DNA from: Pseudomonas oryzihabitans
Lineage (GTDB): Bacteria; Pseudomonadota; Gammaproteobacteria; Pseudomonadales; Pseudomonadaceae
Assembly: GCF_014522265.1 (NCBI RefSeq)
Contig: NZ_CP017024.1
Coordinates: 1 to 64,000 of the forward strand
Reading direction: 5' to 3'
Length of the DNA stretch: 64,000 nucleotides
The position numbers were made by a program, and so were the translations under genes. Shown here piece by piece: positions 1 to 64,000 of this stretch. How positions within the stretch are numbered: position 1 is the first letter of the stretch; each line of letters begins with the position of its first letter. Below the pieces are notes generated by a model. The model did no database searches, had not been told where the DNA came from, and saw only the letters and a list, made by a program, of their open reading frames with translations.

Positions 1-994
1 AGCGCAGTCCAGGCCGCATGATAATCGGCAATGCTCAATGGCAGCTTTGCCACTAGCGAGGTATCGGCCTGCCCCTGCAAGCCTCGCTCGAGCTCATTGA
101 AGTCTTCAAGGAAAGCTTCGTTGGCTGCCGGATCATTACGTTTCTCCAGCACGACAAAGAGTCGTCCAGCCATCGAGGGTGCCAGGTGTTCGATCAGCGC
201 CTGCTCGATAAACAGATTGAGCTGAAACAGCGCAGAATCCTTGGCGATCCAACTTTGCAACCGTTGCCATCTGCGGTTTAGCTCAAGTGAACGCCATAAT
301 TTCCAGTTGACATTTCCTGCGGACAAAAACGCCCCATACGGATGAATACCACGGACGCACAGCTGCTGATCCGTTGCGAATTCGACTATCTCTTCGGCAG
401 TGACCCGCATGTTGAAATGCATGAAGTCGTTAGGGTCTGAGCTTCGCGTCAGGGGCTCCGGCCACGAAGCCCTATCCTGACCGAATGCATAATGAGCGTT
501 GGCCAAGGAGTGTATATCGAACAAGATTCGCCCCCCGGCCGTACGACCCTCAGCCAGTCCGTCAGGGCTTCCCGCCAGTTGGGAAAATGCACCAGGACGT
601 TAAGAGCGACCACGGTGTCGGCATTGCCGTCACTACAGGGCAGCGCTAATAGGTCGCCCTGCCGAAGATCGAGGGTTAGTTCCTCGGCCAGGCGGCGCGT
701 TTCGTCCAGCATCGCCTGAGAGCTATCCACACCGGTCACCTGGTAACCGTCGCGCGCCAGGGCGATGGCCGCCCGGCCCGTACCCGTCCCCACATCGACG
801 ACCTGCTTTCCGCTAGCGTTTCGCCGAATCAGATCGATCTCCAGCAGATGCTTGAGCTGATTGGTGCCGCTATTTTCGACCATTCGCTGCGAGTACCAGG
901 AAACCATCCCAGGATCAGTCCAGGCGTGGGTTTTCCAGTTGATCAGGGCAGCATGCGGGGTATGGCCGGCAGCCTGGGTAGTGTTAGTACTCAT
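1..994 (-). pseudogene. SAM-dependent methyltransferase, frameshifted and cut by the window edge
   Basis: This is a class I SAM methyltransferase at the end of the pseudaminic acid operon. The N-terminal part, read down from 994, has the glycine-rich SAM site VVDVGTGTGRAAIALA, then LDLRQGDLLALP and the late motif RVVRPGG. In that frame it stops at 449. From about position 530 the next frame continues as GGRILFDIHSLANAHYAFG and stays open to position 1, so one protein has been split. The break is at a run of six C (531-536), where seven would restore the frame. The start is the ATG at 994: it follows a GGAG with 9-base spacing and overlaps the pseI stop as ATGA. The C terminus lies beyond the window. 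The substrate is unknown; sugar or flagellin-glycan methylation is inferred from context only. Confidence 0.75.
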
Positions 995-2043
995 TGCAGC
1001 AAGCTCCAAGCAAGAGGGGTACCACGAGGAATGGCCTGTCGCGCTTGCCGGCCTATCACCTCGTTTAGATGAGCGGGAGCGAGCCCGAGTCCTGGACGTA
1101 TCGATCTGACGTGCCCAGGCGTAAGGATCTCACCTGCCCCGAGATCCTTCACCACGTATAGCGAACGACGAAACTGCAGCGATGGTCGCTCGGCTGCCTG
1201 GACGCCATAACGGATTCCGCCCAATGCCTGCCAGGCCCGTTCGGTCTCGGTAACCAAGCTACGAAGTTCATCGGGCTCCAGAGAAAAAGCTGCATCGACA
1301 CCACCGTCGGCGCGATCCAGGGTGAAGTGCTTCTCGATGACCGTAGCCCCAAGCGCGACTGCGGCGACGGCCGCACCGATACCGCCGGTATGATCGGAAA
1401 GTCCTACCTCACAGCCGAACAGCTCCTGCAGATGCGGCAGGGTACGCAAATGGCTGTCAGCGGCGGAGGCTGGGTAGGTGCTGGTGCACTTAAGTAACAC
1501 CAGTTCTTGGCATCCAGCCTGACGGGCCGTAGTGACGGCGGCATCCAATTCCGCGATCGAGGCCATACCGGTGGAAATGATCAGTGGCTTGCCCGTGGCG
1601 GCTACCCGAGCGATCAGCGGGAGATCCGTATTTTCGAAGCTGGCAATCTTGTAGGCCGGTACCGAAAGACGCTCGAGAAAATCGACCGCGCTAGCATCGA
1701 AGGGCGTGGAAAACGCCAGCAATCCAAGTTCCGCCGCACGTGCGAACAAGGGTTCATGCCACTCCCAAGGCGTGTGTGCCTGCTCATACAGGCGATACAG
1801 AGAAGTGCCCTGCCAAAGACTATTTGGATCGGAAACGTGGAACTCCCCTTCATCCAGATCCAGCGTCATGGTGTCGGCCGTGTAGGTCTGCAGCTTGATA
1901 GCATGAGCACCCGCAGCAGCGGCTGCCTCGACGATGGCGAACGCACGCTCCAGAGATTGATTATGGTTGCCGCTCATTTCGGCAATTATGAAGGGGGGAG
2001 CTTCACGGCCGATTAACCGTTCACCGATACGAAATTCACTCAT
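991..2043 (-). CDS. pseI: Pseudaminic acid synthase PseI
   Basis: This 350-residue NeuB-family enzyme condenses 2,4-diacetamido-2,4,6-trideoxy-L-altrose with phosphoenolpyruvate to give pseudaminic acid in the cytoplasm. The N-terminal TIM barrel shows FIIAEMSGNHNQ near residues 18-29, which favours PseI over sialic acid synthase, then KLQTYTADT and the metal/substrate segment VIEKHFTLDR. The last 60 or so residues form the SAF (antifreeze-like) domain (SLYVVKDLGAGEIL to GRQARQAIPRGTPL). The start overlaps the end of pseGH by 4 bases and the stop overlaps the methyltransferase start as ATGA, so translation is probably coupled. Length is normal for the family. Legionaminic or sialic acid synthase is a less likely alternative because the neighbours are PseB, C, F, G and H. 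Confidence 0.93.
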   Translation of the reverse strand: MSEFRIGERLIGREAPPFIIAEMSGNHNQSLERAFAIVEAAAAAGAHAIKLQTYTADTMTLDLDEGEFHVSDPNSLWQGTSLYRLYEQAHTPWEWHEPLFARAAELGLLAFSTPFDASAVDFLERLSVPAYKIASFENTDLPLIARVAATGKPLIISTGMASIAELDAAVTTARQAGCQELVLLKCTSTYPASAADSHLRTLPHLQELFGCEVGLSDHTGGIGAAVAAVALGATVIEKHFTLDRADGGVDAAFSLEPDELRSLVTETERAWQALGGIRYGVQAAERPSLQFRRSLYVVKDLGAGEILTPGHVRSIRPGLGLAPAHLNEVIGRQARQAIPRGTPLAWSLLQ

Positions 2044-3533
2044 CGACAGCCTCCCCGCAAAGGACGGTAGAGTTGATGAAGGCGCGGCTGATAGCCGGCC
2101 TGTTGAAAGAGTCGTAGCGAGACAGGATTGTCGTTACGCACTCGCGCCTCGATCTCTTCAATCTCCCACCCATGGTTGGCGAGATAGTCTTCTCCGTTCT
2201 GCAATAGCAGCGTTCCCCATCCTGCACCTAGCCGCTCTTCCAGAAGATAGATCGAGACTTCCGCGATCTTTGCAGAGCGTCGCTGGAAACGTATAACCCC
2301 AACAGGGGCGTCGAGAACGGACGCTATCAATAGCAAGTGTCCTTCAGTGTCGGCCAGAATTCGGTGCAGCCAGCCAAGATGGTCATCCCAAGAGAGCAGG
2401 TTCGTGTTCAAGGAGGCTCGACGAACCACCTCGGCATTACGTCCATCGTAGAGCAGTCGGGCATCATCTGCCGTGGCTGGACGCAGTCGGAGATCCTGGC
2501 CGAGCATGGCCGTGGTCACGCGGATAGTGCCGCGTCCATCCACCAGCGCCTTTGATTGCGCGGCGAGACTACGCCGCAGCTCATTGCTTAGCAGAAGCGT
2601 ACGTACAGCCGCACGATAATCGGCAACGTCGAGCGCTTCGGCCTCGCCGAGGTAGAGATGAGCACCACACTCCGCCAGCGACGCGGCATTGCCCTGCTGG
2701 TTCGGCGCTAGAGTCACACAGAGAGTCGGTCGCCCTAAGGCGGCACGTTCCCAGGTACTACCGCCTCCCGCCCCGATACAGAGATCGGCAGCGGCCATGA
2801 GCGTCGCGAAGTCCTCTACATGTCGCTGCAAATGCCAGTGCGAATGCTTCACCGTGAGCTGTTGAAGTTTGTCGAACGCCGGGTTAGCCGAGCCTGCGAC
2901 GATATCGACATGCAACGATGGAAAGGCTGCCAGTGCCTCTAGGACTTTGAACGTCTCACCCTTGGCATCCACGCCACCGAAGTTCACCAGTACCCGCTCA
3001 ACCGTCGCTCTTAGAGCTGTTTCTCTTCCCATGAATGCCGGCCGCAGCAATGCGAATCGCGGTCCAAACAATGTCCGCCCGATCTCGCTCAAAGCCATTT
3101 CCGGTCGAGTGAAGGCAGTGAGATTCTGATCCAGCAGCAGATCCACCGCGTGCTGACGCTGCGGTAAGTCGTCTATCGCCAGGACGCGCCTCGCGCGAAT
3201 CCTGATCGCACGCTCCCAGTCCGCCCCCAGGCCGTAGTGATCCACCACACACCAGTCGAAATCGAGTTCGTCGGGCAAGACTCGTAGCAGACAATCCATG
3301 TCCTCTGCCCAGGGCAATGGTGATTCGGGATCGTCACGCTGATCCAGGACCGAGAGTCTATGTACCGGATAGCCACGCGACTCGATTGCCGCGACTGCAT
3401 GGCCAGGCTCCATACGACAGGCGAAATGTACCGCGTAACCCATCGTCGCGAGGGCGTCCGCCAGCGTAAGACAACGCATGACATGGCCAGTACCGATTCG
3501 CAGCGAAGCATCGGCTCTGATCAGGATGTGCAT
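2040..3533 (-). CDS. pseG: PseG-PseH fusion: UDP-sugar hydrolase and N-acetyltransferase
   Basis: The 497 residues carry two pathway steps in one chain. Residues 1 to about 340 match PseG, which removes UDP from UDP-2,4-diacetamido-2,4,6-trideoxy-beta-L-altropyranose. They begin MHILIRADAS and include GTGHVMRC with the catalytic His at 17, and the GT-B-like nucleotide site GAGGGSTWERAALGRP. From about residue 345 (LRLRPATADDARLLYDGRN) a GNAT domain follows, matching PseH, which acetylates the 4-amino group using acetyl-CoA. Its acetyl-CoA loop region is LLEERLGAGWGTLLL and it ends with NDNPVSLRLFQQAGY. PseG and PseH are separate proteins in Campylobacter and Helicobacter, so the fusion joins the enzymes on either side of one intermediate, the reverse of their order in the chain. 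The start overlaps pseF by 13 bases. Confidence 0.9.
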   Translation of the reverse strand: MHILIRADASLRIGTGHVMRCLTLADALATMGYAVHFACRMEPGHAVAAIESRGYPVHRLSVLDQRDDPESPLPWAEDMDCLLRVLPDELDFDWCVVDHYGLGADWERAIRIRARRVLAIDDLPQRQHAVDLLLDQNLTAFTRPEMALSEIGRTLFGPRFALLRPAFMGRETALRATVERVLVNFGGVDAKGETFKVLEALAAFPSLHVDIVAGSANPAFDKLQQLTVKHSHWHLQRHVEDFATLMAAADLCIGAGGGSTWERAALGRPTLCVTLAPNQQGNAASLAECGAHLYLGEAEALDVADYRAAVRTLLLSNELRRSLAAQSKALVDGRGTIRVTTAMLGQDLRLRPATADDARLLYDGRNAEVVRRASLNTNLLSWDDHLGWLHRILADTEGHLLLIASVLDAPVGVIRFQRRSAKIAEVSIYLLEERLGAGWGTLLLQNGEDYLANHGWEIEEIEARVRNDNPVSLRLFQQAGYQPRLHQLYRPLRGGCR

Positions 3534-4234
3534 TCAGAAATCCTGGATTGCAAAGCGGCATAGATCAGCTCTGCTCGGTACCAGTCATCCAGAGTATCGA
3601 TATCCTGGACCTGGTAGCGCGGGAGCCGCAGGGGTAGCGACTTCGCACCATGCAAGGGCTCACCCTGCAACCAAGCCCAGGCTCTTCCCCAGTAGAACTG
3701 GCCAGCATCATGAAAGGCGGGTTCGAGATCCTGAGAACGGGTCTCGCGATATTGTGGATAAAGCGATTCGAGACTGCCGTCCGTTGTCATTCGTAACGCA
3801 CGCTGCACCGGTGCTGGAAAGTCCGCGACAGTGAAGGCATAGGCTTTGTGGACCCACGCCTCGAGCAACGCCAGCCCTGCAGCCAGATCGCTCACCTGGA
3901 CAAAGGGGGCGGTGGCGTAAAGGCAGCAGGTGTAATCCGCATGACAGCCTGCCTTCTGTAGTTCACTCAGCGCATGCTGGATGACGGGAAGAGTACCTGC
4001 GTAGTCATTGGCCAGCTCGGCAGGCCTTACAAAGGGAACTTCGGCACCATAACGCAGGGCGACATCGGCAATCTCCGCATCATCGGTACTGACCACCACA
4101 CGCCCGAACAAGCCACTTTGCAGAGCTGCTTCGATCGAATAGGCGAGCATGGGACGACCATGGAACAAGCGAATGTTCTTACGTGGAATACGCTTGCTGC
4201 CGCCGCGAGCAGGAATAATCGCTACCGCTCTCAT
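3521..4234 (-). CDS. pseF: Pseudaminic acid cytidylyltransferase PseF
   Basis: A 237-residue nucleotidyltransferase that activates pseudaminic acid with CTP to CMP-pseudaminic acid, the donor for O-glycosylation. It opens with the CMP-NeuA signature IIPARGGSKRIPRKN, followed by VVVSTDDAEIADVA and LYATAPFVQ, which are typical of this family. I chose the ATG at 4234, which gives MRAVAIIPARGG, the usual family N terminus. An in-frame GTG at 4252 would add six residues. The gap to pseC is 58 bases, the largest inside this locus, and the 3' end overlaps pseG by 13 bases. Confidence 0.92.
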   Translation of the reverse strand: MRAVAIIPARGGSKRIPRKNIRLFHGRPMLAYSIEAALQSGLFGRVVVSTDDAEIADVALRYGAEVPFVRPAELANDYAGTLPVIQHALSELQKAGCHADYTCCLYATAPFVQVSDLAAGLALLEAWVHKAYAFTVADFPAPVQRALRMTTDGSLESLYPQYRETRSQDLEPAFHDAGQFYWGRAWAWLQGEPLHGAKSLPLRLPRYQVQDIDTLDDWYRAELIYAALQSRISECTS

Positions 4235-4292
4235 AGGCGCCCCCCGATGCACAGGCAGCGCCGACAGGGGCCCGGTAGAACCCTTCGTAGCT

Positions 4293-6520
<2,228 letters not shown>

Positions 6521-6543
6521 CTATCGGAAGAGTAGCAGCAAAA

Positions 6544-6561
6544 AATCGGCCAATCCCGATT
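6544..6561 (-). terminator. Rho-independent terminator after flgL
   Basis: Read on the minus strand just after the flgL stop, a 6-bp stem AATCGG/CCGATT with a short loop is followed by a run of T. It would end the flgF-flgL transcript before the pse genes. Confidence 0.65.
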
Positions 6562-6579
6562 CAGTAATGACCAGGGACC

Positions 6580-7878
6580 TTACAGATAATTGAACAGACT
6601 CAACTGCGACACTTTCACGAAACTCTGCTGGGTCGCCTGCAGTACGGTGTTCTGCAGCGCGTAGCGTGACAAAGCCTCAGCATAGTCCAGATCCTGGAGG
6701 TCCGACTGCACCGACTTGTTGACCAGGCTGACGTCGGCGATGAAGTCGCTGGTGGAGTCGATGACGTTGAGACGTGCACCAACCTTGCCGCGGATGCCAT
6801 CGACCTGGGTATAGGCCGTATCGAGGTTGCTCAGGGCTACTGCAGCGTTGTCGCGCATCTTGTACACACCCTCGGTGCTGCCATCGCCGCTCTCCAGGGC
6901 CTTGCGCAGATCGGATACCACGTTGAGCAGGCTGCGCTTCTCGTTGGAGGTATCGCGGGTGATCTTGAACTCATCGCCGGCAGCGGGAGCACCGTCCATC
7001 TGCACCTTCACCCCGCCGTAGTTGATGAACTTGCTGGCTTCCTGGGTGCTGTTGAGGCTGTCCGCCTTGAGCTGGCCAGCCGGCGGATTGGCCGGGTCGT
7101 AGGCCGCCCATTCGGCAGCGGTAGGCGCCTTGGACAGATCGTAGATGACGTATTTCTTGTCATCGAGGAAATGGATGCCGACGCCATCGGTAGCGGCCGG
7201 TGGGTTGCTGGCGGGAAAAGTGGAATCGTAGGCTTTCTTGTCATCCACCAAGCCGAGCGAGATCCGCCCGGTACCCGTGTTGCCAGCCACCGGCGTGGTA
7301 TCCACCCGATTGGCGTTGAAGTTGTTCTCGAAGGCGTCCTTGCCGCTGTCGCTGATGGGCACGAAGGTCGAGCTGGCGATCTGTACGCTGCGCTGGCCTT
7401 CATCACCGTTGTAGCTGTAGGTGCCATCGGCGTTGCGCACATAGGGCTGGGTATCGCCCATGGAGCCGGAGAACAGGTACTTGCCGCTGGCATCCTTGCT
7501 GTTCATCAGGTTCATCAGCTCGTCTTCGCGCTGACCGACCTCCTTGGCCAGGGACGCGCGATCGGTTGGATCCAAGGCACCGTTGCCGGCCTGGACGGCG
7601 ATCTCGCGGATGCGCGTCAGCACGGTTTCCACCGAGGTCAGCATGGACTCCTCGGTGTTGAGGCTGTTCTTGGCGGCGGTCATGCCGGTGTTGTACTGAC
7701 CGTTGAGCGCCTCTTCCTGGCTGATCTGCAACAGCTTGACCGAGGCCACCGGATCGTCCGCCGGGGTCAGGATCTTCTTGCCCGTGCTGATCTCTTCCTG
7801 AGTACGGGTGACGCTGCCGTAGTTGTTCTGCAGGCCGCTGATGCCGTTGTTGAATGCCTGGACGGTTGAGATGCGCAT
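6580..7878 (-). CDS. flgL: Flagellar hook-associated protein 3 FlgL
   Basis: This 432-residue protein is the second hook-filament junction protein, placed between FlgK and the flagellin filament. It has flagellin-like ends. The N terminus reads MRISTVQAFNNGISGLQNN, followed by EISTGKKILTPADDPVAS, and the C terminus is amphipathic (DLDYAEALSRYALQNTVLQ). The variable surface domain is about 150 residues. It is last in the flgF-flgL unit, 11 bases after flgK, and is followed by a terminator and then the pseudaminic acid genes. Confidence 0.96.
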   Translation of the reverse strand: MRISTVQAFNNGISGLQNNYGSVTRTQEEISTGKKILTPADDPVASVKLLQISQEEALNGQYNTGMTAAKNSLNTEESMLTSVETVLTRIREIAVQAGNGALDPTDRASLAKEVGQREDELMNLMNSKDASGKYLFSGSMGDTQPYVRNADGTYSYNGDEGQRSVQIASSTFVPISDSGKDAFENNFNANRVDTTPVAGNTGTGRISLGLVDDKKAYDSTFPASNPPAATDGVGIHFLDDKKYVIYDLSKAPTAAEWAAYDPANPPAGQLKADSLNSTQEASKFINYGGVKVQMDGAPAAGDEFKITRDTSNEKRSLLNVVSDLRKALESGDGSTEGVYKMRDNAAVALSNLDTAYTQVDGIRGKVGARLNVIDSTSDFIADVSLVNKSVQSDLQDLDYAEALSRYALQNTVLQATQQSFVKVSQLSLFNYL

Positions 7879-7889
7879 GGGCGGTTTCC

Positions 7890-9929
7890 TTATCTGAAGG
7901 CGCCGAGCAGGGTATCGAACAGCGACTGGGCGATCTTGATGACCTGCGCCGAGGCACCGTAGTACTGCTGGAACTGGACGAGTTTGGCGGCTTCCTCGTC
8001 GAGGTTGACGGCCGACAGGGAGTCACGGTTGTCCTGGGACTGCTTGAGCACGGTTTCGCTGGCGGCCGAATCCACCCGCACCTGGGCGGTCAGGGTACCG
8101 ACCCGCTCCACCAGGCCGCCGTAAGCGTTGTTGTAGGTGGTGCCGGTATTGCCATAGCCGCCCATGGTGGGCTTGGTCTGCAAGGCCACCAGGTTCAGCG
8201 CGTTACGGTTGTCCGAGACCGCGCCCTTGTTGGTCCCCAGGGTAAAGCTGTCACCGGCCTGGGGAACGCCACTGATATTGAAATCGTAGGTGTAGCTGTT
8301 GCTGGTGGTCGGGTCGGTATACGTGAGGCGAACAGCGTTGGTCTGGCCACTGGTAAGACCGGTCGTTGAAGGCGACACGTAGCTGAGCGTCGCGCCGCTC
8401 GGCAGGGTGCCATCCAACTGGCTGGTAGTGCTGTTGAAGCTCAGCTTCAGCCCATTGGCTCCGAACAGCCGCCCGAAGTCGGCGGTGTTGACCGGCGACA
8501 CCGTGCTGGTCAGCGCCGGTTGGGTGATGGCCCCCGTACCGCGGTTGTTGGTCGTGGCCGCGGTCTTGGCGGTACCGGCGAAGCCCAGCTGATCGGCCTG
8601 GGCTAGATCCACCTTGAGCTGGGAAGCACCGCGACGCGTCGGCTGCAGGCTGAAGACATCGCCAGCCTGGGCCTTGGCGAGCTCGGCAGCACTGAATTGC
8701 ACCTTGAAGCCCTGATCGTTGCCATTGGCATCCGTCAGGGTCAGGGTGACCGGATCGGTACCGCTCTGGTTGACCGTGAGCGCCGCGTTGTCACTCGCCC
8801 GCCGCGCCGTGAAGCCGGTGCCGTTGTAGTCGAGACGGTAGTCGCTGGGCGAGAGCTTGCTGGTATCGGTGATGCTCAGGGTCGCGCTGGCCGAGCCGGT
8901 ATTGGTGGCCCGCCCCATCACCCGCAGGCCGATGCTCTGGGTGTCGTTGATGTCGCCGAACAGCGCCGAGCCGGCATTGCCGGACAGGTCCAGGCCCTGT
9001 CCCAGCTGCTTGTTGACGGTGTCCGCCAGGGTCAGCGACAACTGCCCCAGGCTGTTGTAGGCGTGGTCCAGAGCCGTGTCGCGATAGGACAGCAGGCCGC
9101 CCATCTCGCCGCCGCTCAGCTGGCTGGTGACATTCTGCTCGGTCGAGCCGGAGGTCAGGACGATCTGGAAGCGCGAGGGATCGTCGGTGCCGGGCTTGGC
9201 CGTCATGCTGGACACGGTATTGCCCACCACCAGCGGCTGGCCGGTGCCAACGAAGAGGTTCAGCGCGCCGTCGTCCTGTTCCACTACCTGCAGCCCGACC
9301 ATGCCGGACAGCTGCTTGATCGCCTGTTCACGGGAATCGATGAGATCGTTGGGCGAACCGCCGGCGGCCTTGGAGCGGGCGATGGCGTCGTTGAGACTGC
9401 CGACGCTCTTGGCCAGGGCGTTGACCTGATTGGTCAGCGCCGACAGCTGGTCGTTGATCTGGCCGTTCTGCTTGTCGACCTGGTCGTACAGGGTGTTGAA
9501 CGACTTGGCCATGCCCTGGGCCTGAGCCAGCACGGCCTCCCGCGCCGGGATCGACGAAGGATCCTGGGCAGCGGTCTGCAGGGTGGCGAAGAACTTCTGC
9601 ATGGCCGGGGTGATACCCGTCGTGCTGTCGGACAGCAGGCCGTCGAGCTGGGAGATCTGGCTCTTGAAGGTCTGCAGTTCGCTGTTCTGGCTGTTGGCCG
9701 AGCGCACCTGGCTGGTGAGGAAATCGCTGGCGAGGCGGCGTACATCCACCGTCTGGGAGCCGGAACCGACATAACCCGAGCCATTGAACTGGGCGATGTT
9801 GGTCTGCTGGATGGTCTCCTGCCGCGAATAGCCGGGCGTGTTGACGTTGGCGATGTTGTGGCCGGTGGTGGTCAGGGCGTTCTGCGTGGTGCGCAGGCCC
9901 GACAGACCAATGGAAAGTAGATCAGCCAT
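7890..9929 (-). CDS. flgK: Flagellar hook-associated protein 1 FlgK
   Basis: The first hook-filament junction protein, secreted by the flagellar type III apparatus with FlgN as chaperone. It has 679 residues, in the range of Pseudomonas FlgK. The N terminus carries the rod/hook family signature MADLLSIGLSGLRTTQNAL followed by NIANVNTPGYSRQE. The C terminus SAVNLDEEAAKLVQFQQYYGASAQVIKIAQ is the coiled-coil closing segment. The long central part is rich in Thr, Ser, Asn and Gly and probably surface exposed. It lies 8 bases after flgJ. Confidence 0.96.
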   Translation of the reverse strand: MADLLSIGLSGLRTTQNALTTTGHNIANVNTPGYSRQETIQQTNIAQFNGSGYVGSGSQTVDVRRLASDFLTSQVRSANSQNSELQTFKSQISQLDGLLSDSTTGITPAMQKFFATLQTAAQDPSSIPAREAVLAQAQGMAKSFNTLYDQVDKQNGQINDQLSALTNQVNALAKSVGSLNDAIARSKAAGGSPNDLIDSREQAIKQLSGMVGLQVVEQDDGALNLFVGTGQPLVVGNTVSSMTAKPGTDDPSRFQIVLTSGSTEQNVTSQLSGGEMGGLLSYRDTALDHAYNSLGQLSLTLADTVNKQLGQGLDLSGNAGSALFGDINDTQSIGLRVMGRATNTGSASATLSITDTSKLSPSDYRLDYNGTGFTARRASDNAALTVNQSGTDPVTLTLTDANGNDQGFKVQFSAAELAKAQAGDVFSLQPTRRGASQLKVDLAQADQLGFAGTAKTAATTNNRGTGAITQPALTSTVSPVNTADFGRLFGANGLKLSFNSTTSQLDGTLPSGATLSYVSPSTTGLTSGQTNAVRLTYTDPTTSNSYTYDFNISGVPQAGDSFTLGTNKGAVSDNRNALNLVALQTKPTMGGYGNTGTTYNNAYGGLVERVGTLTAQVRVDSAASETVLKQSQDNRDSLSAVNLDEEAAKLVQFQQYYGASAQVIKIAQSLFDTLLGAFR

Positions 9930-9937
9930 GGCTCACC

Positions 9938-11155
9938 TCAACCGCGGGACGGACTGGTGCCCAGGGAGGCGACCGTCTGATAGGTGTTCATGTTGCGGGC
10001 GATCTGGATCACCTTGCGTGCGTATTGCGGATCGGTGGCGTAGCCGGCCTGCTGCAGGCCCTGCATGAAGCGCTCGGAGTTGCCGTTGGTGGACAGCGCC
10101 TTGTCGTAGCGGTCGTTGCTCTGCAGGAAGTTCACATAGTCGTGGAAGCTGTCGGCGAAGGAATCGTAGGTGCGAAACTTGGCGGTCTCGGTCACCGCCT
10201 TGCCATTGACGAATTCCTGGGTCACCGCCGGGGCGCTGCCGCCGTCCCAGCCGTGGGACTTGATGCCGAACAGGTTGTTACTGTTGCTGCCATCGGCCTG
10301 CTTGACCATGTGCTTGCCCCAGCCGGTTTCCAGCGCCGCCTGGGCGACCAGGTACTTGGGGTCCACGCCCAGGCGCTTCGCCGCGGCTTCGGCCATGGGC
10401 ATCATGGTGTCGACGAATTCCTGACGGGTACGGAAACGGGTCTTGCCGGTGGCAGCGGCGCCGTCCACGCTGGCGACGGCCTCGGTCGAGGCAGCCGGCT
10501 TGCTGCCGGGTTGCGTGGCCTGCTGGCGCCAGGCGCTCTGGGCGGCAGCCACTTCCTGGAAGCTCTGCTTGAGGGTGGCGCCCTGCTCCGCCGCGCCGGA
10601 AATATTGGCGGCGGTACGCTCGGCCAATCGCCCGGGCAGCGCCAGCCGACGCGAATTGAGCGCGCTGGAATCGTCACGCCCGGACGCCACCGCATTGGTC
10701 GGCTTGAGGCCGTGGCTCGCCACGTCGTTGAGCTTGGCGTTGCGGCCGGCGGCCAGCTGGCCGTCGGTGGGCGCAGCCTGGCCGACCTGGGCGAAGGGAT
10801 TGGGGCGCGCCGACGGCTGGGCGGTCTTGCTCAGCTGGCGCTCGAGCACGTTGGCCAGGCCGATACCGCCGCCGTCCCGGGACAGGGAGACGGCCAGCTG
10901 CTGGTCGTACATGTCCTGGTACTGCTTGGTGGTTTCGCTGGAAAAGGGGCTGTCCTTGTCCGCCAGCGCCTGGTTGGCACTGCGCATGGACTTGAGCATC
11001 TGGCTCAGGAACAGCGACTCGAATTCGCCGGCGACCTTCTTGACGTTTTCCGAGCTGTCGCGATCTTTACCCTTCATCTGGGCCAACCGATTCAGGTCGG
11101 TAAAGGCCCCCGAATCCTTGACGTTGCCGTAGTTGCCACCCAGACGAGATTCCAT
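9938..11155 (-). CDS. flgJ: Flagellar rod-assembly protein and peptidoglycan hydrolase FlgJ
   Basis: FlgJ caps the growing rod and locally digests peptidoglycan so the rod can cross it. The 405 residues show both parts. Residues about 1-110 are the rod-binding domain (EFESLFLSQMLKSMRSANQAL, YQDMYDQQLAVSLSRDGGGIGLA). From about 240 to the end is a glucosaminidase domain (FVDTMMPMAEAAAKRLGVDP, AALETGWGKHM with the catalytic Glu, SNNLFGIKSHGWDGG). A low-complexity Ala-rich linker joins them. AAGGAG lies upstream of the ATG, 12 bases after flgI. Confidence 0.96.
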   Translation of the reverse strand: MESRLGGNYGNVKDSGAFTDLNRLAQMKGKDRDSSENVKKVAGEFESLFLSQMLKSMRSANQALADKDSPFSSETTKQYQDMYDQQLAVSLSRDGGGIGLANVLERQLSKTAQPSARPNPFAQVGQAAPTDGQLAAGRNAKLNDVASHGLKPTNAVASGRDDSSALNSRRLALPGRLAERTAANISGAAEQGATLKQSFQEVAAAQSAWRQQATQPGSKPAASTEAVASVDGAAATGKTRFRTRQEFVDTMMPMAEAAAKRLGVDPKYLVAQAALETGWGKHMVKQADGSNSNNLFGIKSHGWDGGSAPAVTQEFVNGKAVTETAKFRTYDSFADSFHDYVNFLQSNDRYDKALSTNGNSERFMQGLQQAGYATDPQYARKVIQIARNMNTYQTVASLGTSPSRG

Positions 11156-11167
11156 CGCCCGTTCTCC

Positions 11168-12268
11168 TTAGATAACGATCAGATCGGCCTGCAAGGCGCC
11201 GGCCTGTTTCAACGCTTCGAGAATGGCGACCAGGTCGCTGGGCGCCGCGCCCACCTGATTCACCGCTCTCACAATCTCGTCCAACGTGGTACCCGGACCG
11301 AACTTGAACATCGGCTTGGCCTCCTGCTTGGCCTTGACGGTCGACTGGGGAGTCACCACCGTCTGCCCACCCGACAAGGGATTGGGCTGGCTCACCTGGG
11401 GGTCCTCGCTGATGGTCACGGTCAGGCTGCCCTGGGTCACCGCCGCCGGCGAGACCTTGACGTTCTGGCCGATGACAATGGTCCCGGTGCGGGAGTTGAC
11501 GATGACCTTGGCCACCGCCTGCCCCGGATCCACTTCCATGTTCTCCAGGATCGAGATGTAGTCGACGCGCTGGCCAGGATCCACCGGCGCCGTGACACGA
11601 ATCGATCCGGCATCAATAGCAGATGCAACACCCGCGCCAAGTGTCTCGTTGATCTTGTCGACGATGCGCTTGGCAGTGGTGAAGTCGCTGCGATTGAGGT
11701 CCAGCGTGATGCTGTTGCCCTGGTCGAAGCCGCTCGGCACCGGTCGCTCGACGGTGGCGCCATTGGGAATGCGGCCGGATGACGGAACGTTGACGGTAAT
11801 CTTCGAGCCGTCACGGCCTTCGGCGTCAAAACCCCCGACCACCAGGTTGCCCTGGGCGATGGCGTAGATCTGGCCATCGATACCCTTGAGCGGCGAGAGC
11901 AGCAGACTGCCGCCTCTCAGGCTCTTGGAGTTGCCGATGGAGGACACCGTGATGTCGATGGTCTGGCCAGGCTTGGAAAAGGCCGGCAGATCGGCATGGA
12001 TGGACACCGCCGCGACGTTCTTCAGCTGCGCCGTGGTACCCGGCGGCACCTTGATGCCGAACTGGGCCAGCATGTTGTTGAAGGTCTGCACGGTGAAGGG
12101 CGTCTGGGTGGTCTGGTCGCCGGTACCGGGCAGCCCCACCACCAGGCCGTAGCCGATCAGCTGGTTGGTCCGCACGCCCTGGATGCTGGCGATGTCCTTG
12201 AGCCGATCCGCCTGGGCCAGGGGCATGACCAGGGCCAGGGCGGCAGCGGCGATGAGGGTCTTGAACAT
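11168..12268 (-). CDS. flgI: Flagellar P-ring protein FlgI
   Basis: Periplasmic subunit of the P ring that surrounds the rod in the peptidoglycan layer. The 366-residue product begins with a cleavable signal peptide ([20 protein letters not shown], cleavage before DRLKDIA). It continues with [21 protein letters not shown], the standard FlgI signature, and ends [17 protein letters not shown] chose the ATG at 12268, which has GAGG 9 bases upstream. An ATG at 12277 would add three residues and leave no room for a ribosome site. The frame stays open further upstream, but that is antisense-free read-through inside flgH. Confidence 0.95.
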
Positions 12269-12279
12269 GGCGCTCATCC

Positions 12280-12975
12280 TCAGAAGGGCATCAGCGGGCT
12301 GCCGAAGAACTGGCTCAGCCAGCCCGGCTGACTGGCATCGGCGAAGGCGCCGGTGCCCGAATAGGTGATACGGGCATCGGCCACGCGGGTGGACGACACG
12401 GTGTTGTCGGTGGCGATGTCGTCGGCGCGGACCATGCCTTGGATGCGCATGAGTTCGTTGCCGGTGTTGAGCGTCAGCCACTTCTCGCCGCGGACCACCA
12501 GGATGCCGTTGGGCAGCACCTCGGCGATGGTCACGGTCAGCGAGCCGGACAGGCTGTTGCCCTGGGCCGCCGTGGACTTGCCGGTGTTGGAGCGGTTGCC
12601 GGAGAAGCCGGCGTCCAGGCTCAGGTCGCCATCGGCCAGGGGATTGGGGATCTTCGGCTTGGCGCCGAACAGCGAGGTCAGCCCCAGGGTCGCCTTGCTG
12701 TTCTTGGCGACGTCGGAACTGGCGTTCTTGCTGGCCTGGGTCTTCTCCTGCAGGGTGACGGTGATGATGTCGCCGATGCGGAAGGCCTTGCGGTCGGTAT
12801 AGAGATTCTGCTCGAACCCCGACTGGAAGATGGCGCCGTTGTTCTGCGCCGCCGGCACCGGCGTGCGCGGCAGCACCGGGGCGTAGTAGGGATCGTCCGG
12901 CTTGGCGGCCGGGGCTACGCATCCTGCGAGTACGAGCGCTCCCAGGAGCGGGGCGACGGCGAACAGAGGTTTCAT
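12280..12975 (-). CDS. flgH: Flagellar L-ring lipoprotein FlgH
   Basis: Outer-membrane lipoprotein that forms the L ring. The 231 residues start with a lipoprotein signal peptide whose lipobox is LAGC ([19 protein letters not shown]). Then come [39 protein letters not shown], the FlgH core, and a C-terminal [28 protein letters not shown]. The ATG at 12975 is preceded by GAGGAAG; a GTG at 12990 is a weaker alternative. It sits between flgG and flgI in the standard order. Confidence 0.95.
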
Positions 12976-12996
12976 GGAGCGCTTCCTCACAGGGGA

Positions 12997-13782
12997 TTAG
13001 AGCTGTTGACTGACGAAGCCGAGCATGTCGTCGGCCGCTTTGATGACCTTGGAATTCATCTCGTAGGCGCGCTGGGTGGTGATCATGTTCACCAGCTCCT
13101 CCACGGTGCTCACGTTGGAGTTTTCCAGGGTGCTCTGCAGCACGGTGCCAAGACCGTTGAGGCCCGGGGTACCGACCTGGGGGGCGCCGCTGGACGCCGT
13201 CTCGCTGAACAGGTTCTGGCCCACGGCCTGGAGACCGCCCGGGTTGACGAACTGGGCGATCTGCAGATTGCCGATGACCTGGGGTGCGGCCTGGCCGGCG
13301 GTAGTGACCGACACGGTGCCGTCTTCGCCAACGGTGAAGGTCTTGGTATCGGCCGGCAGCACGATGGCGGGCTGCAGGGCGAAGCCGTTGGCGGTGACCA
13401 GCTGGCCATCGGCATTCAGATGGAAGGTACCGTCACGGGTGTAGTTGATGGTCCCGTCAGGCATGGTCACCTGGAAGAAGCCGTCGCCGTTGATGGCCAT
13501 GTCCAGCGGCTGGTCGGTGGTCTGCAGCGAACCCTCGGTGAAGTTCTTCTGGGTGCCGACGATGCGCACACCAGTACCCAGTTGCAGGCCGGAGGGCAGC
13601 TGATTGTCCTGAGTAGACTGGGCACCCGGCTGGCGACGGATCTGGTACAGCAGGTCCTGGAATTCGGCGCGATCGCGCTTGAAGCCCGTGGTGGACACGT
13701 TGGCCAGGTTGTTGGAGATGGTGGTGAGGTTCATGTCCTGGGCGGACAGACCGGTCTTGGCGACCCACAGTGACGACATCAT
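12997..13782 (-). CDS. flgG: Flagellar distal rod protein FlgG
   Basis: Subunit of the distal rod, 261 residues, the canonical length. Two ATG codons in a row begin it. The N-terminal motif [31 protein letters not shown] and the C-terminal [31 protein letters not shown] are the family hallmarks and build the coiled-coil core of the axial structure. It lies between flgF and flgH. Confidence 0.96.
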
Positions 13783-13828
13783 GATGGTATTCCTCGAAGT
13801 GCCGGTTTTACGTCGGCGCTAGCCTTGA

Positions 13829-14572
13829 TCAGGAGAATTGCAAAACCTTTGCCAGCGCCGCGTCGTTGTCTTCGGCGCTGCGCATCATCTTCACCTGCAG
13901 CTCGAACTGGCGGGACAGCGACAGGATGGAGGTCATCTCCTCCGCCGCATTGACGTTGCTCGACTCGACGAAGCCGGATACCAGGGACACGTTGGCGTCC
14001 ATGGGCGGCGCGGCCTGGCCCTGCTTCATGTGCAGCAGGCCGTCGAGCCCCTTTTCCATCTGCTTGGTGTCGGGATTGACCAGCTTGATGCGGTCGACCT
14101 GGGCCAGGGCGTTGGCCGCCTGACCGGAGCCGCGCACGGTGATGCTGCCGTCCTGACCGATTTCCACCTTGGAAGCGGGCGGCACGGCGATGGGTCCGCC
14201 ATTGCCGAGCACCGGCAAGCCGCTGCCGGTCCGCAGCATGCCGAGGGGATCGATCTGCAGGCTGGAGGTGCGGACATAGGCCTCCTTGCCGGAGGGATCC
14301 TGGACCGCGACGAAGCCCGGCCCCTGGACGGCCACGTCCAGGTCACGCCCGGTTTCCTGCAGCGCACCGGGAGTGAAATCCGTCGCCGGCCGCTCGCTCA
14401 TGGAATAGACGCGCGACGGCATGGTTTCGCCGAACACCTGCATCGAGCGCGCCTGTTCGAGATCCTTGCGGAATCCCGAGGTCGAGACGTTGGCCAGGTT
14501 GTTGGCATGGGCGCGCTGGGCCATTTCGTTCTGGCTGGCGCCGGTCATGGCGACGTACAGCAGCTTGTCCAT
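13829..14572 (-). CDS. flgF: Flagellar proximal rod protein FlgF
   Basis: Subunit of the proximal rod, 247 residues. N-terminal [26 protein letters not shown] and C-terminal NVNAAEEMTSILSLSRQFELQVKMMRSAEDND are the axial-protein end motifs. It is the first gene of the flgF-G-H-I-J-K-L unit. A sigma-54 promoter lies about 55 bases upstream of its start and a terminator for flgE lies just beyond, so it starts a separate transcript from flgBCDE. Confidence 0.96.
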   Translation of the reverse strand: MDKLLYVAMTGASQNEMAQRAHANNLANVSTSGFRKDLEQARSMQVFGETMPSRVYSMSERPATDFTPGALQETGRDLDVAVQGPGFVAVQDPSGKEAYVRTSSLQIDPLGMLRTGSGLPVLGNGGPIAVPPASKVEIGQDGSITVRGSGQAANALAQVDRIKLVNPDTKQMEKGLDGLLHMKQGQAAPPMDANVSLVSGFVESSNVNAAEEMTSILSLSRQFELQVKMMRSAEDNDAALAKVLQFS

Positions 14573-14625
14573 CTGATCCTCCGACGGCGGCAGATTGCCG
14601 CCAAGCTTGCGTTCGGAGGTTCTAT

Positions 14626-14641
14626 AGCAAGGCCCGTTCCA
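14626..14641 (-). promoter_or_regulatory. Sigma-54 promoter of the flgF-flgL operon
   Basis: On the minus strand the sequence reads TGGAACGGGCCTTGCT, with the GG and GC elements exactly 10 bases apart, as in -24/-12 promoters. It is about 55 bases before the flgF ATG. FleQ or FleR control is expected from known Pseudomonas flagellar regulation but is not shown by the sequence. Confidence 0.85.
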
Positions 14642-14680
14642 GAAAAAGGAAACCCCACTGAATCAAGGACTTGAGAATAG

Positions 14681-14704
14681 AAAAGCCTCCCAAGGGAGGC
14701 TTTT
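14681..14704 (-). terminator. Rho-independent terminator after flgE
   Basis: A symmetric hairpin with arms AAAAGCCTCCC and its complement and a very short loop. It lies 38 bases past the flgE stop and has A/T runs on both sides. It ends flgBCDE and could work in both directions. Confidence 0.9.
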
Positions 14705-14741
14705 CCTGACGCCTGAGCGGCAAGCCGTCAGAGAAACGACA

Positions 14742-16091
14742 TCAACGCAGGTTGATGATGGTCTGGGTGATGGCGTTCTCGGTCTCGATGGTCTTGGCGT
14801 TCGCCTGGTAGTTGCGCTGCGCCACGATCATGTCGACCAGCTCGGTGGAGATATCCACGTTGGACGCCTCCAGCGCCCCGGACTGCAGAGCTCCCAGGGT
14901 GCCGGAGCGCGGCGTGCCGACCACCGGCTGACCCGACTCCGAAGACTCGGTCCAGGAGGTCTTGCCCATGGGGGTCAGGCCCTGGACGTTGGCGAAGTTC
15001 GCCAGCACGACCTGGCCCTGCACCTTGGACTGACCGTTGGTGTAGCGCGCGAAGATCTGGCCAGTATCGTCGATCTCCAGGCCGGACAACTGGCCGGTGG
15101 TGTAGCCGTCCTGGTTGACGCTGGTCACGGCAAAGGCGCTGCTGTACTGGGTCGAGCCACGCATGTCCAGGGTGATGCCGGCCGGGTTGGCCACGGCGCC
15201 GTTGGAGGCCCAGGTCGCCGGGGTACCGCCGTTGGAAATGGCCGGGACCCAGTTGTCCAGCTTGAGCACGCCCTCGAAGGCATTGGTGCTGGCGTTGTTG
15301 ACCTGCTTGAGATCGGTCGAGGCCACATTGGCACCGTCGAGCGCACCACTGCTGGTGAACGGCAGGGTCACGCTGTAGGGCGTGGCGACCTTGGTGGTCG
15401 CATCTTCCTTGGTGGGGTCGCCCGGATTGCGACCGTCGATCAGCACGTTCATGGTCCAGGAGTTGTTCGCGCCCTTGACGAAATACTGCGACAGGACGTG
15501 GGCGTTGCCCTGGCTGTCATAGATGTTCACCGAGGTCGAGGAGTTGTAGCTGGTCGGATCGGACGGGTTGAACGGCGTCGTGGTCGGCGTCGTCTGGGTC
15601 GAGTTCAGGTTGACCGTTTGCTTGATCGAGCTGGACGCCTTGGGTGCCTGGCTGGCGGTCTCGATACGCAGGTCGCTGCGCACGCCCGGCTGCAGCAGAC
15701 CCTGGTCGTTGGTGGTATAGCCCTGCAGTTTGTAGCCGTTGTTGTCGACGATGAAGCCTTCCTTGTCGGTCCCGAAGTAACCGGCACGGGTGTACTGGAT
15801 GGCACCATTGTTGCTGGTGACGAAGAAGCCGTTGCCGTTGATGCCCATGTCCAGCGCGTTCTGCGTGGAATCGATGGTGCCCTGGTTGAACAGCTGGCCG
15901 ACATTGCCGAGCAACACGCCGCTGCCCTGGGCATTCTTGCCGGTGCCCAGAACCGAGGCGGCATAGAGGTCCTGGAACTCCGCCCGCGACTGCTTGAAGC
16001 CGACGGTGCTGGCGTTGGCGATGTTGTTGCCGGTGATGTTGAGGTCACTGGACGCGGCCTTGATGCCGCTCAAACCGATATTGAAAGACAT
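14742..16091 (-). CDS. flgE: Flagellar hook protein FlgE
   Basis: Subunit of the hook, the universal joint between rod and filament. The 449 residues begin MSFNIGLSGIKAASSDLNITGNNIANASTVGFKQ and end SNVDISTELVDMIVAQRNYQANAKTIETENAI, the family end motifs. The middle has the D1/D2 surface domains rich in Thr, Ser and Asn (for example NINIYDSQG-like VNIYDSQGNAHVL). It is the last gene of flgBCDE, 26 bases after flgD. Confidence 0.96.
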   Translation of the reverse strand: MSFNIGLSGIKAASSDLNITGNNIANASTVGFKQSRAEFQDLYAASVLGTGKNAQGSGVLLGNVGQLFNQGTIDSTQNALDMGINGNGFFVTSNNGAIQYTRAGYFGTDKEGFIVDNNGYKLQGYTTNDQGLLQPGVRSDLRIETASQAPKASSSIKQTVNLNSTQTTPTTTPFNPSDPTSYNSSTSVNIYDSQGNAHVLSQYFVKGANNSWTMNVLIDGRNPGDPTKEDATTKVATPYSVTLPFTSSGALDGANVASTDLKQVNNASTNAFEGVLKLDNWVPAISNGGTPATWASNGAVANPAGITLDMRGSTQYSSAFAVTSVNQDGYTTGQLSGLEIDDTGQIFARYTNGQSKVQGQVVLANFANVQGLTPMGKTSWTESSESGQPVVGTPRSGTLGALQSGALEASNVDISTELVDMIVAQRNYQANAKTIETENAITQTIINLR

Positions 16092-16117
16092 GCTGGATTC
16101 CTCTCGTGTGCCGCGCC

Positions 16118-16828
16118 TTACTGGCCGACCGCCTGGACTTTGGAGATGCCGATGCTGCCGACGCCGGCAAGGTTGAGTGTCATTTCGCCGCCGTTCTGCC
16201 CGAGCGTCACACTGTCGACGTTGGCTGGCAGACTGGTCTTCATGGCCGTGGTGGTGTCGTTCACGTTCGCCTGGGCCTCGAAGCGATAGGTGCCGGCATC
16301 CAGCTTCTTGCCGCTGGCGTCGGTGCCATCCCAGGTGAAATTCACCAGGCCACTGGACTGCTGCCCCAGGTTCAGACGATTCACCTGACTGCCCGCGTCG
16401 TTATAGACGTTGACCCAGACGTTCGGACTGGACGCGGTCAGATTGAGCGCACCCTTGAAGTCCGCACTGGTATCCACCTTGACCTTGTCGGTATCGACGA
16501 TCACCTTGCGGCCCACCAGGGTGGACGCCTGCAGCGCCTGGGAAGACTGGCTGCCGGAGAGGATCGAGCTGACGCTGGTGTTGAGGTTGGTGATGCCCTC
16601 GACGGTACTGAACTGCGCCAGCTGCGCGATGAATTCGCCGTTGCCCTGGGGCTCCAGCGGATTCTGGTTGTTCATCTGGGCAACCATCAGCTTGAGGAAC
16701 TCGTCCTTGCCGAGCTTGCCGCCTTTCTTGCCATCGCTGCTAGCGGTCTCGGAGGTAGCGTCCGTCTTGTTGACGGAGTACTTGTCGAGCACCGATTGAG
16801 CGGTTGAATTGGTCGTGCTTATGGCCAT
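16118..16828 (-). CDS. flgD: Flagellar hook-capping protein FlgD
   Basis: FlgD forms the scaffold cap on which hook subunits polymerise and is not part of the finished flagellum. The 236 residues carry the N-terminal FlgD motif GKDEFLKLMVAQMNNQNPLEPQGNGEFIAQLAQFSTVEG near residues 38-76. The C-terminal part is a Tudor/FnIII-like half (FTWDGTDASGKKLDAGTYRFEA). It lies 12 bases after flgC. Confidence 0.96.
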   Translation of the reverse strand: MAISTTNSTAQSVLDKYSVNKTDATSETASSDGKKGGKLGKDEFLKLMVAQMNNQNPLEPQGNGEFIAQLAQFSTVEGITNLNTSVSSILSGSQSSQALQASTLVGRKVIVDTDKVKVDTSADFKGALNLTASSPNVWVNVYNDAGSQVNRLNLGQQSSGLVNFTWDGTDASGKKLDAGTYRFEAQANVNDTTTAMKTSLPANVDSVTLGQNGGEMTLNLAGVGSIGISKVQAVGQ

Positions 16829-16840
16829 GGCGCCGGTTCC

Positions 16841-17278
16841 TTACTGACCGAGGGTCAGTACCTTCTGCATCATCTGTTTGGCGGTATTCATCATTTCCGC
16901 ATTGGTCTGGAAGGCGCGACTGGCCGAAATCATGTCGGCCATCTCCTCCACCACGTTCACATTGGGGTAGTAGACGTAGCCGTCCTTGTCCGCCATGGGG
17001 TGGTTGGGCTCATAGCGCTTCTGCACCTCGCTCTGATCCTCGACGATACCCTTCACCTCCACCCCGACCCCGGCCTGGCCCTGGTCGTCGAACAGCGAGG
17101 CGCCGCCCTGGGCGTCATTGAGCTGGGCAGCGAACACCGGATGCCGCGCCTTGTAGGTCTGGTCGACGCTGGAAGACACGGAATCGGCGTTAGCCATGTT
17201 GCTGGCCACGGTGTTGAGGCGAACGTTCTGGGCGCTCATCCCGCTACCGGCGATGTTGAACAGCGAACTCAGGGACAT
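16841..17278 (-). CDS. flgC: Flagellar proximal rod protein FlgC
   Basis: Proximal rod subunit of 145 residues. Signatures are SLFNIAGSGMSAQNVRLNTVASNMANADS at the N terminus and YPNVNVVEEMADMISASRAFQTNAEMMNTAKQMM at the C terminus. It follows flgB with only two bases between stop and start. Confidence 0.96.
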   Translation of the reverse strand: MSLSSLFNIAGSGMSAQNVRLNTVASNMANADSVSSSVDQTYKARHPVFAAQLNDAQGGASLFDDQGQAGVGVEVKGIVEDQSEVQKRYEPNHPMADKDGYVYYPNVNVVEEMADMISASRAFQTNAEMMNTAKQMMQKVLTLGQ

Positions 17279-17280
17279 GG

Positions 17281-17703
17281 CTACTCTCCGCGCAGGGCCG
17301 ACATCAGCCCCTTGAACTTGCTATTGAGCAGGGTGAAGCTGGCCTGGAAATTCATCGCGTTTTCGGCGTAGTTGGCCTGCTCGACCTGCGCATCCACAGT
17401 GTTCTGGTCCACCGAGGGCTGAGTGGGGATGCGATATTTCAACGCCGAGTCACCCATGCTCATGTCGAAGCCTTCAGCGGCGATATGGCGGCTGTTGGTG
17501 GTTTCCAGCTGATAGTGGCCGGCAGCGCCCGGAGCGCTCTTGGCCGCCTGCTCTGCCATCACGGCGCTGAAATCCAGATCCCGCGCCTTGTAGCCCGGGG
17601 TATCGGCATTGGCGATGTTGTTGCCCAGTACCTCGGCGCGCTGCGAACGGAAGTTCAGCGCCTGCTCGTGCAACCCGAGTGCTTTGTCGAAACTGATGCT
17701 CAT
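17281..17703 (-). CDS. flgB: Flagellar proximal rod protein FlgB
   Basis: Proximal rod subunit of 140 residues with NFRSQRAEVLGNNIANADTPGYKARDLDF at the N terminus and QANYAENAMNFQASFTLLNSKFKGLMSAL at the C terminus. It is the first gene of the flgBCDE unit and has a sigma-54 promoter upstream. Confidence 0.96.
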   Translation of the reverse strand: MSISFDKALGLHEQALNFRSQRAEVLGNNIANADTPGYKARDLDFSAVMAEQAAKSAPGAAGHYQLETTNSRHIAAEGFDMSMGDSALKYRIPTQPSVDQNTVDAQVEQANYAENAMNFQASFTLLNSKFKGLMSALRGE

Positions 17704-17738
17704 GTCGAGAGACCTTTGACGTGGCTTGCAAGCGATTT

Positions 17739-17754
17739 AGCAAGGCCCGTGCCA
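17739..17754 (-). promoter_or_regulatory. Sigma-54 promoter of flgBCDE
   Basis: The minus strand reads TGGCACGGGCCTTGCT, a near-perfect -24/-12 element with GG and GC exactly 10 bases apart, about 35 bases upstream of the flgB ATG. It shares the core GGGCCTTGCT with the flgF promoter. Confidence 0.93.
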
Positions 17755-17881
17755 GTCTCCAGCATCCATCTAAATCAAGGGGTTAGCGCGACGCGGCAGT
17801 CAGAACGACGGCAAGCGGCAAGGTTTTTCCGCCGTCTTTGCCGGCCCTGCGATCAGGTGCGGCAAAACTTTGGCGCAAAAG

Positions 17882-17907
17882 AAAGGGCAGACCTGGGTCT
17901 GCCCTTT
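17882..17907 (-). terminator. Rho-independent terminator after cheR
   Basis: Perfect 11-bp arms AAAGGGCAGAC and complement with a 4-base loop, 19 bases past the cheR stop. It separates cheVR from flgB. Confidence 0.88.
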
Positions 17908-17925
17908 GGGTGTCCATCCACCGGC

Positions 17926-18753
17926 CTACTTGGCCTTGTAGATGATGCCCGGATTGCACTGCACCATCTGGTAGAGATCCGGCAGGCCGTTGAGGGCCTC
18001 GGAGGCGCCCAGGAACAGATAGCCGCCCGGCTTGAGGGTGCCATGGATGCGCGTGAGGATGTCCTTCTTCACCTCGGCGGAGAAGTAGATCAGCACGTTG
18101 CGGCAGAACACCATGTCGAACTTGCCGAGGCTGGCGTAGCTGTCCAGCAGATTCAGCGCGCGGAATTCGATACGGCTGCGAATCGCCGGCTTGACCGCCC
18201 AGCGCCCCGGCTGCTGCACATCGAAGTAGCGCTGCAGGCGCTCCGGAGACAGTCCCCGGCCGATCGCCAGCGAATCGTACTCACCGGACTTGGCCGCGGT
18301 GAGAATGGCGCCGGAGAGGTCGGTCGCCACGATCTGCATGCCGCCACGCCCCTGCCCCGCCGCGCTGCGCTCGAATTCGTCCATGGTCATGGACAGCGAA
18401 TAGGGTTCCTGACCCGAAGAGCAGGCCGCCGACCAGACCCGCAGGCGCTGGCCGAAGGTGTTCTTGGTCAACTCCGGCAAGAGGCGGTTCTTCAGCACCT
18501 CGAAGGGATAGGTGTCGCGAAACCAGAGGGTTTCATTGGTCGTCATCGCATCGATGACTTTTTCCCGCAGACCGCCACGGGGCTGCATCTGGATGCGCTG
18601 CACCAACTCCGACAACGTCTTGATCCCCTCGGTCTCCATCAGCTTGTTGAGCCGACTGGAGACCAGGTACTGCTTGTTGTCACCGAGCAGGATCCCGCTG
18701 GATTTCTCGAGGAAATCACGAAAAAGCACAAAATCCGCGTTGACTGCTGACAC
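17926..18753 (-). CDS. cheR: Chemotaxis protein methyltransferase CheR
   Basis: CheR adds methyl groups from SAM to glutamates of chemoreceptors to give adaptation. The product has an N-terminal helical domain (DFVLFRDFLEKSSGILLGDNKQYLVSSRLNKLM) and a SAM-binding domain with VWSAACSSGQEPYSLSM and FDMVFCRNVLIYFS. I chose the GTG at 18753 (275 residues, MSAVNADF), which has GGCGGAG 5 bases upstream and matches the P. aeruginosa CheR1 N terminus. A GTG at 18795 directly after the cheV stop would add 14 residues. It pairs with cheV upstream. Confidence 0.93.
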   Translation of the reverse strand: MSAVNADFVLFRDFLEKSSGILLGDNKQYLVSSRLNKLMETEGIKTLSELVQRIQMQPRGGLREKVIDAMTTNETLWFRDTYPFEVLKNRLLPELTKNTFGQRLRVWSAACSSGQEPYSLSMTMDEFERSAAGQGRGGMQIVATDLSGAILTAAKSGEYDSLAIGRGLSPERLQRYFDVQQPGRWAVKPAIRSRIEFRALNLLDSYASLGKFDMVFCRNVLIYFSAEVKKDILTRIHGTLKPGGYLFLGASEALNGLPDLYQMVQCNPGIIYKAK

Positions 18754-18795
18754 TGCCGCTCCGCCTTCTGGATACCGGGATAGAGACGCCTTCAC

Positions 18796-19728
18796 CTAGT
18801 GACTGTCGACCGCATTGATGCGCTCGGCTACCCGGGAGGCAAGATCATCGGGACGGAACTTGGCCAGGAAGTCATCCGCACCGACCTTCTTGACCATCGC
18901 CTGGTTGAAGACGCCGGACAAGGAGGTATGCAGCAGTATATGCACTTTCTGCATCCGCGAATCATGACGGATTTCCGCCGTCAGGGTGTAGCCATCCATT
19001 TCCGGCATCTCGATGTCGGAAATGATCATCAGCAATTCCTCTTCCGGACGCTTGCCTTCAGCCACCATCGCCTGGAGGAAATTCAGGGCCTGGCGACCGT
19101 CGTTGAGGGAGATGACCTCTACCCCGACGGTTTCCAGGCAGCGGCTCACCTGCTTGCGGGCCACCGAGGAGTCGTCGACGATCAGGACGCGCTTGGTGAC
19201 GGCCTTGGCCTGTACCACTTCGCTGATGACGCCGGCCGACACGGTTTCGACCGACGGTGCGACTTCGGAGAGGATCTTTTCCACGTCGATGATCTCGACG
19301 AGCTGGTTGTCGACCCGGGTGACGGCGGTCAGGTAGTGGTCACGACCGGTACCCTTGGGCGGCGGATTGATGCCTTCCCAGTTCATGTTGACGATTCGCT
19401 CCACCGAGCGCACCAGGAAGCCCTGCACCTTGGTGTTGTACTCGGTGATGATCACGAAGCAGTTGTTGATGTCTTCCAGCCCACGACGACCGGTGGCCAT
19501 CGCCAGGTCGATGATGGGAAAGGTGCCGCCACGAATGCTGGCCACGCCCCGTACCACCGGACTGGATTTCGGCATCACGGTGAGTTTGGGGCACTGCAGC
19601 ACCTCCTTCACCTTGAAGACGTTGATGCCGTAGAGCTGCGAGCCGTCCAGGCGGAACAGCAGCAGTTCCAGACGGTTCTGGCCCACCAGTTGGGTACGTT
19701 GGTTGACTGCATCCAATACACCAGCCAT
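18796..19728 (-). CDS. cheV: Chemotaxis coupling protein CheV
   Basis: CheV couples chemoreceptors to CheA through a CheW-like domain and is tuned by its own receiver. The 310 residues show the CheW domain first (LLFRLDGSQLYGINVFKVKEVLQCPKL). The receiver starts near residue 180 (VLIVDDSSVARKQ), with the phosphorylatable Asp in MIISDIEMPEMDGY and the conserved Thr/Lys positions downstream. GAGAGGAG lies upstream of the ATG. It is divergent from flgA. Confidence 0.94.
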   Translation of the reverse strand: MAGVLDAVNQRTQLVGQNRLELLLFRLDGSQLYGINVFKVKEVLQCPKLTVMPKSSPVVRGVASIRGGTFPIIDLAMATGRRGLEDINNCFVIITEYNTKVQGFLVRSVERIVNMNWEGINPPPKGTGRDHYLTAVTRVDNQLVEIIDVEKILSEVAPSVETVSAGVISEVVQAKAVTKRVLIVDDSSVARKQVSRCLETVGVEVISLNDGRQALNFLQAMVAEGKRPEEELLMIISDIEMPEMDGYTLTAEIRHDSRMQKVHILLHTSLSGVFNQAMVKKVGADDFLAKFRPDDLASRVAERINAVDSH

Positions 19729-19768
19729 TTGGCGACTCCTCTCGTTGCCACGGACCGGTTGGAAAACT

Positions 19769-19784
19769 CGGCACAGGGCTTGCT
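19769..19784 (+). promoter_or_regulatory. Sigma-54 promoter of flgA
   Basis: CGGCACAGGGCTTGCT has GG and GC exactly 10 bases apart and a TTGCT -12 block. Transcription would start near 19795. That rules out the ATG at 19797 as a normal start and points to the one at 19827. Confidence 0.8.
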
Positions 19785-19826
19785 TAGATGTGACTCATGA
19801 AGATCGAAGCGACGTGTTTCCGACCT

Positions 19827-20555
19827 ATGAAGAACTCTTGCCGCTGGGCTGCGAATCTTGTGTTGATCCTGACATGCCTGGGCGGAAAGGCCTATGCAGA
19901 AGGCGACTACACCTCATCTGACGAACTTATCGGCGCTGTCGAAAGTTTTCTTGAGGAGCGCGTGCAGGAATATTTGCTGGAGACCCATTCCAACGCTCGC
20001 CATGAAACCCAGATCAACTCCCTGGATCCCCGATTGCGCCTTGCCGCCTGCGACAAACCCCTGACGCTATCCCAACAGGGCAGCCCGACGCCGGTGGGCC
20101 GGATCAACGTCAAGGTGCGTTGCGAAGGCGGCAGTCCCTGGACGGTGTTCGTGCCCGCTCAGGTCAAGCTGTATCGCCCGGTGGTGGTTACTCAGCAGCC
20201 GCTGTTGCGTGGCGCGGTGCTCGACGACCAGAACGTGGCCCTGGTGGAGCGCGATGTCGGCACCCTGACCCAGGGTTACCTGACCAGCCTGGAGCAGGTG
20301 ATAGGTACCCAGCTGAAGCGTCAGGTGGTCAGCGAGCAGGTGCTGTCGCCCTCCTTTATCGAGCAGGCCGAACTCATCCGCAAGGGCGAACAGGTGGTGA
20401 TCAATGCCCGCAGCGCTTCCTTCAGTATCCGCATGCAGGGCGAAGCCCTCAGCGCAGGCGCCAAGGATGAGGAGATTCGTGTACGCAACCTGAGCTCCAA
20501 CCGGGTGATCCGCGGTCGGGTCGTCGATCAGGGGCAGGTGGAGGTGGCGCTTTAG
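19827..20555 (+). CDS. flgA: Flagellar P-ring assembly chaperone FlgA
   Basis: Periplasmic chaperone needed for FlgI to polymerise into the P ring. The 242 residues start with a signal peptide (MKNSCRWAANLVLILTCLGG, cleaved after AYA). Then come the FlgA/SAF-like fold with LDPRLRLAACDKPLTLS, RPVVVTQQPLLRGAVL and the C-terminal IRVRNLSSNRVIRGRVVDQG. The ATG at 19827 fits the promoter position and gives a clean signal peptide. The ATG at 19797 would put start codon and transcription start almost together. It is divergent from cheV. Confidence 0.92.
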   Translation: MKNSCRWAANLVLILTCLGGKAYAEGDYTSSDELIGAVESFLEERVQEYLLETHSNARHETQINSLDPRLRLAACDKPLTLSQQGSPTPVGRINVKVRCEGGSPWTVFVPAQVKLYRPVVVTQQPLLRGAVLDDQNVALVERDVGTLTQGYLTSLEQVIGTQLKRQVVSEQVLSPSFIEQAELIRKGEQVVINARSASFSIRMQGEALSAGAKDEEIRVRNLSSNRVIRGRVVDQGQVEVAL

Positions 20556-20648
20556 CGAAGAAGTCAAAAGGAGTACCTTGGCGTCTGCATCCTGAACCTC
20601 TGCGCGTCATCCTGTCGAAGGATGTGACAAGGCGCACAGGTCTACGGC

Positions 20649-20675
20649 TAAAGTTTCGGCATGGCACGCCGATAA
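20649..20675 (+). promoter_or_regulatory. Sigma-28 (FliA) promoter of flgMN
   Basis: TAAAGTTT, 11 bases, then GCCGATAA: this matches the FliA -35/-10 consensus essentially perfectly, 39 bases upstream of the flgM ATG. FlgM would thus be made under the sigma factor it inhibits, a known feedback. Confidence 0.95.
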
Positions 20676-20714
20676 GCCGGACATGCGAATGAGACGACAC
20701 GAGGATCTTCACTC

Positions 20715-21023
20715 ATGGCTCTAGATATCAATCGCCTGAATTCGTCCTCTACTGCGGGCATAGGCAACACCAAGGCGGCGTCCATTAAGGACGTGTCCAC
20801 GGCTCAGACCAGCGACGTCAAGGCTACCAAGAGCACCGCCTCCGGCGAGTCGGTCAGCTTGAGCGCCGAGGCCAAGCAACTGAGCTCTCTGACGGCAGGG
20901 CTCAAGGATCTGCCGGTGGTCGACAGCGACAAGGTCAGCCGCCTGAAACAGGCCATCGCCGATGGCTCCTACAAGGTCGACAGCCAGAAGGTGGCCGACA
21001 AGCTGATGGCGTTCGAGTCCTGA
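20715..21023 (+). CDS. flgM: Anti-sigma-28 factor FlgM
   Basis: FlgM holds FliA inactive until the hook-basal body is complete and is then exported. The 102-residue product starts [16 protein letters not shown]. It has a disordered Ser/Thr/Lys-rich N-terminal half and a C-terminal sigma-binding region ([33 protein letters not shown]), which is the family signature. GAGGATC lies before the ATG, and the FliA promoter lies directly upstream. Confidence 0.95.
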
Positions 21024-21083
21024 CGCCCGGCTCGGCATGGCCTTTCTGACGATCGCCACTAACGTTCGAACGGAAACCGCGCC

Positions 21084-21551
21084 ATGCCCCATGCCAACTT
21101 GCTCGAGATCACCCGCCACGACATCGACCTGAGCGAGCAACTGCTGGCCCTGATCGAGCAGGAGTTCCAGGCCCTGAGCGAGCGCCAGCTCGATCGGCTG
21201 GAGGCCCTGCTGGGCACCAAGCAGATCCTGCTCAAGCAGCTCGACCAGCACGCCCAGCAGCGTACCCTGCTGCTCCAGACCCATGGTCTGCGAGCGGATC
21301 TGCAGGGTTTGCAGGCCTACGCCGCCCAGCAGCCCGACGGGGAAGAATTGTTGGCACGCTCCAGTCAGCTCGCGCAGCTCATGGAGCAATGCAAGGCTCA
21401 CAACGTCCGTAATGGCCAGATCATCCAGGCCAACCGCTTCGTGGTTGGCAAACTGCTCAATGTACTGCAGGGCACTTCGGCGCCCACGCTGTACAACCGT
21501 CGCGGCAGTCAGACCGGTGGCGGCTATCAGCGTCCCCTGAGCTCGGCTTGA
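21084..21551 (+). CDS. flgN: Flagellar export chaperone FlgN
   Basis: FlgN is the cytoplasmic chaperone for FlgK and FlgL. The 155-residue product is almost wholly helical and Gln/Leu-rich (LLALIEQEFQALSERQLDRLEALLGTKQILLKQLDQHAQQR), as FlgN proteins are. The C terminus is polar and disordered (NRRGSQTGGGYQ). It lies 60 bases after flgM in the same direction and probably shares its promoter. Confidence 0.9.
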   Translation: MPHANLLEITRHDIDLSEQLLALIEQEFQALSERQLDRLEALLGTKQILLKQLDQHAQQRTLLLQTHGLRADLQGLQAYAAQQPDGEELLARSSQLAQLMEQCKAHNVRNGQIIQANRFVVGKLLNVLQGTSAPTLYNRRGSQTGGGYQRPLSSA

Positions 21552-21639
21552 TCACGGGCATTCTCATGCCAGCGTTTTTCACTGTACAGATGGCGTTAAG
21601 CCAGTATCCTTGCTGACCGCTGTTTACAGGAGTTTCCAG

Positions 21640-22374
21640 GTGCAAGGCTCTTCCGCTAGCGACCATGCCGCTCAGCCACCCCAGGTCTATCGCTCCAAGG
21701 GCGAGATCCTGGCCTGCCTGCGGCCGGCGCAACAGCAGCATATTCCGCTGCGGATCACCTTCAATCGTCAGGGGCAGCAATTCCAGAGCTTCGTCGTCGA
21801 GATCGACGAGGCCAAGGGCTTGATCGCGCTGGATGAGTTCATCCCACGCGAGGCCGAACGTCTGCTCGAACAGGGCCAGTCGTTCCGGGTGGACAGCTTC
21901 CACGAAGGCATCAAGGTCACCTGGCAGATCAATCATCCGGTCGAGTTCAGCGAGCTGGATGGCAATCGCTGCTACTGGATCGGCCTGCCCACCGAACTCA
22001 CCTATCACCAGCGGCGCAATGCCTATCGGGTCAAGTTGCTGCTGACCCAGCCGGCGACGGCGGAGCTGAGCCAGGGCAACAGCCCGATCCAGCTGCGAGG
22101 CCAGTTGATCGATCTGTCGGCCACGGGCTGCAAGCTGCGTTTCCCTGGCAACGTCACTCATCTGCTGCAACCGGGGCAGCAGGTACAGAGCTTCAGCGCG
22201 GAGTTGCCCATCGGAACGATCAACACCCCGGTGACCATTCGCCACGTGGCCTGTCCGGAGCGTATGGAATACAGCGACGTCGGCGTCTGCTTCAATAGCC
22301 TGACCGGCGCAGCCCAGCGCCAGATCGAGCGCTTCATCTACCAGTTGCAGCGGGAAAACCGCCGGTTCGAGTGA
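21640..22374 (+). CDS. flgZ: Flagellar brake protein FlgZ (YcgR-like, PilZ domain)
   Basis: A c-di-GMP-binding protein that slows or curbs flagellar rotation. The 244 residues have an N-terminal YcgR domain to about 110 and a PilZ domain after it. The two c-di-GMP motifs are visible: RRNAYR (RxxxR) near residue 125 and DLSATGCKL (D/NxSxxG) about 35 residues later. I chose the GTG at 21640, which has AGGAG 8 bases upstream; the frame extends to a TTG at 21610 without a ribosome site. flgM-flgN-flgZ is the usual Pseudomonas order. Confidence 0.9.
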   Translation: MQGSSASDHAAQPPQVYRSKGEILACLRPAQQQHIPLRITFNRQGQQFQSFVVEIDEAKGLIALDEFIPREAERLLEQGQSFRVDSFHEGIKVTWQINHPVEFSELDGNRCYWIGLPTELTYHQRRNAYRVKLLLTQPATAELSQGNSPIQLRGQLIDLSATGCKLRFPGNVTHLLQPGQQVQSFSAELPIGTINTPVTIRHVACPERMEYSDVGVCFNSLTGAAQRQIERFIYQLQRENRRFE

Positions 22375-22380
22375 CCGACC

Positions 22381-22405
22381 GGGCGTCCACGACTGCTGGA
22401 CGCCC
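22381..22405. terminator. Stem-loop between convergent flgZ and the MFS gene
   Basis: Arms GGGCGTCCA and TGGACGCCC around a 7-base loop, in the 42-base gap between two convergent genes. There is no strong T run, so efficiency is uncertain. Confidence 0.6.
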
Positions 22406-22416
22406 TCCTCCACCGC

Positions 22417-23772
22417 TCAGGGCGCCTTGGATTCAGGCGGGTTCTGCAGGAACTCGATCTCTTCCTGCAGCGGTGCTCCCTCCTCGACAGGCTCTTCCTC
22501 TACGACCGGCTCAGTGTGCATCTGGTCATGCACCACCTGGCTATCGACCCGTGGATCCAGGGCCGCTGCCAGCGGCGAACTGGTCGACCCTTCGGGCATC
22601 TGTACGTGGCTCAGCGGCGCCTCGTCGACCAGGTGCTTGCCCGTGACCGCATCCGGGCGGATACGCCAGATCAGGATGGCACCGCAGAGCACGACAAAGG
22701 CATAGAGCATGTTGGGTCCGACCAGATTCATCAGCGCACCCACCACCAGCGGACCGATACAGGCACCGATGCCAAAGGTCACCAGTAGCATGGCGCTCAG
22801 GGATACCCGCCGCTCCCCTTCGATATGGTCATTGGACAGCGCCACCGCCAGGGGGTAGAGCACGAATTGCAACAGGCTGGCGATGAGGCCGAGCGGCAGC
22901 AGCACCACCGGCGGCACATGGGGCAGCACAGCCAGTGGCAGGGCAGCCAGCGTCAGGGCGATGGCGACCACCCGGATCAGCCAGCTGCGATCATGCCGAT
23001 CCGACAGCCAGCCGATTGGCCACTGGGCGATCAGGCCGGCGAAGATGCAGCAGGCCATGAACAGGCCGATGCGCTCGGTGGGCAGGCCCTGGGCGCTGGC
23101 ATAGAGGGGCGCCAGGCCGTAGAAGGAGCCGATCACCAGTCCGGCGACCAGGGTCGTGGTCAACGACTGCGGAATTCGCTGGATAAAAAACGTGGGTTCC
23201 AGCGGCGCCGGCTTGAGCGGTGCCGGGTGGATCTTGCCGGTGACCGCCACCGGCACCAGGCACAGGGCGTAACAGATGGCGACCAGCATCAGCTTGTCGA
23301 CGCCGAGATCCGGCGAGAGCACCAGCACCACCTGCCCCAGCGCCAGGCCGAGGTAGGAAGCGGTCATGTAGCCGGAAAAGACCTTGCCGCGCTCGCCTGG
23401 GCCGGCCTGCTCGTTGAGCCAGCTCTCCAGCACCATGTACTGGCACATCATGCCCATGCCGATCAGCACCCTGAGTGCCAGCCACATCGGCAGCCAGGGC
23501 AGCAGGCCGATCCCCAGCACCGCTGCGCCGACTACGCCGGCGCAGGTCACATAGGCACGGATATGGCCGACCTTGGCGATCAGTCGATGCCCCAACTTGC
23601 CGCCTATCACCAGGCCCGCGTAATAGGCAGCGGTCAGGGCGCCGACCCAGAGTCCCTGCACCTGATCGGCGGCCAGTCGCAGACCGAGATAGGTACTCAG
23701 CAGACCGGTCCCGATCAACATCAACAGCGTCGCGAAATAGAGCCCGCGAAACGCCGACAGCACACGCACCAT
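22417..23772 (-). CDS. MFS transporter, YcaD-like
   Basis: A 451-residue major facilitator with 12 predicted hydrophobic segments between residues about 8 and 385. It has the family-type loop GGKLGHRLIAKVGHIRAYV between segments 2 and 3 and a second WPIGWLSDRHDRSWLIR between 8 and 9. The last 65 residues are cytoplasmic, strongly acidic and Pro/Glu-rich (EPVVEEEPVEEGAPLQEEIEFLQNPPE), which is unusual for the family. The substrate is unknown. It is convergent with flgZ and lies 44 bases after the glycan operon, in the same direction, so it could be read through from it. Confidence 0.75.
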   Translation of the reverse strand: MVRVLSAFRGLYFATLLMLIGTGLLSTYLGLRLAADQVQGLWVGALTAAYYAGLVIGGKLGHRLIAKVGHIRAYVTCAGVVGAAVLGIGLLPWLPMWLALRVLIGMGMMCQYMVLESWLNEQAGPGERGKVFSGYMTASYLGLALGQVVLVLSPDLGVDKLMLVAICYALCLVPVAVTGKIHPAPLKPAPLEPTFFIQRIPQSLTTTLVAGLVIGSFYGLAPLYASAQGLPTERIGLFMACCIFAGLIAQWPIGWLSDRHDRSWLIRVVAIALTLAALPLAVLPHVPPVVLLPLGLIASLLQFVLYPLAVALSNDHIEGERRVSLSAMLLVTFGIGACIGPLVVGALMNLVGPNMLYAFVVLCGAILIWRIRPDAVTGKHLVDEAPLSHVQMPEGSTSSPLAAALDPRVDSQVVHDQMHTEPVVEEEPVEEGAPLQEEIEFLQNPPESKAP

Positions 23773-23816
23773 TGCCTACTCCATCGTCTCTTGCACACCC
23801 GGCAAGCGCGACGGAA

Positions 23817-24665
23817 TCAGCTTCGTCGTTGCGCCGCCAGCTGGGCGTCCTCGCCCAGGCGTGGGTTGTATTGGCCTGCACAGGCCTTCATCAGTACCTG
23901 CAGCACCGACAGATTACCTCTGACGCTGCTGATCTTGGTGGGTACCTCGCCCTTCGGATAGCGCCGCACGGTGGGGAGTTCCACGCAGCGATAGCCCAAT
24001 TTCGGTACCCGATAGGAAAGATAGGCCAGCAACTCGTAGGTGGTGAACTCGTCGCGGAACGGTGCCACGCGCGGATCCAGCAGCATGGCCCGGCTGTAGG
24101 CGCGGAAACCCTGGGTGGTGTCGGTCCAGTGGAAACCCGAGGCCAGGCTCAGCATGGGCGCATGGATGAAGCGAATGGCGAAGTCGCGGGACTTGGGGGT
24201 GTTCTCCGCCACGCCGCCGGCCAGGAAGCGCGAGGCCTGGACGAAGTCGTAGCCCTGCTCGATGGCGTCGATGAAGCGCGGGATGGCGTCCGGATCGTCC
24301 TTGTCATTGCCGTCGATGGTCACGATGCCGGTGTAGCCCTCGTCGAGCACGAAGGCATAGGCGCAGCGCAGCTGGGAGCTGAGCTTGCCTGGTGCGGTCT
24401 TGAGCAGCAGCCCACGCACGCCCAGCTCCTGCAGCCGCTGCGGCTCCAGCGAGCCGTCGGTACTGCCACCGTCGACGATGATGACATCGGCGATGTCGGC
24501 GATCCTGACCGCCGCCATACGCCGCAAAAGGTTGAGAATCCGCTCGCCTTCGTTGATGACCGGGATCACCACGCAATGCGGACGGCTGCGACCGTTCCAG
24601 AAGGTCGTCGAATAGCTGGGCACCTGCCAGAGGGCGCGCTCGGTGGCGGGAATTGCAGTAGTCAT
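23817..24665 (-). CDS. Family 2 glycosyltransferase (dolichyl-phosphate mannosyltransferase type)
   Basis: A 282-residue GT2 with a GT-A fold: CVVIPVINEGERILNLLRRM, the nucleotide segment VIIVDGGSTDGS, and the metal motif TIDGNDKDDPDAIPRF. DTTQGFRAYSRAM near residue 190 is typical of DPM1/ArnC-like enzymes that put a sugar on a polyprenyl phosphate. No C-terminal membrane segments are seen, so it would act peripherally. The ATG at 24665 has GGAGG upstream. Last of seven tightly packed genes. Confidence 0.8.
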   Translation of the reverse strand: MTTAIPATERALWQVPSYSTTFWNGRSRPHCVVIPVINEGERILNLLRRMAAVRIADIADVIIVDGGSTDGSLEPQRLQELGVRGLLLKTAPGKLSSQLRCAYAFVLDEGYTGIVTIDGNDKDDPDAIPRFIDAIEQGYDFVQASRFLAGGVAENTPKSRDFAIRFIHAPMLSLASGFHWTDTTQGFRAYSRAMLLDPRVAPFRDEFTTYELLAYLSYRVPKLGYRCVELPTVRRYPKGEVPTKISSVRGNLSVLQVLMKACAGQYNPRLGEDAQLAAQRRS

Positions 24666-24678
24666 AGGTCCTCCAGGT

Positions 24679-25035
24679 TCAACCGACACGGGCCGTGATG
24701 AGGGCGACGCCGGCGATGATCAGGACGATGCCTGCCGCCGTGGTCCAGGGAAAGGCTTCGCGAAAGATCACCACCGACAACAAGGCGACGCTGGCGATGG
24801 CCCCGGCCGTCAGCACCGGATGCGCCACGTTCAGCGGCAGCTTGGCAAGGGCGGCGGCATACAGCAGAAAGGCCAGGCCATACATGAAGAGCCCCAGCCA
24901 GAATGGCCAGTTGGCCAGCGCAGCCATGGGATCACTCAGACTGGGAAAGCGCCGCGGCGGCAGCATGGCCAGCTTCACCAGCACGCTCGCCGAGGCGTTG
25001 GACGCAATGCCCAGGATCAGGATCAGCCACTTCAT
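24679..25035 (-). CDS. SMR/EamA-like small membrane protein (ArnE-like)
   Basis: A 118-residue protein with four hydrophobic segments (MKWLILILGIASNASASVLVKLAM; FWLGLFMYGLAFLLYAAAL; PVLTAGAIASVALLSVVIF; AAGIVLIIAGVALIT). Length, topology and the KLPLNVAHPVLTAGAIASVAL segment fit the small multidrug resistance/ArnE-ArnF group. By analogy with ArnE/F it could flip a lipid-linked sugar. The start overlaps the stop of the gene before it by 4 bases. Confidence 0.75.
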   Translation of the reverse strand: MKWLILILGIASNASASVLVKLAMLPPRRFPSLSDPMAALANWPFWLGLFMYGLAFLLYAAALAKLPLNVAHPVLTAGAIASVALLSVVIFREAFPWTTAAGIVLIIAGVALITARVG

Positions 25036-25868
25036 GCGGCAGCCTCCGGCAGGTCGCGATAGGCCTTGACCGCGACCTGGACGCCACGCTCCAGCGCGGC
25101 CAGGTTGGAGCCCTGCTTGGCCGGCAGCATCTCGATGCTGACCACCTGCTCCGGCAGCCGCCGGGTCAGGGCGAAGGCGATTCCCTCGTGGTTGGTACCG
25201 CCCTCCCCCAGGGTCACCAGATCCGGTTCGCTGGCATGGACGTGACCGATCAGTTCGGCATGCTCTTCGAGGACGCGGGCGGCATCCTCCTCGTTGATGG
25301 TCAGGGCGCCGGTATCGAGCTGCATGAGGATCGCCGGATGCTCCACGGCCCGTACCACGGCGGCGGTGGAATCGCTGTCGATCATGAAGTTGGCGCCATA
25401 GCGTGGCGGATTGGGCTCCAGGCAGATCTGCACCCGGTGCGCCGCGGCCACATCACCCAGGCGGCGGAAGAAGTCCCGTGCCTGCGCCAGGGCCTGGTCG
25501 TCACTCAGCCCAGAGCGATCGCGATTGCGCGGCGAGCCGAACACCAGGCGCGTCGCGCCCAGCCCCTCGGCGACCCGGCAGACGCCCTCCAGCTGCGCCA
25601 GCAGCGCGCGCTGCACGTCGTCGGCGCCGAAAACGTTGAGACCGGTGGTGCCGAACAGCAACGCCTGCATGCCGGTGATCTCGATGCCGCGGGCCTGCCA
25701 CTGCTGACGCACGACCTGGATTTCCTGGGCGGTGGCCGTCTTGGGATCGGCGAAATACTTGCCGGGGGCGATGTCGATGGCATCCACCCGGTATTGCTGC
25801 AGGATCTCGGCGACCATGGCGTCATCGGTCGGATCCCAGGCGATATTGGAGATGGCGATGCGCATCAC
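25032..25868 (-). CDS. Sugar phosphate isomerase/epimerase-like TIM barrel protein
   Basis: The 278 residues match the xylose isomerase-like AP endonuclease 2 family: MRIAISNIAWDPTDDAMVAEILQQYRVDAIDIAPGKYF, QICLEPNPPRYGANFMID with the metal-binding Glu, LQLDTGALTINEED, and IGHVHASEPDLVTLGEGGTNHEGI with His and Asp metal ligands. Such proteins epimerise or isomerise keto sugars. The exact substrate is unknown. It overlaps both neighbours by 4 bases, so it is coupled within the glycan operon. Confidence 0.75.
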   Translation of the reverse strand: MMRIAISNIAWDPTDDAMVAEILQQYRVDAIDIAPGKYFADPKTATAQEIQVVRQQWQARGIEITGMQALLFGTTGLNVFGADDVQRALLAQLEGVCRVAEGLGATRLVFGSPRNRDRSGLSDDQALAQARDFFRRLGDVAAAHRVQICLEPNPPRYGANFMIDSDSTAAVVRAVEHPAILMQLDTGALTINEEDAARVLEEHAELIGHVHASEPDLVTLGEGGTNHEGIAFALTRRLPEQVVSIEMLPAKQGSNLAALERGVQVAVKAYRDLPEAAA

Positions 25869-26653
25869 TGACCCTCCGCCTTGATGACCGGGGGTTCCGA
25901 CTGGGCATAGGCGCGGACCGCGAGCAGGGTGTCGCGCGCGCTGTACTGGTAGCCGTCACGCCCGCTGAAGACTTCGGCATGCACGCTGCGGAAATCGTAG
26001 CGCGCTGGCGTACCCTCCAGGGTATTGCCGAAGTCGCGTCCGAAACCCTGGCTGGCGATGTCAGCCACGCTGATGGGCTCGGCGGTCAGGTGCACCAGGT
26101 CCAGCCCGGCAGCCTGGGCGGTCTGGATGTCATAGCCGAGATTGACCATCGGATAGAACTGGAAGACGCCGCGACTTTCCACCGCGTGCAGGTTGTTGTC
26201 GTTGAGCAGGTCGTAGATCACGTTCTTGCGCAGCCCGGGCCCGACCAGGCCCGGCAGGCGGACGATCAGGGCGTTGGCGAAATGCTCACGGACGAACTGC
26301 TCCAGTCGATAGCGATTGGCGCCATAGGCGTGCAGTCCCTCTGCGTCCACCGCGGTGGTCTCATCGACGCCAAGCGGCTGCTTGAAGACATCCACGGTGC
26401 TGATCAGCACGAAGGAATCGCACTGGATCCGTGACAGATGACCGATCAGGCCATCGATCTTCTCGCGATCGGCCGCAGGATCGCGATTGGCGATCCACTT
26501 CTGCGCCGGCGCTCCGGCGCAGATGACCTGGCCATAGGGCTGATCGCCGATCTGGTCGATATTGGTGGAGCGAAACAGCGCGCCGAAGGCCTTCTGCTTG
26601 AGCAGCGTCGACCCCACGAAGCCGCTGTACCCTATCAATGCGTCGGTCTTCAT
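25865..26653 (-). CDS. NAD(P)-dependent sugar epimerase/dehydratase-like SDR
   Basis: A 262-residue SDR-like protein with a short Rossmann start MKTDALIGYSGFVGSTLLKQ (GxxGxxG in GYSGFVGS). The active-site-like stretch is FVLISTVDVFKQP, and YGANRYRLE supplies a YxxxR where the usual motif is YxxxK. The Lys-to-Arg difference at the catalytic position makes standard epimerase chemistry doubtful, so it might be a reductase or a binding protein. The start is the ATG at 26653. It lies 5 bases after the large membrane protein. Confidence 0.65.
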   Translation of the reverse strand: MKTDALIGYSGFVGSTLLKQKAFGALFRSTNIDQIGDQPYGQVICAGAPAQKWIANRDPAADREKIDGLIGHLSRIQCDSFVLISTVDVFKQPLGVDETTAVDAEGLHAYGANRYRLEQFVREHFANALIVRLPGLVGPGLRKNVIYDLLNDNNLHAVESRGVFQFYPMVNLGYDIQTAQAAGLDLVHLTAEPISVADIASQGFGRDFGNTLEGTPARYDFRSVHAEVFSGRDGYQYSARDTLLAVRAYAQSEPPVIKAEGQ

Positions 26654-26658
26654 GTAGC

Positions 26659-28290
26659 TCACCCCTTGGTCTTGAATCTCAGGCAATAGTCCGGTTGGCA
26701 CTCCTCGACGGGATAACGCTCGTCCAGGTAGGCCTTAAGTCGTGGAAATTTGTCGTGCATGGAAATGTTGTTCAGCTTGAATGACCAGAAGGTCGTCGAA
26801 TACACCACCGCCGGCGGATCGGCATGTTGCAGATCGCTGAGCAGATCGGCTTCGTAGGGTGGCGTGGCATAGACCGGATAGATGTACTTGGTACAGGCCG
26901 GCAGATCGGTCACGCCGTTGATGACCCCGTTGTTGGCCAGATCGAACACACAGTGAGCGCCGCTTTCCAGCAGGCGCCGCGAGGCCCATTGCACACCGGG
27001 CGTGGCCAAGGCGGCGTCATCCGGCAAGGCGGTCAAAGCCGGCACCCAGGCGAGCCCCTGGGCCCACACCCGCTCGACCGGCGATTTGTAGAGATTGAAG
27101 GCGGCGAGCAGCACCAGCAGCGCCGCCAGGGCCGGTACCAGCAGACGCCGGCTGAAGGCCAGCAGCGCACCCGCCAGCAGCACCGCAAAGAACGGCGAGG
27201 GATTAAGTCCGACCAGCCCCATCAGTACGGCAGCGGCAATGGCCGCGGCCGCCGCGCGCGGATGCGCCGAGATGTCCCAGCCGCCGTTGCGGGCCAGCCG
27301 CTGCCGGCGGGCGGCATAGAGCAGGCTCAGCAGGGGCACCCAGAAGCCCATCTGGATATGCTGGAAGTCCGCGCGATTGACCCCGATCTTGAAGAAGATC
27401 GCGAGCAGCACTGCCAGGGCACCAATCAGCGGCAGATCCTCGCTCCAGCGCCACGGCCAGGGCAGACAGCGGATCAGGGCGAAACCGGCCAGCGCCGTAG
27501 GCACTGCCAGCAGCAGGCTCAGCGCCAGCGGCCGGGCATTCAGGCCATAGCCCCACTGGGACGAGGTTTCCAGAAGGAAGGTCAGGTTCTTGACGTAATC
27601 GGTCAGGGCGAAGAAATCGGTACCAAAGCCAAGCCAGCCAACCGTTGCCACGAAGGTCAGCAGCGACAGGAAATGGCGCCGATGCAGAAGCAGCGTGAGC
27701 AGTACCGCCGAGCCGATGGGCAGCACCCCGGCGATCCCGCGGTCATAGGACCAGAACAGATTGAAGCCGGCGGCCAGGCCGAGCAGCACCTCGCAGACCA
27801 ATCGCCGCGGCGTGGTCTCCACCTTGCGATGCAGACAGAAGAGGAACAGTGACAGCAGCAGGAAGAGATCGCGATAGCCCACCACCTGAGTCGCCACGGC
27901 GCCCATGGCTACCAGCAGGATCAGGCGCGCGCGGCCCTTGGGCACGGGGCACAGCAAAACGGCCGTTCCCCACAGCAATAGGGCCGCGCCGGTGTTGCAC
28001 AGTCCATAGAGGATCTGGGTCACCAGGAAGGTGTGCTGGGCGCCGAACCAGGTCTCCGCCAGCCACACCGGGATGAAATCCAGCCCGCCATGGATGGTGA
28101 AGGCATGAGCGCCCGGCTGACTGTGCAGCAGCGTCGGCAGCGTGGCGAAATATTCCCCCTGGTGGAAGGGGTCGAGGATGACGCCCTTGCCGAACAGAAA
28201 GAAATTGATGATGGAAAAGATCAGAACGCTGATGAAGCCGGCGACGCCAGACACCCCCCTGGGTGTCGCTTCAGTGGAAGGGTTCGGCAT
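26659..28290 (-). CDS. Polytopic membrane protein, possible GT-C glycosyltransferase
   Basis: The 543-residue protein has roughly 11-13 hydrophobic segments from residue about 15 to 410 and a soluble C-terminal part of about 130 residues. Right after the first segment comes ILDPFHQGEYFATLPTLLHS, where acidic residues (Asp, Glu) sit in the predicted first periplasmic loop, as in GT-C enzymes that use polyprenyl-phosphate sugars. The C-terminal region has FWSFKLNNISMHDKFPRLKAYLDERYP and three Cys near DLPACTKYIYPVY. I do not recognise the family with certainty. The start is the ATG at 28290 (GGAG 7 bases upstream), which overlaps the preceding gene by 20 bases. Confidence 0.65.
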   Translation of the reverse strand: MPNPSTEATPRGVSGVAGFISVLIFSIINFFLFGKGVILDPFHQGEYFATLPTLLHSQPGAHAFTIHGGLDFIPVWLAETWFGAQHTFLVTQILYGLCNTGAALLLWGTAVLLCPVPKGRARLILLVAMGAVATQVVGYRDLFLLLSLFLFCLHRKVETTPRRLVCEVLLGLAAGFNLFWSYDRGIAGVLPIGSAVLLTLLLHRRHFLSLLTFVATVGWLGFGTDFFALTDYVKNLTFLLETSSQWGYGLNARPLALSLLLAVPTALAGFALIRCLPWPWRWSEDLPLIGALAVLLAIFFKIGVNRADFQHIQMGFWVPLLSLLYAARRQRLARNGGWDISAHPRAAAAAIAAAVLMGLVGLNPSPFFAVLLAGALLAFSRRLLVPALAALLVLLAAFNLYKSPVERVWAQGLAWVPALTALPDDAALATPGVQWASRRLLESGAHCVFDLANNGVINGVTDLPACTKYIYPVYATPPYEADLLSDLQHADPPAVVYSTTFWSFKLNNISMHDKFPRLKAYLDERYPVEECQPDYCLRFKTKG

Positions 28291-29377
28291 CGAGGCGCTC
28301 CAGGGCATCGAAAATGTTGTCGATCTTGCCACCCAGCATCGAATAGCAGCCGGGCAGCTGGGAATGTTGTTCGAAGAGGATGGGACGGCCGTCGTCGCCT
28401 TCGTTCTTCATCAGGATGGTCTTTACCTCGAACAGCGAATCCCGGTACTCCACCCGTGCCGCAGCCGACATGTAGCGGGCCACGTCGCGCACCATCCAGT
28501 CCGCTCGCGAGGCACGGTCGTAGTCGTCGAGCAGGGCATAGGGATCGGTGCCATTGGCGTCTTCCCAGTTCAGGTGCGGGGTGTAACGCACATGGGACAG
28601 GGTGTGCAGACCGCGCGCCGGGAACGGCATCATGGAAAAGAACGGACCGTCCATGACCGTCACGCCGAGGTCGCGCAGCTCCGGAGGCATCTCCACCAGG
28701 GCCATCTCGGTGATCTCATGGCGTAGCCGGGTGGCCGTGCCGGGGAAATCGCCGCCGTACTGGTTGAGCCCGCTGTAGGTACAGTTGAAGAGGTAGCGGC
28801 AATGCAGCTCCTCCTGTCGTCCGGCTTCATCCACGACCTCGGCACCCAGTCCCCCCGCTTCACCGCGGATCGCCATCACGCGACTCTTGAGGCGCACCTC
28901 GACGCCGACGGCATCGAGCTCGCGACTCACTTCGGCGGCAAGTACGGCGGAGTTGAAGGCATATTCCTCCGTCAGATACACCGCCTCGATCAATCGATCG
29001 TCGAACAATCGACTTAATTCTTCGGATGCCGGCTGCAGGGAAGCCTCGATCCCCTGACAGAAACGTTCGAACTGCTTGGCCGTTACCTTGGAGTTGTTGC
29101 GGGCAATGGCATACAACTTGGTGAAATCCCGCACTACCACATCGGGATAGTCGCGCAAGAAGCGCGGCAAGTTGACCCGGCTGCGAAAGGCCGTGACGAA
29201 ACTGCGCGGATAGTGATAACCGTTATGAACACGTGCCTGATTGTTGTAAGAGGCACGCTTCAACAGCCCGTCTTCCCGCTCGATCAGGGTGACTTTCGCA
29301 AAGCCCCTCACGCGCATGAGATACAGGGCCGTCATGGCCCCGTAAAATCCGCCACCGATGACGATCGCATCTTTCAT
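28271..29377 (-). CDS. FAD-dependent oxidoreductase (DAO-like)
   Basis: A 368-residue flavoprotein with the dinucleotide site MKDAIVIGGGFYGAMTALYL and the second FAD contact TLIEREDGLLKRAS. N-terminal NQARVHNGYHYPRS resembles FAD oxidases of the glycine/D-amino-acid oxidase fold, and GGKIDNIFDALERL forms the C-terminal FAD end. There is no membrane segment. Being inside a glycosyltransferase operon, it may oxidise a sugar or a sugar-linked amino group; that is inference. It lies 5 bases after the first gene. Confidence 0.7.
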   Translation of the reverse strand: MKDAIVIGGGFYGAMTALYLMRVRGFAKVTLIEREDGLLKRASYNNQARVHNGYHYPRSFVTAFRSRVNLPRFLRDYPDVVVRDFTKLYAIARNNSKVTAKQFERFCQGIEASLQPASEELSRLFDDRLIEAVYLTEEYAFNSAVLAAEVSRELDAVGVEVRLKSRVMAIRGEAGGLGAEVVDEAGRQEELHCRYLFNCTYSGLNQYGGDFPGTATRLRHEITEMALVEMPPELRDLGVTVMDGPFFSMMPFPARGLHTLSHVRYTPHLNWEDANGTDPYALLDDYDRASRADWMVRDVARYMSAAARVEYRDSLFEVKTILMKNEGDDGRPILFEQHSQLPGCYSMLGGKIDNIFDALERLDAEPFH

Positions 29378-29382
29378 GATCG

Positions 29383-30405
29383 TCAGGCCATGCCAAATTG
29401 AGTAGCCGGTCCTGCGGCATTACCGCCCTGCACTACTTCGACATTGAGCTTGTCACGGCGCGTCATGACGGCGCTCGTGAACTCCTGGGCGACATGATAG
29501 AGCGGCCCTTCGTTGACTCTGTGGGTCAACTGCAGGACATATTCGCCAAGGACGAGCAGGACCAGCGAAATGAGAAAGAACATGCCGGACTGCTGTAATG
29601 AAATCGTCACCCAACCCGGTGCGACGTCATCCTTGAACAGGCCGATGGCAATGACGTAGATGGAATAGAGCAGATTGGACAGGGCACCCACGATGGACAG
29701 GAAGCTGACCATGCGCATCGGCTTGCGGGTGGAGGACACCAGCAGGCGGGCACCGCGATCAAAGCTGCCGGACAGCCGCTTGGGCTTGCTACTGCGCGGC
29801 GGCATGCTGTATTCGAGATTGGTACGGGAGAAGCCCGCCGTCGCCGGCAGGTGCCTATAGGTCAAGGCCGGCGCGGGATGGCGCAGGATATAATTGATGA
29901 CCTTCTTGCTGAGCATCCGGTACTGGGGCGCATCCTTGGCCAGATCGACCCCGTTGAATTGCCGGTAGAGGCTGTTGAAACCTCTGGAGCAAAGACTGTA
30001 GGACAGGGTCTGGCGAACTTTCTGCTGATTGTTGGCGAACACCACGTCGATGCCGCCGGCCGCCTGTTGCAACATGTCAGGCAAGAAGGCGATGTCATCG
30101 GTTTCCGGATCTATGACGACCGCGAAGTCACCCAGCGCATTTTCCAGACCCACCCAGGCAGCGGTATCGGAATCCACTTCCTTGGTCAGGGCATATACCT
30201 GCAGATTGGGCAGGCCGGTGATACTGGTGAGTTGTTTGAGTCGCGCTACGCTGTCATCAGCGGAGGCGTTATCGACAATGATAAGTTCGTAGTCACTTAC
30301 CAAGGGACCGATAACAGTTGCCGCGCGTTCGAGGACGCTCTGCAACTCGGCAGCCTGATTACGAACGACGAACACGACTGAAAGTAGGACGGGATAAAAG
30401 GCCAT
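29383..30405 (-). CDS. Family 2 glycosyltransferase with C-terminal membrane segments
   Basis: The 340-residue GT2 has SVVFVVRNQAAELQSVLE and ELIIVDNASADDSVARLKQL, then VVIDPETDDIAFLPDML as the metal motif. Two membrane helices follow near residues 240 and 275 (MVSFLSIVGALSNLLYSIYVIAIGLF; MFFLISLVLLVLGEYVLQL). This is the layout of GtrB/ArnC-type transferases that make polyprenyl-phosphate sugars at the inner membrane. The start is the ATG at 30405, with GGAGG 8 bases upstream. First gene of the operon; its promoter must lie in 30406-30650, but I cannot place it. Confidence 0.8.
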   Translation of the reverse strand: MAFYPVLLSVVFVVRNQAAELQSVLERAATVIGPLVSDYELIIVDNASADDSVARLKQLTSITGLPNLQVYALTKEVDSDTAAWVGLENALGDFAVVIDPETDDIAFLPDMLQQAAGGIDVVFANNQQKVRQTLSYSLCSRGFNSLYRQFNGVDLAKDAPQYRMLSKKVINYILRHPAPALTYRHLPATAGFSRTNLEYSMPPRSSKPKRLSGSFDRGARLLVSSTRKPMRMVSFLSIVGALSNLLYSIYVIAIGLFKDDVAPGWVTISLQQSGMFFLISLVLLVLGEYVLQLTHRVNEGPLYHVAQEFTSAVMTRRDKLNVEVVQGGNAAGPATQFGMA

Positions 30406-30650
30406 GACGCGAACCTCCAGAGGCGCTCCAGATACAAGCAATGCAGACGGTTAGCCAACGGAGAGTACAGATAAATTCGGCAGGTTTTCGTCTGCTGCTC
30501 TATGCTGTGATCACAGCCACAAATCGCTACTGGAAGAGCCTGGAAGTCGGACAAGGTCGCCGTTTTTGCCCTATCCTCCAAACTGCTGTAACGGTTCGGC
30601 AAGGGCACCCGAAGGCGTCGGATCGCGAGGAGAGGTACTGGAAAGGAATC

Positions 30651-30727
30651 TGGTGTCCCAGAGTGGGGTCGAACCACCAACCTTCCCCTTAGGAGGGGGA
30701 TGCTCTATCCAATTGAGCTACTGGGAC
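30651..30727 (-). tRNA. tRNA-Arg (anticodon CCT)
   Basis: On the minus strand a full cloverleaf is visible. The 7-bp acceptor GTCCCAG pairs with CTGGGAC, the D arm is GCTC/GAGC, the anticodon arm is TCCCC-CTCCTAA-GGGGA with anticodon CCT, and the T arm carries GGTTCGACC. The 3' ACCA is encoded. It decodes AGG. Confidence 0.96.
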
Positions 30728-30985
30728 AGGAAAGGGCGCTTATGGTAACGAGCAGCGGAAGGTTTGTCATGTTCCGGTTCGGCAGCGCCGCAGTGCGCGA
30801 GGACGGACAACGGCAGGAAGTTCTTCGGCAGCTTTGCAATTTGTTGCGTACGTCGGTAAATTGACGTCAATAAAAACAGATACCTAGGGACAGGTGGTTA
30901 CAGAGTCCAAGGTGCCGTGAGTGCTAGCGGAACGAGACGAGGGCTAACGCCTTCACTGATTTTTGACTCCAGATGAAGTACCTCA

Positions 30986-31300
30986 ATGACCCAGGCCATT
31001 AGATCCTACTCAAGCCGTACCGCTGACAAATTCGTCGTGCGTCTGCCCGAGGGCATGCGAGAGCGCATCGCGGATGTGGCCCGCAACCATCATCGCAGCA
31101 TGAACTCCGAAATCATCGCGCGTCTCGAGCAGAGCTTGCAGCAAGAGGGCGCCCTTGGCGACGAACCCGGGCTTCGCCTGGACAGTCCGGAGATCACCGC
31201 CAGCGAGCGGGAGTTGCTGCAGCGCTTTCGGCAGCTGTCGGGTCGGCAGCAGAACGCCCTGATCTCGCTGATCGCCCACGACATCGACGCCGCATCCTGA
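30986..31300 (+). CDS. amrZ: Ribbon-helix-helix regulator AmrZ
   Basis: AmrZ (AlgZ) is an Arc-type transcription factor. In Pseudomonas it controls alginate, twitching, flagella (through fleQ) and c-di-GMP genes. The 104 residues contain [44 protein letters not shown], the RHH DNA-binding domain, nearly identical to P. aeruginosa AmrZ. The C-terminal oligomerisation tail [25 protein letters not shown] is also conserved. It is a single gene between the tRNA and mgtE. In this genome it would link with the nearby flagellar and flgZ genes. Confidence 0.95.
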
Positions 31301-31308
31301 CGGCGTCC

Positions 31309-31333
31309 GGGCTGCCCTGCCCCTGGGTAGCCC
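31309..31333. terminator. Terminator hairpin between convergent amrZ and mgtE
   Basis: GGGCTGCCC pairs with GGGTAGCCC (one G-T pair) around a 7-base loop, with TTT following on the plus strand, 9 bases after the amrZ stop. Confidence 0.7.
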
Positions 31334-31351
31334 TTTGCCCCCTACCCTGTC

Positions 31352-32797
31352 CTACATTAGGAAGAGGGTGGCGAGTCCCAAGAAGATAAAGAAGCCGCCG
31401 CTGTCGGTCACCGCGGTGATCAGCACGCTCGACCCCATGGCCGGATCACGGCCGAAGCGCTGCAGGGTCATGGGAATCAACACCCCCATGAATGCAGCCA
31501 GCAGCAGATTGAGGGTCATGGCGCCCATCATCACCAGGCCCAGTGACCAGCTGCTATAGAGATAGAAGGCCACCAGCCCTATCACCCCACCCCAGATAAC
31601 GCCATTGCACAGGGCGACGCCCATTTCCTTGCGCAGCAGCCGTGCGGTGCTGGTGACACTGATCTGCCCCAGCGCCATGGCGCGGACGATCATGGTGATG
31701 GCCTGGTTGCCCGAGTTGCCGCCGATACCGGCCACGATGGGCATGAGTGCGGCCAGAGCCACCAGCTTCTCGATCGAACCCTCGAACAGACCGATGACCC
31801 GCGAAGCGATGAAGGCCGTGATGAGGTTGGTGGCCAGCCAGGTCCAGCGGTTGCCAACCGATTTCCACACCGAGGCGAAGACGTCTTCGTCTTCGCGCAG
31901 ACCGGCCATGTTGAGGACTTCGCTTTCGCTTTCCTCACGGATCAGGTCGACCATCTCATCGATGGTGAGACGACCGATCAGCTTGCCGTTCTTGTCCACC
32001 ACCGGTGCCGAAACCAGGTCATAGCGCTCGAACGCCTGGGCCGCGTCATAGGCATCGCCGTCGGGATGGAAGGCCACCGCCTCCTTGGCCATGACCTCGA
32101 CCACCAGCTTTTCCGGATCGTTGACCAGCAGGCGCTTGATCGGCAGCACACCCTTGAGGATGCTGTCGTTATCGACCACGAACAGCTTGTCGGTATGGTC
32201 GGGCAGCTCTTTCAGCCGCCGCAGGTAGCGCAATACCACTTCCAGGGCGACGTCATCACGGATGGTCACCATCTCGAAGTCCATCAGCGCGCCGACCTGA
32301 TCCTCTTCGTAGGACAGCGCGGAGCGCACCCGCTCGCGCTGCTGGGCGTCGAGGGCGTCCATGAGCTCGTGAACGACATCGCGCGGCAGATCCGGCGCCA
32401 GGTCGGCGAGTTCGTCGGCGTCGAGCTGGCCGGCTACCGCGAGAATTTCCTGGTCGTCCATGTCGGCGATCAGGGTCTCGCGGACCGCGTCCGAGACCTC
32501 GAGCAGGATCTCGCCATCGCGCTCGGTCTTGACCAGACCCCAGACGGTCAGGCGGTCTTCCCGTGGCAAGGCTTCGAGGATGAAGGCGACGTCAGCCGGG
32601 TGCAGCTCGTCCAGGCGGGCACGCAGCTCTTCGAGGCCTTCTTCGGGAATATCGGCGGGGGATACGGGGGCGCGATCGTGGTCTTCACGCGCCTCGACAG
32701 CGAGGTCGTAGCGCTCCAGCAACTCCACGACCTGGGCGAGCCGCTCCTGCAGCGTCTCGTGGGGCTTTCTGATTTCTGCTTCGTTCACTACGGTCAT
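31352..32797 (-). CDS. mgtE: Magnesium transporter MgtE
   Basis: MgtE is an inner-membrane Mg2+ channel gated by its cytosolic domains. The 481 residues follow the family order: an N domain (LDELHPADVAFILEALPREDRLTVW, DADELADLAPDLPRDVVHELMDAL), paired CBS domains (FVVDNDSILKGVLPIKRLLV and ERYDLVSAPVVDKNGKLIGRLTIDEMVDLI), then five membrane segments with IAGIGGNSGNQAITMIVRAMALG, the signature of the pore. The ATG at 32797 has GGAG upstream. It is divergent from the following gene and convergent with amrZ. Confidence 0.94.
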   Translation of the reverse strand: MTVVNEAEIRKPHETLQERLAQVVELLERYDLAVEAREDHDRAPVSPADIPEEGLEELRARLDELHPADVAFILEALPREDRLTVWGLVKTERDGEILLEVSDAVRETLIADMDDQEILAVAGQLDADELADLAPDLPRDVVHELMDALDAQQRERVRSALSYEEDQVGALMDFEMVTIRDDVALEVVLRYLRRLKELPDHTDKLFVVDNDSILKGVLPIKRLLVNDPEKLVVEVMAKEAVAFHPDGDAYDAAQAFERYDLVSAPVVDKNGKLIGRLTIDEMVDLIREESESEVLNMAGLREDEDVFASVWKSVGNRWTWLATNLITAFIASRVIGLFEGSIEKLVALAALMPIVAGIGGNSGNQAITMIVRAMALGQISVTSTARLLRKEMGVALCNGVIWGGVIGLVAFYLYSSWSLGLVMMGAMTLNLLLAAFMGVLIPMTLQRFGRDPAMGSSVLITAVTDSGGFFIFLGLATLFLM

Positions 32798-33085
32798 AGC
32801 GCACTCCGGCCCGCCGGCGGAGCGCACCGACGAACCCTAACTCAACAACGGGACGAAAAAGGCGATTGAGTATTGACTGGGTAAGTCCATAAGGGGGGAT
32901 AACCACTGCCCCGGCGGGGCTGACGGCGGGGATGATACACCGGACCGCTGGCGGGTGCGAAGGCAAAAGGGTTTCAAAACAGCTATTTGCAAGGCTTCCG
33001 CAAGGCCCCGAGGGCACGCTTCCGACCCTCGCCGAACCTCCCCGCCTTCGCTAAGCTTGAGCCCCTACGTCAAGGAGGACGTCCC

Positions 33086-33562
33086 ATGAAGAAGCTGCTC
33101 GTGCTCGGCCTGCTGCTGGGTTGCACCAGCGCCCAGGCGGCCACGGTGTATCGCTGCGAAGATGCCAGCGGCCACCTCACCTTTTCCGCCAGCGGTTGCG
33201 CCTCGGACAGCGACAGCCGTCTGCAGCGCGCGGACAATCCCCGTCCGGGCGGCGCCAAACCCACGCTGATGGCGAAACCCAAGGCCGCTCCCCGCAAGGA
33301 AGTCGCGCGCACACCCACGGTGGTGGCAGCCAAGACGGACGGCTGTGGCGATCTGCTCAGCGCCAGCGCAAGGCGCCAGGCGATCATCCGCGGACAGGTC
33401 AAGGTCGGCATGAGCCGGGCGGACGTGGAGAGCGCCCTGGGGCCACCGCAGCGGATTTCCCAGCTGGATGCCCTGACCCGTTATCACTACGAGGCGCGCC
33501 AGCGCAAGGACCGCACGCGGCTGGTGACCTTCGACGAACACGGCTGCGTGCGTCGCCGCTGA
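33086..33562 (+). CDS. Exported protein with an N-terminal DUF4124 segment
   Basis: A 158-residue secreted protein of unknown role. The signal peptide MKKLLVLGLLLGCTSAQA precedes TVYRCEDASGHLTFSASGCA, the DUF4124 pattern (YxCxDxxGxxxFS). The C-terminal part (SARRQAIIRGQVKVGMSRADVESALGPPQRISQLD) resembles the SmpA/OmlA helix that reads small envelope sequences. GGAGG lies before the ATG, so the start is secure. It is convergent with pheA. Confidence 0.85.
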   Translation: MKKLLVLGLLLGCTSAQAATVYRCEDASGHLTFSASGCASDSDSRLQRADNPRPGGAKPTLMAKPKAAPRKEVARTPTVVAAKTDGCGDLLSASARRQAIIRGQVKVGMSRADVESALGPPQRISQLDALTRYHYEARQRKDRTRLVTFDEHGCVRRR

Positions 33563-33586
33563 CGCCCGCAACCAACGCCTGCTCCG

Positions 33587-34681
33587 TCAAAGTACGGCGC
33601 GGGGATAGGAACCGAGGACCTTGAGCGCCACGGCGCCGGTGGACAGACGCTCCAGGACATCGCGGATCAGCGGATCGGCCTGGTGGCCGAGGAAGTCGAT
33701 GAAGAAGACATAGGTCCACTTGCCGCTGCGCGAAGGCCGCGTCTCGATCCGGCTGAGGTCGATGTTGTTGGTATGGAACGGCAGCAGCAACTCGTGCAGA
33801 GCGCCCGGCTTGTTCTGCATGGAGACGATGATGGAAGTCTTGTCGTCGCCACTGGGCGGCACGTCCTGGTTGCCGATGATGAGGAAGCGCGTGGAGTTGT
33901 CCGGGCGGTCCTCGATCTTCTGCTGAACCGGAGTCAGGCCGTAGAGCGAGGCCGCCATGTCGCCGGCGATGGCCGCGCTGTTCCATTCCCCCTTAACCCG
34001 CCGCGCCGCTTCGGCGTTGCTGGCCACCGCCACCCGCTCGACGCTCGGGTAATAGGAGTCCAGCCACTTGCGGCACTGAGCCAGCGACTGGGCGTGGGAA
34101 TAGATGCGGGTGATGCTGTCGGCCTTGGTGTTTTCGCCGATCAGCAGATGATGGTGGATACGCAGTTCCACCTCGCCGCAGATCGACAGGTTGTGCTCGA
34201 GAAAGCTGTCCAGGGTGTGGTTGACCGCACCCTCGGTGGAATTCTCCACCGGCACCACGCCGAACTGGGAGGCACCGGCGGCGACCTCGCGGAACACCTC
34301 GTCGATGGCCGCCATGGGCCGGGTCACTACGGCCTTGCCGAAGTGCTTGAGCGCCGCGGCCTGGGAGAAGGTGCCTTCCGGGCCGAGATAGGCCACGTGC
34401 AGCGGCTCCTCCAGGGCCAGGCAGCAGGACATGATCTCGCGGAACAGTCGCGCCATGTCTTCGTCACGGACCGGACCGCCGTTGCGCTCCATCACCCGCT
34501 TGAGGACCTGGGCTTCGCGCTCGGGCCGGTAGAACACGGGCTTTTCGCCTTCCGCCAGCGTTCCCATCTTGACCCGCGCCACGTCCTGGGCGCAGCGAGC
34601 GCGTTCGCTGATCAGGTCCTGGATGCGTTCATCCAGACTGTCGATACGCAGGCGCAGGGCCTTGAGCTCGTGTTCCGACAT
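33587..34681 (-). CDS. pheA: Bifunctional chorismate mutase/prephenate dehydratase PheA
   Basis: PheA converts chorismate to prephenate and then to phenylpyruvate on the phenylalanine branch. The 364 residues have a chorismate mutase domain (MSEHELKALRLRIDSLDERIQDLISERARCAQ, RPEREAQVLKRV), a prephenate dehydratase domain from about 95 (VAYLGPEGTFSQAAALKHFG, VPVENSTEGAVNHTLD, STRFLIIG) and an ACT domain from about 285 (GALHELLLPFHTNNIDLSRIETRPSRSG), which binds Phe for feedback. The ATG at 34681 lies 2 bases after the serC stop. The open frame continues upstream inside serC and is not part of the protein. Confidence 0.95.
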   Translation of the reverse strand: MSEHELKALRLRIDSLDERIQDLISERARCAQDVARVKMGTLAEGEKPVFYRPEREAQVLKRVMERNGGPVRDEDMARLFREIMSCCLALEEPLHVAYLGPEGTFSQAAALKHFGKAVVTRPMAAIDEVFREVAAGASQFGVVPVENSTEGAVNHTLDSFLEHNLSICGEVELRIHHHLLIGENTKADSITRIYSHAQSLAQCRKWLDSYYPSVERVAVASNAEAARRVKGEWNSAAIAGDMAASLYGLTPVQQKIEDRPDNSTRFLIIGNQDVPPSGDDKTSIIVSMQNKPGALHELLLPFHTNNIDLSRIETRPSRSGKWTYVFFIDFLGHQADPLIRDVLERLSTGAVALKVLGSYPRAVL

Positions 34682-34683
34682 GA

Positions 34684-35768
34684 TCAGCCGTGCTCCTTCT
34701 CGAATTCGGCCAGATAATTCACCAGCACCTGGACGGCTTCCAGGGTGACGGCATTGTAGATGGAGGCGCGCATGCCACCCACCGAACGATGCCCCTGCAG
34801 ATACAGGAGGCCGCGCGCTTCGGCGCCCTCGAGGAACGCCTTGTCGAGGCGCTCGTCCGCCAGGCGGAAGGGTACGTTCATCCAGGAGCGGTCGTTCTGG
34901 GCGATGGGGTTGCTGTAGAAGTCGCTGGCGTCGATGAAGCCGTACAGCAGCTCTTTCTTCTGGCGATTCAGGCGCTCCATGGCGGGCAGACCGCCCTGCT
35001 CCTTCAGCCACTTGAACACCAGGCCCGAGAGGTACCAGGAGAAGGTCGCCGGCGTGTTGTACATGGAGCCGTTGTCGGCCTCGACCTTGTAGTCCAGCAG
35101 CGTCGGGCAAGCGGCGCGCGCGCGACCCAGCAGGTCTTCGCGGACAATCACCACCACCAGGCCGCTGGGCCCGATGTTCTTCTGCGCACCGGCGTAGATC
35201 AGCCCGAAGCGCGAGACGTCCAGCGGACGCGAGAGGATGTCGGAAGAAGCATCCGCCACCAGGGGCACATCGCCCACGTCCGGAATCCAGTCGAACTCCA
35301 GGCCGCCGATGGTTTCGTTGGGGGTGTAGTGAACGTAGGCGGCATCCTTGGACAGCTGCCACTCGTGCTGCCCCGGGATGGCGAAGTAGTCGTAGCCCTT
35401 GGCGCTGGCGGCGACATTGACGGTGCCATAGTGCTGCGCCTGCTCGATGGCCTTGCGCGACCAGATGCCCGTGTCGATGTAGTCGGCCTTGCCGCCCTCG
35501 GGCATCAGGTTCATCGCCAGCTGGGCGAATTGCAGACTGGCGCCGCCCTGCAGGAACAGCACCTTGTAGTTGCCGGGGACACCCAGCAACTCGCGCAGAT
35601 CGGCCTCGGCCTGGCTCGAGATGGCGGTGAAATCTTCACCGCGATGGCTCATCTCCATTACCGACAGGCCACGGCCCTGCCAATCCAGCAGATCGGCCTG
35701 GGCCTGGCGCAGCACAGCTTCAGGCAGGGCCGCCGGGCCGGCGCAGAAGTTGTAGGCACGCTTGCTCA

Positions 35769-35769
<1 letters not shown>
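34684..35769 (-). CDS. serC: Phosphoserine aminotransferase SerC
   Basis: PLP enzyme that makes phosphoserine from 3-phosphohydroxypyruvate and also acts in vitamin B6 synthesis. The 361 residues contain NFCAGPAALPEAVL at the start, the PLP region YAGAQKNIGPSGLVVVIV with the Schiff-base Lys near 197, and HRSVGGMRASIYNAV at the C terminus. The ATG at 35769 overlaps the gyrA stop as TGATG, so it is coupled to gyrA; serC-pheA follows in the same direction. Confidence 0.95.
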
Positions 35770-38605
<2,836 letters not shown>

Positions 38606-38838
38606 GAGAAGCCTGGTTCCTTCTGATCTGAAAAGCGCTAGGGCTCGTCCGCACGTCGGCCGAGCCTGATATAGGAGAGGCGAAAGCCCGTCTGGCGGCG
38701 CCTGCCACCGGCGGCGCAAGGGGCGCTCCAACCGGTTTTCGGCACTGCATCACCGCCTGCCGAGGGCTTTCGGACAAAGCCTGTGCAAAGAGCGAAATTC
38801 TAACACATTCAGGGAGGTATCCGCCCCTGGCGATCACC

Positions 38839-39912
38839 TCAATGCAGGCGTCGACGATTCATCAGCTCGGCCATCTTCTTCGCGTCCGGACGCTCCACCA
38901 CACCGCGCTCGGTGACGATGGCGTCGATGAGGTCGGCCGGGGTGACGTCGAATACCGGGTTGAAGGCGTCGACCTCGGCGGCGATCCGTTGGCCACCGGC
39001 TTCCAGCAGCTCGTGACCGGCGCGCTCCTCGATGGGGATGTCGTCGCCCGAGGCCAGATTCATGTCGATGGTGGAGCTGGGCGCCACCACCATGAAGCGC
39101 ACCCCGTGGTGCATGGCGATGACCGCCAGGTTGTAGGTGCCGATCTTGTTGGCCACGTCGCCATTGGCGGTGATGCGATCGGCGCCGACGATCACCCAGG
39201 CGACGTTGCGCGTCTTCATCAGGTGCGCCGCGGCGGCATCGGCGTTGAGGCTGACCGGGATGCCCTCCCCGGCCAGTTCCCAGGCGGTCAGGCGCGAGCC
39301 TTGCAGCCAGGGACGGGTCTCGTCGGCGTGGACGCATTCCACCAGACCATCCAGGTGCGCCGCGCGCAACACGCCCAGGGCAGTGCCGAAGCCGCCGGTG
39401 GCCAGGGCGCCGGTATTGCAGTGGGTCAGGAAGGTCTGCTTGCTGGCGTCGTGCTTGCGGATCAGCTCGACACCCAGCTGGGCCATGGTCAGGTTGGCTT
39501 CGCGATCGCTCAGGTGGATGGCTATCGCCTCGGCTTCCAGCGCCGCCAGGGCACCCTCCCCCGCGGTGCGCGCCAAGCGCTCGCGCATCCGGTTGAGCGC
39601 CCAGAACAGGTTGACCGCGGTGGGCCGCGAGGCCGCCAGCAGTTCGAAGTCGGCGTTGATGGTCGCTTGCCAGTCCTCGCCCGCCGCGGCGCGCTGGCGG
39701 GCACCCAGCACCACGCCATAGGCGGCGCTGATGCCGATGGCCGGCGCGCCTCTCACCAGCATGTCGCGGATGGCCTGGGCCACCTCGGCGGCGCCGTGAC
39801 AGGCGACCCAGTGTTCGCGCAGCGGCAACAGGCGCTGGTCGAGCAGGTGCAGGGCACCGTCCCGCCACTCGATCGCCTTGATCTTTTCCGCCGCCAGCAG
39901 ACGCTCTCGCAT
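38839..39912 (-). CDS. mtnA: Methylthioribose-1-phosphate isomerase MtnA
   Basis: MtnA opens the ring of 5-methylthioribose-1-phosphate to the ribulose form in methionine salvage. The 357 residues include the catalytic Cys in [10 protein letters not shown] and the acid Asp in [24 protein letters not shown], both diagnostic. The start ATG at 39912 follows GAGGAAAG. It is divergent from the MtaD-type deaminase, a natural partner in the same pathway, and is upstream of gyrA in the same direction with about 230 bases between. Confidence 0.95.
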
Positions 39913-40030
39913 GATCTTTCCTCGACCTGAATCTGTAGCCCGCCAGTATACCGGCATCGGCGTGCGGATTTAGCGGTAGCGCCGCAAGGACCGCTATACT
40001 GCCGGCTCGCCCCTCTTGGAACCGCCGCAG

Positions 40031-41356
40031 ATGCCCACCCCCGCGCCCCTGGACCTCTTGTTGCTCCCCAGCTGGATCGTGCCGGTGGAGCCGGCCGGGG
40101 TGGTCCTGCGCGATTACGCGTTGGGTGTGCGCGACGGCTGCATCGCCCTGCTCGCCCCGCGCAGTGAGGCCTTGCGCCATCCGGCCAAGGAGACCCTGGA
40201 GCTGCCGGGCAAGGTGCTGATCCCCGGAATGATCAATGCCCACGGCCACGCCGCCATGACGCTGTTTCGCGGCATGGCCGACGACCTGCCGCTGCAGACC
40301 TGGCTGCAGGATCACATCTGGCCCGCCGAAGGCCGCTGGGTCGACGAGGATTTCGTCCGTGACGGCACCACCCTGGCCATCGCCGAGCAGATCCGTGGCG
40401 GCATCACCTGCTTCTCGGACATGTACTTCTATCCCCAGGTGGCTTGCGAGGCGATCCATCGCACCGGGGTGCGCGCCCAGGTCTGCCTGCCGATCCTCGA
40501 TTTCCCGATTCCCGGCGCCCGTACCGCCGACGACATGATCCGCCGCGGCCTGGAACTGTTCGACGACATGAAGCTGCACGAGCGCATCAGCGTGGCCTTC
40601 GGTCCTCATGCGCCCTACACCGTGGCTGACGCCAAGCTCGAAGAGATCCTGGTGCTGGCCGAGCAGTTGCAGGCACCGATCCAGATGCACGTCCACGAGA
40701 CCGCCCTGGAGGTGGAGCAGGCCCTGCAGCAGACCGGCGAACGGCCGCTCAGCCGGCTACGGCGCCTCGGTCTGCTGGGCCCGCGCTTCCAGGCCGTGCA
40801 TATGACCCAGGTGGACGACGAGGACCTGGAAAACCTGGTCGAAACCAACAGCCACGTCATCCACAGTCCCGAGTCCAACCTCAAGCTGGCCAGCGGCTTC
40901 TGCCCAGTGGAGCGCCTCTGGCAGGCCGGCGTCAATGTCGCCATCGGCACCGACGGCGCGGCCAGCAACAACGACCTCGACCTGCTCGGCGAGACCCGTA
41001 CCGCGGCCCTGCTGGCCAAGGCTGTCGCCGGCTCGGCCACCGCCCTGGATGCCCATCGCGCGTTGCGCATGGCCACCCTGAACGGCGCCCGCGCCCTGGG
41101 CCTGGAGCGCTGCCTGGGCTCGCTGGAGATCGGCAAGGCGGCCGACCTGACCGCCGTCGACCTCAGCGGCCTCGCCCAGCAGCCGCTCTATGATCCCGTC
41201 TCGCAACTCATCTACGCCACCGGCCGCGATCGCGTCAGCGACGTCTGGGTCGGCGGCGTGCCGCTGCTGCGCCAGAGCGAACTCGTGCGCCTGGACGAGG
41301 CCGAACTCATAGCCAATGCGCAGCAGTGGGCCACCCGTATCCAGCAGGGCGCCTGA
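40031..41356 (+). CDS. mtaD: 5-methylthioadenosine/S-adenosylhomocysteine deaminase-type hydrolase (TRZ/ATZ family)
   Basis: An amidohydrolase of 441 residues that deaminates MTA or SAH or a related adenosine, feeding the methylthioadenosine route with MtnA. Metal-binding motifs are INAHGHAAM (HxH), [26 protein letters not shown] with the catalytic Asp, and the closing [10 protein letters not shown]. The ATG at 40031 is the first good start; a TTG at 40016 is possible. It shares the intergenic region with divergent mtnA. ubiG follows. Confidence 0.88.
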
Positions 41357-41388
41357 CGCGCCCCGCTCCCTTGCCTCTGGAGAACACC

Positions 41389-42087
41389 ATGTCCAATGTC
41401 GATAACGCCGAGATCGCCAAGTTCGAGGCCCTCGCCTACCGCTGGTGGGACCGCGAGAGCGAATTCAAGCCGCTGCACGACATCAACCCGCTGCGCGTCA
41501 ACTGGATAGACCAGCACGCCGGCCTAGCCGGCAAGAAGGTGCTGGACGTCGGCTGCGGTGGCGGCATCCTCAGCGAAGCCATGGCCCAACGTGGTGCCCA
41601 GGTGACCGGCATCGACATGGCCGAGGCGCCCCTGGCGGTGGCCCGGCTGCACCAGCTGGAATCCGGCGTGCCGGTGGAATACATCCAGGAGACCACCGAG
41701 GACCACGCGCGCAAGCACGCCGGCACCTACGACGTGGTGACCTGTCTGGAGATGCTCGAACACGTGCCGGATCCCTCGTCGGTGATCAAGGCCTGCCACG
41801 ACCTGGTCAAGCCGGGCGGTCAGGTGTTCTTTTCCACCATCAACCGCAATCCCAAGGCCTATCTGTTCGCCATCGTCGGCGCCGAATACGTGCTGCGCCT
41901 GCTGCCGCGCGGTACCCACGATTTTCGCAAGTTCATCCGCCCCTCGGAGTTGGGGGCCTGGGCGCGTGCGGCCGGCCTCAATCTGCGTGACGTCATCGGC
42001 CTCACCTACAACCCGCTGACCAAGAGATACAAGCTGGAAGGCGACGTGACGGTGAACTACATGGTGCGCACCCAGCGCGAGGACTAG
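41389..42087 (+). CDS. ubiG: Ubiquinone biosynthesis O-methyltransferase UbiG
   Basis: UbiG carries out both O-methylations in ubiquinone synthesis. The 232 residues have the SAM motif [21 protein letters not shown] near residues 47-67, [31 protein letters not shown] and [13 protein letters not shown], which is close to known UbiG. The ATG at 41389 follows CTGGAG. It starts a tight run with mupP and yciK. Confidence 0.95.
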
Positions 42088-42090
42088 GCC

Positions 42091-42762
42091 ATGCGTCTGC
42101 AAGCGGTCCTTTTCGACATGGACGGCACCCTGCTGGACACGGCGCCGGATTTCATCGCCATCATCCAGGCCATGCGCCAGGACCAGGGCCTGGCAGCGGC
42201 CGACGAGGCCCGCCTGCGTGGCGTCATTTCCGGCGGTGCCAAGGCGATGATCCTGGCCGGCTTCGAGGTCGATCCGCTGGGCGCCGAACTCGAACCGCTG
42301 CGCCTGGAATTCCTCGAGCGCTACCAGACGCAGTGCGCGGTCCATACCCGGCTGTTCGACGGCATGCAGGAGATCCTGCGCGATCTCGACGCCGCCCGGC
42401 TGCGCTGGGGCGTGGTGACCAACAAGCCGGTGCGCTTCGCCGAGCCCATCATGCAGCGCCTGGGCCTGGCCGAGCGCTCGGCCTGCCTGGTCTGCCCGGA
42501 CCACGTCACGCACAGCAAGCCGGACCCGGAGATGGTGGTGCTGGCCTGCCGGCAACTGGATGTCGATCCCCAGACCGCCCTGTTCATCGGCGACGACCTG
42601 CGCGACATCGAGTCGGGCCGCGCCGCCGGCAGCAAGACGGTGGCGGCGCGCTACGGCTACATCCATCCGGACGACCACCCCGAGCACTGGGGTGCCGACG
42701 CCATCATCGACCATCCGCTGGAATTGCGTGCGCTGCTCGATCGCGCACTGTGCGGCTGCTAG
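42091..42762 (+). CDS. mupP: N-acetylmuramic acid 6-phosphate phosphatase MupP
   Basis: A HAD phosphatase that dephosphorylates MurNAc-6-phosphate in the peptidoglycan recycling route of Pseudomonas. The 223 residues have [14 protein letters not shown] with both catalytic Asp residues (motif I), VVTNKP (motif II) and [16 protein letters not shown] (motifs III/IV). The MupP assignment over phosphoglycolate phosphatase rests on the order ubiG-mupP-yciK, as known in P. aeruginosa. Only three bases separate it from ubiG. Confidence 0.85.
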
Positions 42763-42770
42763 GGGTTCAG

Positions 42771-43505
42771 ATGTTCGACTACCAGGCTCCGGCCGAGCTG
42801 CTCAAAGACCGTATCATCCTCGTCACCGGCGCCAGTCGCGGCATCGGCGCCGCCCTGGCCAAGGGCTGCGCCGCCCTGGGCGCGACCCTCATTCTCCAGG
42901 GCCGCGATGCCGCGGCGCTGGATCAGGTGTGCCAGGAGATCCAGGCCGGCGGCGGCCGGGCCGAGCCCCTGGTGCTGGATCTCGAACAGGCCGATGCGGC
43001 GGCCTATGCTGCCGTCGCTGAGCGCTTGCAGCGACGTCATGGTCGTCTGAATGGACTGGTGCACAACGCCGGCCTGCTGGGGCCGCGGGTACTGCTGGAG
43101 CAGACGCCCGCCACGGCCCTGGCGCAGGTGCTGCAGGTCAATGTCCAGGCCGGCTTCGCCCTGACCCAGACCCTGCTGCCCCTGCTCAAGGCGGCCGGTG
43201 AGGCCTCGGTGATCTTCACCTCCAGCAGTGTCGGTCGCAAGGGCCGGGCTGGCTGGGGCGCCTATTCGGTGTCCAAATTCGCCACCGAGGGCCTGATGCA
43301 GGTCTGGGCCGAGGAGCTTGGAGAAGCCGGTATCCGGGTCAACAGCGTCAACCCGGGCGGTACCCGTACCGCCATGCGCGCGGCGGCCTATCCCGAGGAG
43401 GACCCGGCCCGGGTGCCTGCGGCGGACGCCATCCTGCCGGTCTATCTCTATCTGCTTGGCCCGGCCAGCCAGGGCACTACCGGCCAGGCGCTCAACGCTC
43501 AGTAA
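42771..43505 (+). CDS. yciK: YciK-family short-chain dehydrogenase
   Basis: An SDR oxidoreductase of 244 residues with the cofactor site ILVTGASRGIGAALA, the structural NAG motif VHNAGLLGPR and the catalytic segment FTSSSVGRKGRAGWGAYSVSK (Ser, Tyr, Lys). The substrate is unknown for YciK proteins. It follows mupP by 8 bases and ends 9 bases from the convergent chemoreceptor gene. Confidence 0.88.
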   Translation: MFDYQAPAELLKDRIILVTGASRGIGAALAKGCAALGATLILQGRDAAALDQVCQEIQAGGGRAEPLVLDLEQADAAAYAAVAERLQRRHGRLNGLVHNAGLLGPRVLLEQTPATALAQVLQVNVQAGFALTQTLLPLLKAAGEASVIFTSSSVGRKGRAGWGAYSVSKFATEGLMQVWAEELGEAGIRVNSVNPGGTRTAMRAAAYPEEDPARVPAADAILPVYLYLLGPASQGTTGQALNAQ

Positions 43506-43514
43506 CAGCGCCGG

Positions 43515-45467
43515 TCAGACGTGGAAGCGCTGCACCAGGCGCGAGAGTTCGTCACCCAGCTCGGCCAGCTCGCGGCTGGCCGAGGCCGTCGCCGCCATCG
43601 CCTGACTGGATTGATCGGCGCCGTCGCGAATGCGCGTCACATTGACCGCGACCTCTTCGGCCACCCCACGCTGCTGGACCGCCGCCGCGGCGATCTGCTG
43701 GTTCTTCTGCTGGATGCTGGCCACCGCCGTGGCGATACCGGCAAAGGCGCGCCGCGTGTCACCGGCACTGCCCAGGGTCCCGGCCAGCAGGGTCTCGCTC
43801 TGCTGCATCCGCGCGACCGCCTCGCCACTGCCCTTCTGCAGCACCACGATGAGTTGTTCGATCTCGACGCTCGACTGCTGGGTACGGCGCGCCAGGGCGC
43901 GGACCTCGTCGGCGACCACGGCGAAGCCGCGACCCTGTTCCCCGGCGCGCGCCGCCTCGATGGCCGCGTTGAGCGCCAGCAGATTGGTCTGCTCGGCCAC
44001 CGCCTTGATCACGTCGAGCACGCTGCTGATCGCCTGGCTGTCGTGGGACACGCCCTGGAGCCGCTCGGCAGCGGCGCGAACGTCCACCCCCAGGGTCTCG
44101 ATACCGGCCAGGCTGCGGCCGATCACCGCCTGGCCATCGCTGACCTGGCGTTCGGCCTGATCGCCGGCACCGGCAGCGGCCTCGGCGTCCGCGGCGACCC
44201 CCTGGGCCGTGGCGGCCAGTTCGGCCATGGCCGCGGCCACCTGATCGGTTTCCTCCCGCTGGCGGGTCACGCCCAGCTGCGCCTCGCGCGCCTGCTCGGC
44301 CAGGGCGGCCGCGGACTGGCCGAGTCGGCCGATACCGCTCTGCAACTGCAAGACCATGCCGCGCAGTGCCGCCACCATGCTGGCGCTGGATCTCTGCAAC
44401 TGGCCGATCTCGTCGCCCCGATCCACCGTCAATTCGACGTCCAGCTGACCCTGGGCGATGCGTTCGGCAGCGGCGATCACCTTGCGCAGCGGCCGGACGA
44501 TGGCCAGGGTGATGATCAGCGCGGCCAGGGTGCCGACGATCAGTGCCAGCAGGGCCACGCCACCGATGGTCAGCAGGCGCTTGGTCATCATCGCCTGCAG
44601 TTCGACTTCCTGTTGGCCGTAGAGGGCATCGACTCGCTGCACGGCGGTCTCGGCCAGGCTGGTCATGCGCGCGCCGGCGGCCTGCTCCTGGGCCAGGGCG
44701 GCGGCATAGTCGCCCAGGCGGCGGATGAATTCCTTGATGTTGGTGGAGACATCCTGGATGACCGAGGAATAGGCCGGATCGCTCAGTTGCGGCTCTACCT
44801 TGGCCAACAGCTCCAATGCGGCACTGGCCGACGGCAGCGGCTGATCGTCCACCGTGCTCTTGCTCGCCCGCGCCTGGGCTTCGTCGAGGCTCTTGAGCAT
44901 CAGGCGATAGAGTTCGCCGACCTGTTGCGACAGGGTCAGGAGTTCGGCGCCCTGCTTGCCACCGGAGTCCTTGAGGGCATAGGCGCCGTCATCCAGCAGG
45001 CCGGACTGAAGGATGTCCAGGCTGTTGGCCGCGCCCTCCACGAGGAAGGCCGCCCCTTCCATCGCTAGACGGCGTGAGGTGTTGAGGCGCTCATAGTCGG
45101 CGAAGGCGGCGCCATAGGCCTGGGCGGCCGCGCGGGCGGCGTCGATATCGGCCGCGTTGGCACTGCCCACCTCGGTCGCGAGCTGCCCCAGGTGATCGAG
45201 TACCGCCGGCAGCGCCTGCCGCAGGTGCTCGGCCTGGGTGGCCTCGCCGCTGAGGCGAAAACCCTGCTCCAGGGCGCGGACCTGCATCACCTGCCGGTTG
45301 ATCGCGGCCATGTCGCGCAGGAAACCGAAGCGATGTTCCACGTCCTTGAGCGCGAGCCCGCCCTGCAAGGCCACCACCAGGGTCAGCAGCAGCACCAGGC
45401 CAAAGCCCACGGCCAGTTTGGTCGCGGTTCGCCAATTGGCCAGGCGATAGCGGGCAATCCCTTTCAT
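43515..45467 (-). CDS. Methyl-accepting chemotaxis protein
   Basis: A 650-residue chemoreceptor. A membrane helix near 17-37 and another near 310-335 flank a long (about 270) helical periplasmic sensor. This size fits a helical bimodular (HBM) sensor, although I cannot prove it. A HAMP domain ([34 protein letters not shown]) follows, and then a signalling hairpin whose tip is [48 protein letters not shown]. No C-terminal pentapeptide for CheR binding is seen (the end is LVQRFHV). The ligand is unknown. A possible weak sigma-28 promoter lies upstream. Confidence 0.9.
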
Positions 45468-45499
45468 ACGGCACCCCAACGGAATGAGTTCTACCGACG

Positions 45500-45526
45500 C
45501 TGTCGTCCGCAGAAGCCGATTCTTGA
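45500..45526 (-). promoter_or_regulatory. Possible sigma-28 promoter of the chemoreceptor
   Basis: On the minus strand TCAAGAAT, 11 bases, then GACGACAG. Spacing is right and the -35 half is close to consensus, but the -10 half matches only about 5 of 8 bases. Chemoreceptors are often FliA-dependent. Confidence 0.35.
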
Positions 45527-45615
45527 GGGGCTGGGGGCTAACGGACGGCTATCCGTCGCACGCGGTTATGCCGACGTCGCTTTGGATGGCGGCCGTTTGC
45601 CAGCCGCACGACCGA

Positions 45616-45906
45616 TCAACGACCGGCGCGGGACTCGCGAATATAGAAGCTCGCCTTTTCGGCATTCTTCACGCAGCCGGTGTAGGCCTCGACCTGCTGT
45701 TGCGTCTTGGCGGTGGACAGCAGCGCCAGCGCCTTGGAATAGCTCACCGTACCGGAAAAGCCTTCGGCCTTGGCCAGGTCAAGCTCCTGCCAGGCGGAAC
45801 GGGTCTGGGCGGCGCAGCTATCGCGATTGACCACCTTGCCCGAGCACCCTGCGAGTACCACGGCAGCCAGGGTGGCGGCCAGAACAGGAACCAGTTTCGC
45901 TTTCAT
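45616..45906 (-). CDS. Small lipoprotein of unknown function
   Basis: A 96-residue protein with a lipoprotein signal (MKAKLVPVLAATLAAVVLAGC, lipobox LAGC). The mature part is helical and Lys/Ala-rich and has two further Cys (NRDSCAAQ and YTGCVKN) that could pair. GGAGACAAAGAG precedes the ATG. It lies between selU and the chemoreceptor, on the same strand. No function is known to me. Confidence 0.8.
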   Translation of the reverse strand: MKAKLVPVLAATLAAVVLAGCSGKVVNRDSCAAQTRSAWQELDLAKAEGFSGTVSYSKALALLSTAKTQQQVEAYTGCVKNAEKASFYIRESRAGR

Positions 45907-45984
45907 CTCTTTGTCTCCTTGCGACCGGCAGCCGGCCGGAACGGCCGGATAACCGCAGCGTAGACCGCCAAGCGCGGAGGCTGT

Positions 45985-47085
45985 TCAGCGCCGGTCGCGC
46001 AGAAATTCGACCACGGCGGCCTGATCGCCACTGAAGATCACCCGGGAGGCCTTGCTCTCGCGCTGATAGGCGTACATGGGGTCGTAGTATTCCGCCAGCA
46101 GTCCCTCGATCCAGCCACGATGGACCGCGACGTCGCCCGAGCGCTCCTGCTCCGCCAGGGCCTCTTCAAGAATGGCCGACAGGCGCTGGAAGCGTTCCCC
46201 GCCCAGACGCTTGGCGATACCGGAAAGACTCTTGCGCAACTGCTCGGCGAACAGCGCGAAGCCCTGCTCGGGGCCGTGCAGGCCGATGAATTCCGCCGCC
46301 AGGTCGATGACATAGTCGCGCAGGATGCGCTCGATGCGGTTTTCCCGGCTGTCCTCCAGCCAGACCAAGGGGTACTGCTGCATGCCCTGGTGCAATTCCA
46401 GTGGCAGGGAGCAGCGACCGACCAGGCGCGACTCGTCTTCCAGCACGAATTGCGCCTGCCCCGCATGGCGACGCCGCAGCAGGTCGATGGCCAGGCTGTT
46501 CTCGAAATCGATCTGCCCCGGCTGCGGCGTGGCGCGCTTGCCGAAACTGGAGCCCCGGTGGTTGGCGTGGCCTTCGAGATCGACGGCGTTGTCGAGCTGG
46601 GCCACCACCTCCGTCTTGCCAGTGCCGGTCATGCCGCCCACCACCACGAAGGCGCATTCGGCGAGCGCCCGCTGCAGCGTGTCGATGAGGAAGGTGCGCA
46701 TGGCCTTGTAGCCGCCCACCACCCGTGGATAGGCGATGCCGGCTTCGCTGCGCAGCCATTCCTGGCTGATCTGCGAGCGCAAGCCGCCACGGAAGCAATA
46801 GAGATAGCCCTCGGGATGCGCCTGGGCGAAGTCGGCCCAGGCCTGGATGCGCGCCTCCTTCACTGTCCCGGACACCAGCTGATGACCCAGCTGCAGCGCC
46901 GCCTGCTGACCCTGCTGCTTGTAACGGGTACCGACGCGCTGGCGTTCCAGGTCATTCATCAGCGGCAGATTGGTCGCCTGGGGAAAGGCGCCCTTGCCGA
47001 ACTCCACGGGGGCGCGGACATCGACCAGGGGAATATCGCTCAGGAACAGCGCCTGCAGGTCGCGGGCATCCTCACGCTGGCTCAT
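45985..47085 (-). CDS. selU: tRNA 2-selenouridine synthase SelU (MnmH)
   Basis: SelU replaces sulfur by selenium in 2-thiouridine at tRNA wobble position 34, using selenophosphate. The 366 residues have an N-terminal rhodanese domain with the catalytic Cys in [12 protein letters not shown] and a P-loop domain with [13 protein letters not shown], then [13 protein letters not shown]. The ATG at 47085 overlaps the selD stop as TGATG, so the two are made together. No selC or selB is seen here, so this selenium use is for tRNA. Confidence 0.93.
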
Positions 47086-48119
47086 CAGGCCACCTCGACC
47101 GCATGGGTGCGTCGGTCCACCAGTTGCCCTATGGGTTGCAGGGCCAGGCCCAGTTCCGCGGCGACGGCGAGAAATTCCGCCTCGCCCTCGGGCGCCACGG
47201 CCACCAGCAGGCCGCCGCTGGTCTGGGGATCGCACAGCAGTTGGCGGCGGCTTTCGGCCAGCGGGGCGATGCGGCTGCCGTAGCTGTCGAAGTTGCGCTC
47301 GGTCCCGCCGGGCACGCAGCCCTGCTGGAGGTAGAACTCCACCCCTTCGAGGCGGGGGATGGCAGCGAAGTCGAGTTCGGCGGTGAGGCCACTGCCGTCG
47401 GCCATCTCCACCAGGTGGCCGAGCAGGCCGAAGCCGGTGACGTCGGTCATCGCCGTGACCCCGGCCAGGCGACCGAAGCGACTGCCAGGACGATTGAGCT
47501 GGCACATGGTGTCGCGCGCCAGATGGCGATCCTCGGGCCGCAGCAGGGCGCGCTTCTCGGCGGTGGTGAGGATGCCGATGCCCAGCGGCTTGGTCAGATA
47601 GAGGCGGCTGCCCAGGGTCGCGGTGTCGTTGCGCTTGAGGTGGCGCTTTTCCACGATCCCGGTGACGGCCAGGCCGAAGATCGGCTCGGGGGCGTCGATG
47701 GAATGACCGCCGGCCAGGGGAATGCCGGCCTCGTCGCAGACCCGCCGCCCACCGGCGATGACCTCGCGCGCCACTTCCGGCGGCAGCACGTTGACCGGCC
47801 AGCCGAGAATGGCGATGGCCAGCAGCGGATCGCCACCCATGGCGTAGATGTCGCTGATGGCATTGGTGGCGGCGATGCGGCCGAAATCGAAGGGGTCATC
47901 GACGATGGGCATGAAGAAATCGGTGGTGGAGACCACCCCGCGCTCGTCATCCAGGCCATAGACCGCCGCGTCGTCGCGCGAGGCATTGCCCACCCACAGC
48001 CGTGGATCCAGGTGCTGGGCGCCGCTGCCGGCCAGGATGGTCTCCAGGGTCTTGGGGGCGATCTTGCAGCCACAACCGGCACCGTGGCTGTATTGGGTGA
48101 GGCGAATGGGATCGGTCAT
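47085..48119 (-). CDS. selD: Selenide, water dikinase SelD
   Basis: SelD makes selenophosphate from selenide and ATP. The 344 residues have the active-site loop [13 protein letters not shown], with Cys (not selenocysteine) at the catalytic place, then [48 protein letters not shown] and [19 protein letters not shown]. It is a PurM-like fold of normal length. It is upstream of and coupled to selU. Confidence 0.96.
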
Positions 48120-48251
48120 GGTTACTCCGGTTCAGCGGTGGCGCTGGTTCGACAGGCAGCGCGAAGGGGCTTAATAGTAGCAAATGCCCATCTGCTGGCG
48201 GGCACCGGCCGCGCTTAACAGATCGCCCGCCAAAGCAAAAGGGCTGTTTTC

Positions 48252-48285
48252 CGAGGGTAATCCACAGTTGCTGTGGATAACCTCG
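48252..48285. promoter_or_regulatory. Palindrome carrying two facing DnaA-box-like sites
   Basis: Within the 343-base gap between divergent selD and the CynX-type gene, CGAGGGTAATCCACAG and CTGTGGATAACCTCG face each other across TTG. The right arm holds a perfect DnaA box (TTATCCACA on the minus strand, 48272-48280); the left holds one with a single mismatch (48258-48266). It may bind DnaA or act as a hairpin. I see no other gene or signal in the rest of this gap. Confidence 0.6.
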
Positions 48286-48462
48286 TGGAAAACCTCCAGC
48301 TGACCCCGGACAAGCGAGCGGCGGTGCGGCGATTGACGAACTGGCGATTTTTTAGCCGGTCCGCCAACTATTTTTTCCCGTTGCAGGGTAGCGAATGGAA
48401 GCGCCGTGCGTTATGGCCCGGGTACGCTAGCATTGGCGGTTTCCCCGGTCATAGCAGTGCTC

Positions 48463-49653
48463 ATGTCTTCCTCAGCGACTTCCCATCTCACGCCCTGGCA
48501 ACGCGGCCTGTTGCTCGCCAGCCTCATGCTCATTGCCCTCAACCTGCGCCCGGCCCTCTCCAGCCTGGCGCCCCTGCTGCGGCAGATCGAGGCCAGCACG
48601 GGCCTGTCCAGCAGTGCCATCGGCCTGCTCACCACCCTGCCGGTGCTCTGCCTGGGGCTGTTTGCGCCCCTGGCTCCGCGCCTGGCGCGCCGCTGGGGCA
48701 GCGAACGCACCCTGGGCGCCATCCTGGCGCTGCTCGCCTGTGGCATCGTCCTGCGCAGCCTGCTGCCGCCCCTTGGGCTGTTTCTCGGCAGCCTGATCGC
48801 CGGCGCCTGCATCGGCATCCTTGGCGTACTGCTGCCGGCCCTGGTCAAGCGCGACTTTCCCGCCCAGGCCGGCCAGTTGATGGGGCTCTACACCATGATG
48901 CTGTGCATTGGCGCCGCCGTGGCCGCCGGGGCCACCGCGCCCCTTGCCGAAGCCTTCGACGGCCACTGGCAGCCCGCCCTCGCCGCCTGGGCATTGGTCG
49001 CCGTGATCGCGCTGCTGGTGTGGCTGCCACAGCTGCGCCAGGCGCCCACGACCGCACCGGCGCGGGGTGCTGGGGGTTCGCTGTGGCGCAATCGGCTGGC
49101 CTGGCAGATCACCCTCTACATGGGCTTGCAGTCGTCGCTGGCCTATATCGTCTTCGGCTGGCTGCCGACCCTGCTGATGGATCGCGGCCTGGGCATGGTG
49201 CAGGCCGGCCTGATGTTGTCGGGCTCGGTGATGACCCAGCTGGTCAGCGCCCTCACCGCCCCCTGGCTGGCGACCCGCGGCCAGGACCAGCGCCTGGCCA
49301 TCGTGGTGGTGATGAGTCTGACCCTCGCCGGCTTGCTCGGCTGCCTGTACGCCCCCGTCGGCAGTCTCTGGCTGTGCGCGGTGATCCTCGGCCTGGGCCA
49401 GGGCGGCACCTTCAGCCTGGCCCTCGCCCTGCTGGTGCTGCGCTCGCGGGATGCGGAAACCGCCGGGCGGCTGTCGGGCATGGCTCAGGGCGCAGGCTAC
49501 AGCCTGGCCTCGCTCGGTCCGCTGCTGGTGGGCATCATCCACGACGCCACCCACGGCTGGGCGCCCATGGGCGTGCTCTTTACCCTGATCGCCGTGCTGG
49601 CCACGCTGTTCGGCCTGGGCGCCGGGCGCACCCGCTACGTCAACGACGTCTAG
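48463..49653 (+). CDS. CynX/NimT-family MFS transporter
   Basis: A 396-residue MFS permease with 12 hydrophobic segments. LIALNLRPALSSLAPLLRQIEASTGLSSSAIGLLTTLPVLCLGLFAP is typical of the cyanate/nitroimidazole permease group, whose substrates are mostly unknown. I used the ATG at 48463 (MSSSATSHLTPWQRG); its ribosome site is poor and a GTG at 48406 would extend it by 19 residues. Its stop overlaps the stop of the convergent DUF4892 gene by 4 bases. Confidence 0.82.
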   Translation: MSSSATSHLTPWQRGLLLASLMLIALNLRPALSSLAPLLRQIEASTGLSSSAIGLLTTLPVLCLGLFAPLAPRLARRWGSERTLGAILALLACGIVLRSLLPPLGLFLGSLIAGACIGILGVLLPALVKRDFPAQAGQLMGLYTMMLCIGAAVAAGATAPLAEAFDGHWQPALAAWALVAVIALLVWLPQLRQAPTTAPARGAGGSLWRNRLAWQITLYMGLQSSLAYIVFGWLPTLLMDRGLGMVQAGLMLSGSVMTQLVSALTAPWLATRGQDQRLAIVVVMSLTLAGLLGCLYAPVGSLWLCAVILGLGQGGTFSLALALLVLRSRDAETAGRLSGMAQGAGYSLASLGPLLVGIIHDATHGWAPMGVLFTLIAVLATLFGLGAGRTRYVNDV

Positions 49654-50459
49654 CGGCGATAGAGCCCGGCGGCCCGATCGGCTTCGGTCTGCAGCCGCGG
49701 CTCGCGGATTCCCGCCTCGCGCAGGGCGCTCTGCCAGGCTGTGGCCTGGTCGCCGCCGAGGGTCACCGCCACATCGCCATTGAGCGCCAGGGCCGCCGCG
49801 AGGCGGGCGATCCAGGGTTGCTCTGGCGCCCGCTCCAGGGCGGACAAGAGCAGCTGGCCGTCGCGCTGCAATTCCTTGAGCAGGGTGGCAGCGCTCGGCA
49901 ACAGCTCAGGCAGGGGCTGGCCGGCCTGCAGCCGTTCGGCATGCAGGTAGCCGCGACGATTGCCACGGGTGATGCCATAGAGGGTCAGCACCGTCTGCGG
50001 CTCCGCCAGTTGCAGCACCAGCAGCCCCTGCTGATCATCCGGCCCATAGAGCATGGCCTCGCCCAACAGGCTGTTGGCGATGACACTGCTGGCGCCGCAA
50101 TCACGCCCCTCGCACCAGTAGAGCAGCGTCGCGCCCTGCTGCTGCAGGCGCTGCCGTTCGCTGTCCAACCGTGCCAGCGGCGGATGACCGCTGGCCAGTT
50201 CGAAGGTCTGGGTCTGGAGTTCGCCCTCTACCTGCAAAGAATCCTCCAGGCGCAGGCGACCGCCGATGCGACTGGCCGGCCCCAGCGGATAGAGGCGTTC
50301 GGCGCTGGCCGGTCCGCTTTCGCGCACGAGCTGGGCGTGATCCATGGGCGCGATCTCCGGCAATACCTCCGCCTGCGCCATCCCGGTGGACAACAGCAGG
50401 CCGATCAGCAGAGAGCGTCGAACGGAGGAAAAGCGCGGGCAAAACGGACGGCTAGGCAT
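49650..50459 (-). CDS. DUF4892 domain-containing exported protein
   Basis: A 269-residue protein with a signal peptide (SVRRSLLIGLLLSTGMAQA) and the DUF4892 pattern: LYPLGPASRIGGRLRLEDS near residue 55 and LLYWCEGRDCGASSVIANSLLGEAMLYGPDDQQGLLVLQL in the middle, with two Cys that could pair. The role is unknown. It is the last gene of the gpsA-led run, 6 bases after the hydrolase gene. Confidence 0.8.
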   Translation of the reverse strand: MPSRPFCPRFSSVRRSLLIGLLLSTGMAQAEVLPEIAPMDHAQLVRESGPASAERLYPLGPASRIGGRLRLEDSLQVEGELQTQTFELASGHPPLARLDSERQRLQQQGATLLYWCEGRDCGASSVIANSLLGEAMLYGPDDQQGLLVLQLAEPQTVLTLYGITRGNRRGYLHAERLQAGQPLPELLPSAATLLKELQRDGQLLLSALERAPEQPWIARLAAALALNGDVAVTLGGDQATAWQSALREAGIREPRLQTEADRAAGLYRR

Positions 50460-50465
50460 GCCGCA

Positions 50466-51347
50466 TTATTCGTCGTGCCCGGTGCCGGCGGCAAAGAAGG
50501 CATTGAAACAATCTGCGACGGCCTGGGCGCCCGCGGCATCGTCCAGATGCAGATGGTGCCCGCCCGGCAGTTCATGGAGACGGACATTCGGCTGCTGCCG
50601 TGCCAGGCACATGGCCTCGGCATGGGGCGCCACCAGGCCGCCCGTGGCCACCACCAGCGCCGTCGGGCAGCGGACGGCGCCCAGGCAGGCGGCGGCCTGT
50701 TCCGGCGTGAAGCGGATCCGGCTCGGCAGGCGCAAGCGCGGATCGGAGCGCCAGGTGTAGCCGCCGGGCACCGCCATCAGGCCGCGCTCGGCGAGCAACT
50801 CGGCGGCTTCGCGACTGACCGTGAGGGCGCCCTTCAACCGCGCCGCCACGGCGTCTTCCACTGTGGCGTAGACCGGCTTGCGCCGATTGGGCACTTCCAG
50901 TTCGGCGAGCAGGGCCCTGCCCAGCTTCTCGGCGACCTCCTCCGCCGGCGTGGTGTAGGGCAGCAGGCCATCGATCAGCGCCAGGCGCTCGATCTGCTCC
51001 GGCAGGGCGGCGGCGGCGATGACGCCAACGATGGCCCCCATGGAATGCCCGAGCAGGCCGAAGCGGTCCCAGCCCAGTTGCCGGGCGGCGGCGAGCACAT
51101 CCAGCCCATAGTCCTGAATGGCATAGCCGACGCCCGCGGGGCGATGTGCCGACAGGCCATGTCCGGGCAGGTCCAGCGCGACGATGCGCAGACCGTGCAG
51201 CCGCGGGGCGAGCTGGGCGAAGGTCATGGCATTGTCGAGCCAGCCATGCAGCGCCAGCACCGGATAGCCGTTTTCCGGACCGAACACCCGGGCGCTCAGC
51301 TCGATATGGGGCAGCTCCAGGCGCAACTCCTGCACCTGGGCGGTCAT
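50466..51347 (-). CDS. Alpha/beta hydrolase
   Basis: A 293-residue hydrolase with the oxyanion motif ALHGWLDNA, the nucleophile elbow LLGHSMGAIVG (Ser near 122), a helical cap, and the C-terminal catalytic His in ELPGGHHLHLDD. The acid is probably Asp or Glu before it. Esterase or lipase-like activity is expected; the substrate is unknown. It lies 37 bases after the thioesterase. Confidence 0.85.
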   Translation of the reverse strand: MTAQVQELRLELPHIELSARVFGPENGYPVLALHGWLDNAMTFAQLAPRLHGLRIVALDLPGHGLSAHRPAGVGYAIQDYGLDVLAAARQLGWDRFGLLGHSMGAIVGVIAAAALPEQIERLALIDGLLPYTTPAEEVAEKLGRALLAELEVPNRRKPVYATVEDAVAARLKGALTVSREAAELLAERGLMAVPGGYTWRSDPRLRLPSRIRFTPEQAAACLGAVRCPTALVVATGGLVAPHAEAMCLARQQPNVRLHELPGGHHLHLDDAAGAQAVADCFNAFFAAGTGHDE

Positions 51348-51384
51348 GCGCTGGCCTCCCCTGCCAGCCAGACGCTGGTCATGG

Positions 51385-51822
51385 CTAGGAGGCGTCCCGT
51401 TGCAACGGCACCACGGCCACGGTCAGGCGCGAGACGCAGGTCAGGCGTCCCTCCTCATCGCTCAGACGGATATCCCAGACATGGCTGCTGCGCCCCAGAT
51501 GCAGGGGCCGGGCCACCGCCGTCACCCGCCCGGACCGGACGCCGCGCAGGTGGTTGGCATTGATTTCCTGACCCACGCAATAGAAGCGCGAGCGATCCAC
51601 GCAGAGCATGCTGGCGATCGAGCCCACGGTTTCCGCCAGGGCCACCGAGGCGCCGCCATGCAGCAGCCCCATCGGCTGATGAGTACGGCGGTCGACCACC
51701 ATGCTGGCGGTCAGGCTGCTGTCGTCCCAGGCCTCGATGCGCATGTCCAGGTGTTCGGCCAGGGTGTTCTCGAGCGCACGCTCGAGGTCCGCGGGATCCG
51801 GAAGGGTCTGCCAGATGCTCAT
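51385..51822 (-). CDS. Hotdog-fold acyl-CoA thioesterase (PaaI/EntH type)
   Basis: A 145-residue thioesterase with MGLLHGGASVALAETVGSIASM, the hotdog helix with the Glu-containing active site (HGGASVALAE), and NANHLRGVRSGRVTAVARPLHLGRSSHVWDI. It would cleave acyl- or aryl-CoA thioesters. The start is the ATG at 51822, with AAGGAAAG upstream. It follows sixA by 20 bases. Confidence 0.85.
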   Translation of the reverse strand: MSIWQTLPDPADLERALENTLAEHLDMRIEAWDDSSLTASMVVDRRTHQPMGLLHGGASVALAETVGSIASMLCVDRSRFYCVGQEINANHLRGVRSGRVTAVARPLHLGRSSHVWDIRLSDEEGRLTCVSRLTVAVVPLQRDAS

Positions 51823-51842
51823 GTACTTTCCTTGCAAGGGCG

Positions 51843-52298
51843 TCAGCCGTGGAAGCGACTGACCAGATCGAAACCGCCGGCCAGGGGCAGTGGCGCTTCC
51901 AGGCACAGCAGGGAGGCGGTGCCCAGGGCCACCGGCGCCTGCCGATGACCGTGCAGCAACCAGCCGGCCAGTTCACCGACGAAGGGGTTGTGGGTGACCA
52001 GCAACAGCTCCTCCACCTCCAGCAGCGCCAGTTCCTGCAGGGCATGTTCCGGCGCGCCGTCGGGCGTGGCCCAGGAGACGTTGCGCACCTCGCCCGACCA
52101 GCCCAGTTGTTGCCGGACCAGGGCCGCCGTCTGCTGCGCCCTGACATAGGGACTGGCGAGGATGAGCTGCAGCTCCGCATCCTTGAGCTGCAAGGCGCTG
52201 CGCAACACCTCGGCGCGACCGGCCGCGGTGAGCTCGCGCACCTCGTCGCTCGGCGCTCGCGCTTCGGCTTCGCCATGGCGCAGCAGCCAGAGCCTCAT
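51843..52298 (-). CDS. sixA: Phosphohistidine phosphatase SixA
   Basis: SixA removes phosphate from protein histidines. The 151 residues have the RHG motif LWLLRHGEAEA at the start, ILASPYVRAQQTAALV, and the second catalytic His in LLVTHNPFVGELAGWLLHG. Length matches the family. The start overlaps the end of the DUF4389 gene as ATGA. Confidence 0.9.
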   Translation of the reverse strand: MRLWLLRHGEAEARAPSDEVRELTAAGRAEVLRSALQLKDAELQLILASPYVRAQQTAALVRQQLGWSGEVRNVSWATPDGAPEHALQELALLEVEELLLVTHNPFVGELAGWLLHGHRQAPVALGTASLLCLEAPLPLAGGFDLVSRFHG

Positions 52299-52594
52299 GG
52301 CGCGGTGGCGGAGCGGTCGTCGGGTTGCGCGGTGGCCGGCCAGTCGGCGAAGGGCCAGGGCTTCACTTCGCTGGCGAAGGTGCCGAAGCGGACGATCTGC
52401 GCCAGATAGGTGCCCAGGGCGGCGCCGAAGGCGATCAGCCCGGGATGGGCCTCGCCCTTGATCAGGCGCACCACCAGTTGCACCAGTACCACCACCGCCA
52501 GCACGTACTGCGCACCCAGCCAGACGAACAGGAACAGCAGCATCCAGATCAGGCGCAGGCCCAGCAGCTCGCGGGAATGCTCGGGTTGAGACAT
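52295..52594 (-). CDS. DUF4389 small membrane protein
   Basis: A 99-residue protein with one or two hydrophobic stretches (LIWMLLFLFVWLGAQYVLAVVVLVQLVVRLI, and LIAFGAALGTYLAQIV) and the DUF4389 ending FGTFASEVKPWPFADWP. Unknown role, inner membrane. The start is the ATG at 52594, with AGAGGAA upstream. It lies between gpsA and sixA. Confidence 0.83.
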   Translation of the reverse strand: MSQPEHSRELLGLRLIWMLLFLFVWLGAQYVLAVVVLVQLVVRLIKGEAHPGLIAFGAALGTYLAQIVRFGTFASEVKPWPFADWPATAQPDDRSATAP

Positions 52595-52625
52595 GGGAAT
52601 TCCTCTTTTCAGACAGTGTAGCGGC

Positions 52626-53648
52626 TCAAGTAAAAGGGGCGTCCGCCACATCGACATCGGTCTTGGGTTCGCCGCCCATCAGGGCCTCAATCACCTGGCC
52701 CAGGCTGCGACCCTCGAACAGGATCGCATAGAGGCCGTTGACCAGGGGCATGTAGACGCCCAGCTCATCCGCTTTTTCCTTGAGCACGCGCAGGGTGTTG
52801 ACGCCCTCGGCGGTCTCGCCGATCTGCGCCACCGCCTCGGCCAGGGTCTGTCCCCGACCGAGGGCATGGCCCACCCGGTAGTTGCGGCTCTTCTCCGACG
52901 AGCAGGTCACGATCAGGTCCCCCACCCCGGCCAGGCCCAGGTAGGTGATGGGATTGGCGCCACGCTGCACGGCGAAGCGGGTCATCTCGGCCAGGGCCCG
53001 GGTGATCAGCATGCTGCGGGTGTTCTCGCCCATCGCCAGGGCCGCGGCCATGCCGGCGATGATGGCGTAGACGTTCTTCAGGGCACCGGCCAACTCCACG
53101 CCGAGGCGGTCGGCGCTGGCATAGACGCGGAAGGTGCGACCGTGCAGCGCCGCCTGGACCCGTCGGCAGACCTCTTCGTCTTCGCTGGCCACCACCGTGG
53201 CGGTGAGCTGGTGCTCGGCGATCTCGCGAGCCAGGTTGGGCCCGGAGATGATGCCGATGCGCGCCCGCGGCACAATTTCCGCGAGGATCTCGCTCATCAG
53301 CATGAAGGAATGCGCCTCGATGCCCTTGGTGGTGCTGACCAGAAAACGCCCTTCCAGTTGCTGGGCGATGGGCGCCAGCGCCTGGCGCAGCGCGCTGGAC
53401 GGCAGCGCCACCAGGATCAGCTCGCAGCCCTGGATGGCACCCTGCAGGTCGCTGGTGGCCTCCACCGCGGCGTGCACCTTGATGCCCTTCAGATAGCGCG
53501 GATTCTCGCGTTCGCGACGGATGGTCTCGGCCTGCTGCGGATCACGCATCCACAGGCGCACCGGCAGCCCGTTCTCGGCGACCAGATTGGCCAGGGCGGT
53601 ACCGAAACTGCCGCCGCCCAGGACGGCGATGGGGGATTGGACTGTCAT
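52626..53648 (-). CDS. gpsA: Glycerol-3-phosphate dehydrogenase (NAD(P)+) GpsA
   Basis: GpsA makes sn-glycerol 3-phosphate from dihydroxyacetone phosphate for phospholipid synthesis. The 340 residues have [52 protein letters not shown] and [43 protein letters not shown], with the catalytic Lys in GALKN. The ATG at 53648 gives [11 protein letters not shown]. It is first in the operon with the DUF4389 gene and sixA, near the fatty acid genes fabA-fabB. Confidence 0.95.
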
Positions 53649-53717
53649 CGAAACTCTCGGCTTCACCGCGATCGCGCGGCCTCGTCGCCAGTATACGGCA
53701 GCCGCTCGCGCGGCTCA

Positions 53718-53857
53718 GAGCCTGTTCATGATCTGCTGCGCGTCGGACAAACGGCGTTGAAAAGCCCTTCGGAATGCTCATTTACCACTCGTAAACTCCG
53801 CTTCCTCAGGCCTTTTCGCCTTGTTTGGCTCTAGCTCGCGTGATCCTGAACAGGCTC
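53718..53857. mobile_element. MITE-like element with 16-bp terminal inverted repeats
   Basis: The 140-base segment begins GAGCCTGTTCATGATC and ends GATCCTGAACAGGCTC. These ends are inverted repeats matching at 15 of 16 bases. The interior also folds on itself imperfectly (ACAAACGGCG...AAAAGCC against GGCCTTTTCGCCTTGTTT). It has no open frame and no clear target duplication. It fills most of the 376-base gap between gpsA and fabA, and nothing else is evident there apart from the fabA leader. Confidence 0.65.
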
Positions 53858-54024
53858 ACAGGATGGAGAATTGACTGCGGAAAGTGCACAATGGTCCGTT
53901 AACGAGCGGGGCGCTGGCCTGTGACTTTCCCCATGCCCCGGCAGTCTACTGCTACACGAAGCCATACCCAGAGCGACCATTGGAGTCGCCAGAGCCTGGA
54001 CCTAGGCCAGCTACAGGAGCTTGC

Positions 54025-54540
54025 ATGACCAAACAACACGCCTTTACCTACGAAGACTTGCTGCGCTGCAGCCGTGGCGAGCTCTTCGGTGCGGGCAATG
54101 CCCAATTGCCCGCACCGAACATGCTGATGATCGATCGGATCGTGCATATCAGTGAGGTAGGCGGGAAATACGGCAAGGGCGAACTGGTGGCGGAACTCGA
54201 TATCCGTCCCGACCTCTGGTTCTTCGGCTGCCATTTCGAAGGCGATCCGGTGATGCCGGGCTGCCTGGGCCTGGATGCCATGTGGCAGCTGGTCGGTTTC
54301 TACCTTGGCTGGCAGGGCAATCCGGGTCGCGGTCGCGCCCTGGGCTCTGGCGAAGTGAAGTTCTTCGGCCAGGTACTGCCGACCGCCAAGAAGGTCACCT
54401 ACAATATCCATATCAAACGCACCATCAACAGGTCGCTGATTCTCGCCATCGCCGATGGCACCGTAAGCGTGGACGGCCGCGAGATCTACTCCGCCGAAGG
54501 TCTGCGCGTTGGCCTGTTCACTTCCACCGATAGCTTCTAA
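54025..54540 (+). CDS. fabA: 3-hydroxydecanoyl-ACP dehydratase/isomerase FabA
   Basis: FabA dehydrates 3-hydroxydecanoyl-ACP and isomerises the trans-2 product to cis-3, starting unsaturated fatty acid synthesis. The 171 residues contain [20 protein letters not shown], with the active-site His at about 70 and Asp at about 84, and [11 protein letters not shown]. The ATG at 54025 follows CAGGAG. It lies 11 bases before fabB in the same operon. Confidence 0.96.
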
Positions 54541-54551
54541 GGGCTTTTCGC

Positions 54552-55769
54552 ATGCGTCGCGTCGTCATTACCGGTCTGGGTATCGTTTCGTGCCTGGGCA
54601 ATGATAAAGACACCGTTTCCGCCAACCTGCGCGCAGGCCGTGCCGGCATCCGTCACAATCCGGAATATGCCGAGATGGGTCTGCGCAGTCAGGTTTCCGG
54701 TTCCATCGACCTGAACCTCGAAGAATTGATCGACCGCAAGGTCAAGCGCTTCGTCGGCGATGCCGCTGCCTACGCCTATCTGGCGATGGAGCAGGCGATC
54801 AAGGACTCCGGCCTGGCCGAAGACCAGGTTTCCAACCCCCGTACCGGCCTGATCGCCGGCTCCGGTGGCGCTTCCACCTTCAACCAGATGGAAGCCCTGG
54901 ACATCCTGCGCGAGAAGGGCGTCAAGCGCGTCGGTCCCTACCGCGTGACCCGGACCATGAGCAGCACGGTTTCCGCCTGCCTGGCCACTCCCTTCAAGAT
55001 CAAGGGCCTGAACTACTCCGTAGCCTCGGCCTGCGCCACCAGCGCCCACTGCATCGGCCTGGCCATGGAGCAGATCCAGCTCGGCAAGCAGGACGTCGTC
55101 TTTGCCGGCGGCGGCGAGGAAGAGCACTGGACCCAGAGCATGCTGTTCGATGCCATGGGCGCGCTCTCCAGCGACTACAACGAGACGCCGGAAAAGGCTT
55201 CCCGTGCCTACGACAGCAAGCGTGACGGTTTCGTCATCGCCGGCGGCGGCGGCATGGTGGTGGTCGAGGAACTCGAACACGCCCTGGCCCGTGGCGCCAA
55301 GATCTACGCAGAGATCGTCGGCTACGGCGCGACCTCCGATGGCTACGACATGGTCGCCCCGAGTGGCGAAGGCGCTATCCGCTGCATGCAGCAGGCGCTG
55401 TCCACCGTCGATGGCGAGATCGACTACCTGAACACCCACGGCACCTCCACCCCGGTGGGCGACGTGGCAGAGATAAAGGGCGTGCGCGCTGTGTTCGGCG
55501 ACAAGGCTCCGGCCATCAGCTCGACCAAGAGCCTGTCCGGCCACTCCCTGGGCGCGGCCGGTGTGCACGAGGCCATCTACTGCATGCTGATGATGGAGGG
55601 CAGCTTCATCGCCGGCTCGGCCAACATCGACGAACTGGATCCGGAGGTCGCCGACCTGCCGATCCTGCGCGAGACCAAGGAAGACGCCAAGCTGGACCTC
55701 ATCATGAGCAACAGCTTCGGCTTCGGCGGCACCAACGCCACCCTGGTCCTGAAGCGCTGGCAGGGCTGA
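54552..55769 (+). CDS. fabB: 3-oxoacyl-ACP synthase I FabB
   Basis: FabB elongates the cis-unsaturated acyl-ACP that FabA makes. The 405 residues show the active-site Cys in [14 protein letters not shown] near 163, and the two His residues in [14 protein letters not shown] and [15 protein letters not shown]. It is a KAS I with the standard start [19 protein letters not shown] strong terminator follows the stop. Confidence 0.96.
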
Positions 55770-55790
55770 CAGCCCTCGCTTGTGTGACCC

Positions 55791-55815
55791 AAACGGCGCC
55801 TCTGGCGCCGTTTTT
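55791..55815 (+). terminator. Rho-independent terminator after fabB
   Basis: AAACGGCGCC and GGCGCCGTTT arms around TCT, then a T run, 21 bases past the stop. Confidence 0.9.
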
Positions 55816-56023
55816 CATTTCCGGCTCCTGCCCGGCTGAACCGGTCACAGGCCCCGCGGTCGAAGGCGCCGGCACTTCGCCTGCGAACCTCCAGGAAGAA
55901 TGGATTCAGCAGCGTGAATAGCTTAATCTCGCGCCGCTTCGCTGTGTCTGCGCAGCCGCCCTAGACAGCGCTGTCCGGACATGCCGGACAGAAACAAGAA
56001 ACTGTAGTACCCATGGAGCCCCA

Positions 56024-57238
56024 ATGCACAATCAAAACCAGAGCTACCGCGGACCCTTGATCGTCCTCACCATGCTGTTCTTCATGTGGGGTCTGATCAC
56101 CTCGCTGAACGACATTCTCATTCCCCACCTCAAGGCGGTCTTCACCCTCAGCTATCTGCAGGCCTCGCTGATCCAGTTCTGCTTCTTCACCGCCTACTTC
56201 ATCGTGTCCTTCCCGGCAGGTCGCCTGGTGGAAAGCCTGGGCTACAAGAAGGGCATCATCGTTGGCCTGCTCACCGCCGGCGTCGGTTGCGTGCTGTTCT
56301 ACCCGGCGGCCGGAGCCCAGTCCTACGGCTTCTTCCTGACCGCCCTGTTCGTGCTGGCGGCCGGTATCACCGTGCTGCAGGTGGCAGCGAATCCCTATGT
56401 CACCATCCTCGGCAAGCCGGAAACCGCGGCCTCGCGCCTCAACCTGACCCAGGCCTTCAACTCCCTGGGTACCACCGTCGGCCCTCTGGTGGGCGCGGTG
56501 ACCATCCTGGCGCTGGTCGGTGAAGACTCCGCCGCCCACTCGGTGCAGCTGCCCTACCTGATCCTGGCCGGCATGCTGGTGGCTCTGGCGGTGATCATCG
56601 GCCTCTTCCGCCTGCCGCAGATCAAGGACACCGAACAGGACAACACCACTGACGAGAACGCCCTGACCGCCAGCAGCGTCTGGGCCTATCGCCACCTGCT
56701 GCTCGGCGTGGTCGGCATCTTCATGTACGTGGGTGCGGAAGTCTCCATCGGCAGCTACCTGGTGAGCCTGATGGAAAGCCCGGACGTAGCCGGCCTGAAC
56801 GCCGCCACCGCCGCCAAGTACCTGTCGTTGTACTGGGGTGGCGCCATGATCGGTCGCTTCATCGGCGGCGTGATCATGACCAAGGTACGGCCGAATCTGG
56901 TGCTGACCTTCAACGCCATCGCCATTGGCGTACTGCTGGCCATCGCCGTGCTGCAGGGTGGCAAGGTCGCCATGTGGTCCCTGCTGGCCATCGGTTTCTT
57001 CAACTCCATCATGTTCCCGACGATCTTCTCCCTGGCACTCAAGGGCCTGGGCAAGTTCACCTCCAAGGGTTCGGGCCTGCTGTGCATGGGTATCGTGGGT
57101 GGCGCGCTGGTGCCGGCCATCCAGGGCTACTTCGCTGACACCATCGGCCTGCTGCCCTCCTTCCTGATCCCGCTGGTCTGCTACCTCTACATCCTGTTCT
57201 ACGGCGTGATGGGCTATCGCCCCACCCTGCGTCGCTGA
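56024..57238 (+). CDS. FucP/GluP-family sugar:proton symporter
   Basis: A 404-residue MFS carrier with 12 hydrophobic segments. FFMWGLITSLNDILIPHLKAVFTLSYLQASLIQFCFFTAYF is the L-fucose/glucose-galactose permease signature, with the substrate-site Asp at about 30 and Gln and Asn nearby. AANPYVTILGKPETAASRLNLTQAFNSLGTTVGPL is also typical. The sugar cannot be read from the sequence, as the group takes fucose, glucose, galactose or mannose. A terminator-like hairpin follows. Confidence 0.88.
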   Translation: MHNQNQSYRGPLIVLTMLFFMWGLITSLNDILIPHLKAVFTLSYLQASLIQFCFFTAYFIVSFPAGRLVESLGYKKGIIVGLLTAGVGCVLFYPAAGAQSYGFFLTALFVLAAGITVLQVAANPYVTILGKPETAASRLNLTQAFNSLGTTVGPLVGAVTILALVGEDSAAHSVQLPYLILAGMLVALAVIIGLFRLPQIKDTEQDNTTDENALTASSVWAYRHLLLGVVGIFMYVGAEVSIGSYLVSLMESPDVAGLNAATAAKYLSLYWGGAMIGRFIGGVIMTKVRPNLVLTFNAIAIGVLLAIAVLQGGKVAMWSLLAIGFFNSIMFPTIFSLALKGLGKFTSKGSGLLCMGIVGGALVPAIQGYFADTIGLLPSFLIPLVCYLYILFYGVMGYRPTLRR

Positions 57239-57247
57239 TCCTCCCCC

Positions 57248-57274
57248 GAAGCGCTGGCGGCCTGCCAGCGCTTC
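57248..57274 (+). terminator. Terminator hairpin after the sugar symporter
   Basis: Perfect 11-bp arms GAAGCGCTGGC and complement with a 5-base loop, 9 bases past the stop, but no T run. Confidence 0.65.
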
Positions 57275-57600
57275 GCCCCTCCTGCCGCTACCCGTTCCTA
57301 CCCCCTATCCCTCTGCCTCGACAACCCGGCTGCGACCAGGCTGCCTGGCGGGTCGTACGCGCCGGCCCGAAGCTCGTGGGTCATTCCCTCAGCCCCTACC
57401 AAACCCTCGGCAAGAGGGCGCTCGCAAGACCCGCCCAGGACGCGCTGCTGCCCTTCGCCCAGCCCGGCTGCCGCTCCGCTCGTGACGGAGCTGCCGCCCT
57501 GACACCCTGGCCGTCACCCTGAGCCCCGTCGACTGACCGCTCGGCACTCTCAGCCAGGCACGCCACCGCCGCCCCCCCCCCACTGAATCCTGCACAAAAG
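57275..57600. other. Gap with no gene; run of ten C
   Basis: I find no coding, RNA or repeat feature in this stretch between two convergent genes, only a run of ten C at 57572-57581. The composition is GC-rich and not gene-like. Confidence 0.6.
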
Positions 57601-57601
57601 A

Positions 57602-57631
57602 AAACGCCCGTATCTTTCGATACGGGCGTTT
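57602..57631 (-). terminator. Rho-independent terminator after dctA
   Basis: Perfect 13-bp arms AAACGCCCGTATC and complement with loop TTTC. On the minus strand it reads into a T run, 44 bases past the dctA stop. Confidence 0.92.
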
Positions 57632-57675
57632 GGCAGTTACCGCAGGACCGCTCCAGGAACGGCCTTGCGTCAGGC

Positions 57676-59025
57676 TCAGGCAGTCTGGCGGGCTTCCTCG
57701 ACTTCGACGGCGTTCGGGCCGCGAGCGAGCTCGGTCTTCAAGGTCTGCTCGTCCAGCTGGCCGCACCACTTGGCGACCACGATGGAGGCCACGCCGTTGC
57801 CGACCAGGTTGGTCAGGGCGCGGGCTTCGGACATGAAGCGGTCGATACCCAGGATCAGCGCCAGGCCGGCGACCGGTACGTGACCGACGGCGGACAGGGT
57901 GGCGGCCAGCACGATGAAGCCGCTACCGGTGACGCCCGCAGCGCCCTTGGAGGAGATCAGCAGCACCAGCAGCAGGGTGATCTGGTGGGTGATGTCCATC
58001 TGGGTATTGGTGGCCTGGGCGATGAACACCGCAGCCATGGTCAGGTAGATGGCGGTACCGTCGAGGTTGAAGGAGTAGCCGGTGGGGATCACCAGGCCAA
58101 CCACCGACTTCTCGGCGCCCAGCTTCTGCATCTTGGTCAGCATGCGCGGCAGGGCGGACTCGGAGGACGAGGTACCCAGCACGATCAGCAGTTCTTCACG
58201 GATGTACTTGATGAACTTGAGGATGCTGAAGCCGTGCATGCGCGCTACGGCGCCCAGCACCAGCAGCACGAACAGCAGGCAGGTGATGTAGAAGCAGGCC
58301 ATCAGGTAGCCCAGCTGCACCAGGGTGCCGACGCCGTATTTGCCGATGGTGAACGCCATGGCACCGAAGGCGCCGATGGGGGCGAGCTTCATGATGACGT
58401 TGATGATGTTGAAGAAGACGTGGGAGATGCGGTCGATGAAGTTGAACACCAGTTGACCGGTCTCGCCCAGGCGATGCAGGGCGTAGCCGAACAGCACGGC
58501 GAAGAACAGGACCTGCAGGATCTCACCGGTAGCGAAGGCGTTGACGACCGTCGAGGGGATGATGTTCAGCAGGAAATCGATGGTGGTCTGCTTTTCCGCG
58601 GCAGCGGCATAGGCCGCGATGCCCTTGGTGTCCAGGGTGCTGACGTCGACGTTCATGCCGGCGCCCGGCTGGACGATGTTGACCACGATCAGACCGATCA
58701 GCAGCGCGATGGTGGAGAAGATCTCGAAGTACAGCAGCGCCATGCCGCCGGTCTTGCCCACGGCCTTCATGTTCTGCATGCCGGCGATACCGGTCACCAC
58801 GGTGCAGAAGATGATGGGTGCGATGACCATCTTGATCAGCTTGATGAAACCGTCACCCAGGGGCTTCATGGCAGCGCCGGTCTGGGGATAGAAGTGGCCG
58901 AGCAAGATGCCCAGGACGATCGCCAGGATCACCTGGAAGTAGAGACTCTTGTAGAGCGGCTGCTTGACGGGCACCTTGGGCGCGGGAGCTGTGGTAGTTG
59001 TTGTTGTGTCGACGGTTGCTGTCAT
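57676..59025 (-). CDS. dctA: C4-dicarboxylate:cation symporter DctA
   Basis: A 449-residue member of the DAACS (glutamate/dicarboxylate) family, taking up succinate, fumarate and malate. Visible are [24 protein letters not shown], the Ser-rich hairpin [14 protein letters not shown] and the Asp/Asn site [23 protein letters not shown], then [27 protein letters not shown] is the DctA form, as opposed to GltP. The ATG at 59025 has AAGGGAT upstream; a long N-terminal Thr-rich tail ([11 protein letters not shown]) precedes the first helix. A sigma-54 promoter lies 160 bases upstream. Confidence 0.92.
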
Positions 59026-59186
59026 GGCTCGATCCCTTGTGGCCACTGCCTGACGTCCTGTCTGAGTGGGCACTGCTGAAAGTGGCTCTCTCATCCTGAG
59101 AGCTTTTTGTTGTGGATCCGGTGGCCGTGCGACGGTGACACCAGCATCTGGCGAGATATAAGCAATCGCCGTTCCACTTCTTGGTG

Positions 59187-59202
59187 CGCAATCAAAGGGC
59201 CA
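59187..59202 (-). promoter_or_regulatory. Sigma-54 promoter of dctA
   Basis: Minus strand TGGCCCTTTGATTGCG has GG and GC 10 bases apart and a TTGC block. dctA is a known RpoN/DctD target in other bacteria. Its leader to the dctA ATG would be about 150 bases. Confidence 0.75.
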
Positions 59203-59245
59203 GCTTTCATGCACCTTTCAGTCGAAAGTCTAGTTGCCAGCGGCG

Positions 59246-59309
59246 GGCGGAACCCCGCCATCCGACGGAAACCGGCGGAAATCCCCCAGGGCCGAGGCGG
59301 TTTTCCGCC
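59246..59309. promoter_or_regulatory. Two palindromes GGCGG-N4-CCGCC, possible DctD enhancer sites
   Basis: GGCGGAACCCCGCC (59246-59259) and GGCGGTTTTCCGCC (59296-59309) are 50 bases apart centre to centre and lie 50-110 bases upstream of the sigma-54 promoter, the usual place for an enhancer-binding protein. They are also upstream of divergent pcpS. Which protein binds them is inferred. Confidence 0.55.
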
Positions 59310-59399
59310 AGCCGGAGTCGGTAGTCGACTATTCTTTGCGCGCCTTTTCATCGGAGCCCGTCGTGATCCGTTGCTGTCTTCCCCGAGTGGTCGGCTGAG

Positions 59400-60140
59400 A
59401 TGCCTGCCCTGCCCGCTTCCGACCTGCCCGGCTGCTGCACGCCGCCCGAGCCGCTGCCACCCCTGGCTGTCGAGCTCGACGCCCTGGCCCTGCGGCACTG
59501 CCGCTTCGATCCCGCCCAAGTGAGCTTCGAGCGCGACGCCCTGCGCCTCGGCGCCCTGCCGCCGGACAACATCCGTCGCGCCGTGGCCAAGCGCCAGGCC
59601 GAATACCTGGCCGGTCGTCTCTGCGCCCGCGAGGCCCTGCGCCAGTTGAGCGGCACCGCCGTCGTCCCCGGCCATCGCACTACGGACCGTGGGCCCGCCT
59701 GGCCTTCCGGCTGGGTCGGTGCCATTACCCACAGCCATGGCTGGGCGGCCGCCGTGGTGGGCAAGGCAGGGGACTACCTGGGCCTTGGCCTGGACGTGGA
59801 AACCCTGCTCGAACCTGACAAGGCCCTGCGCCTGGCCGAGCAGATCCTCACCCCGGCCGAACGGGAACGCCTGCAGTCGCTGGACGAAAGGCAGCAGGCC
59901 TTTGCCATCACCCTGGCCTTTTCCGCCAAAGAGAGTCTGTTCAAGGCGCTGCATCCCCAGGTCGGGCAGATGTTCTTCTTCCAGGACGCCGAGATCCTCG
60001 CCATGGATCCCGGCGGCAGCTTCGATCTCCGGCTGCTGATCGAGCTGTCGCCGCGCTGGTCCGCCGGAACCGCGTTGCGCGGTCACTTCCGCCTGGACGA
60101 AGAAGATCGGCTGTTGACGCTGGTCGCGCCTCGTCACTGA
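59400..60140 (+). CDS. pcpS: 4'-phosphopantetheinyl transferase PcpS
   Basis: PcpS moves phosphopantetheine from CoA to carrier proteins; in Pseudomonas one such enzyme serves fatty acid, pyoverdine and other carriers. The 246 residues have an EntD-like N terminus (CRFDPAQVSFERDAL, RQAEYLAGRLCAREAL), then ITHSHGWAAAVV, GLGLDVETLLEP (the Mg-binding Asp and Glu) and FSAKESLFKALHPQ, the WxxKEA-type motif. It is divergent from dctA. Confidence 0.92.
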   Translation: MPALPASDLPGCCTPPEPLPPLAVELDALALRHCRFDPAQVSFERDALRLGALPPDNIRRAVAKRQAEYLAGRLCAREALRQLSGTAVVPGHRTTDRGPAWPSGWVGAITHSHGWAAAVVGKAGDYLGLGLDVETLLEPDKALRLAEQILTPAERERLQSLDERQQAFAITLAFSAKESLFKALHPQVGQMFFFQDAEILAMDPGGSFDLRLLIELSPRWSAGTALRGHFRLDEEDRLLTLVAPRH

Positions 60141-60392
60141 GTGACGCTATATAGAGGAAGCCTGCGCTGGTCGATCAGGCGCACGGACGCCGGCCGAGGC
60201 AGAACGTCGCAGCGAGCATCGAACGTTTTCTTATGGTGGAGAAGGTGCTCATAGCGAACCGGTATATCCCTTGCCGCTTACGTCTCACCACACCCGTCGT
60301 GTTGTACGTTATTTGACCACTGCGCTCTGAGCCCAGCCTTCACGCGCGCTGGCCAGGTACCACCCCCAGGATACCCCCCAGTCCCAAACAGC
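60141..60392. other. Gap after pcpS with no gene
   Basis: This 250-base stretch carries no open frame or RNA that I can support. A GCTATATAG just after the pcpS stop resembles an NrdR half-site but has no partner. Confidence 0.5.
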
Positions 60393-60412
60393 TTATCCAC
60401 GCCTTATCCACA
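60393..60412 (+). promoter_or_regulatory. Two tandem DnaA boxes upstream of nrdA
   Basis: TTATCCACG (60393-60401) and TTATCCACA (60404-60412) are in the same orientation, 11 bases apart, about one helical turn. The second is a perfect DnaA box. DnaA boxes upstream of nrdAB are established in Escherichia coli; here they lie about 340 bases before the nrdA ATG. Confidence 0.75.
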
Positions 60413-60428
60413 GCCGGAATCGTGACAA

Positions 60429-60476
60429 ACGCGACATCTAGTGGCCCTTGCACCCCTGCACCACCATATATAGCAG
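60429..60476 (+). promoter_or_regulatory. Pair of NrdR-like boxes upstream of nrdA
   Basis: ACGCGACATCTAGTGG (60429-60444) and CCACCATATATAGCAG (60461-60476) each match 11 of 16 bases of the NrdR consensus ACACWATATATWGTGT. They are 32 bases apart, close to the three-turn spacing of true NrdR box pairs. Confidence 0.6.
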
Positions 60477-60745
60477 TTCGTCGGTATGACCCGGGACGGC
60501 GAAACACCCCTCTGTCAAGACTGTCTTCCCTAGCGAGGAGGGCTTATCCTGTTGCCCGAATGATGAATTTCCAGGGTCCCTGACCCCGAACGTCGATTCC
60601 CTCGGGAATCGGCGGCAATACGGCTTTTCGTTGGAATCTTCAGGGGTAAGGACGCGATCAGCAGTCGTCGCGCAGGCCCAGACCAACACTTTTCCGGATC
60701 GCCGGCTCGCCGACGATCCCCTCTTTCCGATCAAGGGAGTTCCGC

Positions 60746-63660
<2,915 letters not shown>

Positions 63661-63668
63661 CACCCCAA

Positions 63669-63695
63669 GCCCTCTCCGAGTAGAGGGCTGCTCTT
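63669..63695 (+). terminator. Possible terminator after nrdA
   Basis: GCCCTCT and AGAGGGC arms around CCGAGT, followed by TGCTCTTTAT, 9 bases past the stop. Partial read-through into nrdB is likely, since nrdAB is usually co-transcribed. Confidence 0.55.
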
Positions 63696-63797
63696 TATCC
63701 CCTCTCCCCTGGGAGAGGGCCAGGGTGAGGGCCGAATCCCCCACCCGCGCACCGCTCTTATCCCCTCTCCCTCCGGGAGAGGGCTAGGGTGAGGGCC
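63691..63797. repeat. Two direct copies of a hairpin repeat between nrdA and nrdB
   Basis: Copies at about 63691-63733 and 63755-63797 share TATCCCCTCTCC, a hairpin CCCTCTCCC/GGGAGAGGG, and AGGGTGAGGGCC. They differ only in the loop and a few bases. They look like REP-type intergenic repeats common in pseudomonads and xanthomonads. Confidence 0.75.
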
Positions 63798-63839
63798 TGC
63801 CGCCCCGCCCCCACCGCACAGCCACCCAGGAGACACCCC

Positions 63840-64000
63840 ATGCTGAACTGGGAAGAATTCGACAAAGACGACGACACCGCCACCGCCAAGCCCGCGCAGG
63901 CCGCCGGCCAGCAGGCGCCGGCCCAGACCGAGCGCCTGGACTCCGAGGGCGACGCCCTGGTCCACGACGCCCGTGCCCCATCCGCTGACGACTCCGACGC
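63840..64000 (+). CDS. nrdB: Class Ia ribonucleotide reductase small subunit NrdB, start only
   Basis: The window keeps only the first 53 codons: MLNWEEFDKDDDTATAKPAQ, then a Gln/Ala-rich acidic stretch. It reads like Pseudomonas NrdB N termini (MLxWxEFDKxD) and lies in the expected place after nrdA, with AGGAGA 8 bases before the ATG. The diiron ferritin-like core is beyond the edge, so the assignment rests on the start and on position. Confidence 0.85.
   Translation, partial: MLNWEEFDKDDDTATAKPAQAAGQQAPAQTERLDSEGDALVHDARAPSADDSD

Follow-up and report, generated by a model that had tools for sequence, protein, structure and literature searches.

In the 64,000-nt stretch of DNA analysed here (the window), we found seven tightly spaced ORFs, all of them present on the minus strand at 23817-30405, which we think likely to form a glycosylation cassette of the gtr type that brings its own sugar-editing enzymes. 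These would oxidise, epimerise and reduce a hexose; undecaprenyl phosphate would carry it, and in the periplasm it would pass to an envelope glycan. The cassette combines the logic of gtr operons with a sugar-editing module; the modified sugar itself and its acceptor are what we infer. The seven genes, in the direction of transcription, are:

29383..30405, minus strand: GT2a, a homologue of GtrB/ArnC-like polyprenyl-phosphate glycosyltransferases with two membrane helices at its C-terminus (GtrB 5eke profile match)
28271..29377, minus strand: FAD-dependent oxidoreductase of the DAO family, a proposed secondary-alcohol (hexose hydroxyl) oxidase (PF01266)
26659..28290, minus strand: 543-aa polytopic protein with a predicted GT-C fold, a proposed periplasmic glycosyltransferase in a variable slot (fold model)
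25865..26653, minus strand: SDR with GxxGxxG and YxxxR, a proposed keto-sugar reductase (weak RmlD match, motifs)
25032..25868, minus strand: xylose-isomerase-like TIM barrel, a proposed keto-sugar epimerase (PF01261, metal ligands, YcjR match)
24679..25035, minus strand: SMR/ArnE-like small membrane protein, a proposed undecaprenyl-phosphate sugar flippase (PF00892/PF00893, ArnE match)
23817..24665, minus strand: GT2b, a DPM1-like glycosyltransferase with DGNxKD replacing DxDxQ, a proposed undecaprenyl-phosphate loader (PF00535, DPMS match)

An earlier note on this DNA had described seven packed minus-strand genes of these families, and ORFs, spacings and Pfam matches (PF00535 for both GT2a and GT2b, DAO PF01266, TIM barrel PF01261, EamA PF00892 and SMR PF00893) agree with it. 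Gaps of 5 bases separate GT2a from the FAD gene and the GT-C gene from the SDR gene (ATG at 26653), whereas the FAD and GT-C ORFs overlap by 20 bases. The SDR and TIM-barrel ORFs overlap by 4 bases, with a GTG start there, as do the TIM-barrel and SMR ORFs by 4 bases, and the 13-base gap between the SMR gene and GT2b contains GGAGG. A consensus scan gave 1 promoter-like site (1.9 expected) and 8 terminator-like sites (5.2 expected). Besides, a tRNA-Arg(CCT) at 30651-30727 upstream of the operon and an MFS gene at 22417-23772 downstream of it were absent from the earlier note.

Every host-genus genome analysed, this one and 12 more (13 of 13), has the seven genes in identical order and at the same site, and the cassette is core in this genus. 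Because of this recurrence the array is not due to chance, and a chance or recombined array is ruled out by recurrence across genus, family and other loci. Recent acquisition in the host genus is also ruled out, all 13 genomes having the cassette at one site with no GC step. Outside the host genus, it occurred in 16 of 385 other genomes of the family, with scattered occurrences in other phyla, on a 10.8-kb Psychrobacter plasmid with no further annotated cargo, and on a temperate-phage contig (L071), where all six co-occurring roles (GT2a, FAD oxidoreductase, SDR, TIM-barrel epimerase, a small flippase of SMR or GtrA type, and GT2b) form a cargo block, as in gtr operons, flanked by tail and repressor genes. 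All six roles were present at 36 of 60 distinct loci and five roles at 10 of 60. When the family was searched with the SDR alone, 30 matches in 29 of 398 genomes were obtained, and the other five roles accompanied it at 30 of 30. The gene-neighbourhood test proposed earlier thus recovers the set as a unit elsewhere, and the objection that it might be absent as a unit outside the window therefore falls. One genome had two cassettes, each with a different slot membrane protein. Counting against the reading proposed here, at L049 only FAD and SDR genes were found, the remaining roles being absent within 11.4 kb, and at L133 an FAD-SDR-TIM trio (with a weak FAD match) adjoined a sugar ABC transporter. 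Over all loci, the distance correlation was highest for FAD and GT2a (0.93); in the near group alone, this pair (0.72) fell below FAD and TIM (0.77). The open-licence PMC literature yielded no description of the seven-gene set, in line with the earlier view that no such pathway had been described, and none of the 20 papers listed in a search on the O-antigen of P. oryzihabitans named the species.

The first neighbourhood set comprised 38 loci, with L059-L065 left out as short or weak matches. The 60-locus count is without L057 (broken reading frames), L028-L030 (host genus) and repeats of other loci (L077, L108, L116, L118 and L124-L130). Motif counts cover sequences that scored >90 bits and spanned >85% of the model, and because of these thresholds split or divergent copies (e.g. 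GT2b of L045, GT2a of L069, L070 and L136, and several SDRs with an insert) lie outside them.

The two GT2 proteins appear to have different roles. GT2a matched GtrB 5eke over nearly its full length in profile comparison (E=3.5e-45, 299 columns). Of the GtrB active-site residues, D94 was present in 34/45 sequences, D96 in 0/45, R122 in 1/45 and D157 in 1/45; all 45 have lost the second DxD aspartate, and 44 of them the catalytic one as well. An excerpt of PMC4728340 states that D157N abolishes GtrB activity. Lacking these key residues, GT2a is therefore probably not the loader and, judged from sequence, is probably a lipid-sugar platform instead. GT2b matched DPMS 5mlz (8.9e-13) and kept DGN.KD in 47 of 47 sequences. 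It is itself unusual, since N replaces the canonical second aspartate in all 47 and K replaces Q, and it is probably the loader. In one locus (L046) GT2b is fused to a membrane domain. GT2a occurred at 45 of 48 loci with GT2b; of the other three, two were at a contig edge and one had a 31-bit match. The earlier notion of Arn/Gtr-like logic is supported for the SMR/GtrA flippase and the GT-C protein, but not for GT2a, the first GT2, which is without the residues that GtrB needs, while GT2b looks like the loader.

With regard to the sugar-editing enzymes, the FAD protein matched L-2-hydroxyglutarate oxidase (3.7e-7) and, among structures, glycerophosphate oxidase 4x9m over the first 52 columns only; the structure-profile search found no solved close relative of the family. 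The SDR matched RmlD weakly, below the Pfam cut-off. Its relatives have the three glycines of GxxGxxG and YxxxR in 48 of 48 aligned sequences; the former agrees with the classical/extended SDR pattern, whereas YxxxR stands in place of YxxxK. The TIM barrel matched ketose 3-epimerases (5e-13) and YcjR 6wn6 (2.8e-7), and aligned with YcjR along its length (hhalign 96.6%, 236 columns). Its metal ligands E/D/H/E were kept in 50 of 50 cassette proteins, and we propose it as a keto-sugar epimerase. The small membrane protein resembled ArnE (hhalign 94%) and not GtrA (0.1%). Qac/EmrE families were also among its matches. Its anticipated role as an ArnE-like flippase gained support, in that GtrA occupies its position in three relatives (L036, L069 and L070). 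Similarly, an aldo/keto reductase replaces the SDR in L036 and L054. Flippase, reductase and GT-C are exchangeable, and for the first two the family changes while the role is kept.

The 543-aa protein matched nothing in Pfam above cut-off, nothing in NCBIfam and, by single sequence or profile, no sequence in the PDB. Its model (pTM 0.81) has a multi-helix membrane domain, an acidic first periplasmic loop and a soluble C-terminal domain. ArnT was the best Foldseek match, and among the 50 matches listed the 28 with a probability of at least 0.60 were all lipid-linked-sugar transferases. This structure prediction supports the GT-C fold suspected earlier. D40 and E46 were invariant in 11 sequences. 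No hhalign signal was obtained against ArnT and YfdI, and the PMT_2-positive control M10 was also missed (1.7%). Among 9 near-group homologues, the median identity was 0.355 for the GT-C slot versus 0.62-0.78 for the six other proteins, and other cassettes had slot membrane proteins from other clusters, with Pfam PMT_2 above cut-off in L048 and below it in L071. The seventh protein fills a variable slot of the cassette.

FAD, SDR and TIM barrel occurred without GT2a, GT2b or flippase at 36 of 49 viral loci, a count made after removing 7 repeats of one contig. Near-identical contigs are included (e.g. L152/L154/L155, L150/L151 and L163/L164), so independent events are fewer than 49. The trio is a separate module, and its occurrence without lipid machinery corrects the earlier note in that these three enzymes are not necessarily bound to lipid carriers. 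In viral trios, the E.NP..Y motif of the TIM barrel was found in only 6 of 37. Flanking proteins included GT2 in 21 of 118 scanned, a hand selection among 181. A 358-aa protein of L141/L142 gave 0.2% against the T4-type transferase, and a search of the phages collection gave one partial 34% record. Next to the trio, one phage carries homologues of the T4-type DNA glucosyltransferase and of thymidylate synthase.

In the mechanism that we propose, GT2b would load a hexose, most likely glucose, onto undecaprenyl phosphate. Judged by their families, the FAD enzyme would turn a single ring hydroxyl into a ketone, the carbon next to it would be epimerised by the TIM barrel and the SDR would reduce the ketone, giving a hexose with altered stereochemistry. 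GT2a, without the GtrB catalytic residues, may anchor or present the lipid-sugar. The SMR protein would flip the finished lipid-sugar, and the GT-C protein, whose fold is predicted, would place the sugar on an envelope glycan, by analogy an O-antigen-like polysaccharide. Epimerisation of an undecaprenyl-phosphate sugar before flipping has precedents in ORF13 and DprE1/DprE2, according to excerpts of PMC11127046.

Editing on the lipid is favoured only slightly over editing on the nucleotide sugar. We regard it as possible, but less likely than not, that the FAD enzyme, epimerase and SDR convert UDP-glucose or another NDP-hexose to a rare NDP-hexose, which GT2b (perhaps GT2a) loads onto undecaprenyl phosphate for flipping and GT-C transfer. 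Rare sugars are most commonly made in this manner, the 36 viral trios without lipid machinery fit it too, and such trios adjoin other glycosyltransferases (GT2s and, in L073, a T4 beta-glucosyltransferase homologue). However, the glycosyltransferases are the sole nucleotide-sugar binders in the cassette, the SDR has no strong match to an NDP-sugar enzyme, and GT2a, a membrane-anchored protein whose active site is lost, would be left without a role in spite of its presence at nearly all GT2b loci. We consider it unlikely that GT2a is instead active as a second loader whose site is unusual and perhaps works without metal, and that it makes one of two lipid-linked sugars or starts a lipid-linked disaccharide that GT2b extends. 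Its near full-length alignment with GtrB and the strict conservation of a non-canonical motif in GT2b are consistent with such activity, but no conserved substitute is seen in the DxD region or at D157, both of which vary, and both cassettes that have GT2a without GT2b (L036 and L054) add a GT2 with an intact, canonical DxD. A general small-molecule or drug-transport operon, in which the other enzymes make a toxic or antibiotic-like glycoside and the SMR protein exports it, would account for the Qac/EmrE matches; we rejected it as very improbable on the GtrA swap in three relatives, the GT-C fold predicted for the 543-aa protein and the polyprenyl-phosphate GT families matched by GT2a and GT2b.

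A broader suggestion, which we make with considerable doubt, is that the trio edits, in general, the stereochemistry of glucosyl residues already attached: on undecaprenyl phosphate in bacterial cassettes, and on glucosylated hydroxymethyl bases of DNA in phages such as the one with a T4-type glucosyltransferase next to the trio. On this view, GT2a would be a pseudo-glycosyltransferase that has become a lipid-sugar platform, a catalytically dead GtrB-like protein holding the lipid-sugar for three soluble enzymes. Should the link to phages be right, DNA hypermodification would draw on this chemistry too. Phage sensitivity and antigenicity are determined by changes in surface sugars, and pathways are known for only a few lipid-linked side-chain sugars. 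From a widely shared cassette that keeps its sugar module and swaps its GT-C, one would expect a rare envelope sugar in many Pseudomonas, Bordetella, Achromobacter, Alcaligenes and other genomes. The cassette would also add another kind of epimerase to O-polysaccharide side-chain systems, for which the authors of PMC11127046, in excerpts of that paper, were aware of no others.

Several known systems share parts of this organization. The cassette resembles Arn (ArnC, ArnE/F and ArnT) in its ArnC-like GT2, ArnE-like SMR and ArnT-like GT-C fold, but uses different sugar enzymes; for the seven genes, Pfam and NCBIfam gave no match to ArnA, ArnB or ArnD, which rules out a simple Arn operon. The E. 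coli ycjQRS 3-keto-glucoside/guloside pathway, labelled in RefSeq as YcjS glucoside 3-dehydrogenase, YcjR 3-dehydroguloside 4-epimerase and YcjQ guloside 3-dehydrogenase, similarly oxidises, epimerises (with a xylose-isomerase-like TIM barrel) and reduces. However, that pathway is catabolic, and its two dehydrogenases are unrelated to the cassette FAD enzyme and SDR (hhalign <=8%). DprE1 has a flavin domain of the vanillyl-alcohol-oxidase type, a different flavin family; the cassette enzyme is of the DAO PF01266 type with no DprE1-type flavin family matched, and the cassette has a TIM-barrel epimerase besides. Citrobacter youngae ORF12-15 and mycobacterial DprE1/DprE2, as described in excerpts of PMC11127046, start from PRPP, make pentofuranoses and have a lipid-stage epimerase; as proposed for the cassette, stereochemistry is changed before flipping, and the mycobacterial case also has an SMR flippase and a GT-C. 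The gtr operons (GtrA/GtrB/GtrC; YfdG/YfdH/YfdI in E. coli K-12), which glucosylate O-antigen with three components, are alike in having a GtrB-family protein, a small flippase, a variable GT-C and, in one relative of the cassette, temperate-phage carriage. In contrast to gtr, the cassette has two GT2s, the GtrB-like one being degenerate and without the intact GtrB active site (D94, D96, R122, D157), and its flippase is as a rule SMR, which fills the role of GtrA in the window. Finally, whereas gtr operons have three genes and transfer unmodified glucose, the cassette has seven genes, including three sugar-modifying enzymes.

The cassette consists of seven genes, all on the minus strand and located at 23817-30405 in the window, in a host genome assembled as a single contig of 5,047,357 bases:

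29383..30405, minus strand, GtrB-like glycosyltransferase (GT2a)
28271..29377, minus strand, FAD enzyme (FAD)
26659..28290, minus strand, 543-residue membrane protein with a predicted GT-C fold (GT-C)
25865..26653, minus strand, short-chain dehydrogenase/reductase-like protein (SDR)
25032..25868, minus strand, TIM-barrel protein (TIM)
24679..25035, minus strand, ArnE-like small flippase (SMR)
23817..24665, minus strand, DPM1-like glycosyltransferase (GT2b)

Its G+C content equals that of its surroundings. A tRNA-Arg(CCT) gene lies upstream and an MFS gene downstream, beyond which are what we take to be ycgR and flagellar genes. The GT-C protein was present in all 13 genomes of the genus, and the 12 other genomes carried all seven genes in unchanged order at the same site, between mgtE/tRNA-Arg and the MFS gene/ycgR. 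The MFS gene (window:22417-23772, 44 bases 3' of the cassette) also adjoins it in these 12 members, and none was seen beside cassettes outside the genus with the queries used.

When 398 genomes of the family were searched with the SDR profile, matches were found in 29, comprising all 13 genus members and 16 of the 385 others, at 30 places. All 30 also held the other five roles, namely GT2a, FAD, TIM, a small flippase (SMR or GtrA) and GT2b, with one gene in pieces at two of them (FAD in L112, GT2a in L117). Matches numbered 3 of 369 genomes in the class sample (the window's own, L131 with all six roles and L137 with a lone weak SDR) and 7 of 398 in the phylum sample, two from the genus itself. 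The FAD profile detected at least 38 loci among 84,980 species; the matches listed included Bordetella, Achromobacter, Alcaligenes, Caballeronia, Azoarcus, Rhodanobacter, Phytobacter and Desulfovibrio, as well as one actinobacterium, one Victivallaceae bin and one Levyibacteriota bin. No description of the cassette was found in the open-licence PMC literature.

Among 60 distinct loci, six roles were present in 36, five in 10, four in 3, three in 5, two in 2 and one in 4, several of the low counts being contig ends or viral loci with only FAD, SDR and TIM or a single FAD gene. Pairwise distances of the core proteins increased together (Spearman 0.73-0.93, highest for GT2a-FAD at 0.93, followed by SDR-TIM at 0.92; 0.51-0.77 among the 34 closer loci, where GT2a-FAD at 0.72 was not the top pair). 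The pairs share ancestry, and these correlations are not independent tests.

The GT-C protein was much more divergent, with a median identity of 0.355 in the window's family versus 0.62-0.78 for the six other proteins, and its operon position shifts between cassettes. Membrane proteins of other cassettes fell into different sequence clusters (8, 5, 5, 4 and 4 members, plus pairs and singletons, a list that includes unrelated neighbours such as the MFS gene), some weakly linked by profile comparison (M1-M2, 88.7%; M1-M4, 87.2%). One genome, G028, has two complete cassettes, L113 and L114, whose membrane proteins belong to different clusters. Another cassette (L027:6327-9517) contains two adjoining proteins of the window's GT-C cluster.

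The GT2a profile matched GtrB (5eke) over 299 columns (3.5e-45). In 45 sequences the GtrB residue D94 was kept in 34, D96 in none, and R122 and the catalytic D157 in one each; the HMMER alignment likewise skipped D96 and placed Q at D157. The D157N mutant of GtrB is inactive (PMC4728340). GT2b is DPM1-like (5mlz, 8.9e-13), and all 47 sequences had the first aspartate and the SR[FY] motif, with N and K at the D96 and Q98 positions. By these counts, GT2b is conserved but unusual and GT2a degenerate. GT2a was found in 45 of 48 loci carrying GT2b, the remaining three being two contig ends and one 31-bit match. Natural substitutions also occur: the small flippase is GtrA rather than SMR in L036 (P. 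bananamidigenes) and on plasmids of Roseobacter and Sagittula, an aldo/keto reductase replaces SDR in L036 and L054, and these two loci lack GT2b, each having GT2a plus another GT2 with an intact DxD. Such swaps indicate the jobs required at these positions: to flip, to reduce and to load. In L046 (10110-12893), GT2b is fused in frame with a polytopic, seven-helix membrane domain.

The closest named relatives of the FAD enzyme, L-2-hydroxyglutarate oxidase (3.7e-7) and glycerophosphate oxidase (6e-7, N-terminus only), both oxidise secondary alcohols. The TIM barrel best matched ketose 3-epimerases, and also YcjR, with metal ligands kept in 50 of 50 sequences. YcjS/YcjR/YcjQ perform C3 oxidation, C4 epimerisation and reduction of glucosides, according to RefSeq labels and PMC11543891. 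FAD, TIM and SDR are therefore read, from sequence, as a proposed oxidise-epimerise-reduce series; if the carbons are C3 and C4 of glucose, we infer that the products would be gulose- or galactose-type. At L133:5126-13617, a sugar ABC transporter and a TonB-like gene lie next to SDR, TIM and a weak FAD match, in what may be a catabolic version.

The cassette and its parts also occur on mobile elements. A 10.8-kb Psychrobacter plasmid, pA22P4 (L066), has annotated genes for replication, mobilisation and the cassette; its GT2a gene (L066:5425-6400) is absent from the PLSDB gene table and was recovered by profile. FAD, SDR and TIM genes lie amid insertion-sequence transposases on a Mesorhizobium plasmid (L068:5925-9990). 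All six roles sit between the tail and repressor genes of a viral contig with a tape measure gene (L071), presumably P2-like from gene content.

Sugar editing may take place on the lipid carrier, which would account for GT2a, or on a nucleotide sugar, which would account for phages having FAD, SDR and TIM but no lipid machinery. The SDR profile matched 44 viral loci; the three enzymes occurred together in 37 of 49 viral loci (a few near-identical contigs included), and 36 of these 37 had no GT2a, GT2b, SMR or GtrA. Most of L143-L182, from metagenomic viral contigs, have the trio within glycan-like clusters (GT2, GDP-mannose dehydratase, methyltransferases, fucosyltransferase); 118 flanking proteins, selected from 181, included 21 with a match to GT2 and 6 with one to GDP-mannose dehydratase. 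These phage trios would no longer favour editing on the nucleotide sugar if they act on attached glucose. In a 385.9-kb viral contig (L073:5123-10761, IMGVR_UViG_3300028591_000070), the genes run from a thymidylate synthase homologue and a kinase homologue through FAD, SDR and TIM to a T4 beta-glucosyltransferase homologue, and this trio may edit glucose on DNA. Two other viral trios (L141:953-6866; L142:3399-10833) each have a C5 DNA methylase beside them together with a UvsX-like gene, and the L142 trio also has a thymidylate synthase homologue; the 355-358-residue protein ahead of their FAD gene had no Pfam match. RB69 is evidence that a non-glucose sugar can occur on phage DNA (PMC6024577).

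If the cassette edits on lipid, it would share lipid-stage epimerisation with ORF13 and DprE1/DprE2, the precedents described in PMC11127046. Our reading is that the bacterial cassette works in the fashion of a gtr operon, in which the sugar would be loaded, then flipped and then transferred by the GT-C, the GT-C likewise varying from cassette to cassette. Strictly, it falls outside the definition of a gtr operon, because its GtrB-like protein does not retain the GtrB active-site residues and it adds three enzymes.
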